This document shows positions 1-64,000 of a DNA stretch of 64,000 nt, piece by piece. The notes under the pieces are model-generated. The model made no database searches, was not told the DNA's origin, and saw only the letters and a program-made list of their open reading frames with translations. Location: NCBI RefSeq assembly GCF_005771565.1, contig NZ_VAWA01000004.1, positions 1 through 64,000 of the forward strand. The letters are read 5' to 3'. Numbering within the stretch: the stretch's first letter is position 1; every line of letters starts with the position of its first letter. Position numbers and translations under genes: made by a program. The stretch comes from Nesterenkonia sphaerica. Lineage in GTDB: Bacteria > Actinomycetota > Actinomycetes > Actinomycetales > Micrococcaceae.

Positions 1-310
1 CACCACCAACTGAAATCCCACGGATACTTCCACCCACCACCAGGCACGGAACCACCACCGGGATCGCACGGTAAAGCCCCGCCAGGGCCACTTCCACCAG
101 GGACACACCCACCAGATTCACTACCCGGATCACTGCGCCCCACCCTGACCTGGAACCCCACCCCCGTCACCATCCGCTACTGACCACCTCCACCGCAGGG
201 GCCTGCGGTCCTGAGCGGGCACCGGGCTGCCCTAACACCGAACCCGGCGCCTCGGCGCGCCAGTGCTGTTGGTGCTGCCACTGGAGTGAGCCCGGTACTG
301 TAGATACGTT
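1..310. other. Left edge: unresolved gene tail plus prfB upstream region
   Basis: Plus-strand frame 1 is open from the edge and stops with TGA at 181-183. Its last residues (TLTWNPTPVTIRY) loosely resemble the end of the secreted PKD-type proteins that often precede prfB in Micrococcaceae. However, third positions there are A-rich, unlike genes in this window. Two minus-strand frames are also open across 1-130 (one reads VVNLVGVSLVEVALAGLY), so coding identity is undecided. Bases 184-310 hold no convincing gene and carry the prfB promoter. Confidence 0.3.
296..310 (+). promoter_or_regulatory. Putative -10 of a leaderless prfB transcript
   Basis: TACTGT at 296-301 fits the actinobacterial TANNNT -10 and ends nine bases before the prfB ATG. 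No Shine-Dalgarno sequence lies within 15 bases of that ATG; the nearest GGAG is about 25 bases away. A start site at or just before the ATG would make the mRNA leaderless. No good -35 hexamer is visible at 17-18 bases. Inferred from spacing only. Confidence 0.4.
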
Positions 311-1423
311 ATGGCAGAAATAGACTTTCCCGCCGAGCTCGCCGAACTGCGCGACACGCTGCGGCGCATCACCGACGTCATCGACGTCGACGCCCTTGCT
401 GCTGAGGTCTCTGACCTTGAGCAGGAGGCCGCCGACCCCAACCTCTGGGACAACCAGGAGAACGCCCAGAAGGTGAACTCCCAGCTCAGCCACAAGCAGG
501 CCCAGCTCAACCGCGTCCGGTCGTTGGATGCGCGTATCGAAGATGCTGAAGTGATGGCTGAGATGGCCGCCGAGGAGAACGACGCGGAGACGGCCGCAGA
601 GGCAGCAAATGAACTCGTCTCCATTCGCAAGGCATTGGCTTCTCTTGAGATTGTCACTCTCATGTCCGGGGAGTATGACGAGTACGACGCCGTGGTCACC
701 ATCAGGTCCGGTGCCGGGGGAGTGGATGCGGCAGACTTCGCCGAGATGCTGCTTCGGATGTACACCCGCTGGGCAGAGCGCCGTGACTGGAACGTCAAGA
801 TCCTCGACACCTCCTACGCAGAAGAGGCTGGCATCAAATCCGCCACCTTCGAGGTACAGGCGCCCTACGCTTACGGCACCCTCTCGGTAGAAGCCGGCAC
901 ACACCGGCTGGTGCGCATCTCGCCGTTCGACAACCAGGGCCGGCGGCAGACCGGGTTCGCAGCAGTGGAAGTCATCCCGCTGCTTGAGGGCACTGAGTCC
1001 ATCGACATCGATGAAAACGATCTGAAGATTGATGTCTTCCGCTCCTCCGGCCCCGGCGGGCAGTCCGTCAACACCACCGACTCTGCGGTGCGCATCACCC
1101 ACCTCCCTTCCGGCATTGTGGTCTCGATGCAGAATGAGAAATCGCAAATCCAAAACCGAGCTGCAGCACTGCGGGTTCTTGAGTCACGCCTCCTGCTGCT
1201 GAAGAAGGAGGAGGAGAAGGCCCAGGAGAACGAAATGAAGGGTGATGTGAAGGCCAGCTGGGGGGACCAGATGCGCTCCTACGTTCTGCATCCCTTCCAA
1301 ATGGTCAAAGACCTGCGTACCGGTCACGAGGTCGGCAATGCCCAAGCCGTCTTTGACGGCGACCTCGACGGCTTCGTCGAAGCAGGCATCCGTTGGCGCG
1401 CTCAAGGCTCCTCCAGCAACTGA
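311..1423 (+). CDS. prfB: Peptide chain release factor 2 (RF2)
   Basis: Class I release factor that reads UGA and UAA in the ribosomal A site and triggers hydrolysis of peptidyl-tRNA. The 370-residue protein has full family length. The stop-codon reading tripeptide SPF is at residues 204-206, which marks RF2 rather than RF1 (PxT). The catalytic GGQ loop is at 249-251 inside [12 protein letters not shown]. Many bacteria make RF2 by an autoregulatory +1 frameshift near codon 25; here the frame is uninterrupted from ATG and no in-frame stop or slippery site is seen. The gene appears leaderless. It precedes ftsE by 23 bases, the usual actinobacterial order prfB-ftsE-ftsX-smpB. Confidence 0.97.
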
Positions 1424-1446
1424 CCCCTCAAGGCTGACTTCCCCCT

Positions 1447-2601
1447 ATGATCCGCTTCGAAAACGTCACACGGACGTACCGCTCCGGCGGCAAACCGGCA
1501 CTCGACGACGTCTCTGTGGAGTTCCACCGCGGCGATTTCGTCTTCCTGATTGGAGCCTCCGGCTCCGGCAAATCCACCCTGCTTCGCATGATCCTGCGTG
1601 AGGGCCTGCCCCAGAAGGGGAAGGTCACCGTGGCGGGGCAGAACCTCGTGCTCATGCTCGAGCGTCGGGTGCCGCACTACCGGCGCAGCATCGGGATGGT
1701 GTTCCAGGACTTTCGGCTGCTGCCGGACAAGACTGTTTACGACAATGTGGCCTTCGCCATGCGTGTCATTGCCGCGCCCCGGGGACAGATCAAGAAGCAG
1801 GTCATGAAGACCCTGGAACGGGTCCAGCTGGACCATTTGGCTCGCCGCTACCCCCATGAAATCTCCGGGGGAGAACAGCAGCGAGCCGCCATCGCCCGGG
1901 CCATCGTCAACCAGCCCGCGATTGTCCTTGCCGATGAGCCGACCGGGAACTTGGACCCGCGGGCCTCGGCAGAAGTGATGAAGATCCTGCGCTGGATCAA
2001 CGCCTCCGGGGCCACGGTGGTCATGGCCACCCACGACCGGGCGATCGTCGATGAAGCACAGCGCCGAGTGGTACAACTGCATAAGGGCAAGCTGGTCCGC
2101 GACGAACCCCGCGGCGCCTACGACCCCCCGGAAGGCTCACCGGCTTGGGAGGTCCTCTCCGAGGAGCTGGAAAACAGCGGACTCCAGGCATCAGATCCGA
2201 TGCCGATGCTCACCCAGCCGCTTCCCGTCCTTCCGGAGCCGCAGCCGGAGCCGGAGCCCAACCAGCCCGCAGCGGCCAAGGAGTCACCAGGGTTCAGAGT
2301 GCGCGAGTACCAGGTCACCTTCCCAGAGGATGACCCGCAGCACGACGACGCCGAGGCCGAGGAGCCCGCCGCTGAAGTCGATGCCGCAGCCGTCCCCGAA
2401 TTCGAAGACGACGAGGACACCGACACCTTGGCCCCAGTAGAGCAGCCCTCGGCCCTGCCCTCACCTGCGGAGTCTGCCGCACCCAAGGTGCCGCGTCCGC
2501 GGGCTTCCGCCGCAGAGGCCACCTTCACAGATACCCAACACACCGTCGATCAGCTTCGATCCTCACAGCCGCGGGGCATCTTCGGCAGGAGGAAGCGATG
2601 A
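1447..2601 (+). CDS. ftsE: Cell division ABC ATPase FtsE with long C-terminal tail
   Basis: Cytosolic ATPase of the FtsEX complex, which couples ATP use at the septum to activation of peptidoglycan hydrolases. Walker A (GASGSGKST) is at residues 36-44; the ABC signature SGGEQQR and Walker B followed by EPT lie near 139-165. A canonical FtsE ends near residue 225-230. This one runs to 384, adding about 155 residues rich in Pro, Glu and Asp that are probably disordered and end in a basic GIFGRRKR. The reading frame is clean, so the tail is not a frameshift artefact. It overlaps ftsX by four bases (ATGA), implying coupled translation. Confidence 0.93.
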   Translation: MIRFENVTRTYRSGGKPALDDVSVEFHRGDFVFLIGASGSGKSTLLRMILREGLPQKGKVTVAGQNLVLMLERRVPHYRRSIGMVFQDFRLLPDKTVYDNVAFAMRVIAAPRGQIKKQVMKTLERVQLDHLARRYPHEISGGEQQRAAIARAIVNQPAIVLADEPTGNLDPRASAEVMKILRWINASGATVVMATHDRAIVDEAQRRVVQLHKGKLVRDEPRGAYDPPEGSPAWEVLSEELENSGLQASDPMPMLTQPLPVLPEPQPEPEPNQPAAAKESPGFRVREYQVTFPEDDPQHDDAEAEEPAAEVDAAAVPEFEDDEDTDTLAPVEQPSALPSPAESAAPKVPRPRASAAEATFTDTQHTVDQLRSSQPRGIFGRRKR

Positions 2602-3515
2602 ACCAGCTGATGTACCAGCTGGGGGAAACCTTCAGCTCCTTGCGCAAGAACGTGGCCATGGTGGCCTCCGTCGTGCTGGTGACATTCATCTCGCTGACAT
2701 TTGTCGGTACCGCAGCGCTGATGCAGCTGCAGATCAACCAGATGACTCAAGACTTCTACGATCGGCTGGAAATCTCCGTCTTCCTGTGTACTGACGCCTC
2801 TGCGGAGGCCGTATGCCCCACCGGCGCGGTGACCGATTCCCAGCGAGAGTCGATTGAAGAGATGATCGACACCGGAGCGGCGAATCAGTACGTCGACTCC
2901 TACCGCTACGAAAGCCAGGAGGAGGCACTGGAGAACTTCCTGGCCGACCGGGAAGACAGTGTACGAGCCGCAAACGTGACGGCTGAAGATATGACCGAGT
3001 CCTTCCGGCTGCTGTTGGTGGACCCCCAGGACTTCGGGATCGTCAATGAACTCTTCGCAGGAGTCCCCGGGGTGGAGAACGTGGCGGACCAGCAAGCGGT
3101 GCTGGACCAGATATTCGGGATCCTCAATGGCCTGACCGTAGTGGCACTGATCATTGCCGGGGTGATGATTGTGTGCACCGTGCTGCTGGTCTCCACGACC
3201 ATCAGGCTCTCGGCGTTCAGCCGCCGGCGCGAAACCTCCATTATGCGAATGGTCGGGGCGTCGAAGTCCATGATCCGCACACCATTCATCTTCGAAGGGA
3301 TCATCGCCGCGCTCGTGGGGGCGGCGCTGGCCTGCGCGGCCACGTGGGTCGTCGCGGAGTTCCTCATAGGGCAGTGGTTGGCCCAGCAGGTGACCGGGAT
3401 CGTCTTCATCGGTGCGGCAGAGTCCTGGTTGGTGATGCCCGGCCTGGTGCTTTCGGCCATGCTGCTGGCCGGGCTGGCATCCTGGGTGACGGTCAGGAAA
3501 CACCTCCGGGTATAG
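2598..3515 (+). CDS. ftsX: Cell division membrane protein FtsX
   Basis: Membrane partner of FtsE in the type VII ABC (mechanotransmission) family. The 305-residue protein has the expected plan: a short cytosolic N-terminus, TM1 around residues 20-42, a large extracytoplasmic loop of roughly 110-130 residues thought to contact periplasmic hydrolases, then three further TM helices with the FtsX-domain stretch SAFSRRRETSIMRMVGAS between TM2 and TM3. It starts within the ftsE stop (ATGA). The loop has a cysteine pair (CTDASAEAVC, about 17 kb-independent short spacing) that could form a disulfide; that is inference. Confidence 0.95.
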   Translation: MNQLMYQLGETFSSLRKNVAMVASVVLVTFISLTFVGTAALMQLQINQMTQDFYDRLEISVFLCTDASAEAVCPTGAVTDSQRESIEEMIDTGAANQYVDSYRYESQEEALENFLADREDSVRAANVTAEDMTESFRLLLVDPQDFGIVNELFAGVPGVENVADQQAVLDQIFGILNGLTVVALIIAGVMIVCTVLLVSTTIRLSAFSRRRETSIMRMVGASKSMIRTPFIFEGIIAALVGAALACAATWVVAEFLIGQWLAQQVTGIVFIGAAESWLVMPGLVLSAMLLAGLASWVTVRKHLRV

Positions 3516-3516
3516 T
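3487..3516 (+). promoter_or_regulatory. Putative smpB promoter
   Basis: TATAGT at 3511-3516, overlapping the ftsX stop, is a near-consensus -10 hexamer, with TGACGG at 3487-3492 eighteen bases upstream as a possible -35. This would let smpB be transcribed separately from ftsEX. It is based on motif match only. Confidence 0.35.
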
Positions 3517-3564
3517 AGAGGGTTAGCTTTGTGGGCGCTGACGTGATCTATGAGGAGGTGCGCC

Positions 3565-4068
3565 GTGGCGAAGAAGAAAAAACCGGAGGCCAAAGACCCC
3601 AATAACAATGTGGTGGCTCGGAATCGGCGCGCCTACCATGACTTCACTATCCTCGACACCTACGAGGCCGGGATTGTGCTGACCGGCACAGAGGTGAAGT
3701 CACTGCGCGAGGGACAAGCTTCGCTGGTGGATGGATTCGCGGCGTTCGACAACCGCCACGAGTTGTGGCTGGAGCAGGTGCACATCCCCGAATACCTCAA
3801 CGGGACGTGGACCAACCACGCCGTGCGGCGCAAGCGGAAACTTCTGCTCCACGGCAAAGAGCTGATCAAGATCTCGCGCCAGATCCAAGATCCGGGTCTC
3901 ACGATCGTGCCGCTGAGCCTGTATTTCAAAGATGGTCGGGCAAAGGTCGAGATCGGCATCGCCAAAGGTAAGCGGGAGTTTGACAAACGGCAGACCCTGC
4001 GCGAGAAGCAGGATAACCGGGAGGCGCAGCGGGCTATGCGCATCCGGAACCGGCACGCCGCGGACTGA
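3565..4068 (+). CDS. smpB: SsrA-binding protein SmpB
   Basis: Binds tmRNA and carries it into the empty A site of stalled ribosomes, the protein half of trans-translation. The GTG at 3565 is chosen over the in-frame ATG at 3550 because a strong Shine-Dalgarno (GAGGAGG, 3552-3558) lies between them at good spacing, giving [10 protein letters not shown] and 167 residues, near the family norm of about 155-165. Conserved stretches are [29 protein letters not shown] (residues about 14-43, quoted here only as landmarks R15 to R43) and the basic tail. Its RNA partner ssrA lies about 2.6 kb downstream on the other strand, separated by three genes. Confidence 0.97.
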
Positions 4069-4106
4069 CAAGCGGTAGGTGCTGTGCCGGGCTCACCGCA
4101 ATAGGG

Positions 4107-4364
4107 TCAGCCCAACGCCCCTGCAAAGTAGGCGATAATCAGCAGCAGCACCAGGAAGCCGACCACACCGACGAGGATCATCATCACGACTTTCGACTTC
4201 GGTGGTCGCGACGGTGCCGGCGCTGGAGGTGTAGCCAGCTCAGCATCGGATTCGGGAGGGGTCTGGCCGGGTTCTAAGTCCTCGGCACGGCGCAGGCCCG
4301 GGTTGTGGCCCTGCGGGGGCTGAGTTCCCCTCTCGCCAGAATTGTCCGTGGGATGGTTCGTCAT
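4107..4364 (-). CDS. Small single-pass membrane protein, DUF6480-like
   Basis: An 85-residue protein with a polar Pro/Glu-rich N-terminal half containing LEPGQTPPESDAE, a Pro-rich linker and one C-terminal TM helix (about residues 58-82). The LEPG..TPP motif followed by a terminal TM resembles actinobacterial DUF6480 proteins, whose function is unknown. The start is supported by a GGAGAGGGTGATC ribosome-binding region a few bases upstream. It is transcribed divergently from the alkylation-repair gene. The family assignment is from memory of the motif and is moderate. Confidence 0.6.
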   Translation of the reverse strand: MTNHPTDNSGERGTQPPQGHNPGLRRAEDLEPGQTPPESDAELATPPAPAPSRPPKSKVVMMILVGVVGFLVLLLIIAYFAGALG

Positions 4365-4475
4365 GACTGATCACCCTCTCCAAGAGCGGCGTACTCTTGT
4401 CCTATTCGCGGTCATTGTGTGCGAGAGCTGGATCACACCAGCATAAACATCAGTTACTCCAGGTCAGGTGGATGC

Positions 4476-6080
4476 ATGCTCAACACAGCCTCCAATCCCG
4501 TAGAGGAGGCCTCATCCCGGGTGTTTGCTGAACGCTTCCGCGCCGTGCAGGCCAGGGACCGCCGCTTTGACGGTCAGTTCGTCACAGCGGTGCAGACCAC
4601 CGGCATATACTGCCGGCCATCCTGCCCAGCCGTGACGCCCAAACCCTCCAATGTGCAGTTCTTCTCCACCTCAGCGGCCGCCCATGAAGCTGGATTCCGG
4701 GCCTGCAAACGGTGCCTGCCCGACGCGTCTCCGGGCAGCCCCGAATGGAACCGGCGTCAGGACCTAGCTGGCCGGGCGATGCGGCTGATCCGCGAAGGCG
4801 CACTCAACGACGGCGACGTGACCACTTTAAGCAGCCACCTCGGATACAGCTCCCGGCACATTCACCGCACGTTGGTGGCTGAACTCGGAGCCGGCCCTGC
4901 CGCATTAGCCCGAGCGCACCGGGCGCAGGTGGCCCGCAACTTGCTGGTCAGCTCCGAGCTGAGCATTGCTGAGGTCGCGTTCTCTGCCGGATTCGGCTCC
5001 GTCCGGCAGTTCAATGACACCATCCGCCAGATCTACGCCGTCACACCCAGTGAAATCCGGGCTCAGGCCTGCCCTAACCCGGAGCCGGCTGAGAGTGAGC
5101 CTGCTGCGATGCAGCTGCGGCTGAGCCTTCCGGTCCGGCAGCCCTTCGATGCCCGCGGGGTATTCGGCTTTCTGGCTGAGCGTGCGCTTCCGGGGGTCGA
5201 GGAGGCTCAGCTGGAAGACCGACGGCTGCGCTACAGCCGATCTGTGCGGCTTCCGCATGGGCCCGGGGCGGTGGAGGTCACCGCAGTGGCCGATGAAGAT
5301 ACCAACTGGCGACTGTCCATGAGGTGTGAGGTGGCCTCCTTGGCTGATGTCGGCGTCGTGCTGGCCAGGGTGCGCCGGATGTTTGATCTGGATGCCGACC
5401 CCCAGGCGGTGGACAGCGCGCTCATGGCTGATCCTGCGCTGGGGCCGCTGGTGGAGGATGTCCCCGGCACGCGGCTGGTCGGCACCCCCGAGGCCGAGGA
5501 GTATGTAGTCCGAGCCGTGGTGGGCCAGCAGATCTCTGTCAAGGCCGCGCGCACCCACCTCAGCCGGCTGGTTCAGCGCATCGGCCGCCCTGTGGAGTCG
5601 TCTTTCGCAGGGGTGGACAGGCTCTTCCCCGCGCCCGAGGAGATTTTGTCCGCCGTGCCGGAGCCACCGTCAGAGGGCCCTTTGGACCCGGATCGGCCGC
5701 TGAAACTTGCTCGGCGGTCTATCCGGACGGTGCGAGCGGTGTGCCAGGCGCTCGGCGAGGGAGCGCTGAGTCTGCACCCGGGGGTGCATCCGGATCAGCT
5801 TCGCACTGCGTTGGTCGCACTACCGGGAATCGGGCAGTGGACTGCCGCCTACTTGGCCCTGCGAGTACTCGGTGACCCGGATGCCTGGATGACCGGCGAC
5901 GTCGCGCTGGTTGCCGGGGCGCGCCGACTGCGGCTGCTGGAGCCGGAAACGTCCCCGGACGCGGCTCACCGCCAGTTGGAGCAGCGGGCTCGGCAGTGGG
6001 CGCCATGGCGGTCCTACGCTGCGATGCACCTCTGGCGTGCTGCCGCTAACGGAGCTCCCGGTCCAGCAGACGCCGTTTGA
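4476..6080 (+). CDS. alkA: Ada-AlkA type fusion: Zn-Cys sensor, AraC HTH and 3-methyladenine DNA glycosylase
   Basis: Predicted alkylation-repair glycosylase fused to a regulator. From ATG 4476 (preceded by AGGTGG) it has 534 residues. The N-terminal Ada zinc domain carries the four-cysteine pattern IYCRPSCPA...ACKRC, in which one Cys takes a methyl group from methylphosphotriesters. An AraC-type double HTH follows (around residues 85-195). An AlkA N-terminal domain comes next, then the HhH-GPD fold with LPGIGQWTAAYLALRVLGDPDAW containing the catalytic Asp region. Methylation of the Zn-Cys site would turn the HTH into an activator, so the protein may induce its own gene. It overlaps the convergent ogt gene by 35 bases. 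Confidence 0.93.
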   Translation: MLNTASNPVEEASSRVFAERFRAVQARDRRFDGQFVTAVQTTGIYCRPSCPAVTPKPSNVQFFSTSAAAHEAGFRACKRCLPDASPGSPEWNRRQDLAGRAMRLIREGALNDGDVTTLSSHLGYSSRHIHRTLVAELGAGPAALARAHRAQVARNLLVSSELSIAEVAFSAGFGSVRQFNDTIRQIYAVTPSEIRAQACPNPEPAESEPAAMQLRLSLPVRQPFDARGVFGFLAERALPGVEEAQLEDRRLRYSRSVRLPHGPGAVEVTAVADEDTNWRLSMRCEVASLADVGVVLARVRRMFDLDADPQAVDSALMADPALGPLVEDVPGTRLVGTPEAEEYVVRAVVGQQISVKAARTHLSRLVQRIGRPVESSFAGVDRLFPAPEEILSAVPEPPSEGPLDPDRPLKLARRSIRTVRAVCQALGEGALSLHPGVHPDQLRTALVALPGIGQWTAAYLALRVLGDPDAWMTGDVALVAGARRLRLLEPETSPDAAHRQLEQRARQWAPWRSYAAMHLWRAAANGAPGPADAV

Positions 6081-6537
6081 GCTCCGGGCCGTAGCGGAAC
6101 CCGCCGAGCGTGCCGTCAGCGCGCAGCACGCGGTGGCAGGGCACGAACAGTGCTGCGGCGTTGCGCGCGCATGCACCGGCGGCTGCGCGGACCGCGGCCG
6201 GGCTTCCGGAGCGCTGTGCGAACTCGGTGTAGCTGACCGGGTTTCCGGGCTTGACCAGTCGGAGGGTCTCCCACGCGCGTTCGCGGTAGGGTCCGGACTG
6301 CTGCCGGACCGGGACGGTGCTGGGGGCTTCCACGTCTCCCGCGTAGTAGGCGTCGACGGCTTCCACGGCTTGGCGCATCACCAGCTCAGCTCCGGTGGGC
6401 TGCAGCCCCGCTCTGAGCCGCGGGTGAATGAGCCCGCCGAGCGCCTTGGGATCGGCCGTCCACCCTGAGGCCAGGACCCACCGGTCATCGGCGATGATGG
6501 TGAAAGGCCCATCGGGGGTGGTGATCGTCGAGTGCAC
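6046..6537 (-). CDS. ogt: Methylated-DNA--protein-cysteine methyltransferase (Ogt/MGMT)
   Basis: Suicide repair protein that moves the methyl group from O6-methylguanine to its own cysteine. The 163-residue protein has the active-site motif PCHRV (near residue 132) and the preceding conserved NPVSYTEFA helix-turn region of the DNA-binding domain. Its 3' end overlaps the end of the Ada/AlkA fusion gene by 35 bases in convergent orientation. Together these two genes cover N-alkyl and O-alkyl damage. No clear Shine-Dalgarno is visible directly before the ATG. Confidence 0.95.
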   Translation of the reverse strand: MHSTITTPDGPFTIIADDRWVLASGWTADPKALGGLIHPRLRAGLQPTGAELVMRQAVEAVDAYYAGDVEAPSTVPVRQQSGPYRERAWETLRLVKPGNPVSYTEFAQRSGSPAAVRAAAGACARNAAALFVPCHRVLRADGTLGGFRYGPELKRRLLDRELR

Positions 6538-6617
6538 AAGTCTATTTCACCGTCTGCGGTGCTTCCCGTCTAGCGGAAATCGGACCTGTGCGTGGCGCCT
6601 GGGAAGCACTTGGGCAC

Positions 6618-6647
6618 AAAAAACCCGAGCGGGGTGACCCGCTCGGG
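6618..6647 (-). terminator. Rho-independent terminator of ssrA
   Basis: On the minus strand, a 10-bp perfect stem (CCCGAGCGGG paired with CCCGCTCGGG) around a 4-base loop is followed by six T residues, just downstream of the tmRNA 3' end. A textbook intrinsic terminator, although these are uncommon in actinobacteria. Confidence 0.9.
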
Positions 6648-6654
6648 CAATCTG

Positions 6655-7027
6655 TGGAGACGGCGGGAATTGAACCCGCGTCCGACCTGGATTTTCGTGG
6701 ACTTCTACGTGTGTAGTCCGCTGAGCGTGTTGCTCGGTCCCAGGTGTCTCACGGACAAGCACCTGACGGACCCAGCCGCATTTGGTGTCGAACACTCTCC
6801 CTGCGGCGGGAAGAGTGTTCCATTGGCCATCTAGCTGATGCCAGACACTGAGCCGATGGCGAACTCAGGCTGACAGACTCGCGTCGCTGCTATCAGGCAG
6901 CGAGGGCGAAGTCAGTGCGCTTAGATTCGGCACTTATTGGGTTGCGCAAGGGGTATTAACGTGGTCACTTGGCGTCCACGACACGCTTCTCCACGATCAC
7001 CTCAGATCGTCGAAACCGATCGTCCCC
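6655..7027 (-). ncRNA. ssrA: Transfer-messenger RNA (tmRNA)
   Basis: One-piece tmRNA that rescues stalled ribosomes. The 5' end reads GGGGACGATCGGTTTCGAC and the 3' part contains the tRNA-like T arm CGCGGGTTCAATTCCCGCC and the acceptor strand CGTCTCC-A, which pairs with GGGGACG with one G-U. The CCA end is not encoded. The tag-encoding frame (6893-6931, minus) starts at GCC and specifies AESKRTDFALAA then TGA, preceded in the cell by the alanine carried by tmRNA. The hydrophobic LAA end is the usual ClpXP-type degron. The body is 373 nt. A hairpin-rich leader (7031-7065) lies upstream and is probably removed by RNase P. Confidence 0.96.
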
Positions 7028-7120
7028 GTATTGAGTTTTCAAACTCGTACCCCGCATGCTGCGGGTGTATCAGTCTATCTCAACAGGAAAGGTGCTTCCA
7101 GCATTCCCGCTGGGCTGACG

Positions 7121-7525
7121 TCATTTCCCCAATTGCCACCCCAGCGCCAGCCCTACCACGGCTGCCAACACTCCGCAGACCACAGAGATGCCCCACATGC
7201 CGACTGCTGTCCAGCGCGCGCCCGATGTCCACTTCTGCGCGGCCCGCAGCGCCACTGTAGCGAATGTGCTCAGGGCACCGGTGAGCCCCATGGCCAACAG
7301 CCCGACCGTCATAGGCTGCCAAGCGACCTGCTCGTCTGCTGTGCCGCTGGCGGCGACCCCGCTGACGAAGCCCACCAGCAGGCCGAGGCCGAGACAACCC
7401 AGTGTGTTCGCCAGCAGTATGCCAGCGCGCAGGTAGCGATCGAGTAGAAATCGCGCGATGGCGCCCACTGCACCACCGACAGCCCCGGCGATCACCACGC
7501 CGACGGTCAGCTCGGGCATCATCAT
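7121..7525 (-). CDS. crcB: Fluoride channel FluC/CrcB subunit 2
   Basis: Small four-TM protein of the Fluc family, which forms dual-topology dimers that export fluoride. The ATG at 7525 is chosen because AGGAGG lies seven bases upstream and the ATG overlaps the previous crcB stop (ATGA); this gives 134 residues. Family motifs are GGAVGAIARFLL near the N-terminus, LLANTLGCLGLGLLVG in TM2 and MGLTGALSTFATV in TM3. Tandem crcB genes are common in actinobacteria and suggest a heterodimer in which each protein has a fixed, opposite orientation. Confidence 0.93.
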   Translation of the reverse strand: MMMPELTVGVVIAGAVGGAVGAIARFLLDRYLRAGILLANTLGCLGLGLLVGFVSGVAASGTADEQVAWQPMTVGLLAMGLTGALSTFATVALRAAQKWTSGARWTAVGMWGISVVCGVLAAVVGLALGWQLGK

Positions 7526-8040
7526 GGGCGGTCCTCCTGCAGGACCGGCGCCGAACCCCCGGCAGGCCCCAGGATGGCCTTGCCTATGGTGATCCCCGCG
7601 GCCGCAGCTGCGGTGCAGAAGACCATGGAAATCATCAGATAGGCCCCGGCCTCCCAGATTTCCGGTGGGACCACCAGGTCCGATGTGAGCTGGGCGAAGA
7701 CGTCGGGCCGCTGCACTGAGGTGCCGGCCAGGATTACCGAGGAGAACGTGGTGAATGACCCCAGGAAACCGGTCCCGATCACCGGCAGCGTCCAACGCGG
7801 CAAGCCCGGCCACGCCTGGGAGAAGCCGAAGAGCAGGCCCAGTCCGGCGGATCCGGCCAGGTTCACCAACAGCGTGATCCATGGAAACCGCATGAACTGT
7901 TCGTCCGAGAGCTGTACCAGCAGCAGCCGGAGCACAGCCCCGCAGGCCCCCGCCACCGCGATGCACGCCACCAAGGCCGGCAGCGACAGCTCTGTGCTGC
8001 CAGAGGGCTCTGCTCGGGCGTGTTCCTCGGAAATGGGCAC
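7522..8040 (-). CDS. crcB: Fluoride channel FluC/CrcB subunit 1
   Basis: Second Fluc protein, paired with the downstream copy by an ATGA overlap. Motifs are ACGAVLRLLL, LLVNLAGSAGLGLLFG and GTGFLGSFTTFSSV (the TTFS stretch lines the fluoride path). The GTG at 8040 gives 172 residues. An in-frame ATG at 8133 exists but lies 70 bases inside mntR and would add 31 residues with no family likeness. Even from 8040 it is longer than a typical 120-135-residue Fluc, with a polar N-terminus of about 25 residues and an insertion between TM3 and TM4 (residues about 118-135). It follows mntR by 22 bases, so it is probably part of the manganese operon. Confidence 0.88.
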   Translation of the reverse strand: MPISEEHARAEPSGSTELSLPALVACIAVAGACGAVLRLLLVQLSDEQFMRFPWITLLVNLAGSAGLGLLFGFSQAWPGLPRWTLPVIGTGFLGSFTTFSSVILAGTSVQRPDVFAQLTSDLVVPPEIWEAGAYLMISMVFCTAAAAAGITIGKAILGPAGGSAPVLQEDRP

Positions 8041-8062
8041 GACGTCCAGGATAGACCGTCGG

Positions 8063-8782
8063 TCAGCGGGCCGTGACGCTGACGCGCACAGCGTGGGCGA
8101 TCTCGTGGCCGATCGAGACGGTCTTGTCTCCATCCGGCCCGCTGATCACCACATCCCCGTCAGCGGAGGTCACCACCGTCACCGCTGAACCGATGGGCAC
8201 TTCCTGCTCATCGAGCACGCGGAGAGCCGCCGGAACCCCGTCATCGACCTGCTCCACGCGCACTTCAGCTTTGGGCGGGACCTGGCACAGCAGCGTGGTC
8301 TCCGGGTAGCTCAGGCTCAGGTCTCGGGTGGGAATGGGATCTCCGTGCGGGTCGGTGGCAGGATGCCCCAGCCGGGCGTCGAGCCGCTCCACGAAGGTCT
8401 CTGAGACTGCGTGCTCCAAACGCTCCGCCTCATCGTGGACCTCGTCCCAGCCGTAGCCCATTTCGCGCACCAGCCAGGTCTCGATCAGCCGGTGCCGGCG
8501 CACCATCGCCAGGGCCAGCCGGCGGCCCTGCTCCGTGAGCCGCACCGGGGCATAGGGCGTATGGTCCACCAGCCCTTGTTCCGCCATCTTGCGAATCATC
8601 AGCGAGACCGAGGGATTGGACACCCCGAGGGTCTTGGCCAGCGCGCTGGCGGTGACATCAGCACCTTCCCATTCGGCCAGCCCATAGATGGTCTTCGCGT
8701 AGTCCTCCACAGAAGTCGTCGCCGGCGCGGACGCCCCCGTGGTGGGGAGCGTCGAACGGCCCTGGGCTGAGGTGCGTGGCAT
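8063..8782 (-). CDS. mntR: Manganese-responsive repressor MntR (DtxR family)
   Basis: Dimeric metal-dependent repressor with N-terminal winged HTH, dimerisation domain and C-terminal SH3-like domain (239 residues). Metal-site residues point to MntR rather than the iron regulator IdeR. The IdeR Met10 position is Asp (D27 in VEDY), and the IdeR Cys102 position is Glu (E120 in HDEAERLEH), followed by E123 and H124. The ATG lies four bases after the mntC stop, with no separate Shine-Dalgarno, so it is translated from the mnt transcript. It should close a feedback loop by binding the two palindromes over the mntA start. Confidence 0.9.
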   Translation of the reverse strand: MPRTSAQGRSTLPTTGASAPATTSVEDYAKTIYGLAEWEGADVTASALAKTLGVSNPSVSLMIRKMAEQGLVDHTPYAPVRLTEQGRRLALAMVRRHRLIETWLVREMGYGWDEVHDEAERLEHAVSETFVERLDARLGHPATDPHGDPIPTRDLSLSYPETTLLCQVPPKAEVRVEQVDDGVPAALRVLDEQEVPIGSAVTVVTSADGDVVISGPDGDKTVSIGHEIAHAVRVSVTAR

Positions 8783-8786
8783 AGGA

Positions 8787-9650
8787 CTATTCTGCCAGCC
8801 TCGGCGCGGGCCGACGACGCCGCCAGGCACGAGCGATGAGGCCCCGCCGGGGTGAGAAGAGGTAGGCCAGCGTGAACTGTGCGGTCGCTGCGAGCACAAT
8901 CGAGCCGCCGGTGGAGACGTCCCACCAGTAACTGGCGTAGACACCGGTCACCGCAGCGACGGCGCCCACGGCAGCTGAGAGCGCCAGCATCGCTCCGAAG
9001 CTGCGCACCACCAGGAAAGCGGTCGCCCCCGGTATGACCAGGGCGGCGACTACCAGAATGACACCGAGGGTCTGCAGTGCGGTGACCGTGGTGAGCGCCA
9101 GCAGCACCAGCAGCACACCGGTCAGCGCACCCACAGGCAGACCGATGGCCCGAGCGTAGGTCCGATCGAAGGCCAGCAGGGTGAAGTCCCGGCGCTTCAG
9201 CAGCAGGACGGTCGTGGTGACTGCTCCGAGTGCGGCCACCTGATAGAGGTCTGCCCGTGAGGTGCCCAGCACATTGCCGAAGAGGATGTGCTGCAGGTGC
9301 GTCAGTGTTGTCACCGTCGACATCAGCACCAGGCCCAGGGCGAACAGCGAGGTGAAGACGACCCCGATGGTCGTATCGCGTTTCAGTGCTGTGGTCTGTC
9401 CCAGGAGGCCGATCAGCGCCACCGCGGACATTCCGAAGACGAAGGCACCGACACCCAGTGGCAGACCCACGATGAAGGCCAGCACGATGCCGGGCAGAAT
9501 GGAGTTCGCGACCGCTTCGCCCATCAGTGACCACCCCATGAGCACCAGCCACGCCGAGAGCATGCCGCAGACAGCAGCGGAGATGACGGCCACGGCGAGG
9601 GCGTTCTGCATGAAGGGATACTGCAGCGGCGTCAGCAGCAGCTCGATCAC
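8787..9650 (-). CDS. mntC: Manganese ABC transporter permease
   Basis: ABC-3 family integral membrane protein of 287 residues with eight or more predicted TM helices. The conserved cytosolic coupling segment is near AFDRTYARAIGLPVGAL and is followed by LQTLGVILVVAALVIPGATA, both typical of MntB/ZnuB-like permeases. The GTG start at 9650 overlaps the ATPase stop (GTGA). Metal specificity is inferred from the MntR gene that follows and the operators upstream, not from the permease itself. Confidence 0.9.
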   Translation of the reverse strand: MIELLLTPLQYPFMQNALAVAVISAAVCGMLSAWLVLMGWSLMGEAVANSILPGIVLAFIVGLPLGVGAFVFGMSAVALIGLLGQTTALKRDTTIGVVFTSLFALGLVLMSTVTTLTHLQHILFGNVLGTSRADLYQVAALGAVTTTVLLLKRRDFTLLAFDRTYARAIGLPVGALTGVLLVLLALTTVTALQTLGVILVVAALVIPGATAFLVVRSFGAMLALSAAVGAVAAVTGVYASYWWDVSTGGSIVLAATAQFTLAYLFSPRRGLIARAWRRRRPAPRLAE

Positions 9651-10378
9651 GACAGCGCCTCCCCAAAGGCCTGGGCCAGCTGCTCATCGGTGAGCACCGT
9701 CTCCGGTGGGCCAGCGGCCAGGATCTTGCGGTGCAGCAGAATCACCTCATCGGCCAGACGGTGCACTCCCTCCAGGTGGTGGGTGGAGATCAGCACAGTG
9801 GTCCCTGCCGCTCGGAGGTTGTGCAGCACACCGGTGATGAGCCGCTCGCTGGTCCGGTCCACCCCCGCAAATGGCTCGTCCAAGAGCATCAGGGGGGCCT
9901 GCTGAGCCAGGGCGCGGGCGACGAAGGCTCGTTTGCGCTGCCCCCCGGAGAGCTCCCCGATCGACCGTCTGCGGTATTCACTCAGTTGCGTCTGGGCAAG
10001 CGCCTCATCCACTGCGTCCCGGTCAGCGGGGCGGCTCAGCCGCACGAAACCCATATGCGGGTATCTGCCCATCATCACCACTTGTTCCACGGTGATGGGG
10101 AAGGTGGGGTCGATCTGCTCGTGCTGGGGCACATAGGAGACCAGATTGCGACGTCGCGCCCGGGCCGAGTCGGTGCCGAAGATGCGGATGCGGCCGCTGG
10201 AGGCCGGCACCATTCCCAACAGCGCGGAGAACAGAGTGGACTTACCGGAACCGTTGGCCCCCAGCAGCGCAGTCACCGTAGCAGGCGCCAGACTCAGGCT
10301 GACCTCCTCCAGGGCTGTGACACCTGGATAGCCTGCGGTCAGGGAGTCGACGACGACTGGTGTGGGGTGGGTGCTCAC
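9647..10378 (-). CDS. mntB: Manganese ABC transporter ATP-binding protein
   Basis: 243-residue nucleotide-binding subunit. Walker A GANGSGKST is near residues 39-47, the signature is LSGGQRKRAFVARAL, Walker B is LMLLDEPFAGVD and the switch His is in ISTHH. The tyrosine-rich stretch YPHMGFVRL after the Q loop is typical of the Mn/Zn/Fe chelate import group. The gene follows mntA by six bases and overlaps mntC by four. It powers import of the metal delivered by MntA. Confidence 0.93.
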   Translation of the reverse strand: MSTHPTPVVVDSLTAGYPGVTALEEVSLSLAPATVTALLGANGSGKSTLFSALLGMVPASSGRIRIFGTDSARARRRNLVSYVPQHEQIDPTFPITVEQVVMMGRYPHMGFVRLSRPADRDAVDEALAQTQLSEYRRRSIGELSGGQRKRAFVARALAQQAPLMLLDEPFAGVDRTSERLITGVLHNLRAAGTTVLISTHHLEGVHRLADEVILLHRKILAAGPPETVLTDEQLAQAFGEALS

Positions 10379-10384
10379 CTGGGG

Positions 10385-11299
10385 TCACTCCGTCTGGCCC
10401 AGGATGGTGCCGGTGGTGTGCTGGAGCAGCTCCAGGTGGGTGGCTGCGGGGCCATCGGCCTCGGTCAGGGAATCCACGTACAAGGGTCCGGCGAGCTCAG
10501 CGCCGGTGGTCTCGGCCACCTGGGACTGGGCCCCCTCATTGACTGTGGATTCGCAGAAGATCGTCTCCACCTCGTTCTCCTCAACGAACCGGATCTGCGC
10601 CTCGACCTGCTGGGGGGTGCCTTCATTCTCTGCGTTGAGCGGCCACAAGTAGTGCTCGCTGAACCCGAGGTCGTCAGCAAGATAGCCGAAGGCGCCTTCA
10701 CATGTCACCAGCACGGGGGCGGGGGCTGCCGCAGCCTGGGCGCGGGACTCCTCCGTGAAAGTCTCGAGCTGCTCTCGGTAGTCTGCGGCGCGCTGCGCGA
10801 ACTGCTCCGCGTCCTCGGGAGCGAGTTCGGTCAGTGCGGCCTCAATGTTGTCGATGTAGATCTGCGACTGTTCGGGGGAGACCCAGCCGTGCGGATCTTC
10901 CGGCAGGTCAGCACCGGGTCCAGGATCGTCCGGATGGCCGGGCAGCCGGGTGATCGGCCGGGTCTGGATGCCCTCAGATGCGGTGACCGTGGGGGCGTCG
11001 GAATGGGCGATGAACTGCTCGAACCATTCCTCCAGCCCCAGGCCGTTCTTAATGATCAGGTCCGCATCGGCTGCGGCTTGGACGTCCGAGGGGGTGGGGT
11101 CGTAGGCGTGGACTTCGGCTCCGATGGGAGTGATGGAGCGGACCTCGACGCTGTCGCCGCCGATGGTCTCGGCCATGTCCGCCAAGACCGAGAAGGTGGT
11201 CACCACTAACGGGGGTCCGTCGGCCTCCGGCTGGTCGAGTCCGCAGCCGGTCAGGGCCAGGAGGCTGAGGCCTGGCAGGACGAGGAGATGTTTAGGCAT
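10385..11299 (-). CDS. mntA: Manganese-binding lipoprotein (cluster A-I substrate-binding protein)
   Basis: 304-residue lipoprotein. A short signal peptide ends in the lipobox LTGC, so the mature protein is anchored at Cys19. It is a ZnuA/PsaA-type receptor with metal-ligand candidates His in EVHAYDPTPSD, His in EDPHGW, and Glu/Asp in the C-terminal lobe (CESTVNEG). There is no His-rich loop of the kind often seen in zinc receptors, which agrees with a manganese role. The mRNA is probably leaderless: TAATGT is followed by six bases and the ATG. First gene of mntA-mntB-mntC-mntR-crcB-crcB. Confidence 0.9.
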   Translation of the reverse strand: MPKHLLVLPGLSLLALTGCGLDQPEADGPPLVVTTFSVLADMAETIGGDSVEVRSITPIGAEVHAYDPTPSDVQAAADADLIIKNGLGLEEWFEQFIAHSDAPTVTASEGIQTRPITRLPGHPDDPGPGADLPEDPHGWVSPEQSQIYIDNIEAALTELAPEDAEQFAQRAADYREQLETFTEESRAQAAAAPAPVLVTCEGAFGYLADDLGFSEHYLWPLNAENEGTPQQVEAQIRFVEENEVETIFCESTVNEGAQSQVAETTGAELAGPLYVDSLTEADGPAATHLELLQHTTGTILGQTE

Positions 11300-11328
11300 A
11301 CCTACACATTAGAGTTAGACATGCCTAA
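11292..11328 (-). promoter_or_regulatory. mntA promoter with two MntR-type operators
   Basis: Two 14-bp imperfect palindromes, TTAGGCATACCTAC (11292-11305) and TTAGACATGCCTAA (11315-11328), approximate the same ideal site TTAGGCATGCCTAA with two and one mismatches. Their centres are 23 bp apart. The first covers the mntA start codon. The second lies in the -35/-10 spacer and also overlaps the last codons of hisN. The -10 TAATGT (11311-11306, minus strand) ends six bases before the ATG. Occupancy by MntR would block initiation directly. Operator identity is inferred from symmetry and from mntR being in the operon. Confidence 0.65.
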
Positions 11329-12146
11329 AAGTCGAATGCGGGTTCCTGAGTCTGTGCCTGCAGCGCTTCCAGGGCCTGCCGGTGCAGCCGGCCGTTGGTG
11401 GCCAGCGCATTGGGTCCGGTGCACCCGGGGTCGTTGTCCAGCGAGGTGAACTCACCGCCGGCTTCGGTGACGATGGGGACCAGGGCTGCCATGTCATAGA
11501 GCTCCAGCTCAGGCTCGGCGGCGATGTCGACACTTCCTTCGGCGACCATGCAGTATGACCAGAAGTCGCCATAGGCACGTGTGCGCCAGACGCTCTCCGC
11601 CAGGTTCAGGAACTGGGGGAGGCGGTCGATGTCCCGCCACCCCTCCAGGGAGGAGTAGGAGAAGCTCGCGTCGCTGAGCGTGGAGACCTGGGAAACACCG
11701 AGGTGTTTGGCGGCTGAGAGTGATTTGCCGGTATAGGCGCCACCGCCCTCGGCGGCCCACCAGCGCCGGCCCAGGGCCGGGGCGGAGACCAGTCCCACCA
11801 CCGGCTTGCCGTGGTCAGTCAGGGCGATCAGCGTGGCCCAGACCGGCACTCCCCGAATGAAGTTCTTGGTTCCGTCGATGGGGTCCAGGACCCAGCGCCG
11901 TGGACCGGAGCCGGTCTCCCCATACTCCTCGCCGTAGACGGCGTCCCTGCCGCGGGCTCGGGCCAGCTGAGCACGGATCAGATCCTCGGCCTCCCGGTCG
12001 GCGACCGTCACCGGGGTCAGATCCGGTTTGGTCTCCACGGTGAAGTCCATCCGGTGGAAGTGCCGCATGGTTTGTGCATCGACCGCGTCAGCGATCATAT
12101 GGGCCAGACGGAGGTCTTCGGTGTAGGGACTGGAGGCGAGGCTCAT
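11325..12146 (-). CDS. hisN: Histidinol-phosphatase, inositol monophosphatase family
   Basis: Mg-dependent phosphatase for the penultimate step of histidine synthesis in actinobacteria. The 273-residue protein has the metal-site motifs GEEYG (residues about 72-76), the signature DPIDGTKNF (about 90-98) and the C-terminal ELELYDMAALVPIVTEAGG. IMPase-family members can act on inositol phosphates too, so the substrate is assigned by best family match (HisN subgroup). It follows rsgA by nine bases in a doxX-aroA-rsgA-hisN run, and its stop lies inside the upstream MntR operator of the next operon. Confidence 0.85.
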   Translation of the reverse strand: MSLASSPYTEDLRLAHMIADAVDAQTMRHFHRMDFTVETKPDLTPVTVADREAEDLIRAQLARARGRDAVYGEEYGETGSGPRRWVLDPIDGTKNFIRGVPVWATLIALTDHGKPVVGLVSAPALGRRWWAAEGGGAYTGKSLSAAKHLGVSQVSTLSDASFSYSSLEGWRDIDRLPQFLNLAESVWRTRAYGDFWSYCMVAEGSVDIAAEPELELYDMAALVPIVTEAGGEFTSLDNDPGCTGPNALATNGRLHRQALEALQAQTQEPAFDF

Positions 12147-12155
12147 GACTTTACT

Positions 12156-13232
12156 CTACGGTGCACCGAGGTGTTTCTCGGTTTCATCCTCGGGGCTGCC
12201 CTGGAGTGAGTGGAGCAGGTTCCGCAGACTTCTTAGGCGTGCTGGGCCGTGGTCGCCGGCATGGCCCTGCTCCACCCATTCGTCCAGCGCGCAACCCCCG
12301 GCGGGGGATTCATGCCGGCAGCCTGGCTCACAGGAGGCAGAACCCTCCACGAGATCCTCAAAGGCGGCAAGGACATCATCGGGGTGCACATGCGCCAGGC
12401 CGAAGCTGCGGACACCCGGGGTGTCGACCACCCACCCGTCGGGCTCCACGCGCAGAGCCACTGCTGACGATGACGTGTGCCGTCCCCGCCCGGTGACTGC
12501 GTTGACGCCGCCGGTGGCGCGGTCGGCGCCGGTGAGAGCATTGACCATGGTCGACTTCCCCACCCCTGAGTGCCCGATGAGCACGGTCACCTTCCCGGCC
12601 AGCATAGTGCGCAGCTGCTCCTGGGCGGCGGCAGCGAGCTGCTGATCCGCGGTGTGGCCGGAGATGACAGTGGGCAGATCGAGCTCGGCGTAGTGGGACA
12701 CCAGCCCGGCGGGGTCCGTAGGGTCGGGGGCGAGGTCCGCCTTGGTGATCAGCAGTATCGGTTCGATGCCGGCGTCGTAGGCGGCGGCGAGGGCCCGGTC
12801 GATGAACCCGGTTCGCGGTTCGGGATCCGCAGAGGCCACGACAATCAGCAGCTGGTCTGCATTGGCGACGATGACTCGCTCGGCCTCGTCGGTGTCGTCG
12901 GCGGAGCGACGCAGCAGGGTACGCCGCTCTTCGATGCTCACCAGGCGGGCCAGGGTGCCCGGGGCGGCGGAGGTGTCACCGGCAAGCCGCACTATGTCCC
13001 CGGGGACCACTGGAGAGCGGCGCAGCGCTTTGGCCCGCATGGCTGTCACCACGCGCTCCGGGGCAGAAGCATCGGCCTCCAGGAAACAGGTGTAACGACC
13101 TCGGTCCACCTGGACTACGCGGGCCAGCGGAGCGCTGGAGTAGTCAGGTGTCTCTTTGGTGCGGGGACGGGAGCCACGCTTGTTCGGCCGCACCCGCACC
13201 CGGGATTCATCCCAGGAGTCCCAACGGCTCAT
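12156..13232 (-). CDS. rsgA: Ribosome small-subunit biogenesis GTPase RsgA
   Basis: Circularly permuted GTPase that checks late 30S subunit maturation. From ATG 13232 (ATGA overlap with aroA) it has 358 residues. It has an N-terminal OB-fold, then the permuted G domain in order G4 (TKAD), G1 (GHSGVGKST) and G3 (DTPG), and a C-terminal zinc finger with C..C.H.....C in SCEPGCRHESPAGGC. A start eight residues earlier is possible but would not give the coupling overlap. Adjacent aroA-rsgA genes near sigR are a typical actinobacterial order. Confidence 0.94.
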   Translation of the reverse strand: MSRWDSWDESRVRVRPNKRGSRPRTKETPDYSSAPLARVVQVDRGRYTCFLEADASAPERVVTAMRAKALRRSPVVPGDIVRLAGDTSAAPGTLARLVSIEERRTLLRRSADDTDEAERVIVANADQLLIVVASADPEPRTGFIDRALAAAYDAGIEPILLITKADLAPDPTDPAGLVSHYAELDLPTVISGHTADQQLAAAAQEQLRTMLAGKVTVLIGHSGVGKSTMVNALTGADRATGGVNAVTGRGRHTSSSAVALRVEPDGWVVDTPGVRSFGLAHVHPDDVLAAFEDLVEGSASCEPGCRHESPAGGCALDEWVEQGHAGDHGPARLRSLRNLLHSLQGSPEDETEKHLGAP

Positions 13233-14608
13233 GCGCCTACCAGAGCGGACCACCGGTGCGGAAAATCAGGCATGGTCTTGGCGGTGCTGCCGATGTCCTC
13301 CACCACGACACCGGGGACGGCAAGCCCCAGCACTGCTGCGAAAGTCGCCATCCGGTGATCGGCGTAGCTCAGCACGGTGGCCGGGGATCTGACCGGGGAG
13401 AGGATCCGGAAACCGTCTGCGGTCTCCTCAGCGGTACCGCCCAGGCGGCGCACCTCACGCACCAGCGCGGCGATCCGGTCGGTCTCGTGGCCGCGCAGGT
13501 GCCCCACGGAGGTGAACGTGGTCTCACCGGCGCACAGTGCGGCCAGGGCGGCGACGGTCGGCGTCAGCTCTGCGGTGCCATCGATGGCACCCGGGCTCAC
13601 CAGCTGTGTCGGCCCGCGGACGGTGAGCGTACCGGTGGTCTCCGAGGTCGGGGTCAATGACACTTCGCAGCCGAAGTCGCTCAGCAGCTTCGGCCACCGG
13701 CGTCCGATCTGCGTGGACTCCAGCGGCCATCCGGGCATACTCACCTCGCCGGAGGTGACGGCTGCGGCGCACAGGAAGGGTCCGGCGTTGGAGAGATCGG
13801 GTTCGACCCGGACGGTGAAGGGAGCGATGGGCCCCGGTTCCACACGCCAGGTGAATGGGGCTGGAGAGCTGGTCTCCACGCCCAGCTCCGCCAGGACTTG
13901 CAGCGTCATCTCCACATGCTCCAACGAGGGAACCTCGGTGCCGGTGTGGCGCAGGGTGAGCCCCTGCGGCATGCTGGGTGCGGCCAGCAGCAGCCCGGAG
14001 ACGAACTGGCTCGAGGCAGAGGCATCGATGCTGACCTCGCCGCCGCTGATGCCCTCCGGGGCGTGGACCACGAAGGGGAGGTGCCCGGCGGTGCCCTCCT
14101 CCTGGACCTGCGCACTGAGTGCGCGCAGCCCCTCAAGGACCGCGCCCATGGGGCGTATTCGAGCCTCAGGGTCGCCGTCGAACCGCACTCGCCGCCGTGT
14201 GAGCGCGGCGACGGCGGGCAAGAACCTCATCACGGTGCCGGCCAGGCCGCAGTCGACCGAGACCGGCTCGCTGCTCGGTGGCCGCGGGTTCAGGCTTAGC
14301 GGGGTCAGGCCCAGCGGGGTCAGGCGCACGGCAGCCTCACCGCTGGCGTCCCATCTCTCGATGTGCTCTGTCCCTGCACCGAGGGCCTCCAGGGCGCCCA
14401 GCATCAGGGAGGAGTCGCGGGAGTCCAGCGGGTGAACCACCACGCTGGGCCCCTGCGCCAAAGCCGCCAGCAGCAGGTACCGGTTGGTCAGTGACTTGGA
14501 GGCAGGCACCGTCACCTGCCCGTGCACCGGCGAAGAGCGGTGTGGAGCTGGCCACCCAGGGTCCGATTCCGGGACTGACGGCGCGGCGGTGTGCTGGTGC
14601 GTATTCAC
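13229..14608 (-). CDS. aroA: 3-phosphoshikimate 1-carboxyvinyltransferase (EPSP synthase)
   Basis: Shikimate-pathway enzyme joining phosphoenolpyruvate to shikimate-3-phosphate. The 459-residue protein has the N-terminal substrate motif VPASKSLTNRYLLLAALA (residues about 34-51), the PEP region DCGLAGTVMRFLPAVAAL with the RF pair, and the C-terminal SYADHRMATFAAVLG with DHRMA. The first 30 residues are a nonconserved Pro-rich extension. It follows doxX by 14 bases and overlaps rsgA by four. A second aromatic gene, class II DAHP synthase, lies at 36.8 kb. Confidence 0.96.
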   Translation of the reverse strand: MNTHQHTAAPSVPESDPGWPAPHRSSPVHGQVTVPASKSLTNRYLLLAALAQGPSVVVHPLDSRDSSLMLGALEALGAGTEHIERWDASGEAAVRLTPLGLTPLSLNPRPPSSEPVSVDCGLAGTVMRFLPAVAALTRRRVRFDGDPEARIRPMGAVLEGLRALSAQVQEEGTAGHLPFVVHAPEGISGGEVSIDASASSQFVSGLLLAAPSMPQGLTLRHTGTEVPSLEHVEMTLQVLAELGVETSSPAPFTWRVEPGPIAPFTVRVEPDLSNAGPFLCAAAVTSGEVSMPGWPLESTQIGRRWPKLLSDFGCEVSLTPTSETTGTLTVRGPTQLVSPGAIDGTAELTPTVAALAALCAGETTFTSVGHLRGHETDRIAALVREVRRLGGTAEETADGFRILSPVRSPATVLSYADHRMATFAAVLGLAVPGVVVEDIGSTAKTMPDFPHRWSALVGA

Positions 14609-14622
14609 CGGAGGCTCTGGGT

Positions 14623-15264
14623 TCAGGACACCTTGTCCTTGGCTTTGTTCGCCTGAGCAGCAGCCGAGCGCACGGCTTTTCGCGCCTGCTTCTCGGTCTT
14701 CTTGAAGCTCTTCTTCGCGTCCTTCTCCCAGGAGCTCAGCGTCTTGGCCGCGTCATCGCCGAGGTGTTCGGCCCATTTGCGGGTGTTGTCCCCGAACCGG
14801 GTGCCCTGTTTCTTGGCGCGCTTGGAGATGTGCTCCGCCCGCCAAGCCAGGGACGGCCGACCGTTGAGGTCCACCAGCGCGAAGCTCAAGCCACCGAGTA
14901 TGGCGATGTTCTTCAGCAGGATCTTCCGCTGCACTACCTCATCACCGGGAGACTGCAGTTCGGCGGAGCGGAACTCGGCGTAGGAGTTCAACTTATGCGC
15001 CCCGCTGAGCGCGAAGGCTGCCACGCGGGGGAACTTGCCTACAGCCAGCGCGAGTCCCGCAGCGACCTGGACCCCGCCGAGCACCTGTGCGGTGAGGCGG
15101 GGGTTCGCTGACAGCTGCTCAGCTTGCGGAACGAAGCCGGAAATGTCGTTCAGAGCGGGTGAGAGCTCCTCCGCAGCCTCATCGGGGTTGCGCAGCTTCT
15201 CCACACCGTCATAGATGAAGGTGGCGCCGAGCAGCGGCCGGGCGAATTTGCGGATCAGAGTCAT
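14623..15264 (-). CDS. DoxX family membrane protein with lysine-rich tail
   Basis: 213 residues. The first 135 form a DoxX-like module of four predicted TM helices (start MTLIRKFARPLLGATFIYDG). The remaining 75 form a hydrophilic helix-prone tail dominated by Lys and Ala (for example KKSFKKTEKQARKAVRSAAA), unusual for simple DoxX proteins. The ATG is preceded by AAGGAGGAAC. DoxX proteins have been linked to membrane redox and thiol-stress functions, which is notable beside sigR, but no specific role can be assigned. First gene of the doxX-aroA-rsgA-hisN run. Confidence 0.85.
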   Translation of the reverse strand: MTLIRKFARPLLGATFIYDGVEKLRNPDEAAEELSPALNDISGFVPQAEQLSANPRLTAQVLGGVQVAAGLALAVGKFPRVAAFALSGAHKLNSYAEFRSAELQSPGDEVVQRKILLKNIAILGGLSFALVDLNGRPSLAWRAEHISKRAKKQGTRFGDNTRKWAEHLGDDAAKTLSSWEKDAKKSFKKTEKQARKAVRSAAAQANKAKDKVS

Positions 15265-15335
15265 GCTAGTTCCTCCTTGAGGCTTCAGTCCCGCGCCTTA
15301 AAACGCTTGTCCGGGTCTAATCTACCAACTGGTGA

Positions 15336-15361
15336 GGAATGTGGGAGCCCCTGCGGTGGTT
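15336..15361 (+). promoter_or_regulatory. SigR-type autoregulatory promoter
   Basis: GGAAT (15336-15340), exactly 18 bases, then GTT (15359-15361) matches the known SigR/SigH consensus GGAAT-N18-GTT. The expected start site falls about 15367-15371, at the ATG of the long SigR form. This indicates positive autoregulation of sigR under thiol-oxidative stress. Confidence 0.85.
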
Positions 15362-15370
15362 CTCACTAGC

Positions 15371-16066
15371 ATGAATGTGGCCGTGTTAGACCGTCCCGCG
15401 AAGGATCAGGTGGTGGGCGTAGACTCGGCAGTGATGAGTGAGCACACTGCCCCTGCCTCCACATTGTCCGAGGAGATCGACGTTGCTGCGGAGACCGAGG
15501 CCGCGCGCCGGACCAGGTTCGAGCGTGAGGCGCTGCAGTACGTGGATCAGCTGTACTCGGCGGCGATGCGCATGACCCGTAATCCTCAGGACGCCGAGGA
15601 TCTGGTCCAGGAGGCGTACACGAAGGCGTATTCGGCGTTCCACCAGTACAAGCCTGGCACCAATCTCAAAGCATGGCTGTACAGGATCCTCACCAACACC
15701 TACATCAACATCTACCGCAAGAAGCAGCGCCAGCCGCAGCAGGCCAACACCGACACGGTCGAGGACTGGCAGATGGCCCAAGCGGCTGAGCACACCAGTT
15801 CGGGACTGCGCTCGGCCGAGGCGGAGGCGCTCGACCACCTTCCGGACACCGACGTCAAAGAAGCGCTTCAGCAGATTCCCGAGGAGTTCCGGCTGGCGGT
15901 GTACTTCTCCGACGTGGAGGGGTTCGCCTACAAAGAGATTGCGGAGATCCTCAACATCCCCATCGGGACAGTGATGTCCCGACTGCACCGGGGAAGGAAA
16001 CTGCTGCGGAATCTGTTATCGGACTACGCGCGGGAGCGCGGCTTTAGGCGGCCGGAGGAAACCTGA
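15371..16066 (+). CDS. sigR: Thiol-stress ECF sigma factor SigR/SigH
   Basis: ECF sigma factor that activates thioredoxin and related genes when released from RsrA. Region 2 is [25 protein letters not shown] and region 4 is [29 protein letters not shown]. Two starts are plausible. ATG 15371 (231 residues) lies just behind the SigR-type promoter. ATG 15434 (MSEHTAP, 210 residues) matches the start of most homologues. A GTG at 15332 is excluded because the promoter lies downstream of it. The arrangement recalls Streptomyces, where a SigR-dependent transcript makes a longer, unstable isoform. The stop overlaps the rsrA ATG (TGATG). Confidence 0.93.
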
Positions 16067-16341
16067 TGGGCACTGAGAACTGCAGGGACTGCGAGTCGAC
16101 GGCGGAGGCCGTAGAACGCCTGGAACGCATTTACGAGTACTTGGACGGAGCACTGTCCCGGGACGACATCAATGATGTCCAAGATCACCTCAGCGACTGC
16201 CCGGAGTGCGCCTCGGACTACGATCTCGAGTGCCTGATCCGCTCCGTGGTCAAACGCTCCTGCACCGAGCAGGCTCCGGAGACACTGAAGCTGACCATCA
16301 TCCAGCGCATCAGTCAGATCAAGGTTGAAGCCCGCCACTGA
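16066..16341 (+). CDS. rsrA: Zinc-binding anti-sigma factor RsrA
   Basis: 91-residue redox-sensing anti-sigma factor that holds SigR inactive in reducing conditions. The ZAS signature HxxxCxxC is present as H41-C45-C48 (HLSDCPEC), with additional cysteines at C6, C9 and near C55 and C65. Oxidation to a disulfide is known in the family to release zinc and free the sigma factor. It starts at the last base of the sigR stop, so stoichiometric co-translation is expected. Confidence 0.93.
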   Translation: MGTENCRDCESTAEAVERLERIYEYLDGALSRDDINDVQDHLSDCPECASDYDLECLIRSVVKRSCTEQAPETLKLTIIQRISQIKVEARH

Positions 16342-16388
16342 AGATGTTCCTGTAAACTTGGGCGGGTTGTCGACGAAAGGAGTCCACT

Positions 16389-16463
16389 ATGGGTAAGCGT
16401 GGACGTAAGCGTAAGGCGCGCCGCAAGAACAGTGCCAACCACGGCAAGCGGCCGAACGCCTGA
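16389..16463 (+). CDS. Large-subunit ribosomal protein bL37 (24 residues)
   Basis: Very short gene easily missed by gene finders. It starts MGKRGRKRKARRKN and ends ANHGKRPNA, which matches the conserved actinobacterial 24-residue protein first seen in mycobacterial ribosome structures and named bL37. Nearly half its residues are Lys or Arg, as expected for an rRNA-embedded peptide. AAAGGAG lies eight bases before the ATG. Its position directly after sigR-rsrA is conserved in actinobacteria. TAAACT at 16352-16357 could be its own -10. A hairpin follows the stop. Confidence 0.9.
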   Translation: MGKRGRKRKARRKNSANHGKRPNA

Positions 16464-16477
16464 GCATCATCAGCGAC

Positions 16478-16512
16478 GTAGAGCTCCATCAGGTCAACTG
16501 GTGGAGCTCTAC
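16478..16512. terminator. Inverted repeat between convergent bL37 and SGNH genes
   Basis: Perfect 11-bp arms GTAGAGCTCCA (16478-16488) and TGGAGCTCTAC (16502-16512) with a 13-base loop. It sits 14 bases after the bL37 stop and its right arm contains the stop of the convergent minus-strand gene. There is no long T run, so termination efficiency is uncertain. Confidence 0.55.
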
Positions 16513-17125
16513 TCGTTAATGCCCAGCCAGGCGTACCAGCCGCGGTGCAGCACCAGCCAGGCGATCAGGCCGAAGGCTGCCTGTCCGGGCCGGCCTTCAT
16601 TGGCAGTGAGATCCGTGCGCCACTGGGCATGATCGGCAAGCGGGGTGAAGGCGTCCACATAGGTGTGTCCGCGGCGTTCGGCGACGTCCATATAGGCCCG
16701 GTTGAGCTCAGCCACGCGCCGGTTGTGGTCCGGATCCAATCCGGGCACCGGTCCCACCACGAAGCACCTGATGCCCTGCTGGGACGCCCGGTCCAGAATG
16801 TTGGCCAGGTTCAGCCGAGCCCGCGCTGAGGAGGCGTCTCGCAGGTCCTTATCGTTCAGCGCCACCAGGAGGTAACGCTCGGCGGCCTCGCTGCCGGCAA
16901 TGGGCCCGAACCGCGACGCCGCCTCCGCCTCCCAGCGCTTGGAGAGAGCTTCTACGCCCTCCCCGGGCACGGCGAGGACATAGGGCTCCAGCTGGAGGCC
17001 CTCCAACGGCGTCTTCGACAGCACACGGCCGAACCATCCCAGAGCGCGGGGGTCGGCCGCAGGGGTCAACAGCTCGTCGCCGACGGCCACCAGCCTGACC
17101 CTCCGCGAGGGCGACTCCTCATCCA

Positions 17126-17129
<4 letters not shown>
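16509..17129 (-). CDS. SGNH-hydrolase-fold protein lacking the usual catalytic residues
   Basis: 206 residues with the layout of a GDSL/SGNH protein. Block I is VAVGDELLTP, where the nucleophile Ser of GDSL is Glu19. Block III is replaced by VALNDKD, and block V, normally DxxHP, is DLTANEGRPGQ. With Ser and the general-base His both apparently absent, classic esterase activity is unlikely. The ordered pattern RARLNLANILD...FVVGPVPGLD suggests an intact fold, perhaps for binding. Similar proteins occur in Micrococcaceae (recollection). It overlaps the kgd stop by four bases and is probably co-transcribed with kgd. Confidence 0.7.
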
Positions 17130-22597
<5,468 letters not shown>

Positions 22598-22656
22598 GGC
22601 CCAGCGGCTCGCCACTGACCAGCGGCAGCGGAGGAGTCCGCGCCCCGGGCGCGGTG

Positions 22657-22750
22657 TAGAATCAGGATTCTTATGGAGTATCGACAACCCGGCGTTCCCC
22701 GGACTGGCTTGCTGTCTCTCATTAGTCCAGCGCGGAGGTGGCTGCGCTAA
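22657..22750 (+). promoter_or_regulatory. Promoter and possible structured leader of the CNNM operon
   Basis: The 153-base gap after guaB1 contains TGTAGAAT near 22657-22664, a good extended -10. A short palindrome AGAATCAGGATTCT overlaps it. The following leader of about 80 bases can pair GGACT with AGTCC around 22700-22728, and has GGAGG at 22734-22738 twelve bases before the GTG start. A regulatory role, for instance metal-responsive, is speculation. Confidence 0.35.
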
Positions 22751-24139
22751 GTGGAGTGGATCCTCCTTCTGGTCGGCATTCTGCTGATCCTCGGCAACGG
22801 GTTCTTCGTCGCCGTTGAATTCGCCCTGGTGGCGCTCGACCAGCCGACAGTTCAGCGCGCAGTGGATCTGGGCGATAAGCGTGCGGTGCCGCTGATGCGA
22901 TGCCTGAAGTCTCTGTCGACCCAGCTCTCCAGCTGCCAGCTGGGCATCACCCTGAACACCCTCCTGATCGGCTATGTGACAGAACCGGCGCTGGGCACGC
23001 TGCTGCGGCCTGTCATCGAGGCCGCCGGAGTTCCGGATGCCGCGGCCTTCGGCGTCTCACTATTCGTGGCGATGATCATTGCCACTCTGGCCACCATGCT
23101 GATGGGTGAGCTGGTGCCGAAAAACCTGGCAGTGGCTGAATCTTTCCGGATCGGGCGCGCTCTGGCCCGCCCCCAGCTTGTCTTCACCGCAGTGTTCAGA
23201 CCGCTGATCATCGTGCTCAACGGTTTCTCCAACAAAGTGCTTCACCGGTTCGGACTCGAGGTCAAGGAGGAGCTCTCCGGGGCGCGCACTCCCGAGGAGC
23301 TCTCGGCCATGGTCCGCCGCTCCGCCAGCCTCGGTACTTTGGATGAGCAGGCCGCCACCTTTCTGGACCGGACACTCCGCTTCGCCGACCAGACTGCCAC
23401 TGATGTGATGACTCCGCGGCCGCGGATGGTCACCATCGACGCCGAGGCCTCCCTGGACGAGCTGATCGACACCGCCCGGCGCACCGGCCATTCCCGGTTT
23501 CCCGTGCTGGGCGAGTCGGGGATCGACGAGGTGCGCGGCGTCGTCCATGTGAAGAAGGCGGTGGCCGTTCCGCGCGGCAAACGCGAACCGCTGGTGGCCG
23601 CCACGGTGATGAGTGAGGTGGCGCGAGTCCCGGAGACCATTCACCTTGACGCCCTGCTGGCCGAGCTGCGCCGGGCGCCCCTGCAGATGGCAGTGGTGGA
23701 GGACGAATATGGGGGGACTGCCGGGGTGGTGACCCTGGAGGATCTGGTGGAGGAGATCGTCGGCGAAGTCGCCGACGAGCATGACGCCCTCACACCCGGG
23801 GTGCTCCAGTCCGCCGCAGGGGAGTGGTACTTCCCGGGCCTGATGCGCCCTGATGAGATCAATGCGCAGATCTTGGAGTTGGAGATCCCGGAGAATTCCG
23901 CCTATGAAACGGTGGCCGGATTCATCCTCAATGAGCTGGGGCGGGTGGCCGCCCTGGGGGACGAGGTGGAGTTCCCGGCCGGACGGCTCCGGGTGGTCGG
24001 CATCGACGGCCGGCGGATCGACCGATTGAAGTTCCTGCCTGACCCCGAGGCCCGCCGCGCAGCCTTGGAGGCGCATGCCGAGCAAGTCCGGAAGCTTGCC
24101 GAAGAGCGCGCCGAACGGCAACGGACGGGGGGACGATGA
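22751..24139 (+). CDS. CNNM/CorC-family magnesium transport protein
   Basis: 462-residue membrane protein with an N-terminal CNNM (DUF21) domain of three to four TM helices, a tandem CBS pair (residues about 205-330, with the DVMTPRPRMV start) and a C-terminal CorC_HlyC domain (EEIVGEVADEHD onward). CNNM proteins export Mg2+ (some Co2+), with CBS domains sensing nucleotides or Mg-ATP; older annotation calls them hemolysins. It has a GTG start with a rather distant GGAGG. It overlaps the second CNNM gene by four bases (ATGA), matching the tandem pair beside guaB1 in mycobacteria. Confidence 0.9.
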   Translation: MEWILLLVGILLILGNGFFVAVEFALVALDQPTVQRAVDLGDKRAVPLMRCLKSLSTQLSSCQLGITLNTLLIGYVTEPALGTLLRPVIEAAGVPDAAAFGVSLFVAMIIATLATMLMGELVPKNLAVAESFRIGRALARPQLVFTAVFRPLIIVLNGFSNKVLHRFGLEVKEELSGARTPEELSAMVRRSASLGTLDEQAATFLDRTLRFADQTATDVMTPRPRMVTIDAEASLDELIDTARRTGHSRFPVLGESGIDEVRGVVHVKKAVAVPRGKREPLVAATVMSEVARVPETIHLDALLAELRRAPLQMAVVEDEYGGTAGVVTLEDLVEEIVGEVADEHDALTPGVLQSAAGEWYFPGLMRPDEINAQILELEIPENSAYETVAGFILNELGRVAALGDEVEFPAGRLRVVGIDGRRIDRLKFLPDPEARRAALEAHAEQVRKLAEERAERQRTGGR

Positions 24140-25209
24140 CCTCAGAGCTGTGGGGCCTGGTATGGCTGGTGGTGCTGTTAGCCGGCAACGCGTTCTTCGT
24201 GGCCGGGGAGTTCGCCGTGCTTTCGGCCCGGCGCAGCCAGATCGAACCCAAAGCCGACGCGGGGTCGAAGCGGGCAAAGACGGCGCTCTATGCCATGGAG
24301 CACGTCAGCCAGATGCTGGCCATCGCCCAGCTGGGCATCACCGTCTGCTCGCTGCTGCTGCTGCTGATGGCCGAACCCGCCATCCACCATATGCTCGAGG
24401 TGCCGTTCGAGGCGCTGCGGCTGCCGGATGCGGCCAGCTATGCCGTCAGTCTGGTGGTGGCGCTGATGCTGGTCAGCTTCCTGCACGTCACCTTCGGGGA
24501 GATGGTCCCGAAGAATTTTGCCGTCTCAGTGGCTGACCGGGCGGTGCTGCTGCTGGCCCCGCCCCTGGTGCTGCTCTACCGGGTGTTCATGCCGGTGATC
24601 TGGCTGCTGAACAGCTTCGCGAACCTGACTCTGCGGGCCTTGGGGGTCACCCCGCGCGATGAGGTGATCTCCACCTTCACCCTCGAGGAGCTGGAGTCCA
24701 TCGTCGCGGAGTCCAAACGTGGTGGGACGATGACGGACGAGGCCGGGATCATCGCCGGGGCGCTGGACTTCACCGAGCACACGGCTGAAGAAATCATGGT
24801 TCCGGTGGAGGAACTGGTCACCGTCCCCCAGGACGTGACCCCGACCAAGGTGGAGAAGGCCGTCGGGCGCACAGGGTTCTCCCGATTCGTCGTCGAGTCC
24901 GAATCCGGCGCGTACTCTGGGTACCTGCACCTCAAGGACGTCATGGCGCTGCCGGAGGCTTCAGTCGACGCGCCGGTCCCGGTCACTGTGGTGCGCTCGC
25001 TGGGCAATATGCGCACCCGTGATGACCTCGACAGCTGCCTGGCGGCGATGCAGGCCTCCGGCTCGCACCTTGCGCGCGTGATGGACGACGCCGGGGAGAC
25101 AGTGGGCATCCTGTTCCTGGAGGACATCCTGGAAGTGCTCGTCGGCGAGATTCATGACATCACTCAGGCCCGCGACAGCAGGCGCCAGCATTCGGTGGAC
25201 AACGCCTGA
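24136..25209 (+). CDS. Second CNNM-domain protein with CBS pair
   Basis: 357 residues with the CNNM membrane domain (first helix after MTSELWGLVW; motif ITVCSLLLLLMAEPAIHHML) and two CBS domains (AEEIMVPVEELVTVP onward). It stops after the CBS pair, so it lacks the CorC_HlyC domain of its partner. The two proteins are translationally coupled and probably form a heteromeric transporter, CNNM domains being obligate dimers; heteromerisation is inference. Confidence 0.88.
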   Translation: MTSELWGLVWLVVLLAGNAFFVAGEFAVLSARRSQIEPKADAGSKRAKTALYAMEHVSQMLAIAQLGITVCSLLLLLMAEPAIHHMLEVPFEALRLPDAASYAVSLVVALMLVSFLHVTFGEMVPKNFAVSVADRAVLLLAPPLVLLYRVFMPVIWLLNSFANLTLRALGVTPRDEVISTFTLEELESIVAESKRGGTMTDEAGIIAGALDFTEHTAEEIMVPVEELVTVPQDVTPTKVEKAVGRTGFSRFVVESESGAYSGYLHLKDVMALPEASVDAPVPVTVVRSLGNMRTRDDLDSCLAAMQASGSHLARVMDDAGETVGILFLEDILEVLVGEIHDITQARDSRRQHSVDNA

Positions 25210-25226
25210 GGGCGCGCCTGCTGACA

Positions 25227-25261
25227 TTGAGAACAGTTTGCAACAAGTGTACTCTGGGCGA
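25227..25261 (+). promoter_or_regulatory. znuA promoter with candidate Zur operator
   Basis: TTGAGA (25227-25232), a 17-base spacer and TACTCT (25250-25255) make the best housekeeping-type promoter in the window, and the -10 ends six bases before the znuA ATG. A 15-bp palindrome TGAGAACAGTTTGCA (25228-25242; symmetric core TG..AAC.GTT..CA) covers the -35 and resembles Zur boxes in layout. Zur identity is inferred from the neighbouring zur gene. Confidence 0.6.
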
Positions 25262-26188
25262 ATGCAAAAATCTTTTCTGGCCGCCGCTGCGTGTGTCGGG
25301 ATGCTGCTGCTCGCAGGCTGCGGAGACGATTCTCAGGACGCTGCTGCCCCGGAGTCAGATGCTTCAGCAGAAGAGACCGGACTGACCGTGGTGGCCTCCA
25401 TTGACGTCTATACCGACCTCGTGCAGGGGATTGCCGGAGACACCGTGGAGGTGGTGCCGATGGTCGACTCCACGGCGGTGGACCCCCACTCCTACGAGGC
25501 CACGCCGCAGGACCGGCTGCAGGTGGAGAATTCAGACGTGATCATCGCCAACGGTGGCGGCTACGACGCTTTTATGACGCTGCTGGCCTCCGCCGCCGAC
25601 AAGGATGACCAGGTCTATCAGCTGATCCCAGGGGACAACCAGCACGGGGAGGACGCCGGCGGAGACTGGGAGAACGAGCACATCTGGTACGACCTGACCC
25701 AGATGAGCGAGTTCGTGCTCGATTTCGCTGAGCATCTGGGCCAGCTGGCTCCCGAGAACGCGGACTTCTACTCCGAGAACGCTGAGGCGCTCGCCGGTGA
25801 TCTCGACGCCCTGGCCCAGCGGAACCGTGAGCTGAGCGCTGAGGGTCTGAGCTATTTGGCCACCGAGGCCGTCAGCGGGTTCCTGCTGGATGATGCCGGT
25901 TTTGACAACGCGACCCCGGTGGAGTTCCTCAGTGCCGTGGAGCACGGCGACGATGTCTCACCACGGCTGTACTCTGAGGCGCTCGGCCTGGCGGAAGAGG
26001 TGGACCTGCTGGTGTTCAACCCCCAGACCGAGACCCAGCAGGCAGCCCGGATCCGCGATGCCGCCGAGTCCGCCGACGCGGTGGTGCTCGAGTTCACCGA
26101 GACCCTGCCGGAGGACTCGGACGGGTATCTGGAGTGGATGGAGGCCAACCTCGACCTCCTGGAAGGCGCCCTGGAGGAGATGCGTTGA
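25262..26188 (+). CDS. znuA: Zinc-binding lipoprotein of an ABC transporter
   Basis: 308-residue cluster A-I receptor. A signal peptide ends in the lipobox LAGC with Cys20 as lipid anchor, followed by an acidic Asp/Glu/Ala linker. Candidate ligands are His in VDPHSYEATPQD, His in NEHIWYD and Glu in ATEAVSGFL. The familiar His-rich loop is absent; a short acidic HGEDAGGDWENE loop takes its place. Zinc is favoured because the operon faces zur and a palindrome lies in its promoter. The mRNA appears leaderless. First of three genes with overlapping ends. Confidence 0.87.
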   Translation: MQKSFLAAAACVGMLLLAGCGDDSQDAAAPESDASAEETGLTVVASIDVYTDLVQGIAGDTVEVVPMVDSTAVDPHSYEATPQDRLQVENSDVIIANGGGYDAFMTLLASAADKDDQVYQLIPGDNQHGEDAGGDWENEHIWYDLTQMSEFVLDFAEHLGQLAPENADFYSENAEALAGDLDALAQRNRELSAEGLSYLATEAVSGFLLDDAGFDNATPVEFLSAVEHGDDVSPRLYSEALGLAEEVDLLVFNPQTETQQAARIRDAAESADAVVLEFTETLPEDSDGYLEWMEANLDLLEGALEEMR

Positions 26189-26970
26189 CCGACCCAGCAC
26201 TGCAGCTGGAGGCCGCTGCTGTCGGATTCGGCGCGCGCAGTCTCTGGTCGGAGGTCGACATCTCCCTACAGCGTGGGGAGTTCCTGGCCGTGCTGGGCCC
26301 CAACGGGGCCGGCAAATCCACCTTCCTCAAAGTGCTGCTGGGGCTGCAGCGGCTCACCGCCGGCACCGTCGAGGTGATGGGAAGACCTGTACGCCGGGGG
26401 TCGTCGCAGGTGGGCTACATACCGCAGCACCACCAGTTGGAGCTGGAGACCCCGCTGCGCGCCCGCGACCTGGTGGCCCTGGGCCTCGAAGGGCATAAGT
26501 ACGGGCTGCCATGGGTCAGCCGCCGAGCCCGAAGACGCATCGACGAACTGATCGAGCAGGTCGGCGCACAGGACTATGCCCAGCGCCCGGTGGGGGTTCT
26601 CTCCGGAGGTGAGCAGCAGCGGCTGCGGGCCGCCCAGGCGCTGGCCGGTGACCCCGGGCTGCTGCTGTGCGACGAGCCGCTGCACTCGCTGGACCTGAAC
26701 CATCAGCGCGCGATCACCGAGCTGATCCGCCAGCAGGCGGTGGACCGCGGAGCTGCGGTCGTCTTCGTCACCCATGAGATCAATCCGGTCATCGAGCATG
26801 TCGACCGTGTTCTGTACTTCGCACGCGGAGCCCACCGGGTCGGTACTGTGCAGGAGGTGATGCGCTCCGAGGTGCTGACCGAGCTGTATCAATCACCTGT
26901 GGAAGTGATCGAACACAGAGGGCGACTGGTCGTGATGGGCGAACACTCCGAGGGGACCCACCATGCTTGA
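26185..26970 (+). CDS. znuC: Zinc ABC transporter ATP-binding protein
   Basis: 261-residue nucleotide-binding subunit with Walker A GPNGAGKST, signature LSGGEQQRLRAAQAL, Walker B LLLCDEPLHSLD and the H loop FVTHE. The start is TTG 26185, chosen because it overlaps the znuA stop (TTGA), has GGAGGAG eight bases upstream, and removes 17 unrelated residues that an upstream ATG would add. It overlaps the permease gene by eight bases. Confidence 0.9.
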   Translation: MTDPALQLEAAAVGFGARSLWSEVDISLQRGEFLAVLGPNGAGKSTFLKVLLGLQRLTAGTVEVMGRPVRRGSSQVGYIPQHHQLELETPLRARDLVALGLEGHKYGLPWVSRRARRRIDELIEQVGAQDYAQRPVGVLSGGEQQRLRAAQALAGDPGLLLCDEPLHSLDLNHQRAITELIRQQAVDRGAAVVFVTHEINPVIEHVDRVLYFARGAHRVGTVQEVMRSEVLTELYQSPVEVIEHRGRLVVMGEHSEGTHHA

Positions 26971-27832
26971 GCGACTGGCCGCCTCATTCAGCACAGAGAA
27001 CTACTGGGAGCTGTTCCAACTGGTGCAGAACTCGGTGCTCACCGCCGCTGTGCTGGGCCTGATGGGCGGAATCATCGGCGTCTTCATCAACCTGCGCCGC
27101 GCCGGTCTGGTCGTCCATGGGATCGCCGAAATCAGCTTCGCCGGGGCCGCACTGTTCCTGCTGATGGGCCTCGACGTGGTTCTGGGCTCCACCCTGGGAG
27201 CGGTCGCGGCGGCTGCGCTGATCGGTGTGCTCAGCATCCGTGACCGGGAGGTCAGCGCAGTGACCGCGGTGCTGATGCCGTTCGGGATGGGACTCGGTAT
27301 CCTCTTCCTCTACCTGTATCAGGGCCGGACCGCGAATAAGTTCGGTCTGCTCACCGGTCAGATCGTCGGCGTTGACGATATGCAGACCCGGACGCTGATC
27401 TCCGTGGCGGTGCTGATCAGTGTGATCCTTATCCTCATCTGGCGCCCGCTGATGTTCTCCTCAGTGGATCCGCAGCTGGCGGCCGCCCGCGGCGTCCACG
27501 TCAACCTGCTGACCATCGCATTCATGGTCCTGCTCGGCGGGGCCGTGGCCATGAGTGTGCAGGTGGTGGGGGCGCTGCTGGTGCTGGCGCTGCTGGTGGT
27601 CCCCAGTGCGGCAGCACTGAAAGTCGCACGCCGCCCCGTGGTGGTGGTGCTGCTCTCCTGCGGCTTCGCCCTGTTCTCAGCGGTGGCCGGCATTATGATC
27701 GCCATTATGGGGACGGTGCCCATCAGCCCTTATATCACCACGATCAGCTTCCTGATCTACGTGGTGTGCCTGCTGGTGGGCCGGCGTCAGCGGGCCCGGT
27801 TCGCCGCCGTCACAGCGGACTCAATGAACTGA
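26963..27832 (+). CDS. znuB: Zinc ABC transporter permease
   Basis: 289-residue ABC-3 permease with about eight TM helices. The conserved parts are GGIIGVFINLRRAGLVVHGIAEISFAG (quoted as landmarks G35 to G61) and the late MSVQVVGALLVLALLVVP. It closes the znuACB operon, and its end overlaps by 46 bases the convergent esterase gene. No terminator is visible between the two convergent operons. Confidence 0.9.
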   Translation: MLERLAASFSTENYWELFQLVQNSVLTAAVLGLMGGIIGVFINLRRAGLVVHGIAEISFAGAALFLLMGLDVVLGSTLGAVAAAALIGVLSIRDREVSAVTAVLMPFGMGLGILFLYLYQGRTANKFGLLTGQIVGVDDMQTRTLISVAVLISVILILIWRPLMFSSVDPQLAAARGVHVNLLTIAFMVLLGGAVAMSVQVVGALLVLALLVVPSAAALKVARRPVVVVLLSCGFALFSAVAGIMIAIMGTVPISPYITTISFLIYVVCLLVGRRQRARFAAVTADSMN

Positions 27833-28524
27833 GTGGTGCGTCTGCCTATCAGCTGCGCATCATGATCCAGTGGTGCCACGTGCCGGCTGCGGCGCAGAAT
27901 CGCCTCCTGGGTCTGCGGCACTGAGCGTTTCAGCAACTCTGCTGAGCCGGAGCCGACCACATTGTCGATGGGGGAACGCAGCAGCAGCACAGGAGTTCCT
28001 GCACAGGCCAGGATGGGAAGTGCAGCCCGAGCCCGGGCGAAGATCCGGTCCAGCTGAACCACCGCGCGCAGCGGCGTGACCTCGTAGGCCTCCTCGGTGA
28101 CGCCGGGCTTGGCGATGTCCCCGGCGACTGCCGCGACGGTCGGTTTGGCTCGCCACAGGATCCGGGCCAGCCGTCCAGTGCCCGGCTTCAGCCGCAGCCC
28201 CGGGTTAATGACGACGACGCCTGCGGACTTCTCCTGCGCGGCGACCCACAGTGCCAGCGCCCCGCCCATGGACAGCCCCACAGGAACCACGACGTCGCAG
28301 TCCGCACGCAGCCGCGCATAGGCGTCAGTGACGGCTTCCCACAGTGCTTCGGCCGGAGTGGCCGCCAAGTCCTGCCACTGGGTGCCGTGTCCGGGAAGCA
28401 GCGGCAGCTCCACCTGGTAACCAGCCGCGGCGGCAGCATCTGCCACCGGGCGCATGGACTCGCGCGTGGAGGTGAAGCCGTGCAGGATCAGGGCACCTGC
28501 TCGCTGCTGCGGATGCTCGCTCAT
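27787..28524 (-). CDS. Alpha/beta hydrolase, carboxylesterase or monoacylglycerol lipase type
   Basis: 245 residues from ATG 28524. It has the oxyanion region LILHGFTST, the nucleophile elbow GLSMGG (Ser near 92), an acid candidate in LRSPIDNVV and the His in SRHVAPLDHD, in the right order for a complete triad. The compact size and HGFTST start resemble thermophile carboxylesterase Est30 and monoacylglycerol lipases, acting on short acyl esters. It lies seven bases after zur and is probably co-transcribed with it. Its substrate is unknown. Confidence 0.85.
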   Translation of the reverse strand: MSEHPQQRAGALILHGFTSTRESMRPVADAAAAAGYQVELPLLPGHGTQWQDLAATPAEALWEAVTDAYARLRADCDVVVPVGLSMGGALALWVAAQEKSAGVVVINPGLRLKPGTGRLARILWRAKPTVAAVAGDIAKPGVTEEAYEVTPLRAVVQLDRIFARARAALPILACAGTPVLLLRSPIDNVVGSGSAELLKRSVPQTQEAILRRSRHVAPLDHDAQLIGRRTTQFIESAVTAANRAR

Positions 28525-28531
28525 CAGCGCT

Positions 28532-28948
28532 CTAGGCTGCGGAGCAGCTCTGGCAGAGGCCGTAAACCTCCAGGGTGTGCCGCACTTCGGTGAACCCGTT
28601 GGCCCCGGCCAGCCGGGCGACCCAGGACTCCATTTCCGGGGCTTCGAACTCCACGGCGAGCCCGCAGCTGCGGCATACCAGGTGGTGGTGGTGGACCTCC
28701 GCGGCGCAGCGGCGGTAGATCGCCTCCCCATCATCGGGCCGCAGGACATCCAGCAGCCCCTCCTCCTGGTGGTTCTGCAGCACCCGGTAGACCGTGGCCA
28801 GGGACACCTTTTCTCCGCGGTCACTGAGAATCCGGTGCAGCTCCTGGGCGGAGACAAAGTCCTCCAGCTCGCTCAGCGCGGCCCACACAGCCCGCTTCTG
28901 ACGGGTGGATCTGCCCTTCACCGGAGGGGTTGAGATGCTTGTGCTCAT
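28532..28948 (-). CDS. zur: Fur-family repressor, probably zinc uptake regulator Zur
   Basis: 138-residue winged-helix regulator. The DNA-recognition helix is in VSLATVYRVLQNH. The metal-sensing region is EVHHHHLVCRSCG, and a structural zinc site pairs the CRSC and CQSC cysteine pairs. ATG 28948 is chosen over the upstream 28981 because homology begins near STRQKRAVWAAL and TACCCT ends nine bases before it. Zur rather than Fur is favoured by the convergent zinc transporter and the palindrome in the znuA promoter. The family is certain; the metal is inferred. Confidence 0.85.
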   Translation of the reverse strand: MSTSISTPPVKGRSTRQKRAVWAALSELEDFVSAQELHRILSDRGEKVSLATVYRVLQNHQEEGLLDVLRPDDGEAIYRRCAAEVHHHHLVCRSCGLAVEFEAPEMESWVARLAGANGFTEVRHTLEVYGLCQSCSAA

Positions 28949-29010
28949 GGTGTCACCAGGGTAGCAGGCAACCCTGTTCACGCTCCGGAACGGAGGGATA
29001 CAGTGGAGCC

Positions 29011-29445
29011 ATGAGTACTGTGTTCAGCAAGGTGATCAGTGGCGAGCTCCCGGCCCGTTTTGTGTGGCAGGACGAGCTCTGCGTGGGGTTCTTTTCGATA
29101 GCTCCGCTGGCCTACGGCCACACCTTGGTCGTTCCCCGCACGGAGGTGGACCGGTGGACCGATGCTGACAGTGAGCTGATGGCGCATCTGACCACCGTGG
29201 CCCAGCGAATCGGCAAAGCGCAGGTGGAGACCTTCGGCTCCGCCCGGGCCGGCCTGGTCGTGGCCGGATATGAAGTGCCGCACCTGCACCTGCACGTGTG
29301 GCCCTCGAACTCGTTGGCAGACTTCGACTTCTCGAAGGCCATGCAGGATCCCGACCCGGCGCAGATGGATGAGTCCGCAGAGAAGCTGCGCGTGGCGCTG
29401 CGCCTGATGGGCGACGCTGAGCACGTCCCGGCGGAGCAGGACTGA
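29011..29445 (+). CDS. HIT-family nucleotide hydrolase
   Basis: 144-residue histidine-triad protein with the active-site motif HLHLHVWP near residue 90 and the upstream AYGHTLVVPRTEVDRW. HIT proteins hydrolyse nucleoside phosphoramidates or AMP-lysine-type adducts. TACAGT at 28999-29004 lies six bases before the ATG, consistent with a leaderless mRNA, although GGAG at 29005-29008 is also present. It is divergent from zur and convergent with hrpA 25 bases away. Confidence 0.92.
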   Translation: MSTVFSKVISGELPARFVWQDELCVGFFSIAPLAYGHTLVVPRTEVDRWTDADSELMAHLTTVAQRIGKAQVETFGSARAGLVVAGYEVPHLHLHVWPSNSLADFDFSKAMQDPDPAQMDESAEKLRVALRLMGDAEHVPAEQD

Positions 29446-29470
29446 ACGGCCACTTCCCCAGTGCCCGGGG

Positions 29471-32400
29471 CTACTGCCCGCCAGTCTGAGCCTGCTTGAG
29501 CGCCCGGCGGAGCCGCTTCACGCTCACCGGCTCGGCGGTGCCCAGCTGCTGAGCGAAGAAGTTGACCCGCAGCTCCTCAATCATCCACTTCACCCCGGTC
29601 AGCTCGGCAGGCACCGGCAGCTGCGGGGGCACCGCCTCCACCGCGGCGTCGAACTCATCCTCCACCTGCTGGACCTGCTGCATGTCTGTGGCATCCCGCG
29701 CCACGCCCTGACCGGACTCCAGCCGATCCAGCCGCACCAGCATCGCCCGGAGATACCGAGGCAGGTGGCGCATCCGGGCGAAGCCGGTACTGGTGACGAA
29801 CCCCGGATAGATCAGCTGTGCGATCTGCGCCTGCATATCGGCCACCGCCGGCTGCAGCGCGGCGGACTTCACCGCACTGAGCCGGGCGCGGACCTCCGTG
29901 TGCAGGGTGAGGACCTGGGCCAGCACGTCCGTCAGTGAGAGCACCGTCTCAATCAGATCAGCTCGCGCCTGCCGGGCCAGCTGCTGGAAGGCATCAGCGG
30001 TGTAGGGCAGCTGCTGGGGCACCAGATGGTCCAGTACGGCAGCGGTGGACTCGCTCACCAGCTCCTCCACCTCGCCGAACTGCCCGAAGGCCAGCCGTTC
30101 CCGGTTGCTCAGATGCTCGACCACATAGCGCTGCGGGGAGGGAAGCACCTCGCTCAGCAGTGCGACGACGCCGCGCCGGTGGGTCCGCTGCTGCTCGTGG
30201 GGGGACTGGGTGATGGTGACCCGGACCCCGGATGTGCCCTGACCAGTCGAGGGGTCCGGGGTCAGGGCGGGGTAGCCGGTGACCTGCCGGCCTTCAGCTT
30301 CGGCGGAGACCTGCTGGGGCAGGGTGCCGAACGTCCACGAGGTCTGGTGACGCTGCCCCAGATCAGCACCCAGCGGCACGGCTTGGGCGGGGCGGCCCTG
30401 CTGTGCAGGGGAGGGGGCAGGCTTCTGGGTGACCGAACGGCCGATGGCTTCGCGGCTCTCACCGCTGAAGCGCACTTGAAGCTCAGCGAGGTCGAATCCG
30501 GAGTCCAGGAGCCGGCCCCGGTCGCTGATCACCCCGAAAGTGAATCGCAGGTGGTCCGGCAGCGACTCGAAGTCCAGGTCTCCGGGCTCCACCACCACAC
30601 CCTTGAGCCGTCTCAGCACAGTGGCGAGGGCGGTGCGCAGAGGTGTGCTGGCGGCGTCGTACTCCTGCTCCACCTGTTGGCGTGCCTGGGCTGCGACATC
30701 CGGGGCGGGAACGAAATTGCGCCGCAGCTGCTTGGGCATGGACCGGATCAGGGCGGTGATCATCTCGGTGCGCCGGCCGGGAATGAACCACTCAAACCGG
30801 TGGGGTTCGAGCTGGTTCAGGAACAGCACAGGAATCCGGACGGTCACCCCGGCTTCGTAGGCGTAGGTGAGCTCCAGCTTCAGCCCGTCGTGGTCAAAGT
30901 GCTCCGGGAAGGCCTCGAGGTCCACCTGCTCGGCCTCCGGCGCCAGCAGGGTCGAATCCGGGAGGTCCAGCAGATCTGGGGTGTCATGGCGCTGCTTCTT
31001 CCACCAGGCGTCGAAGGCTCGCTGGGAGGTGATGTGCGGCGGCAGCCTTTCGGCGAAGAATTCCACCAGATGGTGGTCCGCTGCGCGGAGATCCTTGCGG
31101 CGGGTGCGGTCCTCCAGCTCGGCGATCTCCTTGAACCGCGCCCGGTTGCGCTGGTCGAAATGATGCCGGGTGTTCCAGTCGCCTTCGATCAGCGCGTGCC
31201 GGATGAACTCCTGGGCGGCGAACTCGGGGTCGATCTTCCCGTAGAGGACGCTGCGGTCGGCCACCAGGGGAACGCCGAAGAGGGTGACTCGTTCAGTGGC
31301 CACCACCGCTCCACGCTTGGCGGACCAGACGGGGTCGGTGTAGCTGCGTTTGACCAGGTGTCCGCCGATCTCCTCGGCCCACGCCGGGTCCACCGCCGCC
31401 ACTCCACGGGCCCACAGGCGGGAAGTCTCCACCAGCTCAGCGGCCATGACCATATCCGGGTTCTTCTTGAACAGGCCGGAGCCGGGGAAGATCGCGAAGC
31501 GGGTGCCGCGTGCCCCCTGGTAGTCGCGGGTGCGCGGGCTATACACGCCCAGGTGGCTGAGCAGTCCCGCCAGCAGCGACTTGTGGATCTGGTCATGCTT
31601 GCTCACGTGGTCCACCGGGTCGCGGGTGCGGATCCGCCGGGGAGAGAGTTTCCCCTGCTGGGCCAGCTCTCCGAGCTGATGGACCAGGTCCTGCCACTCG
31701 CGGATGCGCAGCCAGTTCAGATGCTCCCGGCGGCACAGCTTGCGGAACTGGCTGGAGGAGAGCTCGGCCTGCTTCTCGGTGAGGTAGCGCCAGAGGTTCA
31801 GCAGGGCGGAGAAGTCGGATTTCTCATCGGTGAAACGGGCGTGCAACTGGTCTGCGGCGTCGCGCTGTTCGGCGGGGCGCTCGCGCACGTCTTGGATGGA
31901 CAGCCCCGCTGCCAGCACGGTGACCTCGGTGAGGCACTCTCGGCGTGCGGCTTCGACCATCATGCGGGCCAGACGGGGATCCACCGGCAGCGCGGCGATC
32001 CGTCGGCCGGTGGAGGTCACCCGGCCCGAGCGCTCCAGGGCGCCGAGCTCAGAGAGCAGCCGCACCGCGTCATTGACCGCCTTGGCATCAGGCTTCTGCA
32101 CGAAGGGGAAGTCCAGCAGCTCCTGGGGCGTGGTGGTGATGCCCATCGCCGACATCTGCAGCAGCACGCTGGCCAGTGAGGTCCGCAGGATCTCCGGGTC
32201 GGTGAATTCTGGGCGGGACTCGAAGTCCTGCTGGGCGTAGAGCCTGATGCAGATGCCGTCGCTGGTGCGTCCGCATCTGCCGGCACGCTGATTGGCGCTG
32301 GCTTGGCTGATCGGCTCGATCGGCAGTCGCTGCACCTTGGTACGTGTGGAGTACCGGGAGATTCGTGCGGTGCCGGTGTCGATCACGTACTTGATGCCCG

Positions 32401-33346
32401 GCACCGTCAGCGAGGTCTCTGCCACATTGGTCGCCAGCACAATACGCCGGCGCCCGCCGGGGTTGAATACCCGCTTCTGCTCCTGTAGGGACAGCCGCCC
32501 GAACAGGGGCAGAATGTCCGCACCGGCCAGCCTCCGGTGGTGACGTACGGTCTCGGCCAAGGCCTCGGCGGCGTCACGGATTTCGCGCTCACCGGGGAAG
32601 AAGACGAGGATGTCGCCATCTGGCTCGGCGCTGAGCTCCACCACCGCATCGCAGACGGCGTCGAGTTCGTCGCGCTCGGCAACCGGGGTGGGCTCCTCAT
32701 CACTGGCCGCATCCAGGTCAGTGAGCGGCCGGTAGCGGATCTCCACCGGATAGGTGCGCCCGGAGACCTCAATGATGGGGCAGCCGCCGAAGTGTTCACT
32801 GAAACGCTCCGGATCGATGGTCGCCGAGGTGATGATCACCTTCAGGTCAGGACGCTCAGGCAGGAGCCGTTTCAGATAGCCCAGGATCACATCAATGTTG
32901 AGGCTGCGCTCATGGGCTTCATCAATGATGATCGCCGAATACTTCCGCAGCTGCGGGTCACGCTGGATCTCGGCCAGCAGGATCCCGTCGGTCATGAGCT
33001 TCACTGAGGTCTCCGCCCCGACTTCCGCAGTGAAGCGAACTTGGTACCCGACGGTGCTGCCGAGATCCGAGCCGAGCTCTTCGGCCAATCGCTCGGCCAC
33101 CGACCGTGCCGCCAGCCTCCGGGGCTGGGTGTGACCGATCAGGCCCTTCCGGTCCAGCCCCAGCTCCAGCAGCATTTTCGGCAGCTGAGTGGTCTTTCCG
33201 GAGCCGGTCTCTCCGGCGATGACCACCACTTGGTGCTCACGCACCGCATCCAGGATGGTGCCACGCTCATGGGTGACCGGCAGCTGGTCGGGGTAATTGA
33301 GGCTCTCGGCCGTGTGGTCGGCAGCGGTGTAGGCGGTGGCGGACAT
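29471..33346 (-). CDS. hrpA: ATP-dependent RNA helicase HrpA (DEAH box)
   Basis: 1291-residue DEAH/RHA helicase, full length for bacterial HrpA. Walker A GETGSGKTT is at residues 45-53, DEAH at 142-145, SAT near 175 and QRAGRCGR near 353. A winged helix, ratchet and OB-fold region (HA2, DUF3418) fills the C-terminal half. HrpA processes or remodels mRNAs, and has recently been linked to resolving stalled ribosomes in E. coli. TAGACT ends nine bases before the ATG, implying a very short leader. Its antisense strand contains a 717-codon open frame, which is a shadow. Confidence 0.95.
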   Translation of the reverse strand: MSATAYTAADHTAESLNYPDQLPVTHERGTILDAVREHQVVVIAGETGSGKTTQLPKMLLELGLDRKGLIGHTQPRRLAARSVAERLAEELGSDLGSTVGYQVRFTAEVGAETSVKLMTDGILLAEIQRDPQLRKYSAIIIDEAHERSLNIDVILGYLKRLLPERPDLKVIITSATIDPERFSEHFGGCPIIEVSGRTYPVEIRYRPLTDLDAASDEEPTPVAERDELDAVCDAVVELSAEPDGDILVFFPGEREIRDAAEALAETVRHHRRLAGADILPLFGRLSLQEQKRVFNPGGRRRIVLATNVAETSLTVPGIKYVIDTGTARISRYSTRTKVQRLPIEPISQASANQRAGRCGRTSDGICIRLYAQQDFESRPEFTDPEILRTSLASVLLQMSAMGITTTPQELLDFPFVQKPDAKAVNDAVRLLSELGALERSGRVTSTGRRIAALPVDPRLARMMVEAARRECLTEVTVLAAGLSIQDVRERPAEQRDAADQLHARFTDEKSDFSALLNLWRYLTEKQAELSSSQFRKLCRREHLNWLRIREWQDLVHQLGELAQQGKLSPRRIRTRDPVDHVSKHDQIHKSLLAGLLSHLGVYSPRTRDYQGARGTRFAIFPGSGLFKKNPDMVMAAELVETSRLWARGVAAVDPAWAEEIGGHLVKRSYTDPVWSAKRGAVVATERVTLFGVPLVADRSVLYGKIDPEFAAQEFIRHALIEGDWNTRHHFDQRNRARFKEIAELEDRTRRKDLRAADHHLVEFFAERLPPHITSQRAFDAWWKKQRHDTPDLLDLPDSTLLAPEAEQVDLEAFPEHFDHDGLKLELTYAYEAGVTVRIPVLFLNQLEPHRFEWFIPGRRTEMITALIRSMPKQLRRNFVPAPDVAAQARQQVEQEYDAASTPLRTALATVLRRLKGVVVEPGDLDFESLPDHLRFTFGVISDRGRLLDSGFDLAELQVRFSGESREAIGRSVTQKPAPSPAQQGRPAQAVPLGADLGQRHQTSWTFGTLPQQVSAEAEGRQVTGYPALTPDPSTGQGTSGVRVTITQSPHEQQRTHRRGVVALLSEVLPSPQRYVVEHLSNRERLAFGQFGEVEELVSESTAAVLDHLVPQQLPYTADAFQQLARQARADLIETVLSLTDVLAQVLTLHTEVRARLSAVKSAALQPAVADMQAQIAQLIYPGFVTSTGFARMRHLPRYLRAMLVRLDRLESGQGVARDATDMQQVQQVEDEFDAAVEAVPPQLPVPAELTGVKWMIEELRVNFFAQQLGTAEPVSVKRLRRALKQAQTGGQ

Positions 33347-33474
33347 ATGCTGCCGAGTCTATCGGTCTGCTCGATTAGGAACTTCCGCTGTGCTCGGGTT
33401 AGGATGATTCTCGCTGTTTTCAGCAGATTCAGGCCCCCAGGGGCTCGGAGAAATCCGGGATAACGGGGGCCATT

Positions 33475-33558
<84 letters not shown>

Positions 33559-33570
33559 CCCGGGTATAAA

Positions 33571-33612
33571 GCAGGACCCCCTGACCTTCGGGTCTGGGGG
33601 TCCTGCTTCTTT
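33571..33612. terminator. Bidirectional terminator between tRNA-Leu and plsC
   Basis: Perfect 11-bp arms GCAGGACCCCC and GGGGGTCCTGC enclose a loop with its own short stem around TTCG. The plus side is followed by TTCTTT and the minus side by TTTATA, so it can end both the tRNA transcript and the convergent plsC transcript. Confidence 0.9.
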
Positions 33613-33631
33613 CCAGATGAGAGAGTGCCGC

Positions 33632-34348
33632 TCAGGAGCTGGACGGGCTCCCTTGACCGCCTGCGTCCATCCTTTTCTTGACCGAGGCATAGATGTCGAC
33701 ATATTCCTGCCCGGAGAGCCTCATGATCTGCGACATAATCTTGTCGGTCACCGCCCGCTGGGCGAACCGGTCATCCGCATTGGCGTAATACGCATCGAAG
33801 TGCAGCGGCTCACCGATGATCAGGCCCACTCGGTGCACCCGAGGAATGGTGCGATTGATGGGCTGGACCTTGTCGGTGCCGATCAGCGCCATCGGAATGA
33901 CGGGGACACGGGTGCGCAGCGCCAAATGCGCCACACCGAGCTTGCCTCGGTAGAGACGGCCATCAGGGCTGCGGGTGCCTTCGGGGTAGATGCCGAGCAG
34001 ATCTCCGTGCCGCAGTGCCTCCTCACCGGCGGCCAGCGAGTTCTGGCTTGCGGCTCCACCGGACCGATCCATGGGAATCTGCCCGGTGATGTCGAAGAAC
34101 CAGCGATTCCACTTCCCGGTGAACCCCTTGCCCTTCCAATAGTCATTCTTCGCCAGGAACCTCACTGGTCGCGGCACAGCCACCGGGATGAACACCGAAT
34201 CGGAGAAAGACATGTGGTTGCAGGCCAGAATCGCCGGGCCTTCGGCAGGGATGTTGTCCAGCCCCTTAACCCAGGGGCGGAACACAGTGTTGATCGCCGG
34301 ACCGACCAGGAACCTTTTTGCATTTCGGTAGAAGGTTAGCGACGCCAC
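33632..34348 (-). CDS. plsC: 1-acyl-sn-glycerol-3-phosphate acyltransferase
   Basis: Membrane-associated acyltransferase making phosphatidic acid from lysophosphatidate. The 238-residue protein has the catalytic HX4D motif in NHMSFSD and the substrate motif YPEGTRSPDG, both of the PlsC family. The GTG start at 34348 follows an AGGAAGAG ribosome-binding site. It converges on the tRNA-Leu terminator. Micrococcaceae often carry several PlsC-like genes, so the exact acyl acceptor is less certain than the chemistry. Confidence 0.92.
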   Translation of the reverse strand: MASLTFYRNAKRFLVGPAINTVFRPWVKGLDNIPAEGPAILACNHMSFSDSVFIPVAVPRPVRFLAKNDYWKGKGFTGKWNRWFFDITGQIPMDRSGGAASQNSLAAGEEALRHGDLLGIYPEGTRSPDGRLYRGKLGVAHLALRTRVPVIPMALIGTDKVQPINRTIPRVHRVGLIIGEPLHFDAYYANADDRFAQRAVTDKIMSQIMRLSGQEYVDIYASVKKRMDAGGQGSPSSS

Positions 34349-34419
34349 GGTCAGTCTCTTCCTCTCGAGCCGGGGACAGGCGCTACTACTCTACTGGCGC
34401 GAACCGATAGTCTGACTCT

Positions 34420-34788
34420 ATGAGCAATTCACGTGAGGACGGTCACCACTACCGCCGCCGCACCGCCCGGCCGCAGCCGGGGCGCCCGGTCCCGAAGAAC
34501 CTCGGTCAGCGCGGCCCTCGTGACTTCACCCCGGCGGCCGAGGAGGAGGAAGACTTTCGTCCGCCGAACCCCAAGAGTCCGGTGGCCGGGGCCAAACCCG
34601 GGGTAGTCGTTGGCGCCCTGCTGGTCCTGGGCGGGATCGTGTGCCTGATTGTCTTCCCGTTCCTCCCGGTAGGTTTTCCGGGCTGGACCACCGCAGCGCT
34701 GATTGCCGCCATCCTGCTGGGTCTGGTGGTCCTGTTCATGCAGATGCCCGCCAAACGGGCCGGCAGCGACGACGGCGCGCGGGTCTGA
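34420..34788 (+). CDS. Two-helix membrane protein of unknown function
   Basis: 122 residues. A polar, Arg/Pro-rich N-terminal half of about 60 residues is followed by two predicted TM helices (VVVGALLVLGGIVCLIVFPF and TTAALIAAILLGLVVLFMQM) joined by a short Gly/Pro turn, and a short polar tail. I recognise no domain. It is very probably a real gene: GC-rich third positions, and TAGTCT exactly six bases before the ATG, the leaderless pattern seen elsewhere here. It is divergent from plsC, with 71 bases between starts. Confidence 0.75.
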   Translation: MSNSREDGHHYRRRTARPQPGRPVPKNLGQRGPRDFTPAAEEEEDFRPPNPKSPVAGAKPGVVVGALLVLGGIVCLIVFPFLPVGFPGWTTAALIAAILLGLVVLFMQMPAKRAGSDDGARV

Positions 34789-34884
34789 GCTGTCACACCG
34801 CGCGTGCTGATAGTGTGAGTTGAAGCACATATACTGGGCAGTAAGTGCTCGTCATCCGTACATCACCTGGGAGGAGAAGCACCT

Positions 34885-36714
34885 GTGAAGGAATACGCAG
34901 TGCCAGCCGCGGTGGAGGTCGACCAGGACCTCAACATCACTGATCTGCTTGAGCGGCAGGTCACCGAAAATCCCGGCAACGTCCTCTTCGGCCGTCAGCT
35001 GAGTCCGGGGGAGTGGACCGACGTCTCCGCCGCCAGCTTCCGAGACGACGTCGTCTCCCTGGCCAAGGGCATGATGGCCAAGGGCATCGGCGCAGGTGAC
35101 CGCGTGGCGATCATGGCCGCCACCCGATATGAGTGGACGCTGCTGGACTTCGCGATCTGGTACGCCGGTGGCGTGACAGTGCCGATCTATGAGACATCCT
35201 CGCCCTCCCAAATTGCGTGGATCGTGGAAGATTCCCAGGTCAAGATGGTCTTCGCGGAGACGGATTCGCACGCGAAAGCCGTCGACCGGGCTATCACGCA
35301 GGAGAAGTTGGACTCGGTGGAGCACCTGCTGACCATCGACAGCGAGGACTTGAATGAACTGCGCCGCCTAGGCAGTGATGTCTCCGATCTCGAGGTGGAG
35401 ACCCGGCGGTCTGCCGCGACACTGGCGGACCTCTCGACCATCATCTACACCTCCGGAACCACCGGTAAGCCCAAGGGCTGTGAGCTGACCCACGGCAACT
35501 TCGTGGAGCTGAGCCTCAATGGGACGGCCTCACTGCACGAAGCGATCAACTCCAGCTCCTCCACGGTGCTCTTCATTCCGCTGGCACACGTCTTTGCCCG
35601 GTTCATCTCCGTGATCTGTGTGGCGGCCGGCGCCCGCGTGGGTCACACTGCGGACATCAAGGAACTGGTCGACGACCTCGGCACCTTCAAGCCCACGTTC
35701 CTGCTGGCCGTCCCGCGCGTGTTCGAGAAGATCTACAACGCTGCGATGATGAAGGCTGAAGGGGATGGGAAGGGCAAGATTTTCCAGAAGGCCGCACAGA
35801 CCGCCATCGACTACTCCAAGGCGCAGGAGAGCGGCTCGGCAGGGTTGGGCCTGAAGCTCAAGCACGCCGTCTTTGACAAGCTCGTCTACTCCAAGCTGCG
35901 TGCCCGCATGGGTGGGGAAGTGAAATACGCCGTCTCCGGCGGCTCCCCGCTGGGAGCCCGGCTCGGGCACTTCTTCCACGGTGTCGGACTGCACGTGTTG
36001 GAGGGCTACGGCCTGACCGAAACCACCGCGCCGCTGACCGTCAACGCACCGCAGGCCACCAAAATCGGCACCGTCGGCCAACCACTGCCCGGCTGTGCGG
36101 TGAAGATCGCCGACGACGGGGAGATCCTCGGCAAGGGCGTCTGCGTCTTCCGCGGCTACCGGAACCGGCCCGACCTGGCAGACGAGACCTTCGATCAGGA
36201 CGGCTGGTACCGCACCGGGGACATCGGCTCGCTCGACGATGAGGGCTACCTCAGCATCACCGGGCGCAAGAAGGAGATCCTGGTGACTGCGGCCGGGAAG
36301 AATGTGGCACCGGCGCAGCTGGAGGACCAGATCCGTGCCGACGCGATCGTCTCACAGGTAGTGGTGGTCGGAGACGGCAGGCCGTTTGTGGCGGCACTGA
36401 TCACCTTGGATCCCGAAACGCTTCCGGTGTGGCTGCAGCGTCACGACATTGCCGAGGACACCCCGATGGCGGAGCTGATCAAGCACCCGACGATCATCAA
36501 CCACATCCAATCGGTGGTCGACGCAGCCAATGAGTCCGTCTCCCGGGCAGAGTCCATCCGCACCTTCCGGCTGCTGGAAGATGATTTCACCATCGAGTCC
36601 GGGCATCTGACCCCGTCTATGAAGATTCGCCGGGCAGACGTGATGCGGGACTACGCCGAGGTGGTGGAGAACCTCTACGCCGACGCGGCCCAGGCGCGCG
36701 CCGAACAGTCCTGA
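34885..36714 (+). CDS. fadD: Long-chain fatty acid--CoA ligase (AMP-forming)
   Basis: 609-residue ANL-superfamily ligase activating long-chain fatty acids through an acyl-adenylate. The P-loop is YTSGTTGKPKG (residues about 190-200), with EGYGLTETTAP near 374, WYRTGDIG near 448 and the C-terminal lysine region GRKKEILVTAAGKNVAP. It is similar in plan to mycobacterial FadD15. The GTG start has GGGAGGAGAAG upstream, and TATACT at 34830-34835 is a good -10 for a leadered mRNA. A role in lipid remodelling together with plsC is plausible. Confidence 0.93.
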   Translation: MKEYAVPAAVEVDQDLNITDLLERQVTENPGNVLFGRQLSPGEWTDVSAASFRDDVVSLAKGMMAKGIGAGDRVAIMAATRYEWTLLDFAIWYAGGVTVPIYETSSPSQIAWIVEDSQVKMVFAETDSHAKAVDRAITQEKLDSVEHLLTIDSEDLNELRRLGSDVSDLEVETRRSAATLADLSTIIYTSGTTGKPKGCELTHGNFVELSLNGTASLHEAINSSSSTVLFIPLAHVFARFISVICVAAGARVGHTADIKELVDDLGTFKPTFLLAVPRVFEKIYNAAMMKAEGDGKGKIFQKAAQTAIDYSKAQESGSAGLGLKLKHAVFDKLVYSKLRARMGGEVKYAVSGGSPLGARLGHFFHGVGLHVLEGYGLTETTAPLTVNAPQATKIGTVGQPLPGCAVKIADDGEILGKGVCVFRGYRNRPDLADETFDQDGWYRTGDIGSLDDEGYLSITGRKKEILVTAAGKNVAPAQLEDQIRADAIVSQVVVVGDGRPFVAALITLDPETLPVWLQRHDIAEDTPMAELIKHPTIINHIQSVVDAANESVSRAESIRTFRLLEDDFTIESGHLTPSMKIRRADVMRDYAEVVENLYADAAQARAEQS

Positions 36715-36805
36715 ACCGGTCCTGTTCGCTCCGCGGCGCGCCCACCATATGGAACATCACTGAAGGTATTAGGCGGGCTGTTACGGGGACCATTAGGCTG
36801 TGAGG

Positions 36806-38212
36806 GTGAATGCTGCAAACGATTCCCGCACTGAAACCCCACTGACCGCCCCAGGTGAGATTGTTCACATGGGTGCCGCAGAGTATCCGGGGTTGGACGC
36901 ATGGCGTGACCTTCCGCTGCAGCAGCAGCCCGACTGGCGGGACCACCCCGACTTCGCATCAGCCACCGCTGAGCTGTCGGCGAATCCGCCGCTGGTGTTT
37001 GCCGGTGAGGTGGACAAGCTGAAACGTCGGTTGGCTCATGTCGCCAATGGTGAGGCGTTTCTGCTGCAGGGCGGGGACTGTGCCGAGACTTTCGCCGACG
37101 TCACCGCAGACAAGATCAGCGCCAAAGTCAAGACCCTGCTGCAGATGGCCGTGGTGCTCACCTACGGCGCTTCGCTCCCTGTGGTGAAGATGGGCCGGAT
37201 GGCCGGGCAGTATGCGAAACCGCGCAGCTCGGACATGGAGACCCGTGGAGACGTCACGCTGCCCAGCTTCCGCGGAGAGATCGTCAACGGTTTCGACTTC
37301 ACCCCCGAGGAGCGCCTTCCGGACCCCAAACGGATGCTGAAGGCTTACCATAAGTCCGCCGCCACTTTGAACCTGATCCGCGCGTTCACCGAAGGCGGCT
37401 TCGCGGACCTGCGCGCAGTGCAGCAGTGGAACAAGGGTTTCATGGAGAACCCCGCGCACGCCCGGTACGAGCAGATCGCTGGGGAGATCGACCGAGCGGT
37501 CCGGTTCATGAGCGCCTGCGGAGTCGAGTTTGAGAGTCTCAAGCGCACCGAGTTCTACGCCGCCCACGAGGCGCTGCTGCTGGACTACGAACGAGCCCTG
37601 ACCCGCATCGATTCGCGCACTGCCAAACCCTATGTGACCTCGGGCCACTTTGTGTGGATCGGGGAGCGGACCCGAGACCTCGACGGCGCGCACGTCGACT
37701 ACCTCTCCCGGGTGCGCAATCCGCTGGGGGTCAAGCTGGGCCCCTCGACCACGCCGAGCACCGCCCTAGAGCTGATCGAGAAGCTGGATCCGCAGCGCGA
37801 GCCGGGACGGTTGACGTTCATTGCCCGGATGGGCGCGGGCAATGTCCGCGAAAAGCTGCCTCCGCTGGTGGAAGCCGTGCGCGATGCCGGTGCCAAGGTG
37901 GTGTGGGTGACCGATCCCATGCACGGCAACACCATCACCGCGAAGAACGGCTACAAGACACGACGGTTCGACGACGTCCTCGACGAGGTCCGTGGATTCT
38001 TCGAGGTCCATCAGGCCGCGGGCACCTATCCGGGCGGTCTCCATGTGGAGATGACCGGTGACGACGTCGCCGAATGCCTCGGCGGCTCAGACGTCATTGA
38101 CGAATCAGCCTTCAACACCGGTTACGAGTCTCTGGTGGACCCCCGGCTGAATCACAAGCAATCTCTGGAACTGGCCTTCCTGGTGGCCGAGGAACTCACC
38201 CGGGTCACCTGA
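36806..38212 (+). CDS. aroG: 3-deoxy-7-phosphoheptulonate synthase, class II
   Basis: First committed enzyme of the shikimate pathway (plant/mycobacterial class II type). Landmarks are GEAFLLQGGDCAETF, KMGRMAGQYAKPRSS, GVKLGPSTTP and WVTDPMHGNT, which supply the metal and phosphate ligands; length about 468 residues. GTG 36806 is preferred to GTG 36800 because TAGGCT (36794-36799) would then be the -10 with six-base spacing. In mycobacteria this enzyme partners with chorismate mutase for feedback control; no such gene is present here. The order aroG-pknL-idsA resembles mycobacteria. Confidence 0.95.
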   Translation: MNAANDSRTETPLTAPGEIVHMGAAEYPGLDAWRDLPLQQQPDWRDHPDFASATAELSANPPLVFAGEVDKLKRRLAHVANGEAFLLQGGDCAETFADVTADKISAKVKTLLQMAVVLTYGASLPVVKMGRMAGQYAKPRSSDMETRGDVTLPSFRGEIVNGFDFTPEERLPDPKRMLKAYHKSAATLNLIRAFTEGGFADLRAVQQWNKGFMENPAHARYEQIAGEIDRAVRFMSACGVEFESLKRTEFYAAHEALLLDYERALTRIDSRTAKPYVTSGHFVWIGERTRDLDGAHVDYLSRVRNPLGVKLGPSTTPSTALELIEKLDPQREPGRLTFIARMGAGNVREKLPPLVEAVRDAGAKVVWVTDPMHGNTITAKNGYKTRRFDDVLDEVRGFFEVHQAAGTYPGGLHVEMTGDDVAECLGGSDVIDESAFNTGYESLVDPRLNHKQSLELAFLVAEELTRVT

Positions 38213-38223
38213 GCCGGCGGATC

Positions 38224-39696
38224 TCAGCCGCCCAGGGAGGGGATGAAGCGGTTGCTGATGCCCAGCTGGTAGCCCAACAGCATCAGCACAGCCATGAGCA
38301 TCAGCACAATGACAAATGCCACGATCTGCCGCACCTGGGATGGGCCATGGAGCTGTTCCAGCGGGCGCTGCCGCTGCCGCTTGTCCGCGTAGGGATCATA
38401 GCTGCGCCGGCGTGCCTGGCTGGTCCGGGGCTGCACACCGGTGGGAGGATCCTGCACGCTGAGCCAGCCCAGCTGCAGGGGCACTTCCGCGACGGTCTGC
38501 CGGTCCTCCACCGCGAGGCTGCCCCATGATTCCTGCCCAGCCTCCTGCGCAGCCGCCTTCCCGGAGGCGGGGGCCTGTGGCCGGGGCGCGGGGGGCACAT
38601 CTGCTGCTGAGTGCCCCAAGGCGGTGGTGACGTCGTCGTCCCAGCTGTTCCGGTCCTCCACCGCAGTGGGGAAATCCTCGGCGTTCATCGCTGCGGTGGC
38701 GGCCTCAGGCTCCGGCTCTGGCTCCGGCTCCGGTTCCGGCTTCGCCGCGGGCGGGGTGGCCGGCAGCAGATGGGTCGAGGTGCTGGGGGCGTCCTCGTCC
38801 CCTGCACCGGAGCCGTGATGCCGCTGGTGCTTCACCAGCGCGCCGTCGAAGTCCAGCTGCTCGGCCGTGAGCTGTTCCCGGACAGTCTCGAGCAGCTGAA
38901 GCATCTCATCAGCGTTCTTGGGCCGTTGGGCGGTTTCTGCGCGCGTAGCGGCGCGGACGAGGTCATCCAATGGAGTGGCCAGCCCGGGCACATAAGCGGA
39001 GGGCGCTGGCACCGTGGAGTTCACGTGCTGAAAGGCCACGCGTACTGGGGTGTCACCGGTGAAAGGTTGGACCCCGGTGAGCAGCTCGTAGAGCAGGATG
39101 CCCACCGCGTAGATGTCTGCCCGCTCGTCGGCGCCTTCGCCGGAGAGCAGCTCCGGGGCGATGTAGGCCACCGTCCCCATCAGAGTGGACGTCCCGGAAT
39201 GATGGGTCGCGGCCCGCGCCAAACCGAAGTCGGCCAGTTTGATGCGCCCTTCCGGGGAGACTAAGACATTCTCCGGCTTGATGTCCCGGTGCACCAGCCC
39301 CGCGCGGTGAGCGGCGGAGAGCCCACCGAGGATGGCCTGGGCATAGGCCAACGCCAGCCGGGGGGTCATCGGACCCCGTTTGAGCAGGGTGCGGAGAGTG
39401 GCCCCGGGGACATACTCCATGACCATGTATGCCGTCTCCCGCGTCTGACCCTGATCGAGGACCTGGACCACATTGGGGTGACTGATCAGCGCCGAGTTGC
39501 GCGCCTCCTGCTCAAAGCGCTGGACAACCTTCCTGTCCTCCGCCATATGAGGAAAGAGCACCTTGATGGCGACGTTGCGGTGGAGGCGCTCATCGTGGGC
39601 CAGGTACACCGTGGACATACCGCCACGAGCCACACGTTTGTCGATGGTGTACCGCTCGCCGATAGTGGCGCCGATCCAACTTTCTTCGGAGCTCAT
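38224..39696 (-). CDS. pknL: Receptor-type serine/threonine protein kinase PknL
   Basis: 490 residues with an N-terminal Hanks-type kinase domain (about 16-280). It has glycine loop VARGGMSTVY, lysine K45 in VAIK, catalytic D138 in HRDIKPEN and DFG at 156-158, so it is predicted active. A long low-complexity linker includes a run of Pro-Glu repeats (about residues 318-330). One TM helix lies near the C-terminus (IVAFVIVLMLMAVLMLLGYQ), leaving only about a dozen residues outside, so there are no PASTA or other sensor domains. The neighbourhood matches mycobacterial pknL. The Rv2175c-like substrate gene found there is absent. Confidence 0.93.
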   Translation of the reverse strand: MSSEESWIGATIGERYTIDKRVARGGMSTVYLAHDERLHRNVAIKVLFPHMAEDRKVVQRFEQEARNSALISHPNVVQVLDQGQTRETAYMVMEYVPGATLRTLLKRGPMTPRLALAYAQAILGGLSAAHRAGLVHRDIKPENVLVSPEGRIKLADFGLARAATHHSGTSTLMGTVAYIAPELLSGEGADERADIYAVGILLYELLTGVQPFTGDTPVRVAFQHVNSTVPAPSAYVPGLATPLDDLVRAATRAETAQRPKNADEMLQLLETVREQLTAEQLDFDGALVKHQRHHGSGAGDEDAPSTSTHLLPATPPAAKPEPEPEPEPEPEAATAAMNAEDFPTAVEDRNSWDDDVTTALGHSAADVPPAPRPQAPASGKAAAQEAGQESWGSLAVEDRQTVAEVPLQLGWLSVQDPPTGVQPRTSQARRRSYDPYADKRQRQRPLEQLHGPSQVRQIVAFVIVLMLMAVLMLLGYQLGISNRFIPSLGG

Positions 39697-39729
39697 TGGA
39701 TCAGGGTACCGAAGTTGACCGGGCGGATC

Positions 39730-40848
39730 TCATGAGGTGCGCGAGACCAGCAGCTCAGCCACGGTGTCCAAGTCACGGAGCACCTGCGGGCTCACGCCCA
39801 GCTCCGCCAGATGCGCCCTTGCGGCAGCGCTGCGGGCGGTCAGCTGGCTGATGTCCGCTTCGACTTCCGCCACCGCACCGGCGGCGGTGAGGATCTGCTG
39901 AATGCGCACCGCCTGCGACTCCGTGAGGCTGGGGTCACCGAGCAGGGCCTCCAGCTCGGCGGCCTCAGCGGCAGGCGCCCGGTGCAGCCCGTAGGCAATG
40001 AGTTCAGTGCGCTTTCCCTCCCGCAGATCATCGCCGACCGGCTTCCCCGTCACGCGGGCGTCGCCGAAGACTCCCAGGAGATCATCGCGCAGCTGGAAGG
40101 CGATGCCCAGGGGCAAGGCTGCCTCCGCCAGCGCTGCCCCGAGCTCGGCGGATCCGCCGGCCAAGGCGCAGCCAAGTTCGATGGGGTGCTGCGTGGAATA
40201 CTTGGCTGACTTGAAGGTCAGAACCGTACGTGCCTGGGCCAGCGCCTCAGCCTCGGTGGCAGGCGGATGCGCGACCTCAGCCACCACATCCAAGTACTGC
40301 CCGGTGATGACCTCGGTGTGCATGCGCCGGAAGACTTCACCGGCACGCCGGGCATGCGCCGGTGCGGACTGGCTAGCCCGTTCGAACAGCTCAGAGGCCC
40401 AGGACAGGGCGAGATCTCCACTGAGGATGGCACCCGTGGTGCCGAAATGCGCCCCGTCTGCGCCCCACCCCGCCTGACGGTGATGCTGTTGGAACTTCAC
40501 ATGCACACTGGGCTGGGCGCGCCGGGTAGCGGAACGGTCGATGACGTCATCGTGGACCAGCGCAGCAGCCTGGAAAAGTTCCAGGGCGGCTGCCAGGTGA
40601 AGCAGCGCCTCATTGGCAGGGTGCTCGTCGCTGTGACCGTCGGCAGCGGCCCGCCAGCCAATCCAAGCCAGCACGGGCCGAAGTTTCTTGCCACCAGTGC
40701 TCAGTGCGATCAGTGAATCAATCAGCGGTGCGGAGGCGGAGGCGATGGCGGCGAGCTGATCCTTCTTCTCGACCAGGAATGCGTCGAGGTGGGCATTGAC
40801 CGCCGCGACGAACTGAGCCTGGCCGGAGGGAGGTCCTGGGGTGGGCAT
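39730..40848 (-). CDS. idsA: Polyprenyl diphosphate synthase (IdsA-like)
   Basis: 372-residue trans-prenyltransferase that condenses isopentenyl diphosphate with allylic diphosphates. The first aspartate-rich motif is in VHDDVIDRS and the second in LRDDLLGVFGD. Product length (farnesyl versus geranylgeranyl) cannot be read reliably from sequence; the actinobacterial IdsA group mostly makes C15-C20 precursors for menaquinone, carotenoids or undecaprenol. ATG 40848 is fixed by homology (start MPTPGPPSG) and by TAGGAT seven bases upstream. The start is 12 bases from that of divergent dinB. Confidence 0.92.
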   Translation of the reverse strand: MPTPGPPSGQAQFVAAVNAHLDAFLVEKKDQLAAIASASAPLIDSLIALSTGGKKLRPVLAWIGWRAAADGHSDEHPANEALLHLAAALELFQAAALVHDDVIDRSATRRAQPSVHVKFQQHHRQAGWGADGAHFGTTGAILSGDLALSWASELFERASQSAPAHARRAGEVFRRMHTEVITGQYLDVVAEVAHPPATEAEALAQARTVLTFKSAKYSTQHPIELGCALAGGSAELGAALAEAALPLGIAFQLRDDLLGVFGDARVTGKPVGDDLREGKRTELIAYGLHRAPAAEAAELEALLGDPSLTESQAVRIQQILTAAGAVAEVEADISQLTARSAAARAHLAELGVSPQVLRDLDTVAELLVSRTS

Positions 40849-40861
40849 ACCCTTGATCCTA
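40848..40861. promoter_or_regulatory. Overlapping divergent leaderless promoters of idsA and dinB
   Basis: On plus, TACCCT (40848-40853) ends seven bases before the dinB ATG. On minus, TAGGAT (40861-40856) ends seven bases before the idsA ATG. The first base of each hexamer is a base of the other gene's start codon. Both -35 regions would lie inside the opposing coding sequence and neither shows a good hexamer. Confidence 0.5.
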
Positions 40862-42075
40862 TGGGTTCCGAGCAGGCGAAGTCTCCAGGGCGTGGCTCGC
40901 CGATCTTCGCCCACGTGGACATGGATGCCTTCTACGTGGAGGCGGAGCTGTTGGACAAGCCGCAGCTGCGTGGCAGGAAGGTGATTGTCGCCGGAGAGGG
41001 CCGGTCGGTGGTGCTTTCCGCCTCCTACCCTGCCCGGGCCGATGGCGTTCGTTCGGCCATGCCGCTGGCCCGCGCCTGCCGCCTGAGCCCGGAGGCTGTG
41101 GTGATTCCGCCGCAGATGCAGCGATACCGGCAACTCTCAGCTGAGATCATGGGCTATTTCGACACACTGACACACCGAAAGGAGCAGCTCAGCGTCGATG
41201 AGGCGTTCCTAGACCTCACCGGTGCTCGACGGCGGCTGGGCACGCCGGAACGGATGGGACAGATGATCCGCACCGGCCTGCGGGAGCGAGTCGGCCTGCC
41301 GGCTTCGGTGGGCATCGCCGACCGGAAATTCATCTCCAAGATCGCCTCCACCCGCGCCAAGCCTGACGGGTTGCTGGTGGTGCCCCCGCACCGCAGACTG
41401 GAGTTTCTGCACAGTCTGCAGGCGGATCAGCTGTGGGGGGTCGGCCCCAAGACCGCGGAGGTGCTGGCTCATATGGGTCTGCGCACGGTCCGGCAGATCG
41501 CGGAAACTCCCCAGGAGGTGCTGGTTCACCGGTTCGGGGCTGTGGGAGACCATCTTTACGCTCTGGCCTGGGGGATTGACCCGCGCCAGGTGGAGCCCCA
41601 GCGTGCTGATAAGAGCATCGGGGCCGAGGAAACCTTTGACACCGATCTCAGCGCAGACTCCGAGCTGCACCGCGAGCTGCTGCGCCTGGCGCACCGGGTC
41701 GCAGCACGGTTGCGAGCTGCCGACCTCAGCGCCAGCGGCGTCAGTCTGAAGCTGCGGTGGAAGGATTTCTCCTCCCTGACCCGCTCAGCCTCGCTGTCCC
41801 ACCCGACCCAGTCCGCACCTGAATTGCATCGGCACGCGGTACGCCTGTTGGAGCGGCTCGGACCGCGAAAGCAGCCGGTGCGGCTGATTGGGATCCGCGC
41901 TGACCGACTTACGGGAGCAGATGGGAGCCTGCAGCTGAGCTTCGACGCCCATGACGATGACTGGGTGGCAGCTCAGCGGGCGCTGGACGAGGTGGCGGGG
42001 AAATTTCCGCAGGCTGCGCTGCGTCCTGCCACGCTGCTGGACCCCCGCACCAGGCGCAGCGGCGGTGCAGCCTGA
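40861..42075 (+). CDS. dinB: DNA polymerase IV (Y family)
   Basis: 404-residue translesion polymerase. Catalytic carboxylates lie in FAHVDMDAFYVE and SVDEAFLDLTG. The helix-hairpin-helix stretch GVGPKTAEVLAHMGL and the little-finger domain follow. Its C-terminus ends without a recognisable QxxLF-type beta-clamp motif, so clamp contact is uncertain. ATG 40861 removes 24 nonconserved residues of the longer frame and fits the leaderless spacing. No LexA box was seen at the promoter. Confidence 0.93.
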   Translation: MGSEQAKSPGRGSPIFAHVDMDAFYVEAELLDKPQLRGRKVIVAGEGRSVVLSASYPARADGVRSAMPLARACRLSPEAVVIPPQMQRYRQLSAEIMGYFDTLTHRKEQLSVDEAFLDLTGARRRLGTPERMGQMIRTGLRERVGLPASVGIADRKFISKIASTRAKPDGLLVVPPHRRLEFLHSLQADQLWGVGPKTAEVLAHMGLRTVRQIAETPQEVLVHRFGAVGDHLYALAWGIDPRQVEPQRADKSIGAEETFDTDLSADSELHRELLRLAHRVAARLRAADLSASGVSLKLRWKDFSSLTRSASLSHPTQSAPELHRHAVRLLERLGPRKQPVRLIGIRADRLTGADGSLQLSFDAHDDDWVAAQRALDEVAGKFPQAALRPATLLDPRTRRSGGAA

Positions 42076-42200
42076 GGTGCGGCTGGGAATTGCGTGGCAA
42101 ATTCGTGACAGCGTCAGCCCGGGCTATGAGGACAGGCGCTACAGAAGATAGACTGGATATCCACAGATTTTGACACAACAGGACGACATAGGAGCATCCC

Positions 42201-42614
42201 ATGCCACTTTCGGAGCGCGAACAGCGGCTGCTGAAAGAGCTGGAGCAGCAGCTCCAGTCCGATGACCCTGGCTTCGCCAGCTCTCTCGAGGACTCAACAG
42301 TCGGTGGGGCGTTCAATGTGCGCAACCTGGTGCTCGGTCTGTTGGTGACAGTAGTCGGCGTCGGGGTCCTGATCGCCGGTATCTATCAGCAGTGGATTCC
42401 GCTGGGCATCGTGGGCTTCCTCATCATGGGGCTGGGCGTCTACTTCGCCACAGCTGGCGGACCCATCGGGCCCAAGCGAGGCAACGGCGGCGGCAACGGC
42501 GACGGCGGCGGCGGTTCAGGCGGCTCGGGGCCGCGCAGCTCCACACCCAGCCCCTCGGGCGGGAACTTCATGAGCACCTTGGAACAGAAATGGGAGGAGC
42601 GCCGCCGCCCCTAG
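42201..42614 (+). CDS. DUF3040 membrane protein
   Basis: 137 residues. The start MPLSEREQRLLKELEQQL is the hallmark of DUF3040, an actinobacterial family. Two TM helices follow (about residues 42-85), then a Gly-rich tail containing GNGDGGGGSGG and a charged end. The function is unknown. The gene commonly sits just upstream of mraZ in actinobacteria, suggesting an envelope or division role. AGGAG lies nine bases before the ATG, and a strong hairpin terminator follows. Confidence 0.92.
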   Translation: MPLSEREQRLLKELEQQLQSDDPGFASSLEDSTVGGAFNVRNLVLGLLVTVVGVGVLIAGIYQQWIPLGIVGFLIMGLGVYFATAGGPIGPKRGNGGGNGDGGGGSGGSGPRSSTPSPSGGNFMSTLEQKWEERRRP

Positions 42615-42622
42615 TCGCGGAC

Positions 42623-42657
42623 CTCCACTTTCCACCACACTCTCCACTTTCCACCAC
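42623..42657 (-). repeat. Two copies of a 16-bp MraZ-box-like repeat, inverted relative to the mraZ operator
   Basis: CTCCACTTTCCACCAC occurs exactly at 42623-42638 and again at 42642-42657. Its complement, GTGGTGGAAAGTGGAG, occurs exactly at 42867-42882 inside the mraZ promoter repeats. The pair begins 8 bases after the DUF3040 stop and lies about 210 bases upstream of the operator. A plausible reading is a distal MraZ-binding site. Confidence 0.7.
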
Positions 42658-42664
42658 GCGAAGG

Positions 42665-42692
42665 AAAAACCCCCGCTGCGGCGGGGGTTTTT
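42665..42692. terminator. Bidirectional terminator after the DUF3040 gene
   Basis: A 12-bp inverted repeat AAAAACCCCCGC / GCGGGGGTTTTT with a 4-base loop. It carries T5 on one strand and, by symmetry, on the other. It isolates the mraZ cluster from the upstream gene. Confidence 0.88.
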
Positions 42693-42859
42693 CTCGTCTC
42701 GGGCTCTGAGGCCCCGGCCCTGATGAGGCAGGGCCTCCACCGCGCTCCACTGCGCACCCACCTCCGACCAAACCGGCAAAACTGCTGCTCAGAAGCATGT
42801 GCAGCGTGCCAGTCCGGTGGCCGAGCGGCGCTATTTCGGCACGGAATGGTGGTGTCTGG

Positions 42860-42903
42860 TTGGTTTGTGGTGGAAAGTGGAGTAAAGTGGAGCGCGATGG
42901 GAC
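42860..42903 (+). promoter_or_regulatory. mraZ promoter and tandem MraZ operator
   Basis: TTGGTT (42860-42865), 17 bases and TAAAGT (42883-42888) form a promoter. Superimposed are 10-bp direct repeats beginning at 42864, 42874 and 42884 (TTTGTGGTGG, AAAGTGGAGT, AAAGTGGAGC), plus a degenerate fourth GCGATGGGAC. Regular GTGG cores on one helical face are the signature of MraZ boxes in other bacteria. Their overlap with the hexamers implies autorepression of the division cluster. Confidence 0.8.
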
Positions 42904-42948
42904 GAAGTGTCCTGATCGTCCAGACTGAGGCAACGAGGGGACGGCGCC

Positions 42949-43380
42949 ATGTTTCTCGGCACCTACACTCCGCGCCTGGACGAGAAGGGGCGTCTGATCC
43001 TTCCGGCGAAATACCGGGACGAGCTCTCAGCGGGGCTGGTCCTGACTCGCGGGCAGGAGCGCTGCATCTACGTCTTCAGCACTGGTCAGTTCGCGGCAGT
43101 GCACGAGCAGATGCGGCAAGCGCCGCTGACCTCCCGTCAGGCACGGGACTACATCCGCGTATTCCTCTCCGGAGCCTCGGACGAGACTCCGGACAAACAG
43201 GGGCGAATCACCATTCCCCCCGGGTTGCGTGAATACGCAGGACTTGACCGAGAGGTCACGGTGATCGGAGCGGGCGACCGCGCTGAGATCTGGGACTCCA
43301 CGGCCTGGAACACCTACCTGGAGGAAAAGGAGTCAGAGTTCTCCTCCACCGACGAGGAGGCCATCCCCGGCCTCTTCTGA
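42949..43380 (+). CDS. mraZ: Transcriptional regulator MraZ
   Basis: 143 residues forming two SpoVT/AbrB-like halves. The first, [23 protein letters not shown], and the second, [22 protein letters not shown], each contain the D-x-K/Q-GR DNA-contact loop. MraZ assembles as a ring of eight or more subunits and binds tandem repeats before its own gene, repressing the division and cell-wall cluster. GAGGGG precedes the ATG. The leader is about 50 bases from the predicted start site. Confidence 0.95.
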
Positions 43381-43523
43381 TGACAACTTCATACGGGCCC
43401 TTGAGTGAGCCTCCTTACCGGACTGAGCAGTCCTGACTTCACTTCCCCGATGTCAGGCCGGGTGAAGTCCGGTGGGGGAGCCGATTCAGGGGCCCGATTT
43501 CGTCCAGAGGTGCGGAGGTGAGG
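43381..43523 (+). ncRNA. Candidate mraW-type structured leader between mraZ and rsmH
   Basis: This 143-base gap can fold several ways: GGACT/AGTCC arms at 43420-43433, TCCTGAC pairing with GTCAGG, and the 8-bp arms GACTTCAC (43435-43442) and GTGAAGTC (43462-43469). A conserved RNA motif upstream of mraW (rsmH) has been described in actinobacteria. Position and pairing potential fit, but I could not compare with its consensus. Confidence 0.35.
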
Positions 43524-44525
43524 ATGAGCGCTCAGTCAGCAGCCAGCCGGCACACGCCGGTCATGGTGCAGCGCTGCACCGAACTGCTCGCTGAAGCCTG
43601 CCGCGGGGTCGAATTCGGCAAGGTGCCGGTGGTCATCGATGCCACCCTAGGCATGGGCGGACACTCAGAGGCAATGCTGACCGAGCTGCCGGAGGTCGTC
43701 GTGGTCGGAATCGACCGTGATCCCCAGGCCCTGGAGATGGCCACCCAGCGACTTGAACGGTTCGGCTCGCGATTCCGCGCAGTTCGAGCCGTCTACGACT
43801 CGGTCGCGGAGGTGGCCGAAGAGCTGGCAGAGGACGAAGTCCTCGCCGGGGTGCTGTTCGATCTGGGTGTGTCCTCCCTTCAGCTCGACGAGGCCGAGCG
43901 CGGTTTCGCCTACTCCTATGATGCGCCCCTGGACATGCGGATGGATGCCGCGGCTGACTCGGCCGACCCCACCGCGGCAGAGCTGCTGGAAGAGATCTCA
44001 GAACCGGAGCTGAAGCGCATCCTCTCCGAATTCGGGGAAGAGCGCTATTCAGGCAGAATCGCAGCAGCCATCGTCCGGGAGCGGAAGCGCTCACCACTGC
44101 GCACCACGGCTCAGCTGGCCGCCGTGATCGACGCTGCGGTGCCGGCGGCCAGCAAGCGCACCGGGGGCCATCCAGCAAAACGAAGCTTCCAGGCCATTCG
44201 GATCGCGGTCAACCGGGAGCTGGAGGTGCTCACCCGGGCAGTGCCAGCAGCACTGGATGCGGTCGACGTCGGCGGGGTGGTCGTGGTGCTGTCCTATCAC
44301 TCACTCGAAGACCGCATCGTGAAACGGGCCTTCGCTGCGCGCACCACCTCCTCAGCGCCGCCGGGTCTGCCGGTGGAGTTTGAGGAGCACAAACCCACCT
44401 TCGAGTCGCTGCTGCGGGGTGCCATCGCCCCCACCGAGGCCGAAATCACAGCGAATCCGCGAGCAGCCTCTGCCAAGCTGCGCGCTGTCCGAAAGACCAG
44501 ACCACAGTCAAGGAACCGAGTATGA
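43524..44525 (+). CDS. rsmH: 16S rRNA m4C1402 methyltransferase RsmH (MraW)
   Basis: SAM-dependent methyltransferase acting on N4 of C1402 in the 30S P site. 333 residues with the SAM motif VIDATLGMGGHSEAML (residues about 33-48), LGVSSLQLDEAERGFAY and the C-terminal VVLSYHSLEDRIVKR. ATG 43524 is chosen because GGAGG (43514-43518) is spaced five bases from it, while the alternative GTG 43518 overlaps that GGAGG. The stop overlaps ftsL (ATGA). It is the first enzyme of the cluster behind mraZ. Confidence 0.96.
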   Translation: MSAQSAASRHTPVMVQRCTELLAEACRGVEFGKVPVVIDATLGMGGHSEAMLTELPEVVVVGIDRDPQALEMATQRLERFGSRFRAVRAVYDSVAEVAEELAEDEVLAGVLFDLGVSSLQLDEAERGFAYSYDAPLDMRMDAAADSADPTAAELLEEISEPELKRILSEFGEERYSGRIAAAIVRERKRSPLRTTAQLAAVIDAAVPAASKRTGGHPAKRSFQAIRIAVNRELEVLTRAVPAALDAVDVGGVVVVLSYHSLEDRIVKRAFAARTTSSAPPGLPVEFEEHKPTFESLLRGAIAPTEAEITANPRAASAKLRAVRKTRPQSRNRV

Positions 44526-45166
44526 GCGTGCTACCCCTCGCAGCGTCACGGCCCGCCGCGCGCCTGAGCCAGAGCGCTTCAGCGCAGAAGGCGGCGGATA
44601 CTCCCGCGCTGCGTGCGCTGCCCAAAGTGCGGCGCCGCCAGCGCGGTCTCATGGTGGGAGTGCTCACCCTGCTCATCGCGGCCCTGGCAGCGGTGCTGGC
44701 GACCAACATCTACGTCGCCAATGCGCAGTACGAAGTGGTCCAGCTGACCAACGAACACCGCGACCTGGCCCACCAGAACCAAGCTCTCGCGCAGCAGGTG
44801 CAGTTCCTGGAGTCCCCGCAGGCCCTGTCGAACTCTGCGGTGACCATCGGAATGGTGATGCCCGCCACGGCCGGAACCTTCGATCTGAGCACCGGAGAGA
44901 TCGTCAGCAGCGCCGAGCGCGCCTCCAGCTCCGAGGTTCCCTCAAGCTTTGTCAGCACTCCGACCGCGGCTCAACCTGACCTTGCGGCTGTGGAAGTGGC
45001 CGACCCGGCGGCCAGCGCGGTCAGCGGACTGCTCGGTACCGGCGCGTTGCACACCCTCCGCCAGCCCACCGCAGGAGACAATGGAGCCGGCACTGCCGCT
45101 GGGGTGCCCCGCTCAGAGACCGGACTGCACGGTGGGACCATACCCGCCCCTGACCTGACCAACTGA
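44522..45166 (+). CDS. ftsL: Divisome protein FtsL
   Basis: Bitopic division protein working with FtsQ and FtsB-like partners to activate FtsW-FtsI. A basic cytoplasmic N-terminus (KVRRRQRG) is followed by one TM helix (about residues 44-66), then a coiled-coil segment with QLTNEHRDLAHQNQALAQQVQFLES. At 214 residues it is nearly twice the usual 100-120. The extra C-terminal part (after about 120) is Ala/Ser/Thr/Pro-rich and probably unstructured. Identity rests on position plus topology, as FtsL sequences diverge strongly. Confidence 0.85.
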   Translation: MSVLPLAASRPAARLSQSASAQKAADTPALRALPKVRRRQRGLMVGVLTLLIAALAAVLATNIYVANAQYEVVQLTNEHRDLAHQNQALAQQVQFLESPQALSNSAVTIGMVMPATAGTFDLSTGEIVSSAERASSSEVPSSFVSTPTAAQPDLAAVEVADPAASAVSGLLGTGALHTLRQPTAGDNGAGTAAGVPRSETGLHGGTIPAPDLTN

Positions 45167-45187
45167 CACCGCAAGGAGTACGCACGG

Positions 45188-46963
45188 ATGGCGCGAACCC
45201 TGTCGTTGCGGATGCGCATCGGGCTGGCCATTGTGCTGGCGCTGCTGGTGGTCCTTGGGGGGCGCCTGTTTCACATTCAGGGACTGGATCCGGCCGGACA
45301 CGCCCACCAAGCGGTGTCGAACCGCCTCCACACCGTCGAACTTCCGGCAGCCCGCGGGGACATCCTCGACACCCAGGGTCGGCTGCTGGCCGGCAGCGCG
45401 GACCGCTATGACATTGTCGCCGACCCCCGGCTCGCCGGCGACTACACCGTGCCGGACCCCGACCTGGGGATGCAGCGGCCGGTCACTGTGGAGCAGACAG
45501 CGGAGGAGCTGGCGGCCCTGTTGGACGCCGAGCCTGCCGACGTGCTGGACCGCCTCACCGCTGAGGACACGCACTACTCCACCATTGCGCGAAACGTCAC
45601 CCCGGAGGTCCACCAGCGGGTCATGGAGCTGCGCGCCCCAGGGGTCTATTCCGAGCCGGTCTCGGAACGGACATACCCCTCGGGTCCGGTGGCCGGTTCC
45701 ATCATTGGATTCGTCGGATCGGACGGTCCTCTTGAAGGACTGGAGTCGCAGGCCGATGACGCGCTCTCAGGAGCCCCCGGCGAACGGATCTACGAGGTGG
45801 GCGCCGACGGAGTACGCATTCCCACCGCCACCTATGAAGAAATCCCCGCTGAGGATGGCCAGGATGTGCGCCTGACCATCGACCAGGACATTCAGTGGTT
45901 CGCCCAAGAGGCTATTGCGGAGAAGACCAACGAGTACAACGCCCAGTGGGGCAACGCCACCGTAGTCGACCTCCGCGAAGGTCGGGAGGGCGAGATCCTG
46001 GCCATGGCCGACTCCGAGACAGTGGACCCCTCGGATCCGGCGGCCACCGACGAGCTCTTCCGCAGGCCGCTTGCGCTGACTCAGGACTTCGAACCGGGCT
46101 CCGGGGGCAAGTCCGTGACGTTCGCCGCCGCACTCGAGGAGGGCGTCGTCGGGCCAGAAACTGAGTTTCGGGTGCCCTACCGGATGACCGTCAACGGCGA
46201 AACCATCCGCAACGCGCGCTCCCACGCCGACTACGACATGACCACCGCCGGTATCTACGCCCGGTCCTACAACACCGGCACCCTGATGATCGGCGACCGC
46301 ATGGAGGAACAGACCCGGTACGACTACCTCCGCAAGGTCGGTTACGGCGAACCCATCGACATCGGGCTCGGTGTGGAGGGCCAGTCCATCCTGCGGCCTC
46401 CGGAGGAGTGGGACCGCCGCCAGCCGCTGACCACACAATTCGGCCAGGGATACACCGGCAGCGTGCTGCACAACGTGCAGCTCTATCAGATGCTCGCCCA
46501 GGACGGGGTCAAACATCCATTGCGGATAGTCGATGCACACCTCGACCCCGATGGTCAGGAGCACCCGGTGACCACCGACCCCGAACGGATCTTCTCCTCC
46601 GACACCTCGCAGGAGATGCTCAAGCTCATGGAGGGCGTGGTGGAGTACGGCTCCGCCATGGGTGCCAAGATTGAGGGATACCGGGTCGGCGGCAAGAGCG
46701 GTACCGCCGAGGCCGCCGGGGCGGCAGGCGGATTTGACGGCTACACGGTCAACTTCATCGGCGTCGCCCCGTTGGACGACCCGCAGTTCGTGGTCTCGAT
46801 CACGGTGCACAGGCCGGTCGGAGAGTTCGGCGACTGGGACCTCACCAACACCTTCCGTGACATCATGACCCACGCGCTGACCAGCTACGATGTGGCGCCC
46901 TCGGAGGCGGAGTCGGGGGCCTATGATGGGTTCGTGGGCCAACGTCAGGATTATCCGTGGTGA
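45188..46963 (+). CDS. ftsI: Septal transpeptidase FtsI (class B PBP3)
   Basis: Membrane-anchored penicillin-binding protein that cross-links septal peptidoglycan with FtsW. The 591-residue protein has an N-terminal TM helix (about 10-30), the dimerisation/pedestal domain with RGDILDTQGRLLA, and a transpeptidase domain. Its three active-site motifs are S305-G-G-K308, S360-Y-N362 and K503-S-G505. The first motif is unusual, since most homologues read STxK or STMK, but Ser and Lys are intact. There are no C-terminal PASTA domains. AGGAG precedes the ATG. The stop overlaps the murE start. Confidence 0.95.
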   Translation: MARTLSLRMRIGLAIVLALLVVLGGRLFHIQGLDPAGHAHQAVSNRLHTVELPAARGDILDTQGRLLAGSADRYDIVADPRLAGDYTVPDPDLGMQRPVTVEQTAEELAALLDAEPADVLDRLTAEDTHYSTIARNVTPEVHQRVMELRAPGVYSEPVSERTYPSGPVAGSIIGFVGSDGPLEGLESQADDALSGAPGERIYEVGADGVRIPTATYEEIPAEDGQDVRLTIDQDIQWFAQEAIAEKTNEYNAQWGNATVVDLREGREGEILAMADSETVDPSDPAATDELFRRPLALTQDFEPGSGGKSVTFAAALEEGVVGPETEFRVPYRMTVNGETIRNARSHADYDMTTAGIYARSYNTGTLMIGDRMEEQTRYDYLRKVGYGEPIDIGLGVEGQSILRPPEEWDRRQPLTTQFGQGYTGSVLHNVQLYQMLAQDGVKHPLRIVDAHLDPDGQEHPVTTDPERIFSSDTSQEMLKLMEGVVEYGSAMGAKIEGYRVGGKSGTAEAAGAAGGFDGYTVNFIGVAPLDDPQFVVSITVHRPVGEFGDWDLTNTFRDIMTHALTSYDVAPSEAESGAYDGFVGQRQDYPW

Positions 46964-48570
46964 ATCGCACAGGTGCCAGTGTGGGCACCTTGACCGAGCA
47001 GCTGATCGCTGCCGGGTACCACCCCATCGTGACCCCAGTGGCCCAGTCCGCTGACCAGGTGCGGCTTACCGGGGCCGCTATGAGTCCGCAGAGCGTTGAA
47101 CCCGGAGACCTGTTCGTGGCCGTCACCGGGGCCCGCGCCCATGGTGCCGACTTCATCAGCGAAGTCATTGACCGCGGGGCTGCTGCGGTGCTCACCGACC
47201 CGGCAGGGGTGGTCAAGGTGCGCCAGGCCGCCGGATACCGTGTGCCCGTCATTGAGGTAGCGGGAGTCCGGGACGCCGCCGGACCTGCCGCTGCGGCGAT
47301 CTACGGCACTACCGCGACCTCTGACCCGGCACTGTTCGGCGTCACTGGCACCAATGGCAAGACCACCACCACGTACTTCCTGCGCTCCCTGCTCCGAGCG
47401 GTGCTGACTCCCCAAGGCAGGAAGACCGGGCTGATCGGGACTATCGAGATTGCCGCAGGGGAGGAGCGGATCGCCTCAGAGATGACCACCCCGGAAGCGG
47501 TGGCACTGCACAAACTGATGCATTCGTTCCGTGAGCGCAACGTCGCCGCTGCCGCCATGGAGGTCTCCTCACACGCCATCAGTTACCAGCGCATCTCCGG
47601 GCTCTACTACGACGTCGCAGGTTTCACCAATCTCACTCAGGACCACTTGGATCTGCACGGGACCATGGAAGCCTACTTCGCGGCGAAAGCGGAGCTCTTC
47701 CGCCGGGCGCGCACCCGGACCTCGGTCATCACCGTCGACGACGCCGCCGGGCACCGCATGGCTGCGGAGGCCACCGGTCACGTGGTCACGCTGGCGACCA
47801 CCGGCCAACCCGCTCAGGCGCACTGGGAAGTGACCGACGTCGCTCCGGCCGGGCTGGGCAGCGCCTTCACCCTGGTCTGCCGCCGCACCGGTGAACGGAT
47901 CCGTACCTCCACCGCTCTGCCGGGGGCGTTCAACGTCTCCAACGCCGCGCTGGCGGCAGTGATGGTGCTCGAAGCCGCCACCAGCAGCGAACGCACCCAG
48001 GACTTCCAGCGTGAGGATGTGGTGGAAGCGCTGCAGACCGCCCAGCCTTTCCACATTCAAGTCCCCGGCAGGATGCAGGTGATCGCCGAGCAGCCGGCAG
48101 CCATTGTCGACTTCGCCCACAACCCCGACGCGATGATCCGTGCGCTGGAGGCGGTGCGCCGCCCCACCGGACGGCTGATCATGGTCATCGGCGCCGCCGG
48201 GGAGCGTGACGTCACCAAACGCCCCACGATGGGTGCGATCGCGGTGCGCATGGCAGACCACGTCATCATCAGCGACGACGACCCCCATGGGGAGGACCCC
48301 GCGGAGATTCGGGCGGGCCTGCTGCACGGAGCCCGCGACGCTATCGCCACCGGCGGTCTGACCACCCACCTGGAGGAGATCCACCCCCGGGAGGAAGCCA
48401 TCAGGGCGGCGGTCGCAGCCGCCGGTCCGCAGGACACCATCCTGCTGGCCGGCCGCGGCCATGAGGTCCACCAGGATGTGGCGGGCACCCGGGTTGAGAT
48501 CGACGACCGGGAAGAACTCACCCGAGCCCTGCAGGCCAGGGGTTATTCCACACTGGACGGAGGCGCCTGA
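46957..48570 (+). CDS. murE: UDP-MurNAc-tripeptide synthetase MurE
   Basis: Cytosolic ATP-dependent ligase adding the third amino acid of the peptidoglycan stem. 537 residues with the ATP motif [12 protein letters not shown], the carbamylated-lysine region and the C-terminal ligand domain. The position that reads DNPR in diaminopimelate-adding enzymes is DDPH here (D441-H444), so the Arg that binds the extra carboxylate of diaminopimelate is missing. This fits L-lysine as substrate and the Lys-type wall of Micrococcaceae. GTG 46957 has AGGA six bases upstream; GTG 46960 (GTGA overlap) is an equal alternative. Confidence 0.95.
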   Translation: MVNRTGASVGTLTEQLIAAGYHPIVTPVAQSADQVRLTGAAMSPQSVEPGDLFVAVTGARAHGADFISEVIDRGAAAVLTDPAGVVKVRQAAGYRVPVIEVAGVRDAAGPAAAAIYGTTATSDPALFGVTGTNGKTTTTYFLRSLLRAVLTPQGRKTGLIGTIEIAAGEERIASEMTTPEAVALHKLMHSFRERNVAAAAMEVSSHAISYQRISGLYYDVAGFTNLTQDHLDLHGTMEAYFAAKAELFRRARTRTSVITVDDAAGHRMAAEATGHVVTLATTGQPAQAHWEVTDVAPAGLGSAFTLVCRRTGERIRTSTALPGAFNVSNAALAAVMVLEAATSSERTQDFQREDVVEALQTAQPFHIQVPGRMQVIAEQPAAIVDFAHNPDAMIRALEAVRRPTGRLIMVIGAAGERDVTKRPTMGAIAVRMADHVIISDDDPHGEDPAEIRAGLLHGARDAIATGGLTTHLEEIHPREEAIRAAVAAAGPQDTILLAGRGHEVHQDVAGTRVEIDDREELTRALQARGYSTLDGGA

Positions 48571-50027
48571 TGATAGAGCTGACTGCCGCAGAGGTCGCCG
48601 AGGCGGTCGCCGGACGGCTCCGCGGGGTCACCGACGCCCACCAGCTGAGACTGACCCACGCCGACACCGACTCCCGGACGATGCAGGCCTCGGCGCTGTT
48701 CATCGCCAAACCGGGCGAGGTCACCGACGGCCACCGTTTCATTGACGACGCTCTGGCTGCCGGGGCTGTGCTGGTGCTTGCCGAGCGGGAGACTGACGAC
48801 CCCGCAGGGCGTCCCCACCCGGCGGTGCTAGTCGACGACGTGGTACAGGCCATGGGGATGCTGGCGCACGAGATCGTCCGGCGGATCCGACGGCATTCGG
48901 CGACCACCGTGATCGGAATCACCGGCTCCGCGGGCAAGACCACCACCAAAGACCTGCTGGCGGCTCTGCTGCGGCCGGAGGGTCCCACCGTCGCTCCGCA
49001 AGGCTCCTACAACGGCGAGGTTGGAGTGCCGCTGACGGTTTTCAGCGCCGAACTGGACACTCGTTACCTCGTCATCGAGATGGGCGCTGATGCGCCCGGA
49101 AACATCCGCGAGCTGTGCACCATGGTGCCACCGGACATCGGGGTGGTGCTGATGGTGGGCACCGCGCATGCCGGCAAGTTCGGCGGCGCGGACAGGATCG
49201 CACAGACCAAAGGGGAACTGGCTGAACTCGCCGGCGCACACGTCATTCTCAACGCCGACGACGCGCAGGTCGCGGCCATGGCGCGGCGGGCCTCGGCTCC
49301 AGTGACCTGGTTCGGTTCCGCCGCAGCAGACTCCGACGGACTGACAGTTGCCGCCCGGGAGGTGACGCAGCGGCCCGACGGCCGATTGGAGCTGACGCTG
49401 GTGTTCAACCCGGCCCAGGCATCCAGCTCTGAATTCCGTGTTGCCAGTGGGCTCATCGGTAGTCATCACCTCACCAACCTCCTCGCTGCGGCAGCGGCTG
49501 CCTACCGTGCCGGCGTGGCTGCCGAGGACATCGCCGACCGGCTCAGCGGATTGGGCCCCAGCTCCCGGTGGCGAATGGAAAGCACACAGATCCCCTGGGA
49601 GGGCCAGCGGAACGCGGTCACGATCCTCAATGACGCCTACAACGCCAACCCGGAGTCCATGCGGGAGGCCCTGCGCACCCTGGCCGTGCTGATGCGCGAC
49701 AATCACAGGCGCGGTGTCGCAGTGCTGGGGCCGATGTACGAACTGGGTGAGGACTCGGTGTGGCTCCACCATCAGATGGGCGAGACGGTGGTGCGGCTGA
49801 ATATCGATCTGACTCTGGTGGTGGGCGAAGCCGCATACGCCCTCTACCGCGGGGCTGTCGCTGAAGGCTCGTGGGGAGCGGAGGTGCACTGGGTGGCCAC
49901 GCTCGAGGAGGCCGAAAGGTGGCTCCGCACCGCCCTCCGACCAGGGGACATCGTGCTTTTTAAGTCTTCCAACTCTGCGGGGCTTAGACTTTTGGGTGAC
50001 AAATTTGCCGCCGACGGAAGGAACTGA
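48570..50027 (+). CDS. murF: UDP-MurNAc-pentapeptide synthetase MurF
   Basis: Adds D-Ala-D-Ala to the UDP-MurNAc tripeptide to complete the cytoplasmic precursor. The 485-residue Mur ligase has ATP motif GITGSAGKTTTKD (near 108-120), VIEMGADAPGNI and NDAYNANPESM, the last specific to MurF. The ATG shares the final base of the murE stop, with GGAGG eleven bases upstream. The mraY GTG begins immediately after its stop. The dipeptide ligase Ddl must be encoded elsewhere, as it is not in the cluster. Confidence 0.96.
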   Translation: MIELTAAEVAEAVAGRLRGVTDAHQLRLTHADTDSRTMQASALFIAKPGEVTDGHRFIDDALAAGAVLVLAERETDDPAGRPHPAVLVDDVVQAMGMLAHEIVRRIRRHSATTVIGITGSAGKTTTKDLLAALLRPEGPTVAPQGSYNGEVGVPLTVFSAELDTRYLVIEMGADAPGNIRELCTMVPPDIGVVLMVGTAHAGKFGGADRIAQTKGELAELAGAHVILNADDAQVAAMARRASAPVTWFGSAAADSDGLTVAAREVTQRPDGRLELTLVFNPAQASSSEFRVASGLIGSHHLTNLLAAAAAAYRAGVAAEDIADRLSGLGPSSRWRMESTQIPWEGQRNAVTILNDAYNANPESMREALRTLAVLMRDNHRRGVAVLGPMYELGEDSVWLHHQMGETVVRLNIDLTLVVGEAAYALYRGAVAEGSWGAEVHWVATLEEAERWLRTALRPGDIVLFKSSNSAGLRLLGDKFAADGRN

Positions 50028-51134
50028 GTGATCGCCGTTGTCATCGGTGCTGCCGCTGGGCTGATCCTCACCCTTCTCGGTACGCCCCTCTTCATCCGTT
50101 TCCTGGTCAAGCGCGGGTACGGGCAATTCATCCGTGACGATGGACCCACCACCCATCATGTGAAGCGGGGAACGCCCACCATGGGCGGGGCCGTGATCAT
50201 TGTGGCGGTGATCCTGGCCTATGCCGCGACCCATGCTGTGCTGCTGCTCACCGGCGACACCGCCTCTGGGCCCAGTGCCTCCGGTCTGCTTCTGCTGTTG
50301 CTGATGGCCGGAATGGGACTGGTGGGCTTCTTTGACGACGCCGCGAAGATCACCAAGAAGCAGTCGTTGGGGCTCACCCCGTGGGCGAAGATCACCGGGC
50401 AGGGGGCAGTCGGTGTGCTGTTCGCCGTGCTGGCGCTGCAGTTTCCCAACGCCCAAGGCATCACCCCAGGCTCCACCGCGATCTCCTTCGTCCGCGAAAC
50501 GGTGGTGGACTTCGCCGTCGTCGGCGCCGTGGCCGGAGGCATCCTCTTTGTCCTGTGGGCGAACCTCATCAACACTGCCGCCACCAATGCGGTCAACCTC
50601 ACGGACGGGCTGGACGGGCTGGCCAGCGCCGCCACCGCCATGGTCACCGCCGCCTATGTGATCATCTCCATCTGGCAGTACAACCAGTCCTGCGGTCGGG
50701 CCCGCGCGGTGGATGCGGTCTGCTACTCGGTGCGGGACCCCATGGACATGGCCACCGTGGCTGCGATCATCACCGGGGCACTGATCGGTTTCCTCTGGTG
50801 GAACACCTCCCCGGCGAAGATCTTCATGGGCGACACCGGCTCCCTGGCATTGGGCGGAGCGCTGGCCGGTTTCGCCATCCTGACCCACACCCAGCTGCTG
50901 TTCGTCATCCTGTGCGGACTGTTCGTGATCATCACCGCCAGCGTGATCATCCAAGTTGGTTACTTCAAACTCAGCAAAGGCAAACGCGTATTCCTCATGG
51001 CACCCCTGCAGCACCACTTTGAGCTCAAAGGATGGGCCGAGGTGACCGTCGTGGTGCGTTTCTGGATCATCGGCGCCCTCGCAGTCGGTATAGGGCTGGC
51101 AGTCTTCTATGGCGAATGGGTCCTCGCGCAGTGA
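50028..51134 (+). CDS. mraY: Phospho-MurNAc-pentapeptide translocase MraY
   Basis: Polytopic membrane enzyme transferring phospho-MurNAc-pentapeptide to undecaprenyl phosphate to form lipid I. 368 residues with about ten TM helices and the family motifs [24 protein letters not shown] (Asp pair), [13 protein letters not shown] and [15 protein letters not shown]. The GTG start directly abuts the murF stop, and its end overlaps murD by four bases. It is the membrane hand-over point of the cluster. Confidence 0.97.
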
Positions 51135-52657
51135 GCGCCCACCCCGTGACCCTTCCCCAGCTGCGCGGCTGGGACGGCCCCTGGGCGGGGTTGCGAGTCC
51201 TGGTCACCGGCTTCGGAGTCACCGGCTTCTCCGTAGCCGACACGCTGGCCGAGCTCGGCGCGCAGGTCGTGGTGGTGGACGGTCAGGAGACAGACACCCG
51301 GCGCGACGACGCCGCCACACTGGCCACCATGTGGGGAGACCGCCTGGACTTCCGGTTCGGTGAGCCGCACACCAGCACACTGCGGCACTTCGGAGCGGAG
51401 GCTCCCACCGGGGGGCTGCCGGAACTGATTGTCACCTCACCGGGATGGCGGCCGGATTCCGCGCTGATCCAGGCCGCAGCAGCGGAGCAGGTGCCAGTGT
51501 GGTCAGATATCCAGCTGGCCCGCCGGCTCGGAGCCCGCCCCGGCGCCCGGGAGCCGGACTGGCTGGTGCTCACCGGCACCAACGGCAAGACCACCACGGT
51601 GAAGATGCTTGAGGCGATGCTCCTGGCCGATGGGCGCCGCGCTGTGGCCTGCGGGAACATCGGCATGCCGATCCTTGACGCGATCCGCGACCCGGAAGGC
51701 TACCACGTGCTGGCGGTCGAATTGTCCAGCTTCCAGCTGCACTACACCGAACCGCTGCATCCAGCTGCCGCCGCGGTGCTGAACATCGCTGAGGACCACA
51801 TGGACTGGCACGGCGGGTTCGAAAGCTATGTGGCGGATAAGGCCAAGATCTACGAATCCACCCGGCTGGCGTGCGTCTACAACGCCGAGGATCCCGTCAC
51901 TGAGCGGATGGTCGCCGCCGCCGAGGTCCAAGAGGGTGCGCGCGCCATCGGATTCACCACCGACTCCCCAGACGTCTCCATGCTCGGGCTGGTGGACGAC
52001 ATCCTGGTCGACCGCGCCTTCCTCGACAACCGCCGCCACCAGGCCCTCGAGCTGGCCACGCGTGCCGACTTCGGCACCCTCGCTCCCCGGCACCTGGTGG
52101 CCAACGCCCTGGCTGCGGCTGCGCTGGCGCGCGCGGTCGACGTCGCCCCGGCTGCCGTGCAGCAGGCCATCCAGTCCTACGCGCCGGCCGAGCACCGGAT
52201 CCAGCCGGTGGCCCAAGCCGACGATGTGCTCTGGGTCAATGACACCAAGGCCACCAATCCGCACGCCGCCGCCGCTTCCCTAGCGAGCTTCACCGATGTG
52301 GTGTGGATCGCCGGCGGGCTGTCTAAAGGGGTGGATTACGACCCGCTGGTGCAGCAGGTCGCAGCGCGGCTTCGGCACGTGATCCTCATCGGTACAGACA
52401 CCACTCAGCTGCGATCCAGCCTTCAGCGACACGCCCCGCAGGTGCCTGTCACAGAAGCTTCCGGCGGTGATGATGGAGAGACCGTCATGCGCAGCGCCGT
52501 GGAAGCAGCACATCGCTATGCCCAACCCGGGCAGGCAGTGGTGCTGGCCCCCGCGGCGGCATCGATGGACCAGTTCGCCTCCTACATCAGCCGGGGCGAG
52601 CAGTTCATCGCCGCAGTGACGGCGCTGATGCGGGACAAAGGATTCACCCCACCTTAG
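51131..52657 (+). CDS. murD: UDP-MurNAc-L-alanine--D-glutamate ligase MurD
   Basis: Adds D-glutamate to UDP-MurNAc-L-Ala. From GTG 51131 (GTGA overlap with mraY) it has 508 residues. It has an N-terminal Rossmann domain ([16 protein letters not shown]), the ATP motif [13 protein letters not shown] and the C-terminal [18 protein letters not shown] and WIAGGLSKG. Both the Gly-rich N-terminal motif and the ATP motif are intact. An upstream ATG at 51032 would place 33 unrelated residues inside mraY and is rejected. Confidence 0.96.
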
Positions 52658-52668
52658 GGAGGAGCACC

Positions 52669-54135
52669 ATGGACAAGCGGTCACCGCGTCTGCCCTCCTC
52701 CCAGCCGCTGCGCGGCCGCGGCGAATCCGCGGTCCTGACCCCGGCCAGCGCAGGCTCCCCGCAGGAGCCCGCCCGGGCTGAGGAGACCAGCTCCATCCGC
52801 AGCCACCTGCGGCTGGTCGATGATCCCGACCAGGACGACGCTGCAGATGCCGTGGAGGAGGCACCCTCCGATGGGTCCCTGGGACGTGCCTGGAAGGCGC
52901 GGCAGGCGCAGCGCCGTGCCGAGCGCATCACCAAGTTCTGGGGCCTGTTCGAAGGTGGCAATCCATACACCAACTACTGGCTGGTACTGGGTCCCACCAT
53001 CGCGCTGGCGGTCTTCGGCCTGACCATGGTCCTGTCCTCGACCTCCGTCGATGCTGGCGGCCAGCCCTTCACCACCGCCACACGGCAGGCGGTCTGGGCC
53101 GGAATCGGACTGCTGGGCATGCTGGTCATGACGGTGGTGCCCACCCGGTGGATCGGCGGAATCGGCTGGGCGGCCATGATCATCGCCAGCGTGCTGCTGG
53201 CACTGGTGGCGTTCTCCCCCTGGGGATACACCAGCGGTGGATCCACCAACTGGCTCCGCATCGGACCAGTGCAGGGGCAGCCCTCCGAGGTCGCCAAACT
53301 GGCGCTGGTCCTGTGGGGAGCAGCGGTGCTGGCCCGGAAGGGGAAGCTGGTCAGCCAGTTCACCCACTGGATGATGCCCTTGGTCGCCCCTGGAGCGCTG
53401 TCGGTACTGGTCCTGGTCCTCGCCGGCGGCGACCTCGGAACCAGCCTGGTGATCATCCTCATCGTGGCCGCACTGCTGTTCACCGCAGGAATCGGGATGC
53501 GCTGGTTTGCGCTGGCCGGACTGATGGCCTCCGGCGCGGTGGCGCTGCTGATGTGGATCACCCCCTACCGGATGATGCGGGTCTACGCCTGGCTGGGGAT
53601 GAACTGTGACCATCCCACCGAGCCGTGCTACCAGACCGAGCAGGGTCTCTACGCCCTGGCCTCAGGAGGCTTCTGGGGGGTGGGCCTGGGCCAGTCCCGG
53701 CAGAAGTGGGACTACATCCCGGAGGTGCACAACGACTTCATCTTCACCATCATCGGTGAAGAGCTGGGGCTGCTCGGCACAGTCACCGTCCTGGGCCTGT
53801 TTGCGGTGCTGGTGGTCGGGATCTTCCGGGTCGCCAACGGCATCACCGGCCAGACCTACCACGCGCGCTTCGTCAAATTGGTCTGCATCGGTGTCATTTC
53901 ATGGCTGGTCGGTCAAGCCTTTATCAACATCGCTATGGTCACCGGGCTCATCCCCGTGGTGGGGGTCCCGCTGCCCTTCATCTCCTACGGCGGCTCCGCG
54001 CTCACCATCGCCCTGATCGCGATCGGAGTGATCCTCAACTTCGCTCGCCGGCAACGCATTGAGTCCAGGACCCCCCGCCGGCGGACCAGAAAACGGCGCA
54101 AGCGGTCTACACTGGCACGGCCGGACACCACCTGA
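52669..54135 (+). CDS. ftsW: Septal peptidoglycan polymerase FtsW (SEDS family)
   Basis: Lipid II glycosyltransferase that works with FtsI. 488 residues. A cytoplasmic N-terminal extension of about 95 residues (low complexity, acidic and Arg-rich) precedes roughly ten TM helices. Conserved SEDS segments are GGSTNWLRIGPVQGQPSEVAKLALV, GLGQSRQKWDYIPEVHNDFIF and GVPLPFISYGGSAL, quoted as landmarks. A basic C-terminal tail (RRRTRKRRKRS) follows. GGGAGGAG precedes the ATG. It lies 11 bases after murD. Confidence 0.95.
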   Translation: MDKRSPRLPSSQPLRGRGESAVLTPASAGSPQEPARAEETSSIRSHLRLVDDPDQDDAADAVEEAPSDGSLGRAWKARQAQRRAERITKFWGLFEGGNPYTNYWLVLGPTIALAVFGLTMVLSSTSVDAGGQPFTTATRQAVWAGIGLLGMLVMTVVPTRWIGGIGWAAMIIASVLLALVAFSPWGYTSGGSTNWLRIGPVQGQPSEVAKLALVLWGAAVLARKGKLVSQFTHWMMPLVAPGALSVLVLVLAGGDLGTSLVIILIVAALLFTAGIGMRWFALAGLMASGAVALLMWITPYRMMRVYAWLGMNCDHPTEPCYQTEQGLYALASGGFWGVGLGQSRQKWDYIPEVHNDFIFTIIGEELGLLGTVTVLGLFAVLVVGIFRVANGITGQTYHARFVKLVCIGVISWLVGQAFINIAMVTGLIPVVGVPLPFISYGGSALTIALIAIGVILNFARRQRIESRTPRRRTRKRRKRSTLARPDTT

Positions 54136-54153
54136 ACCACGCAAAGGAACCAC

Positions 54154-55248
54154 ATGACAGCTGCCACCGTCGTCCTCGCCGGCGGAGGAACAGCCGGGCA
54201 TATCAGCCCCCTGCTCGCCATCGCCTCCGCTGCCGAACGTCTCGACCCCACCGCGCAGTTGTCCGTCATCGGCACCTCCGCCGGATTGGAGACACGGCTG
54301 GTGCCCGAGGCCGGGTATGAGCTGGACCTGATCGAGAAGGTGCCGTTCCCGCGCAGACCCAACCGTGACCTGTGGCGCTTCCCCCGCCGGTTTGCGCAGG
54401 CGAGCCGGCAGGCCGAGCAGATACTGCGGAGACGGCGGGCCGACGTCGTGGTGGGGGTCGGTGGTTACGTCTGCCCTCCGGTCTACCGGGCTGCGCAGAA
54501 GCTCAACATCCCTGTCGTGCTGCACGAAGCCAACGCCCGCCCCGGGCTGGCCAACCGTTGGGGTGCCCGGCAGGCCGCCTTCGTCGGCACCGCGTTCCCG
54601 CACACACCGCTCAAGTCCGCCACGCACGTCGGTATGCCGATGTCGAGGGACGTCTCGCAGTTGGATCGCGACCAGCTCCGGGTCCAAGCCCGTCAGCAGC
54701 TGGGCCTGGACACCGAACGCACCACTCTGGTCGTCACCGGCGGCTCCTCGGGGGCGCGGAGCCTCAACGAGGCGATTGCCGACGCCCTCGAGGATCTGCT
54801 GGCCACCGGCGCGCAGGTGCTGCACCTGACCGGGCCGCAGAAGGCAGTCCGCGACGCCGGGGGAGCGGTCCGTGCCAAGGCCGGATACCACCAGCGCGAA
54901 TACCTCGACGGGATGCACCTGGCCTACGCCGCAGCCGATCTCATCGTCGCCCGCGCCGGGGCAGCCACCGTCTGCGAAGTCGCCGCCGTCGGCTTGCCCG
55001 CAGCATTCGTGCCGCTGCCCATTGGCAACGGCGAACAGGAGCTCAACGCGCGCAGCCTCGTGGAGGCCGGCGGGGCGCTGCTGGTGAAGGACCAGCACTT
55101 CACCCGGGACTGGATCCGCCGCAACCTGGTGCCGCTGCTGGAGACTCCGCGGCTGCTCGCCGCCATGACGCAGCAGTCAGCTTCCCGGGGAATCACCGAC
55201 GCCGATGAGCGGATGGCCCGCGCCGCACTGGAGGCTGCTTCGCGATGA
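54154..55248 (+). CDS. murG: Lipid II-forming GlcNAc transferase MurG
   Basis: GT-B glycosyltransferase at the inner face of the membrane, converting lipid I to lipid II. 364 residues with GGGTAGHISPLLAIA at the N-terminus, HEANARPGLANRW, VTGGSSGARSLNEAI and the donor-site stretch LIVARAGAATVCEVAAVGLPAAFVPLP (landmarks), all typical. AAAGGA precedes the ATG. It overlaps murC by four bases. Confidence 0.96.
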   Translation: MTAATVVLAGGGTAGHISPLLAIASAAERLDPTAQLSVIGTSAGLETRLVPEAGYELDLIEKVPFPRRPNRDLWRFPRRFAQASRQAEQILRRRRADVVVGVGGYVCPPVYRAAQKLNIPVVLHEANARPGLANRWGARQAAFVGTAFPHTPLKSATHVGMPMSRDVSQLDRDQLRVQARQQLGLDTERTTLVVTGGSSGARSLNEAIADALEDLLATGAQVLHLTGPQKAVRDAGGAVRAKAGYHQREYLDGMHLAYAAADLIVARAGAATVCEVAAVGLPAAFVPLPIGNGEQELNARSLVEAGGALLVKDQHFTRDWIRRNLVPLLETPRLLAAMTQQSASRGITDADERMARAALEAASR

Positions 55249-56651
55249 GCCTGCACCATCTCGGCCGCGTCCATTTCCTCGGCCTCGCCGGCGTCGGCGT
55301 CTCAGCGGTCGCCCGGCTGATGCTCGCCGCTGGAGTCCCCATCTCCGGCACCGACGCCAAAGAACTCCCGGTACTCGATGAGTTCCGCGCCGCAGGAGTC
55401 CCGGTGCGGGTCGGCTACAGTGCACAGAACATCGACTCACTGCAGGCCGAAACCGGCGAACGCATTTCCACCGTCATCGCTTCCTCGGTGGCCACCGCCG
55501 GCAACCCGGAATATGACGCCGCCGCAGCAGCAGGGGTGCGTGTACTGCACCGCTCCCAGGGACTGGCCGCCTGTATGGCGGACAGACGCGCCATCGCAGT
55601 CGCAGGCACGCACGGGAAGACCACCACCAGTTCCATGACGGCGACCATGCTGGAGGCGGCCGGGTACGACCCCAGTTTCGCCATCGGTGCCACCGTGGCG
55701 GGATTCGACACCAATGCCCGGCTGGGTGCGGGGGACTGGTTCGTGGCCGAAGCCGATGAATCCGACGGGTCGCTGCTGAACTACACCCCGGAAATCTCTG
55801 TGGTGACCAACGTGGAGCCTGACCACCTGGACCACTACGGCACCGCCGAAGCAGTCCAACAGGTGTTCATCGACTTCACGGAGCGGATCCAACCCGGCGG
55901 CACCCTGGTGCTCTGTCTCGACGACCCGGGGGCACGGGCCCTGTTGAAGGAGGTGCAGCAGCCGCTGACCGCCCGCGGTGTGCGACTCCTGACCTATGGC
56001 ACAGACCCGCACGCCGACCTCAGGCTCAGCGCGGTGCAGCCGGAGAATTTCCGGCAGCAGGCTACGCTCAGCCTGCGCCGCGCCGGCGAGCAGGAGACGA
56101 GCTGTGCCATGGTGCTGCAGGTACCAGGGCTGCACAACGCCCTCAACGCCACCGCAGCGGTCGCCGTGGGGCTGGCCGCAGGACTCGGACTCGCCCCGGC
56201 GGCCTCCGCCGTGGGCCGGTTCAGCGGCAGCTCCAGACGATTCGAACTCCGCGGAGACCACCACGGCATCGCCGTCTACGACGACTACGCCCACCACCCC
56301 ACCGAAGTGGCCGCAGTACTCAGCGGAGCCCGCAGCGCCACCGAAGGCCGGGTGCACGCCATCTTCCAGCCCCATCTGTTCAGCCGGACCCGGGACTTCG
56401 CCGCGGAGTTCGGCGCGGCGCTGGAAGCCGCAGACACCGCGATCGTGCTGGAGATTTACCCTGCTCGGGAAAAACCCATCGTCGGAGTCACCGCCGAGTT
56501 GCTCGGGCACCGGGTTCTCAGCGCCGCCGACGCCGCAGCTGCGGTCGCCGAAGCCGCCGCGCCCGGCGACATCATCCTCACCATCGGCGCCGGGGACGTC
56601 ACGCACCTCGGTCCCGTCATCCTGGACGCCCTCCGGGAGACGCACCGGTGA
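55245..56651 (+). CDS. murC: UDP-N-acetylmuramate--L-alanine ligase MurC
   Basis: Adds the first stem residue, L-Ala, to UDP-MurNAc. 468 residues with the N-terminal nucleotide fold VHFLGLAGVGVSAVARLML, ATP motif GTHGKTTTSSM (near 123-133), EADESDGS and YDDYAHHPTEVAA. ATGA overlap with murG and GTGA overlap with ftsQ give unbroken coupling. Many bacteria place murB between murC and ftsQ; here it is absent, as usual for actinobacteria. Confidence 0.96.
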   Translation: MSLHHLGRVHFLGLAGVGVSAVARLMLAAGVPISGTDAKELPVLDEFRAAGVPVRVGYSAQNIDSLQAETGERISTVIASSVATAGNPEYDAAAAAGVRVLHRSQGLAACMADRRAIAVAGTHGKTTTSSMTATMLEAAGYDPSFAIGATVAGFDTNARLGAGDWFVAEADESDGSLLNYTPEISVVTNVEPDHLDHYGTAEAVQQVFIDFTERIQPGGTLVLCLDDPGARALLKEVQQPLTARGVRLLTYGTDPHADLRLSAVQPENFRQQATLSLRRAGEQETSCAMVLQVPGLHNALNATAAVAVGLAAGLGLAPAASAVGRFSGSSRRFELRGDHHGIAVYDDYAHHPTEVAAVLSGARSATEGRVHAIFQPHLFSRTRDFAAEFGAALEAADTAIVLEIYPAREKPIVGVTAELLGHRVLSAADAAAAVAEAAAPGDIILTIGAGDVTHLGPVILDALRETHR

Positions 56652-57409
56652 CTGCGGACTCCGAGGCCGCTCTCGAGTTCCCAGAACCTGAGGCGGTCGG
56701 TGCCCGGCGACGGCGTCGTCGTGCTCTTCTGACGCTGGCAGTGGCGTGTGCGGGGCTGTTGGCGCTGGTGGCGACCATCTACTTCTCGCCGCTGCTTCCG
56801 CTGCGCGCGGTGGAGATCCACGGCAATGAGCTGCTGACTGACCAGCAGGCCCAAGAGCTGCTCAGTGATCTCTACGGCGAGCCGGTGGCGCAGGTGGGAA
56901 CCGGCAAAGTCCGGGAACGGCTCCAGGAGCAGAACGTCGTCGCAGAGGTCTCCAGCCGGGTGGAGCTTCCCGGCACGCTGCATGTGGACATCGTGGAGCA
57001 CCCCCCGGTGGCCGAGGTCCACCAGGACGGGGACGTGCTCCTCTACTCCGAGCGGGGGGAGGTCATCCGGGTCTTCGCCGGCGCGGAGCAGCTGGAGGCC
57101 GAGACCTACGCCACAGCCGAAATCTCCTCGGAAGCCGCATTGGAGGACGAGGCGGTCTTCGGGACCATCGTCTCCGTGCTCGGCGAGCTGCCCCCCGACG
57201 CGCGCGCGCAACTGGACTCCGCCACCGCCGACTCCATCGACTCCGTCCAGCTGCAGCTCGAGGACGGCCGCACTATCGTGTGGGGCGCTGACGAGCGCGG
57301 CGAAGAGAAGGCCGCAGTGCTGCAGGCGATCCTTGAGTCCTCCGAACGAGCCTTCAACCGCGCCGAAGTCATCGACATATCCACGCCGTCGACACCAGTG
57401 ACACGGTGA
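56648..57409 (+). CDS. ftsQ: Divisome protein FtsQ
   Basis: Bitopic division protein linking early and late divisome components. 253 residues: an acidic N-terminus, an Arg cluster ARRRRRR just before one TM helix (about residues 27-50), then a POTRA domain starting with PLRAVEIHGNELLTDQQAQELL, and the FtsQ domain with VELPGTLHVDIVEHPPVAEV. The last 30 residues are variable. The start overlaps murC (GTGA). A 322-base gap follows before ftsZ. Confidence 0.93.
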   Translation: MTADSEAALEFPEPEAVGARRRRRRALLTLAVACAGLLALVATIYFSPLLPLRAVEIHGNELLTDQQAQELLSDLYGEPVAQVGTGKVRERLQEQNVVAEVSSRVELPGTLHVDIVEHPPVAEVHQDGDVLLYSERGEVIRVFAGAEQLEAETYATAEISSEAALEDEAVFGTIVSVLGELPPDARAQLDSATADSIDSVQLQLEDGRTIVWGADERGEEKAAVLQAILESSERAFNRAEVIDISTPSTPVTR

Positions 57410-57731
57410 GTCAGTTTTCAGCAGGTAAGCTGTGGACACAACTGAAGATCCCACACCCCCTGATCAGCTAAGGTTCAAGCTCAACTTGAACCTTGCTGCC
57501 GGTACCGGCGGAGCAGAAGAATGAGACCCGTCACGAAGACTCCCGGCCGGTGAGCGGCACGTTGGGACGGGGTCTCCGGCGCAATGGCCTCCCGAGACAT
57601 CCGCGAACTGTCTCGGTCGGTATCGGACGCACTGGGGACGGGGAAGACAGTGAGGAGCCGTTCTCGGCTTCGCTCACCGACGGGGGTCTTCGTGCATCTG
57701 TGACATCTCAACAGCTAAGGGACAAACACAC
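57410..57731 (+). promoter_or_regulatory. Noncoding ftsQ-ftsZ spacer with a perfect inverted repeat
   Basis: No credible gene fits these 322 bases: short frames on both strands show no family likeness. The region holds AAGGTTCAAG (57470-57479) and CTTGAACCTT (57485-57494), a perfect 10-bp inverted repeat with a 5-base spacer. The right arm contains TTGAAC, a possible -35, but no good -10 lies 17 bases on. AAGGG at 57716-57720 is the best ribosome-binding site for ftsZ. Dedicated ftsZ promoters are expected in such a gap, as in other actinobacteria. Confidence 0.6.
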
Positions 57732-58922
57732 GTGGCTACACCGAGCAATTACCTCGCCGTGATCAAGGTCGTCGGCATAGGCGGCGGCGGCGTCAACGCC
57801 GTCAACCGCATGATCGAAGTCGGTTTGCGCGGCGTGGAGTTCATCGCCATCAACACGGACGCCCAAGCGCTGCTGATGTCAGACGCCGACGTGAAGCTCG
57901 ACGTCGGGCGCGAGCTCACCCGTGGTCTGGGAGCTGGTGCCAACCCCGAGGTGGGACGGCAGGCCGCAGAGGACCACAGCGAGGAGATCGAGGAGGTTCT
58001 CCGCGGGGCCGACATGGTCTTCGTCACCGCCGGTGAAGGCGGCGGCACCGGCACCGGCGGCGCTCCCGTGGTGGCCAGAATCGCCCGCAGCCTGGGCGCG
58101 CTCACCATCGGTGTGGTGACCCGACCGTTCACCTTCGAAGGGCGCCGACGCGCCAGCAGCGCCGAGGCCGGCATCGAGGGCCTGCGCGACGAAGTGGACA
58201 CGCTCATTGTCATTCCCAACGACCGGCTGCTCTCCATCTCAGACAAGAACGTCTCGGTGCTCGACGCGTTCCGTTCGGCAGACCAAGTCCTGCTCTCCGG
58301 TGTGCAGGGCATCACCGACCTGATCACCACCCCCGGTCTGATCAACCTCGACTTCGCCGACGTGAAGTCAGTCATGCAGGGGGCCGGTTCAGCGTTGATG
58401 GGCATCGGCTCCGCCAACGGGGAGGACCGGGCCGTCAAAGCTGCCGAGCTGGCCATCGCCTCACCGCTGCTGGAAGCCAGCATCGACGGCGCCCACGGCG
58501 TGCTGCTCTCAATTCAGGGAGGGTCCGACCTGGGTCTGTTTGAGATCAACGAAGCCGCCCGGCTGGTTCAGGAAGTCGCCCACCCGGAAGCCAACATCAT
58601 CTTCGGCGCGGTCATCGACGATGCGCTCGGCGATGAAGCACGGGTGACCGTCATCGCCGCAGGATTCGATCAGGCTGACGTCACCTCCAAGCCCGCGGTC
58701 CAAGCAGCACCACCCCAGCAGCACCGGCCCGTCGCGCCCGTGGCGGGGGCTACCGCGGGCGCATTCGCGGCCTCAGCCAGTTCCCAGGACACCGCTCCGC
58801 AGGTCCGCACGGCCCCGGAGCCGGCTGCAGAGCAGCCCGAGGAGAAACTGCCTGAGATTGTTGAATCCGATTACACGGGCAAGAACGACGACGACCTGGA
58901 CGTTCCGGACTTCCTCAAGTAG
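57732..58922 (+). CDS. ftsZ: Cell division GTPase FtsZ
   Basis: Tubulin-like GTPase that polymerises into the Z-ring. 396 residues with [16 protein letters not shown], the tubulin signature GGGTGTG at 103-109, the T7 synergy loop with [11 protein letters not shown], a variable linker (about 318-380) and the C-terminal conserved peptide [10 protein letters not shown] that binds SepF and FtsA-like partners. There is no ftsA here, typical of actinobacteria, where SepF supplies membrane attachment. GTG start, with pgeF 33 bases downstream. Confidence 0.98.
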
Positions 58923-58955
58923 CTCGCGGCTCAGCACAGAATTCGAGCACACACG

Positions 58956-59666
58956 GTGGCGGCGCTGTGGTGGCAGTCCGAGGCGGGACGCTTCGGGCTG
59001 GGATTCACTTCACGTGCGGCGGGCAACCTCGCCCACCACGCAGGCAGCGGCGACGCCGCGGCCCACCGCCTTCAGCTGGAGTCCGAACTGGGCGTGCGCC
59101 CCAGGGCATTCCGCTACCTGAACCAGGTGCATTCGGCCCAGGTGGCCGACGCCTCCGCCGCGACAGGGACCGTGACCGCCGACGCGTGGATCTCGCCCTC
59201 CGGTTCGGAGCCTTTGGCGATCCTGGTCGCTGACTGTCTGCCCGTGCTGTTCTGCGGTGAGCGCGTCGACGGCAGCCAGCTCAGCGCCGCTGCGCACGCT
59301 GGACGCAGCGGTCTGCTCAGCGGAGTGTTGGAGCACACGGTGGCGGCCCTGAGGCAGCACGGTGCCTCCGGTATCACTGCGTGGATCGGCCCAGGAGCCT
59401 GCGCCGACTGCTATGAGGTGCCTCAGGAGATGTTCGACCAGCTCACTGCCGCACGCCCTGCGCTTGCCTCGCAGACCCGCTGGGGGACCCCGGGGCTGAA
59501 CCTGCGCGCCGAAGCCCGCAGTGTCCTAGAGACTTCAGCCGTGACCGTGTTCGAGGCTGATGGATGCACTATCGAGGACCCCGACCTGTTCTCCCACCGG
59601 GCCAGCAGCGCCGGACGCGGCCCCGAGGGGCGCTTCGCCGGTCTCATCTGGCCGCTGGCGCCCTGA
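58956..59666 (+). CDS. pgeF: Peptidoglycan editing factor PgeF (YfiH, multicopper-oxidase-like fold)
   Basis: 236 residues of the DUF152/YfiH family, in E. coli a cytoplasmic amidase that removes wrongly built UDP-MurNAc-L-Ser precursors. Zinc-site regions are NQVHSAQV (His), VADCLPVLF (Cys), AAAHAGRSGL (His) and GPGACADCYEV. The standard AVHAGWRG motif is altered (AAAHAGRSG) but keeps its His. It has a GTG start. It stands between ftsZ and yggS, as in most actinobacteria. The older name laccase-domain protein is misleading. Confidence 0.9.
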   Translation: MAALWWQSEAGRFGLGFTSRAAGNLAHHAGSGDAAAHRLQLESELGVRPRAFRYLNQVHSAQVADASAATGTVTADAWISPSGSEPLAILVADCLPVLFCGERVDGSQLSAAAHAGRSGLLSGVLEHTVAALRQHGASGITAWIGPGACADCYEVPQEMFDQLTAARPALASQTRWGTPGLNLRAEARSVLETSAVTVFEADGCTIEDPDLFSHRASSAGRGPEGRFAGLIWPLAP

Positions 59667-59707
59667 AGGGTTAGGCGCGCCCGGGACGGGAAGTTAGGCT
59701 GGAATAC

Positions 59708-60532
59708 GTGGATTTTGCGACTGCCTTCCGTTCCGCGGCCGAGAACGCCGACGATCCCCGCAGCCGCCAGTTGGCATCGAACCTGGCCGCGGTCCACGAG
59801 AGGATCGATCGGGCGCGCCACCGCGCAGGCAGGACCGACCGCCCCGAACTGATCGTGGTCACCAAGCGTTTCCCCGCCGAAGATGTCCGGCGGCTGCTCG
59901 AACTTGGTGTCCGGGACATTGGAGAGAACAAAGATCAGGAGGCCGCCGCCAAAGCCGCAGAGGTGGCCACCTGGCTCAGCGAAGAGAATGCCTCCACACC
60001 GGCCGCCTCTGAGGAGCCGCTCGCTGCGAGCTCCTCGGAGCTGCCGCGCTGGCACTTTATCGGCCAGCTGCAGACCAATAAGGCGAAGTCCGTGGTGCGC
60101 TACGCCCACTCGGTACAGTCTGCGGACCGACCCAAACTGATCCGGTCCCTGGCCGCGGCCGCAAACACCGCAGCGGAGGAGGGGGTCCGCAGACATCCGT
60201 TGGAAGTCCTGATCCAGGTGGATTTGCGCAGCCCTCTGCCCGAAGATCACCGCGGAGGAGCGGCGCCCACCGAGGTGCTCGCCCTAGCCGAACAGATCGC
60301 CTCCAGTGACCAGCTCCAACTCGGCGGGCTGATGGCCATTGCTCCGTTGGGGGAGGCCCCCGCCCCAGCGTTCGCCAGGCTGGGCGAACTCTCGCAGTTG
60401 CTGACCTCCGAGCACCCGGAGGCCACGGCCATCTCAGCAGGAATGAGCCAGGACCTCGAATCGGCTGTCAGCTGTGGTGCGACACGCCTGCGCATCGGGC
60501 GCGATGTCCTCGGTGAGCGGCCCAGCCACTAG
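59708..60532 (+). CDS. yggS: Pyridoxal phosphate homeostasis protein (YggS/PLPBP)
   Basis: 274-residue PLP-binding barrel without known catalysis; it buffers vitamin B6 and affects amino-acid balance. The PLP lysine lies in LIVVTKRFP (near residue 52), with [21 protein letters not shown] and [22 protein letters not shown] (landmarks) following. An Ala/Ser/Glu-rich insertion of about 18 residues precedes WHFIGQ, so the protein is longer than the usual 230. The GTG start is preceded by TAGGCT with seven-base spacing, the leaderless pattern, suggesting its own promoter within the cluster. Confidence 0.93.
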
Positions 60533-60581
60533 TAATGTCGGGATCGCAACGCAACTGTTACCTTCCCCAGGAGCTGCAACC

Positions 60582-61208
60582 ATGGCCGGTGCATTCAAGA
60601 AGACAATGATCTACCTCGGTTTAGCCGATGGTGACGACTACAACGACGACAGCTTCGGCAGCGACGAGCGTCCCTCGTCCCGCCACGCCTCCTCAGCCGG
60701 CGCCACCGCGACGAATACGCGGACCGCACCTGCTGAGGCGCAGCCGACGGGGGCGGTGGTGTCGCTGGCAGACCGCGCCCCGACCGCAGCCACCGAAGGC
60801 AGCGACAATACCGACCCGGCAGGCTCCTACAACAGCACCAACCTTGCGCTGGCCCCGGACTACCGGGCGCCAGTCACCCCCATCAAGCGTGCACCCTCCT
60901 CCCGGGACGAAAGCTCAGAAATGCGAAAGATCACCACGGTCCACCCCCGCTCCTACAACGATGCCAAGATCATCGGCGAGGCCTTTCGTGAGGATATCCC
61001 GGTGATTATGAACGTCACCGAAATGGGTGAAGGAGAGGCCAAGCGTTTGGTGGACTTCGCCGCAGGCCTGGTCTTCGGGCTGGGCGGCTCGATTGAGCGG
61101 GTCACCAATAAAGTCTTCCTGCTGACTCCGCGGAACGTGGAAGTTGTGGCTGAGGAGAAAGCCGCGGCTGAGCCCGAGGCGAACGCCAAGTTCTTCAACC
61201 AGTCCTGA
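60582..61208 (+). CDS. sepF: FtsZ membrane anchor SepF
   Basis: 208 residues from ATG 60582 (start [14 protein letters not shown], an amphipathic membrane-binding helix; AGGAG eight bases upstream). A long Ser/Thr/Ala/Pro linker (about 25-110) separates it from the conserved C-terminal SepF domain with [19 protein letters not shown] and [21 protein letters not shown], which dimerises and binds the FtsZ C-terminal peptide. In actinobacteria lacking FtsA it is an essential Z-ring tether. An upstream GTG at 60474 lies inside yggS and is rejected. Confidence 0.95.
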
Positions 61209-61261
61209 GACGGCTGCCTGAAGATGGCTCAATCACGTCCGCTGAGGTAGCCTGAGCACCC

Positions 61262-61549
61262 GTGGACCTCATCACTGCACCGTTGTATCTGCTGCTGACC
61301 GTTTATCAGTTTGCCCTGATCATTCGGATCATCTTTAACATCACGGAGTCTTACGCTCGGCTCTGGCGTCCGCAGGGACTGGTGCTGATGCTCGCGGTGG
61401 GCGTCTACGCGGTGACCGACCCGCCCTTGCGGTGGCTCAACCGCAAGATTCCGCCGCTGAACCTCGGCGGCGTCTCCCTGGACATGGCGTTCATCGTCGT
61501 CTTCTTGGCAGTGGTGATCGCCAAATCGCTCATCGCCGGGTCAGCCTGA
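61262..61549 (+). CDS. YggT family membrane protein
   Basis: 95 residues with two hydrophobic segments (PLYLLLTVYQFALIIRIIF and MAFIVVFLAVVIAKSLIAG) plus a weaker middle one, typical of YggT (DUF167-linked) proteins between sepF and divIVA in Gram-positives. Its molecular role is unclear; it is thought to support division or osmotic stress survival. The GTG start follows TAGCCT by eight bases without a Shine-Dalgarno. Confidence 0.9.
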   Translation: MDLITAPLYLLLTVYQFALIIRIIFNITESYARLWRPQGLVLMLAVGVYAVTDPPLRWLNRKIPPLNLGGVSLDMAFIVVFLAVVIAKSLIAGSA

Positions 61550-61683
61550 ATCAGGTTGGTGGGCAATCCCAGTGAACCGTGACTTGAAGGTTCGGGTCGA
61601 AGCGGTCAAAGTTGGCTGGGTATTGTGTGGGATGAGACGCTTTTATGCCACAACCGGCCACTGACGATGAGGTGACGCTTTCC

Positions 61684-62583
61684 ATGGCTCTGACGCCAGA
61701 TGACCTGCTGAACAAAGAGTTTCCGGAGACCAAGTTCCGCCCCGGTTATGACAAGGACGAGGTGGACGATTTCCTCGATGAGGTAGTCGTCGAGTGGCGC
61801 CGGCTCATCCAGGAGAATGAGGAGCTGCGGGCCGAGAACACCAAGCTCCAGGAGCAGCTCGACGGCAGCGACTACGTCGAGCCCGATGAGCTCAACGATG
61901 CGGGCCTGTCCGGATATGCAGGAACCTCCGCAGAGCTGACCGAAGCGTTCGAGCCGGTTGAGGATGACGCGGCGGTTGAGACCGTCGCGGCCGAGGATGA
62001 GCCCAAGGGCGACCCCGATGTCACCGCGTATCCGGAATACGCACTGGGAACCAGGCCGGCGCAGGAGCGCGCGGCGGAGGAGCCCGCCCCCTCCGCGGCA
62101 GGACCGGCCGCAGAAGCCGCCGGTGTGCTCGCGATGGCTCAGAAGCTGCACGATCAGTACGTGGCCGAAGGTGAGCAGAGCCGAGCTGCGTCAATCGCTG
62201 AGGGCAAGTCCAAGCGCGCCGAACTCATCCGCGAGGGTGAGACCACCCGGGAGGAACTGATCAATGAGGGCACCACTAAGCGTGCGGAACTGATCAAGGA
62301 AGGTGAGCAGACCCGGGCGGAGTACATTGCCGAGGGCGAGGCCAAACGGACCGAGCTGATCACCGATGCGGAGACCCGCGCTGAATCCATGATCGAGGAA
62401 GCTGAGCTGACCTCCACCAGGACCCTGAACGCCCTGGAGCGGAAGAAGGGCGATTTGGAGGCCCGCGTCAGCGAACTGACCGGCTTCGAACGTGACTACC
62501 GGGCACGGCTGAAGGACTATATCGAGAAGCAGCTCGCGGAGCTGAACACCCAGGGCACCATCGAAAAAGAGACCACCGGGTAG
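61684..62583 (+). CDS. divIVA: Polar growth and division protein DivIVA (Wag31) with hendecad repeats
   Basis: 299-residue coiled-coil protein marking curved membranes and poles. It starts MALTPDDLLNKEF, the canonical lipid-binding domain with GYDKDEVDDFLDEVVVEWRRL. A variable acidic linker (about 62-145) follows. Residues 162-238 are seven consecutive 11-residue units of the form EGxxxRxELIx (first unit EGEQSRAASIA), then a heptad coiled coil and the C-terminus. ATG 61684 follows GAGGTGA. TATTGT at 61621-61626 may be its -10. A strong hairpin ends the transcript. Confidence 0.95.
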   Translation: MALTPDDLLNKEFPETKFRPGYDKDEVDDFLDEVVVEWRRLIQENEELRAENTKLQEQLDGSDYVEPDELNDAGLSGYAGTSAELTEAFEPVEDDAAVETVAAEDEPKGDPDVTAYPEYALGTRPAQERAAEEPAPSAAGPAAEAAGVLAMAQKLHDQYVAEGEQSRAASIAEGKSKRAELIREGETTREELINEGTTKRAELIKEGEQTRAEYIAEGEAKRTELITDAETRAESMIEEAELTSTRTLNALERKKGDLEARVSELTGFERDYRARLKDYIEKQLAELNTQGTIEKETTG

Positions 62584-62600
62584 GCTGCTCGCTCACCTCT

Positions 62601-62638
62601 GCAGAAGGGATCCCACCGCGTGGTGGGATCCCTTCTGC
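62601..62638 (+). terminator. Terminator after divIVA
   Basis: A perfect 17-bp inverted repeat, GCAGAAGGGATCCCACC and GGTGGGATCCCTTCTGC, with a 4-base loop, followed by GTTT. It marks the end of the division and cell-wall cluster. The T tract is short, so it may work as an actinobacterial I-shaped terminator. Confidence 0.85.
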
Positions 62639-62688
62639 GTTTGCTGCACCTGCTCCGGGCGTTTGAGCGGGACTAGTAGACTCTTCGG

Positions 62689-63309
62689 GTGCCCGATACT
62701 CCTTCACCGCCGGACCACCCGTCCGCCTCCGCAGCTGAAGCCCCACCCCGGCGACCCCGGCGGCGCGTCGCGGTCACCGTGGCGTGTTTGCTCGCCCTGA
62801 GCGCGTGGATGCTGGATCAAGCCACCAAGCTGTGGGTGGAGCGCAGTATGGAGCTTGGCCAACAGATTGATGCGCTGCCACCGGTGCTCTATTGGCGGTA
62901 CCACCTGAATCCGGGCGCGGCGTTCTCCATGGGAACTGACCACACCTGGATCTTCACCATCATTCAGACGGTGGTGCTCTGCGTCGGCCTGTTCTACCTG
63001 ACTCGGCTGGGCGGCTCATGGCTGTGGACGCTGGGCGTGGGCGGCCTCATCGGCGGGGTGGCGGGCAACCTGACTGATCGGCTCTTCCGCCCACCGTCGC
63101 TGGTCGACGGTCGCTTCCACCAGTTCGGTCAAGGCCATGTGGTGGATATGATCGCGGTGCCGCACTTCGCGGTGTTCAACGTTGCCGACAGCTTCATTGT
63201 GTGCTCCATCATCGGCCTCTGCGCCATGATGCTCTTCGGCCTGAACATGGACGGCACCAGGGACAGCAAGGCGAAGCCGGACTCCGACGAAGCAGAGGCG
63301 CCCCGATGA
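62689..63309 (+). CDS. lspA: Lipoprotein signal peptidase II
   Basis: Aspartic membrane protease that removes signal peptides from prolipoproteins, which here would include MntA and ZnuA. 206 residues with four TM helices; the catalytic Asp pair lies in GNLTDRLFR and FNVADSFI, and the NPGAAFS motif is present. The N-terminal 25 and C-terminal 20 residues are polar extensions. The GTG is six bases after TAGACT (62677-62682) and has no Shine-Dalgarno, so it is probably leaderless. It overlaps the next gene by four bases (ATGA). Confidence 0.96.
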   Translation: MPDTPSPPDHPSASAAEAPPRRPRRRVAVTVACLLALSAWMLDQATKLWVERSMELGQQIDALPPVLYWRYHLNPGAAFSMGTDHTWIFTIIQTVVLCVGLFYLTRLGGSWLWTLGVGGLIGGVAGNLTDRLFRPPSLVDGRFHQFGQGHVVDMIAVPHFAVFNVADSFIVCSIIGLCAMMLFGLNMDGTRDSKAKPDSDEAEAPR

Positions 63310-64000
63310 CCGAACACACCGTTCCCGCGGAGCTGGCAGGAAAACGAGCCGACGCCGTCGTCGCCGGAATCAGCGGCATTTCCCGGTCCGAAGCCGCCGG
63401 TTGGCTCAGTGAGGGGCGCGTCACCTGGGCCCAATACCGCACTCAGGGCCGGGAGGCCGGTGCCCCAGTGAAGAAGTCAGAGCGGCTTCCCGAAGGCGCT
63501 CAGATCGCCATCGATGAACCCGATCCCGTTGACCTGAGCCATATTGAGGTGGAACCAGTGCAGGACTTGACGCTGCTGTACGAGGACGCGGACCTCGTGG
63601 CTGTGCACAAACCAGTCGGTGTCGCGGCGCATCCCTCGCCGGGGTGGCGCGGCTCCACCGTCATCGGCGGACTGCTGGCCCAGGGTGTCCAGATCACCAC
63701 CTCAGGGGCCCAAGAACGCCGCGGCATCGTACACCGCCTGGACGTCGGCACCTCAGGGGTCATGGTTGTGGCGAAGACCGAGCGCGCCTACAGCGTGCTG
63801 AAGGAGGCCTTCCGGAACAGAACACCCACCAAGATCTACCATGCGCTGGTTCAGGGATTGCCCGACCCGCACGAGGGGACCATCGACGCGCCTATCGGCC
63901 GGCACCCGGGACATGACTGGCGCTTCGCCGTCATGGACGGCGGACGCGAGGCCCGGACGCACTACCGGCTCATTGAGGCCTATGTCAGGGTCAGCCTCAT
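63306..64000 (+). CDS. rluD: RluA/RluD-family 23S rRNA pseudouridine synthase (partial)
   Basis: The first 231 residues are present; the gene continues past the window end. An S4-type RNA-binding domain (GKRADAVVAGISGISRSEAAGW onward, landmarks) is followed by the catalytic domain with VHKPVGVAAHPSPG and the active-site motif HRLDVGTSGVMVVAKT, whose Asp is the nucleophile. It is coupled to lspA by ATGA overlap, a very common pairing in bacteria. The precise uridine targets (RluD 1911/1915/1917 versus another RluA-type site) cannot be told from this part. Confidence 0.93.
   Translation, partial: MTEHTVPAELAGKRADAVVAGISGISRSEAAGWLSEGRVTWAQYRTQGREAGAPVKKSERLPEGAQIAIDEPDPVDLSHIEVEPVQDLTLLYEDADLVAVHKPVGVAAHPSPGWRGSTVIGGLLAQGVQITTSGAQERRGIVHRLDVGTSGVMVVAKTERAYSVLKEAFRNRTPTKIYHALVQGLPDPHEGTIDAPIGRHPGHDWRFAVMDGGREARTHYRLIEAYVRVSL

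Follow-up and report, generated by a model that had tools for sequence, protein, structure and literature searches.

Inverted GTGG-Box Pairs at Whole-Turn Spacings Upstream of Actinomycete mraZ as Candidate Auxiliary MraZ Operators

Introduction

Why should an actinomycete mraZ gene carry exact copies of part of its own operator, turned upside down and well upstream of its promoter? The question was raised by a first-pass annotation of the window, by which we mean the whole 64,000-nucleotide stretch of Nesterenkonia sphaerica DNA that was analysed (assembly GCF_005771565.1, contig NZ_VAWA01000004.1, positions 1 to 64,000). It bears on a gene that heads one of the most conserved operons of bacteria.

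The mraZ promoter of Burkholderia cenocepacia is described as carrying, at the start site, four repeats of 7 nt separated by 3-nt spacers, and MraZ homologues as forming rings (PMC7761207). The MraZ boxes of Mollicutes are given as direct repeats of AAAGTG(T/G) (PMC8475190), and the Mollicutes site is called known and conserved (PMC5138195). MraZ–promoter complex structures are available in the PDB (9r4j and 9sz7). In Dietzia, MtrA is reported to bind a 100-bp fragment upstream of mraZ (PMC9602371), and LexA binding is reported at an mraZ homologue from gut (PMC3998124). The locus studied here resembles those of E. coli, Mollicutes and B. cenocepacia in having repeated GTG(G) boxes of the kind used by an MraZ ring. 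As far as these sources describe them, the known MraZ boxes are repeats at the promoter, whereas the extra copies here are inverted, remote and helically phased. We found no description of remote or inverted MraZ sites in the open-licence papers searched.

Loci and Genome Samples

Three samples were compared with the window. The first comprised 80 named mraZ loci, the best 80 of 571 matches; the closest of these to the mraZ of the window was that of N. salmonea (99% identity over 143 aa). The second comprised 80 genome stretches from the same order and class. Three of them (G067, G095, and G053) belong to the window's own family and were excluded from the set of other actinomycetes, which left 77. 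The third added 20 stretches from other classes and from family f21. Loci with less than 600 bp of upstream sequence (L012, L014, L034, and L040; four of 81) were excluded from the conservation counts.

For each minus-strand pair, d was counted from its right-hand edge to the operator pair containing the TA of the −10 element, at the first G of that operator pair. Five of the 158 loci had no such operator (G077, G105, G201, G289, and G250) and were excluded from the distance analyses.

Results

The Window Locus

The genes around the site are, in order, an impB/mucB/samB-family (dinB-type) polymerase gene, a DUF3040 gene, mraZ, and mraW. The MraZ of the window possesses both DxxxR motifs (D11..R15 and D82..R86), which are invariant across 12 aligned proteins and which we take to be the DNA-binding motif of MraZ. 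Its predicted structure (mean pLDDT 72) had TM-scores of 0.70–0.78, normalised by the query, to chains of 9r4j and 9sz7. The features of the region are as follows.

42201–42614, plus strand: DUF3040 gene (PF11239), upstream neighbour of mraZ, with its stop at 42614
42623–42638, minus strand: outer of two distal inverted MraZ-box pairs (GTGGTGGAAAGTGGAG), with d = 239 measured to the reference G of the operator (42877)
42642–42657, minus strand: inner of the two distal inverted pairs, d = 220
42665–42692, plus strand: terminator-type hairpin 3' of DUF3040, between the distal and middle box clusters
42734–42761, minus strand: inverted cluster of three GTGG boxes (spacing 11, 10), the middle MraZ-box site, with an exact N6 pair at d = 127
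42860–42865, plus strand: −35-like hexamer TTGGTT of the mraZ promoter, assigned from sequence
42867–42893, plus strand: mraZ operator, direct GTGG boxes at 42867, 42877, and 42887 (10-bp period)
42883–42888, plus strand: −10-like hexamer TAAAGT, between operator boxes 2 and 3 and running into box 3
42949–43380, plus strand: mraZ, 143 aa (PF02381, E 5.7e-37)

A TTGGTT-N17-TAAAGT promoter had been proposed in front of mraZ, and both hexamers lie where they were claimed to be. A scan with the strict sigma-70 consensus detected no promoter at its threshold and did not report the TTGGTT hexamer. The pattern GTGGNNTANNGTGG, which represents the operator with its −10-like hexamer, was present in 153 of the 158 loci. 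The hairpin was found by folding and was not listed by a rule-based terminator scan.

The first-pass annotation had further claimed three exact copies of one 16-mer, two of them inverted, about 210 bp upstream of the operator and between the DUF3040 stop and its terminator, and had held that this could not be chance. All of this was borne out. The 16-mer GTGGTGGAAAGTGGAG occurs on the plus strand at 42867–42882 and on the minus strand at 42642–42657 and 42623–42638, and a plus-strand copy with two mismatches occurs at 42877–42892. The distal copies are 210 bp from the start of the operator, and both fall between the stop and the hairpin. No copy of the 16-mer was found in 100 dinucleotide shuffles of the window. 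Across 2,789,228 bases of the genome (86 contigs), GTGGNGGAAAGTGGNG matched 39 places with up to two mismatches; its zero-mismatch places in the 2.79 Mb searched were only the three window sites. A chance origin was rejected on the strength of the window shuffles, this genome search, and the locus-shuffle counts given below.

The inventory of inverted sites had to be enlarged. The distal site is real, and its two exact 16-mers are not just a pair: they form one four-box run. A second inverted cluster, the three boxes at 42734–42761, had been missed. GTGG-type boxes in the window recur with a period of about 10 bp, the spacings being 10, 9, and 10 in the distal cluster, 11 and 10 in the middle cluster, and 10 and 10 in the operator. 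The main operator has three to four direct boxes that overlap the promoter. The inverted clusters, most of them pairs, lie at a distance from it, and we therefore propose them as auxiliary sites rather than promoter operators.

Conservation across Actinomycetes

Minus-strand GTGG-N6-GTGG pairs were counted in bins upstream of mraZ. In the Micrococcaceae, they were present in 44 of 77 loci at −400 to −226 and in 44 of 77 at −225 to −121; dinucleotide shuffles yielded means of 1.1 and 0.6 loci (maxima 4 and 2) in the same bins. In the other actinomycetes, the corresponding counts were 41 and 33 of 77 loci, with shuffle means of 0.9 and 0.5 (maxima 2). Plus-strand pairs were nearly confined to the last 120 bp (75/77 Micrococcaceae loci and 69/77 others), with 2/77 and 5/77 in the next bin. 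Elsewhere, minus-strand pairs were detected in 3/77 loci over the first 600 bp counted from the start of mraZ and in 2/77 at 1.2–1.8 kb upstream. Two bins showed elevated counts for a mirrored control pattern (11/77 where the real count was 44, and 15/77 where it was 41), probably through partial overlap with GTGGTGG-like arrays.

The idea of a distal MraZ site had been made to depend on the presence of the distal repeats in close relatives. Among the 13 named Nesterenkonia/Garicola loci, each with at least 600 bp of upstream sequence, the exact distal pair was kept in 11, and the nearer exact pair in all 13. Since the sites recur across the family and the class, we also rejected the possibility of a species oddity. 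A minus pair sharing its exact 16-mer with the first pair of its own operator was seen only in the window (twice) and in G210, among 153 loci that include those without any minus pair. The conserved feature is thus the box pair with its spacing, rather than the exact 16-mer.

Conservation has limits. Neither the middle nor the distal exact pair was present in 40 of the 153 loci with a recognisable operator. A strict pattern combining a pair, a gap of 53–113 bp, and a TA-containing operator was matched in just 50 of 296 class genomes (51 places) and in 153 of 297 order genomes; reversed as a control, the pattern matched seven and five genomes, respectively. The loci without pairs and the low number of strict matches in the class indicate that many lineages can do without the sites, or carry them in degenerate form or at other spacings. 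Among the f21 genomes of the class sample, only G440 matched the strict pattern, and three f21 stretches had minus pairs further out. Outside the class, the distribution was patchy: of 17 stretches, G573 and G621 carried minus pairs and G645 a looser one, two had no array at all, and the remainder had plus-strand arrays only. In the class sample, the 18 f34 genomes (genus g86, 6–11 Mb), which their size and number mark as probable Streptomyces, yielded no mraZ gene.

Expanded distal arrays were seen in some loci. Nesterenkonia cremea (L008) carries eight inverted boxes with 10/9 spacing at −342 to −269 from mraZ, G190 carries four pairs 22–23 bp apart, and G055 carries five pairs (box spacing 9–11). 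One genome, G225, has two mraZ genes, on contigs C39 and C64. Each is preceded by a phased inverted pair (d = 71 and 73), suggesting that the architecture travels with the gene.

Minus-Strand Pairs and the −10 Element

The consensus of the minus pairs equals that of the operator except at the position of the −10 TA. This dinucleotide was found in none of the 219 minus pairs, versus 150 of the 281 plus-strand (operator) pairs. On the minus strand, no offset between −60 and +79 showed an excess of TAnnnT, which never exceeded 0.9% of the 219 pairs. As no minus pair has a −10 TA, the minus pairs look like pure MraZ sites and not like antisense promoters.

Helical Phasing of the Spacing

The distances in the fetched loci were clustered at d of 70–74, 82–85, 92–96, and 101–107, with empty gaps between the clusters. 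Strict-pattern matches were analysed in the same way. Of the 51 places in the class sample, 39 could be compared with mraZ coordinates, and all 39 were located 36–89 bp upstream of mraZ; the matches in G286 and G285 are on a contig other than that of the listed mraZ. The 51 places and 133 more among the order-sample matches listed, not already taken, made up 184 places, of which at least two are probably not at mraZ (G286 and the second place of G545). Among the matches listed, the 184 distances fell at d of 61–62, 68–74, 81–85, 92–98, and 103–105. When these places, minus the f1 rows, were pooled with isolated Micrococcaceae pairs, the resulting 211 distances included none at 75–80, none at 86–91, one at 98–100, and none at 108–112.

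With each family–distance combination counted once, the best period was 10.95 bp (R = 0.666, 90 combinations), and none of 2000 jittered sets reached this R; in the 90 combinations, the window's own family enters twice, as named loci and as f1 genomes, with all its middle pairs. Two analyses were free of this double labelling. The nearest pair per fetched locus yielded the same best period of 10.95 bp (R = 0.661, 54 combinations, jitter null 0/1000), and isolated two-box sites yielded an R of 0.61 (42 combinations, null 0/5000). We also considered an artefact of boxes sliding inside longer arrays. The isolated two-box pairs (65 of 90 pairs) keep the period, with an R of 0.43 at 10.0 versus 0.60 at 10.75, so one-box sliding does not explain it and this explanation was rejected.

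The distal pair was phased more weakly than the nearer one. Its distance to the operator had a period of 10.7 (R = 0.433, null maximum 0.37, 0/1000), and its distance to the middle pair a period of 10.35 (R = 0.614, null maximum 0.518, 0/1000). Four control distances, namely operator to ATG, middle pair to ATG, DUF3040 stop to middle pair, and the distance for other GC-rich pairs, were unphased, with R values of 0.175–0.284 that the null reached in 100–386 of 1000 sets.

Spacings are inherited, and the effective number of independent events is therefore smaller than the counts; two d values, 72 and 84, dominate the data. Micrococcaceae distances are more dispersed above about 105 bp. Under a looser pair definition (N5–7), one locus, L075, fell in a gap (d = 87). 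Shifts by whole turns were seen within families f3, f8, f13, f16, f18, and f32, for example at d of 61.5, 72.5, 84, and 96 in f16; 72, 83.5, and 93.5 in f3; 83, 94, and 104.5 in f18; 71 and 92 in f8; and 71.5 and 92 in f13. The window and the loci L001 and L002 have nearly equal middle-pair d values (127, 126, and 127) and distal d values (220, 220, and 219), despite operator-to-ATG distances of 72, 64, and 140 bp. In L004, the middle d (104 and 114) and the distal d (208) are both about one turn shorter than in these three. A spacing in whole helix turns suggests that the DNA may fold back on itself to regulate the operon.

Discussion

Proposed Auxiliary MraZ Operators

The reading that we favour, with a probability of roughly 0.6, takes the inverted GTGG pairs for auxiliary MraZ operators, through which the mraZ promoter would be folded into an autoregulatory complex by looping or wrapping. 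From the sequence patterns, we infer MraZ as the binder, a loop as the contact, and repression as the effect. MraZ would bind the main operator, whose three to four direct boxes overlap with the promoter's −10 region, and also the opposite-strand two-box sites about 60–130 bp and 170–300 bp upstream. With the box groups on one face of the helix, MraZ rings bound there could touch or bridge. Such contact would draw the DNA upstream into a small loop or wrap; MraZ would then occupy the promoter more fully, and negative feedback on mraZ and on the division and cell-wall operon would become sharper. The same box on the opposite strand, with no promoter element and with phase kept over about 60–300 bp, is most simply accounted for by MraZ–MraZ contact across looped or wrapped DNA. 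As a ring has a rotational sense, a hairpin-type loop on inverted sites would, on geometric grounds, call for either an opened ring or a pair of rings with opposite sense.

The auxiliary operators of lac, gal, and ara act through DNA looping, and their spacing follows the helical repeat. The window and the other loci have the same two properties: remote extra sites that match the main operator, and helical phasing of the spacing. Unlike in lac, gal, and ara, the sites here are mostly two-box arrays, inverted relative to the operator, with a ring-forming regulator, up to three phased groups, and a presumed loop. The looping that the first-pass annotation had envisaged for a remote inverted site thus gains indirect support from conservation and phasing; its second suggestion, an action on the DUF3040 transcript, is taken up below.

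A more specific form of this reading is tentative, and we give it somewhat less than an even chance. Here, in a large share of the actinomycetes, the gate of the division and cell-wall operon would be a three-node, phased, divergent MraZ array that loops or wraps for autoregulation, possibly with two rings of opposite sense, and lineages would change the loop by whole turns. Such a rule of whole-turn gain and loss would be the evolutionary footprint of a protein–protein contact across DNA. With the phased inverted sites, DNA bridging by the MraZ ring could be tested directly and cheaply, and the mraZ locus of actinomycetes would become a natural system in which to study loops built by rings. 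The sites improve, too, the operator model with which division control can be annotated in the actinomycete class.

Alternative Explanations

The evidence for phasing is weaker for the distal than for the middle pair, and a loop might not be needed for the nearest site to influence RNA polymerase. In that case, MraZ bound at the middle inverted pair would contact the polymerase in the style of a class I activator, and the distal sites would contribute only cooperativity. Class I activators such as CRP obey a helical-face rule, with steps of about 10–11 bp upstream of the promoter. The same rule would hold here, as the middle-pair centres would be near −87, −97, −109, −119, or −129 if transcription starts about 18 bp past the operator reference G, a position deduced from the −10 hexamer. 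However, direct contact leaves the phased distal sites, more than 170 bp away, unexplained, and MraZ boxes here, unlike in the CRP case, also overlap the −10 region, which would point to repression. We consider this explanation unlikely.

A second protein might instead set the phase from a conserved element between the middle pair and the operator, the MraZ boxes being accessory. An element of this kind is TCTGACCTGC in many families, and some Micrococcaceae have a dyad-like one; in this explanation, TGACCTGC or the dyad-like element would be the candidate site. TGACC(T/A)G was detected on the plus strand in 39 of 77 non-Micrococcaceae loci (shuffle mean 2.9, maximum 8) and, reversed, in 10 of 14 Nesterenkonia loci (shuffle mean 0.75, maximum 2). 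In the group with d of 60–77, the element was 5–6 nt from the pair in 19 of 25 loci, but only three of 25 loci possessed it in the group with d of 78–90, which is equally well phased. Nor was the plus-strand element enriched over the 78 Micrococcaceae loci (three, shuffle mean 3.9). A second protein as the source of the phase therefore seems improbable to us.

Titration, in which the inverted pairs merely soak up MraZ and set a threshold, would suit sites expected to be weaker than the operator for having two boxes, and would suit long runs such as the eight boxes of L008. A decoy, however, needs neither a fixed orientation nor a helical phase, and we hold out little prospect for it.

The other suggestion of the first-pass annotation had MraZ acting on the end of the DUF3040 transcript. 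In an RNA-level role, the distal copies would act in the DUF3040 3' end, or would pair with the operator boxes in a read-through transcript. In favour of this, both window copies fall in the interval from stop to terminator and match the complement of the operator 16-mer exactly. The similarity of minus pairs to their own operator was also marginally above permutation (12.57 of 16 positions, versus a mean of 12.32 and a maximum of 12.56; 0/500 reached it). Exact complementarity, however, is found in only two of the 153 loci, the window and G210. In the Micrococcaceae (n = 40), the distance of the distal pair to the operator had an sd of 35 bp, and that to the DUF3040 stop an sd of 110 bp. The distal pair thus tracks the operator and not the stop, and its place between stop and terminator looks incidental. 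On these two grounds we rejected this as the main role and consider it very improbable.

Leftward promoters, with each inverted cluster acting as the MraZ-controlled operator of an antisense transcript, match the orientation of a divergent operator copy, but were rejected as very improbable because the minus pairs have no −10 TA and no enrichment of TAnnnT around them; both they and RNA pairing fit badly with the data.

Other Features of the mraZ Region

A conserved element TCTGACC(T/A)GC is found 3' of the middle pair in other loci, for example at about −159 from the ATG in L006; a pattern of this type was not found in the window. In Micrococcaceae with d of about 84 (L016, L018, L020, and L070), its place 3' of the middle pair is taken by a dyad-like TTCCC..TGATTGC.AGGAA or by ATCCGCATGAATCCGCGGAT. 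The dyad-like sequence is perhaps the site of a different regulator, exchanged together with a one-turn change in spacing.

The mraW RNA motif is a known cis-regulatory RNA family. In the window, a match to this motif (RF01746) was detected in the gap between mraZ and mraW, at 43392–43502 on the plus strand, with 54 bits against a gathering threshold of 50.
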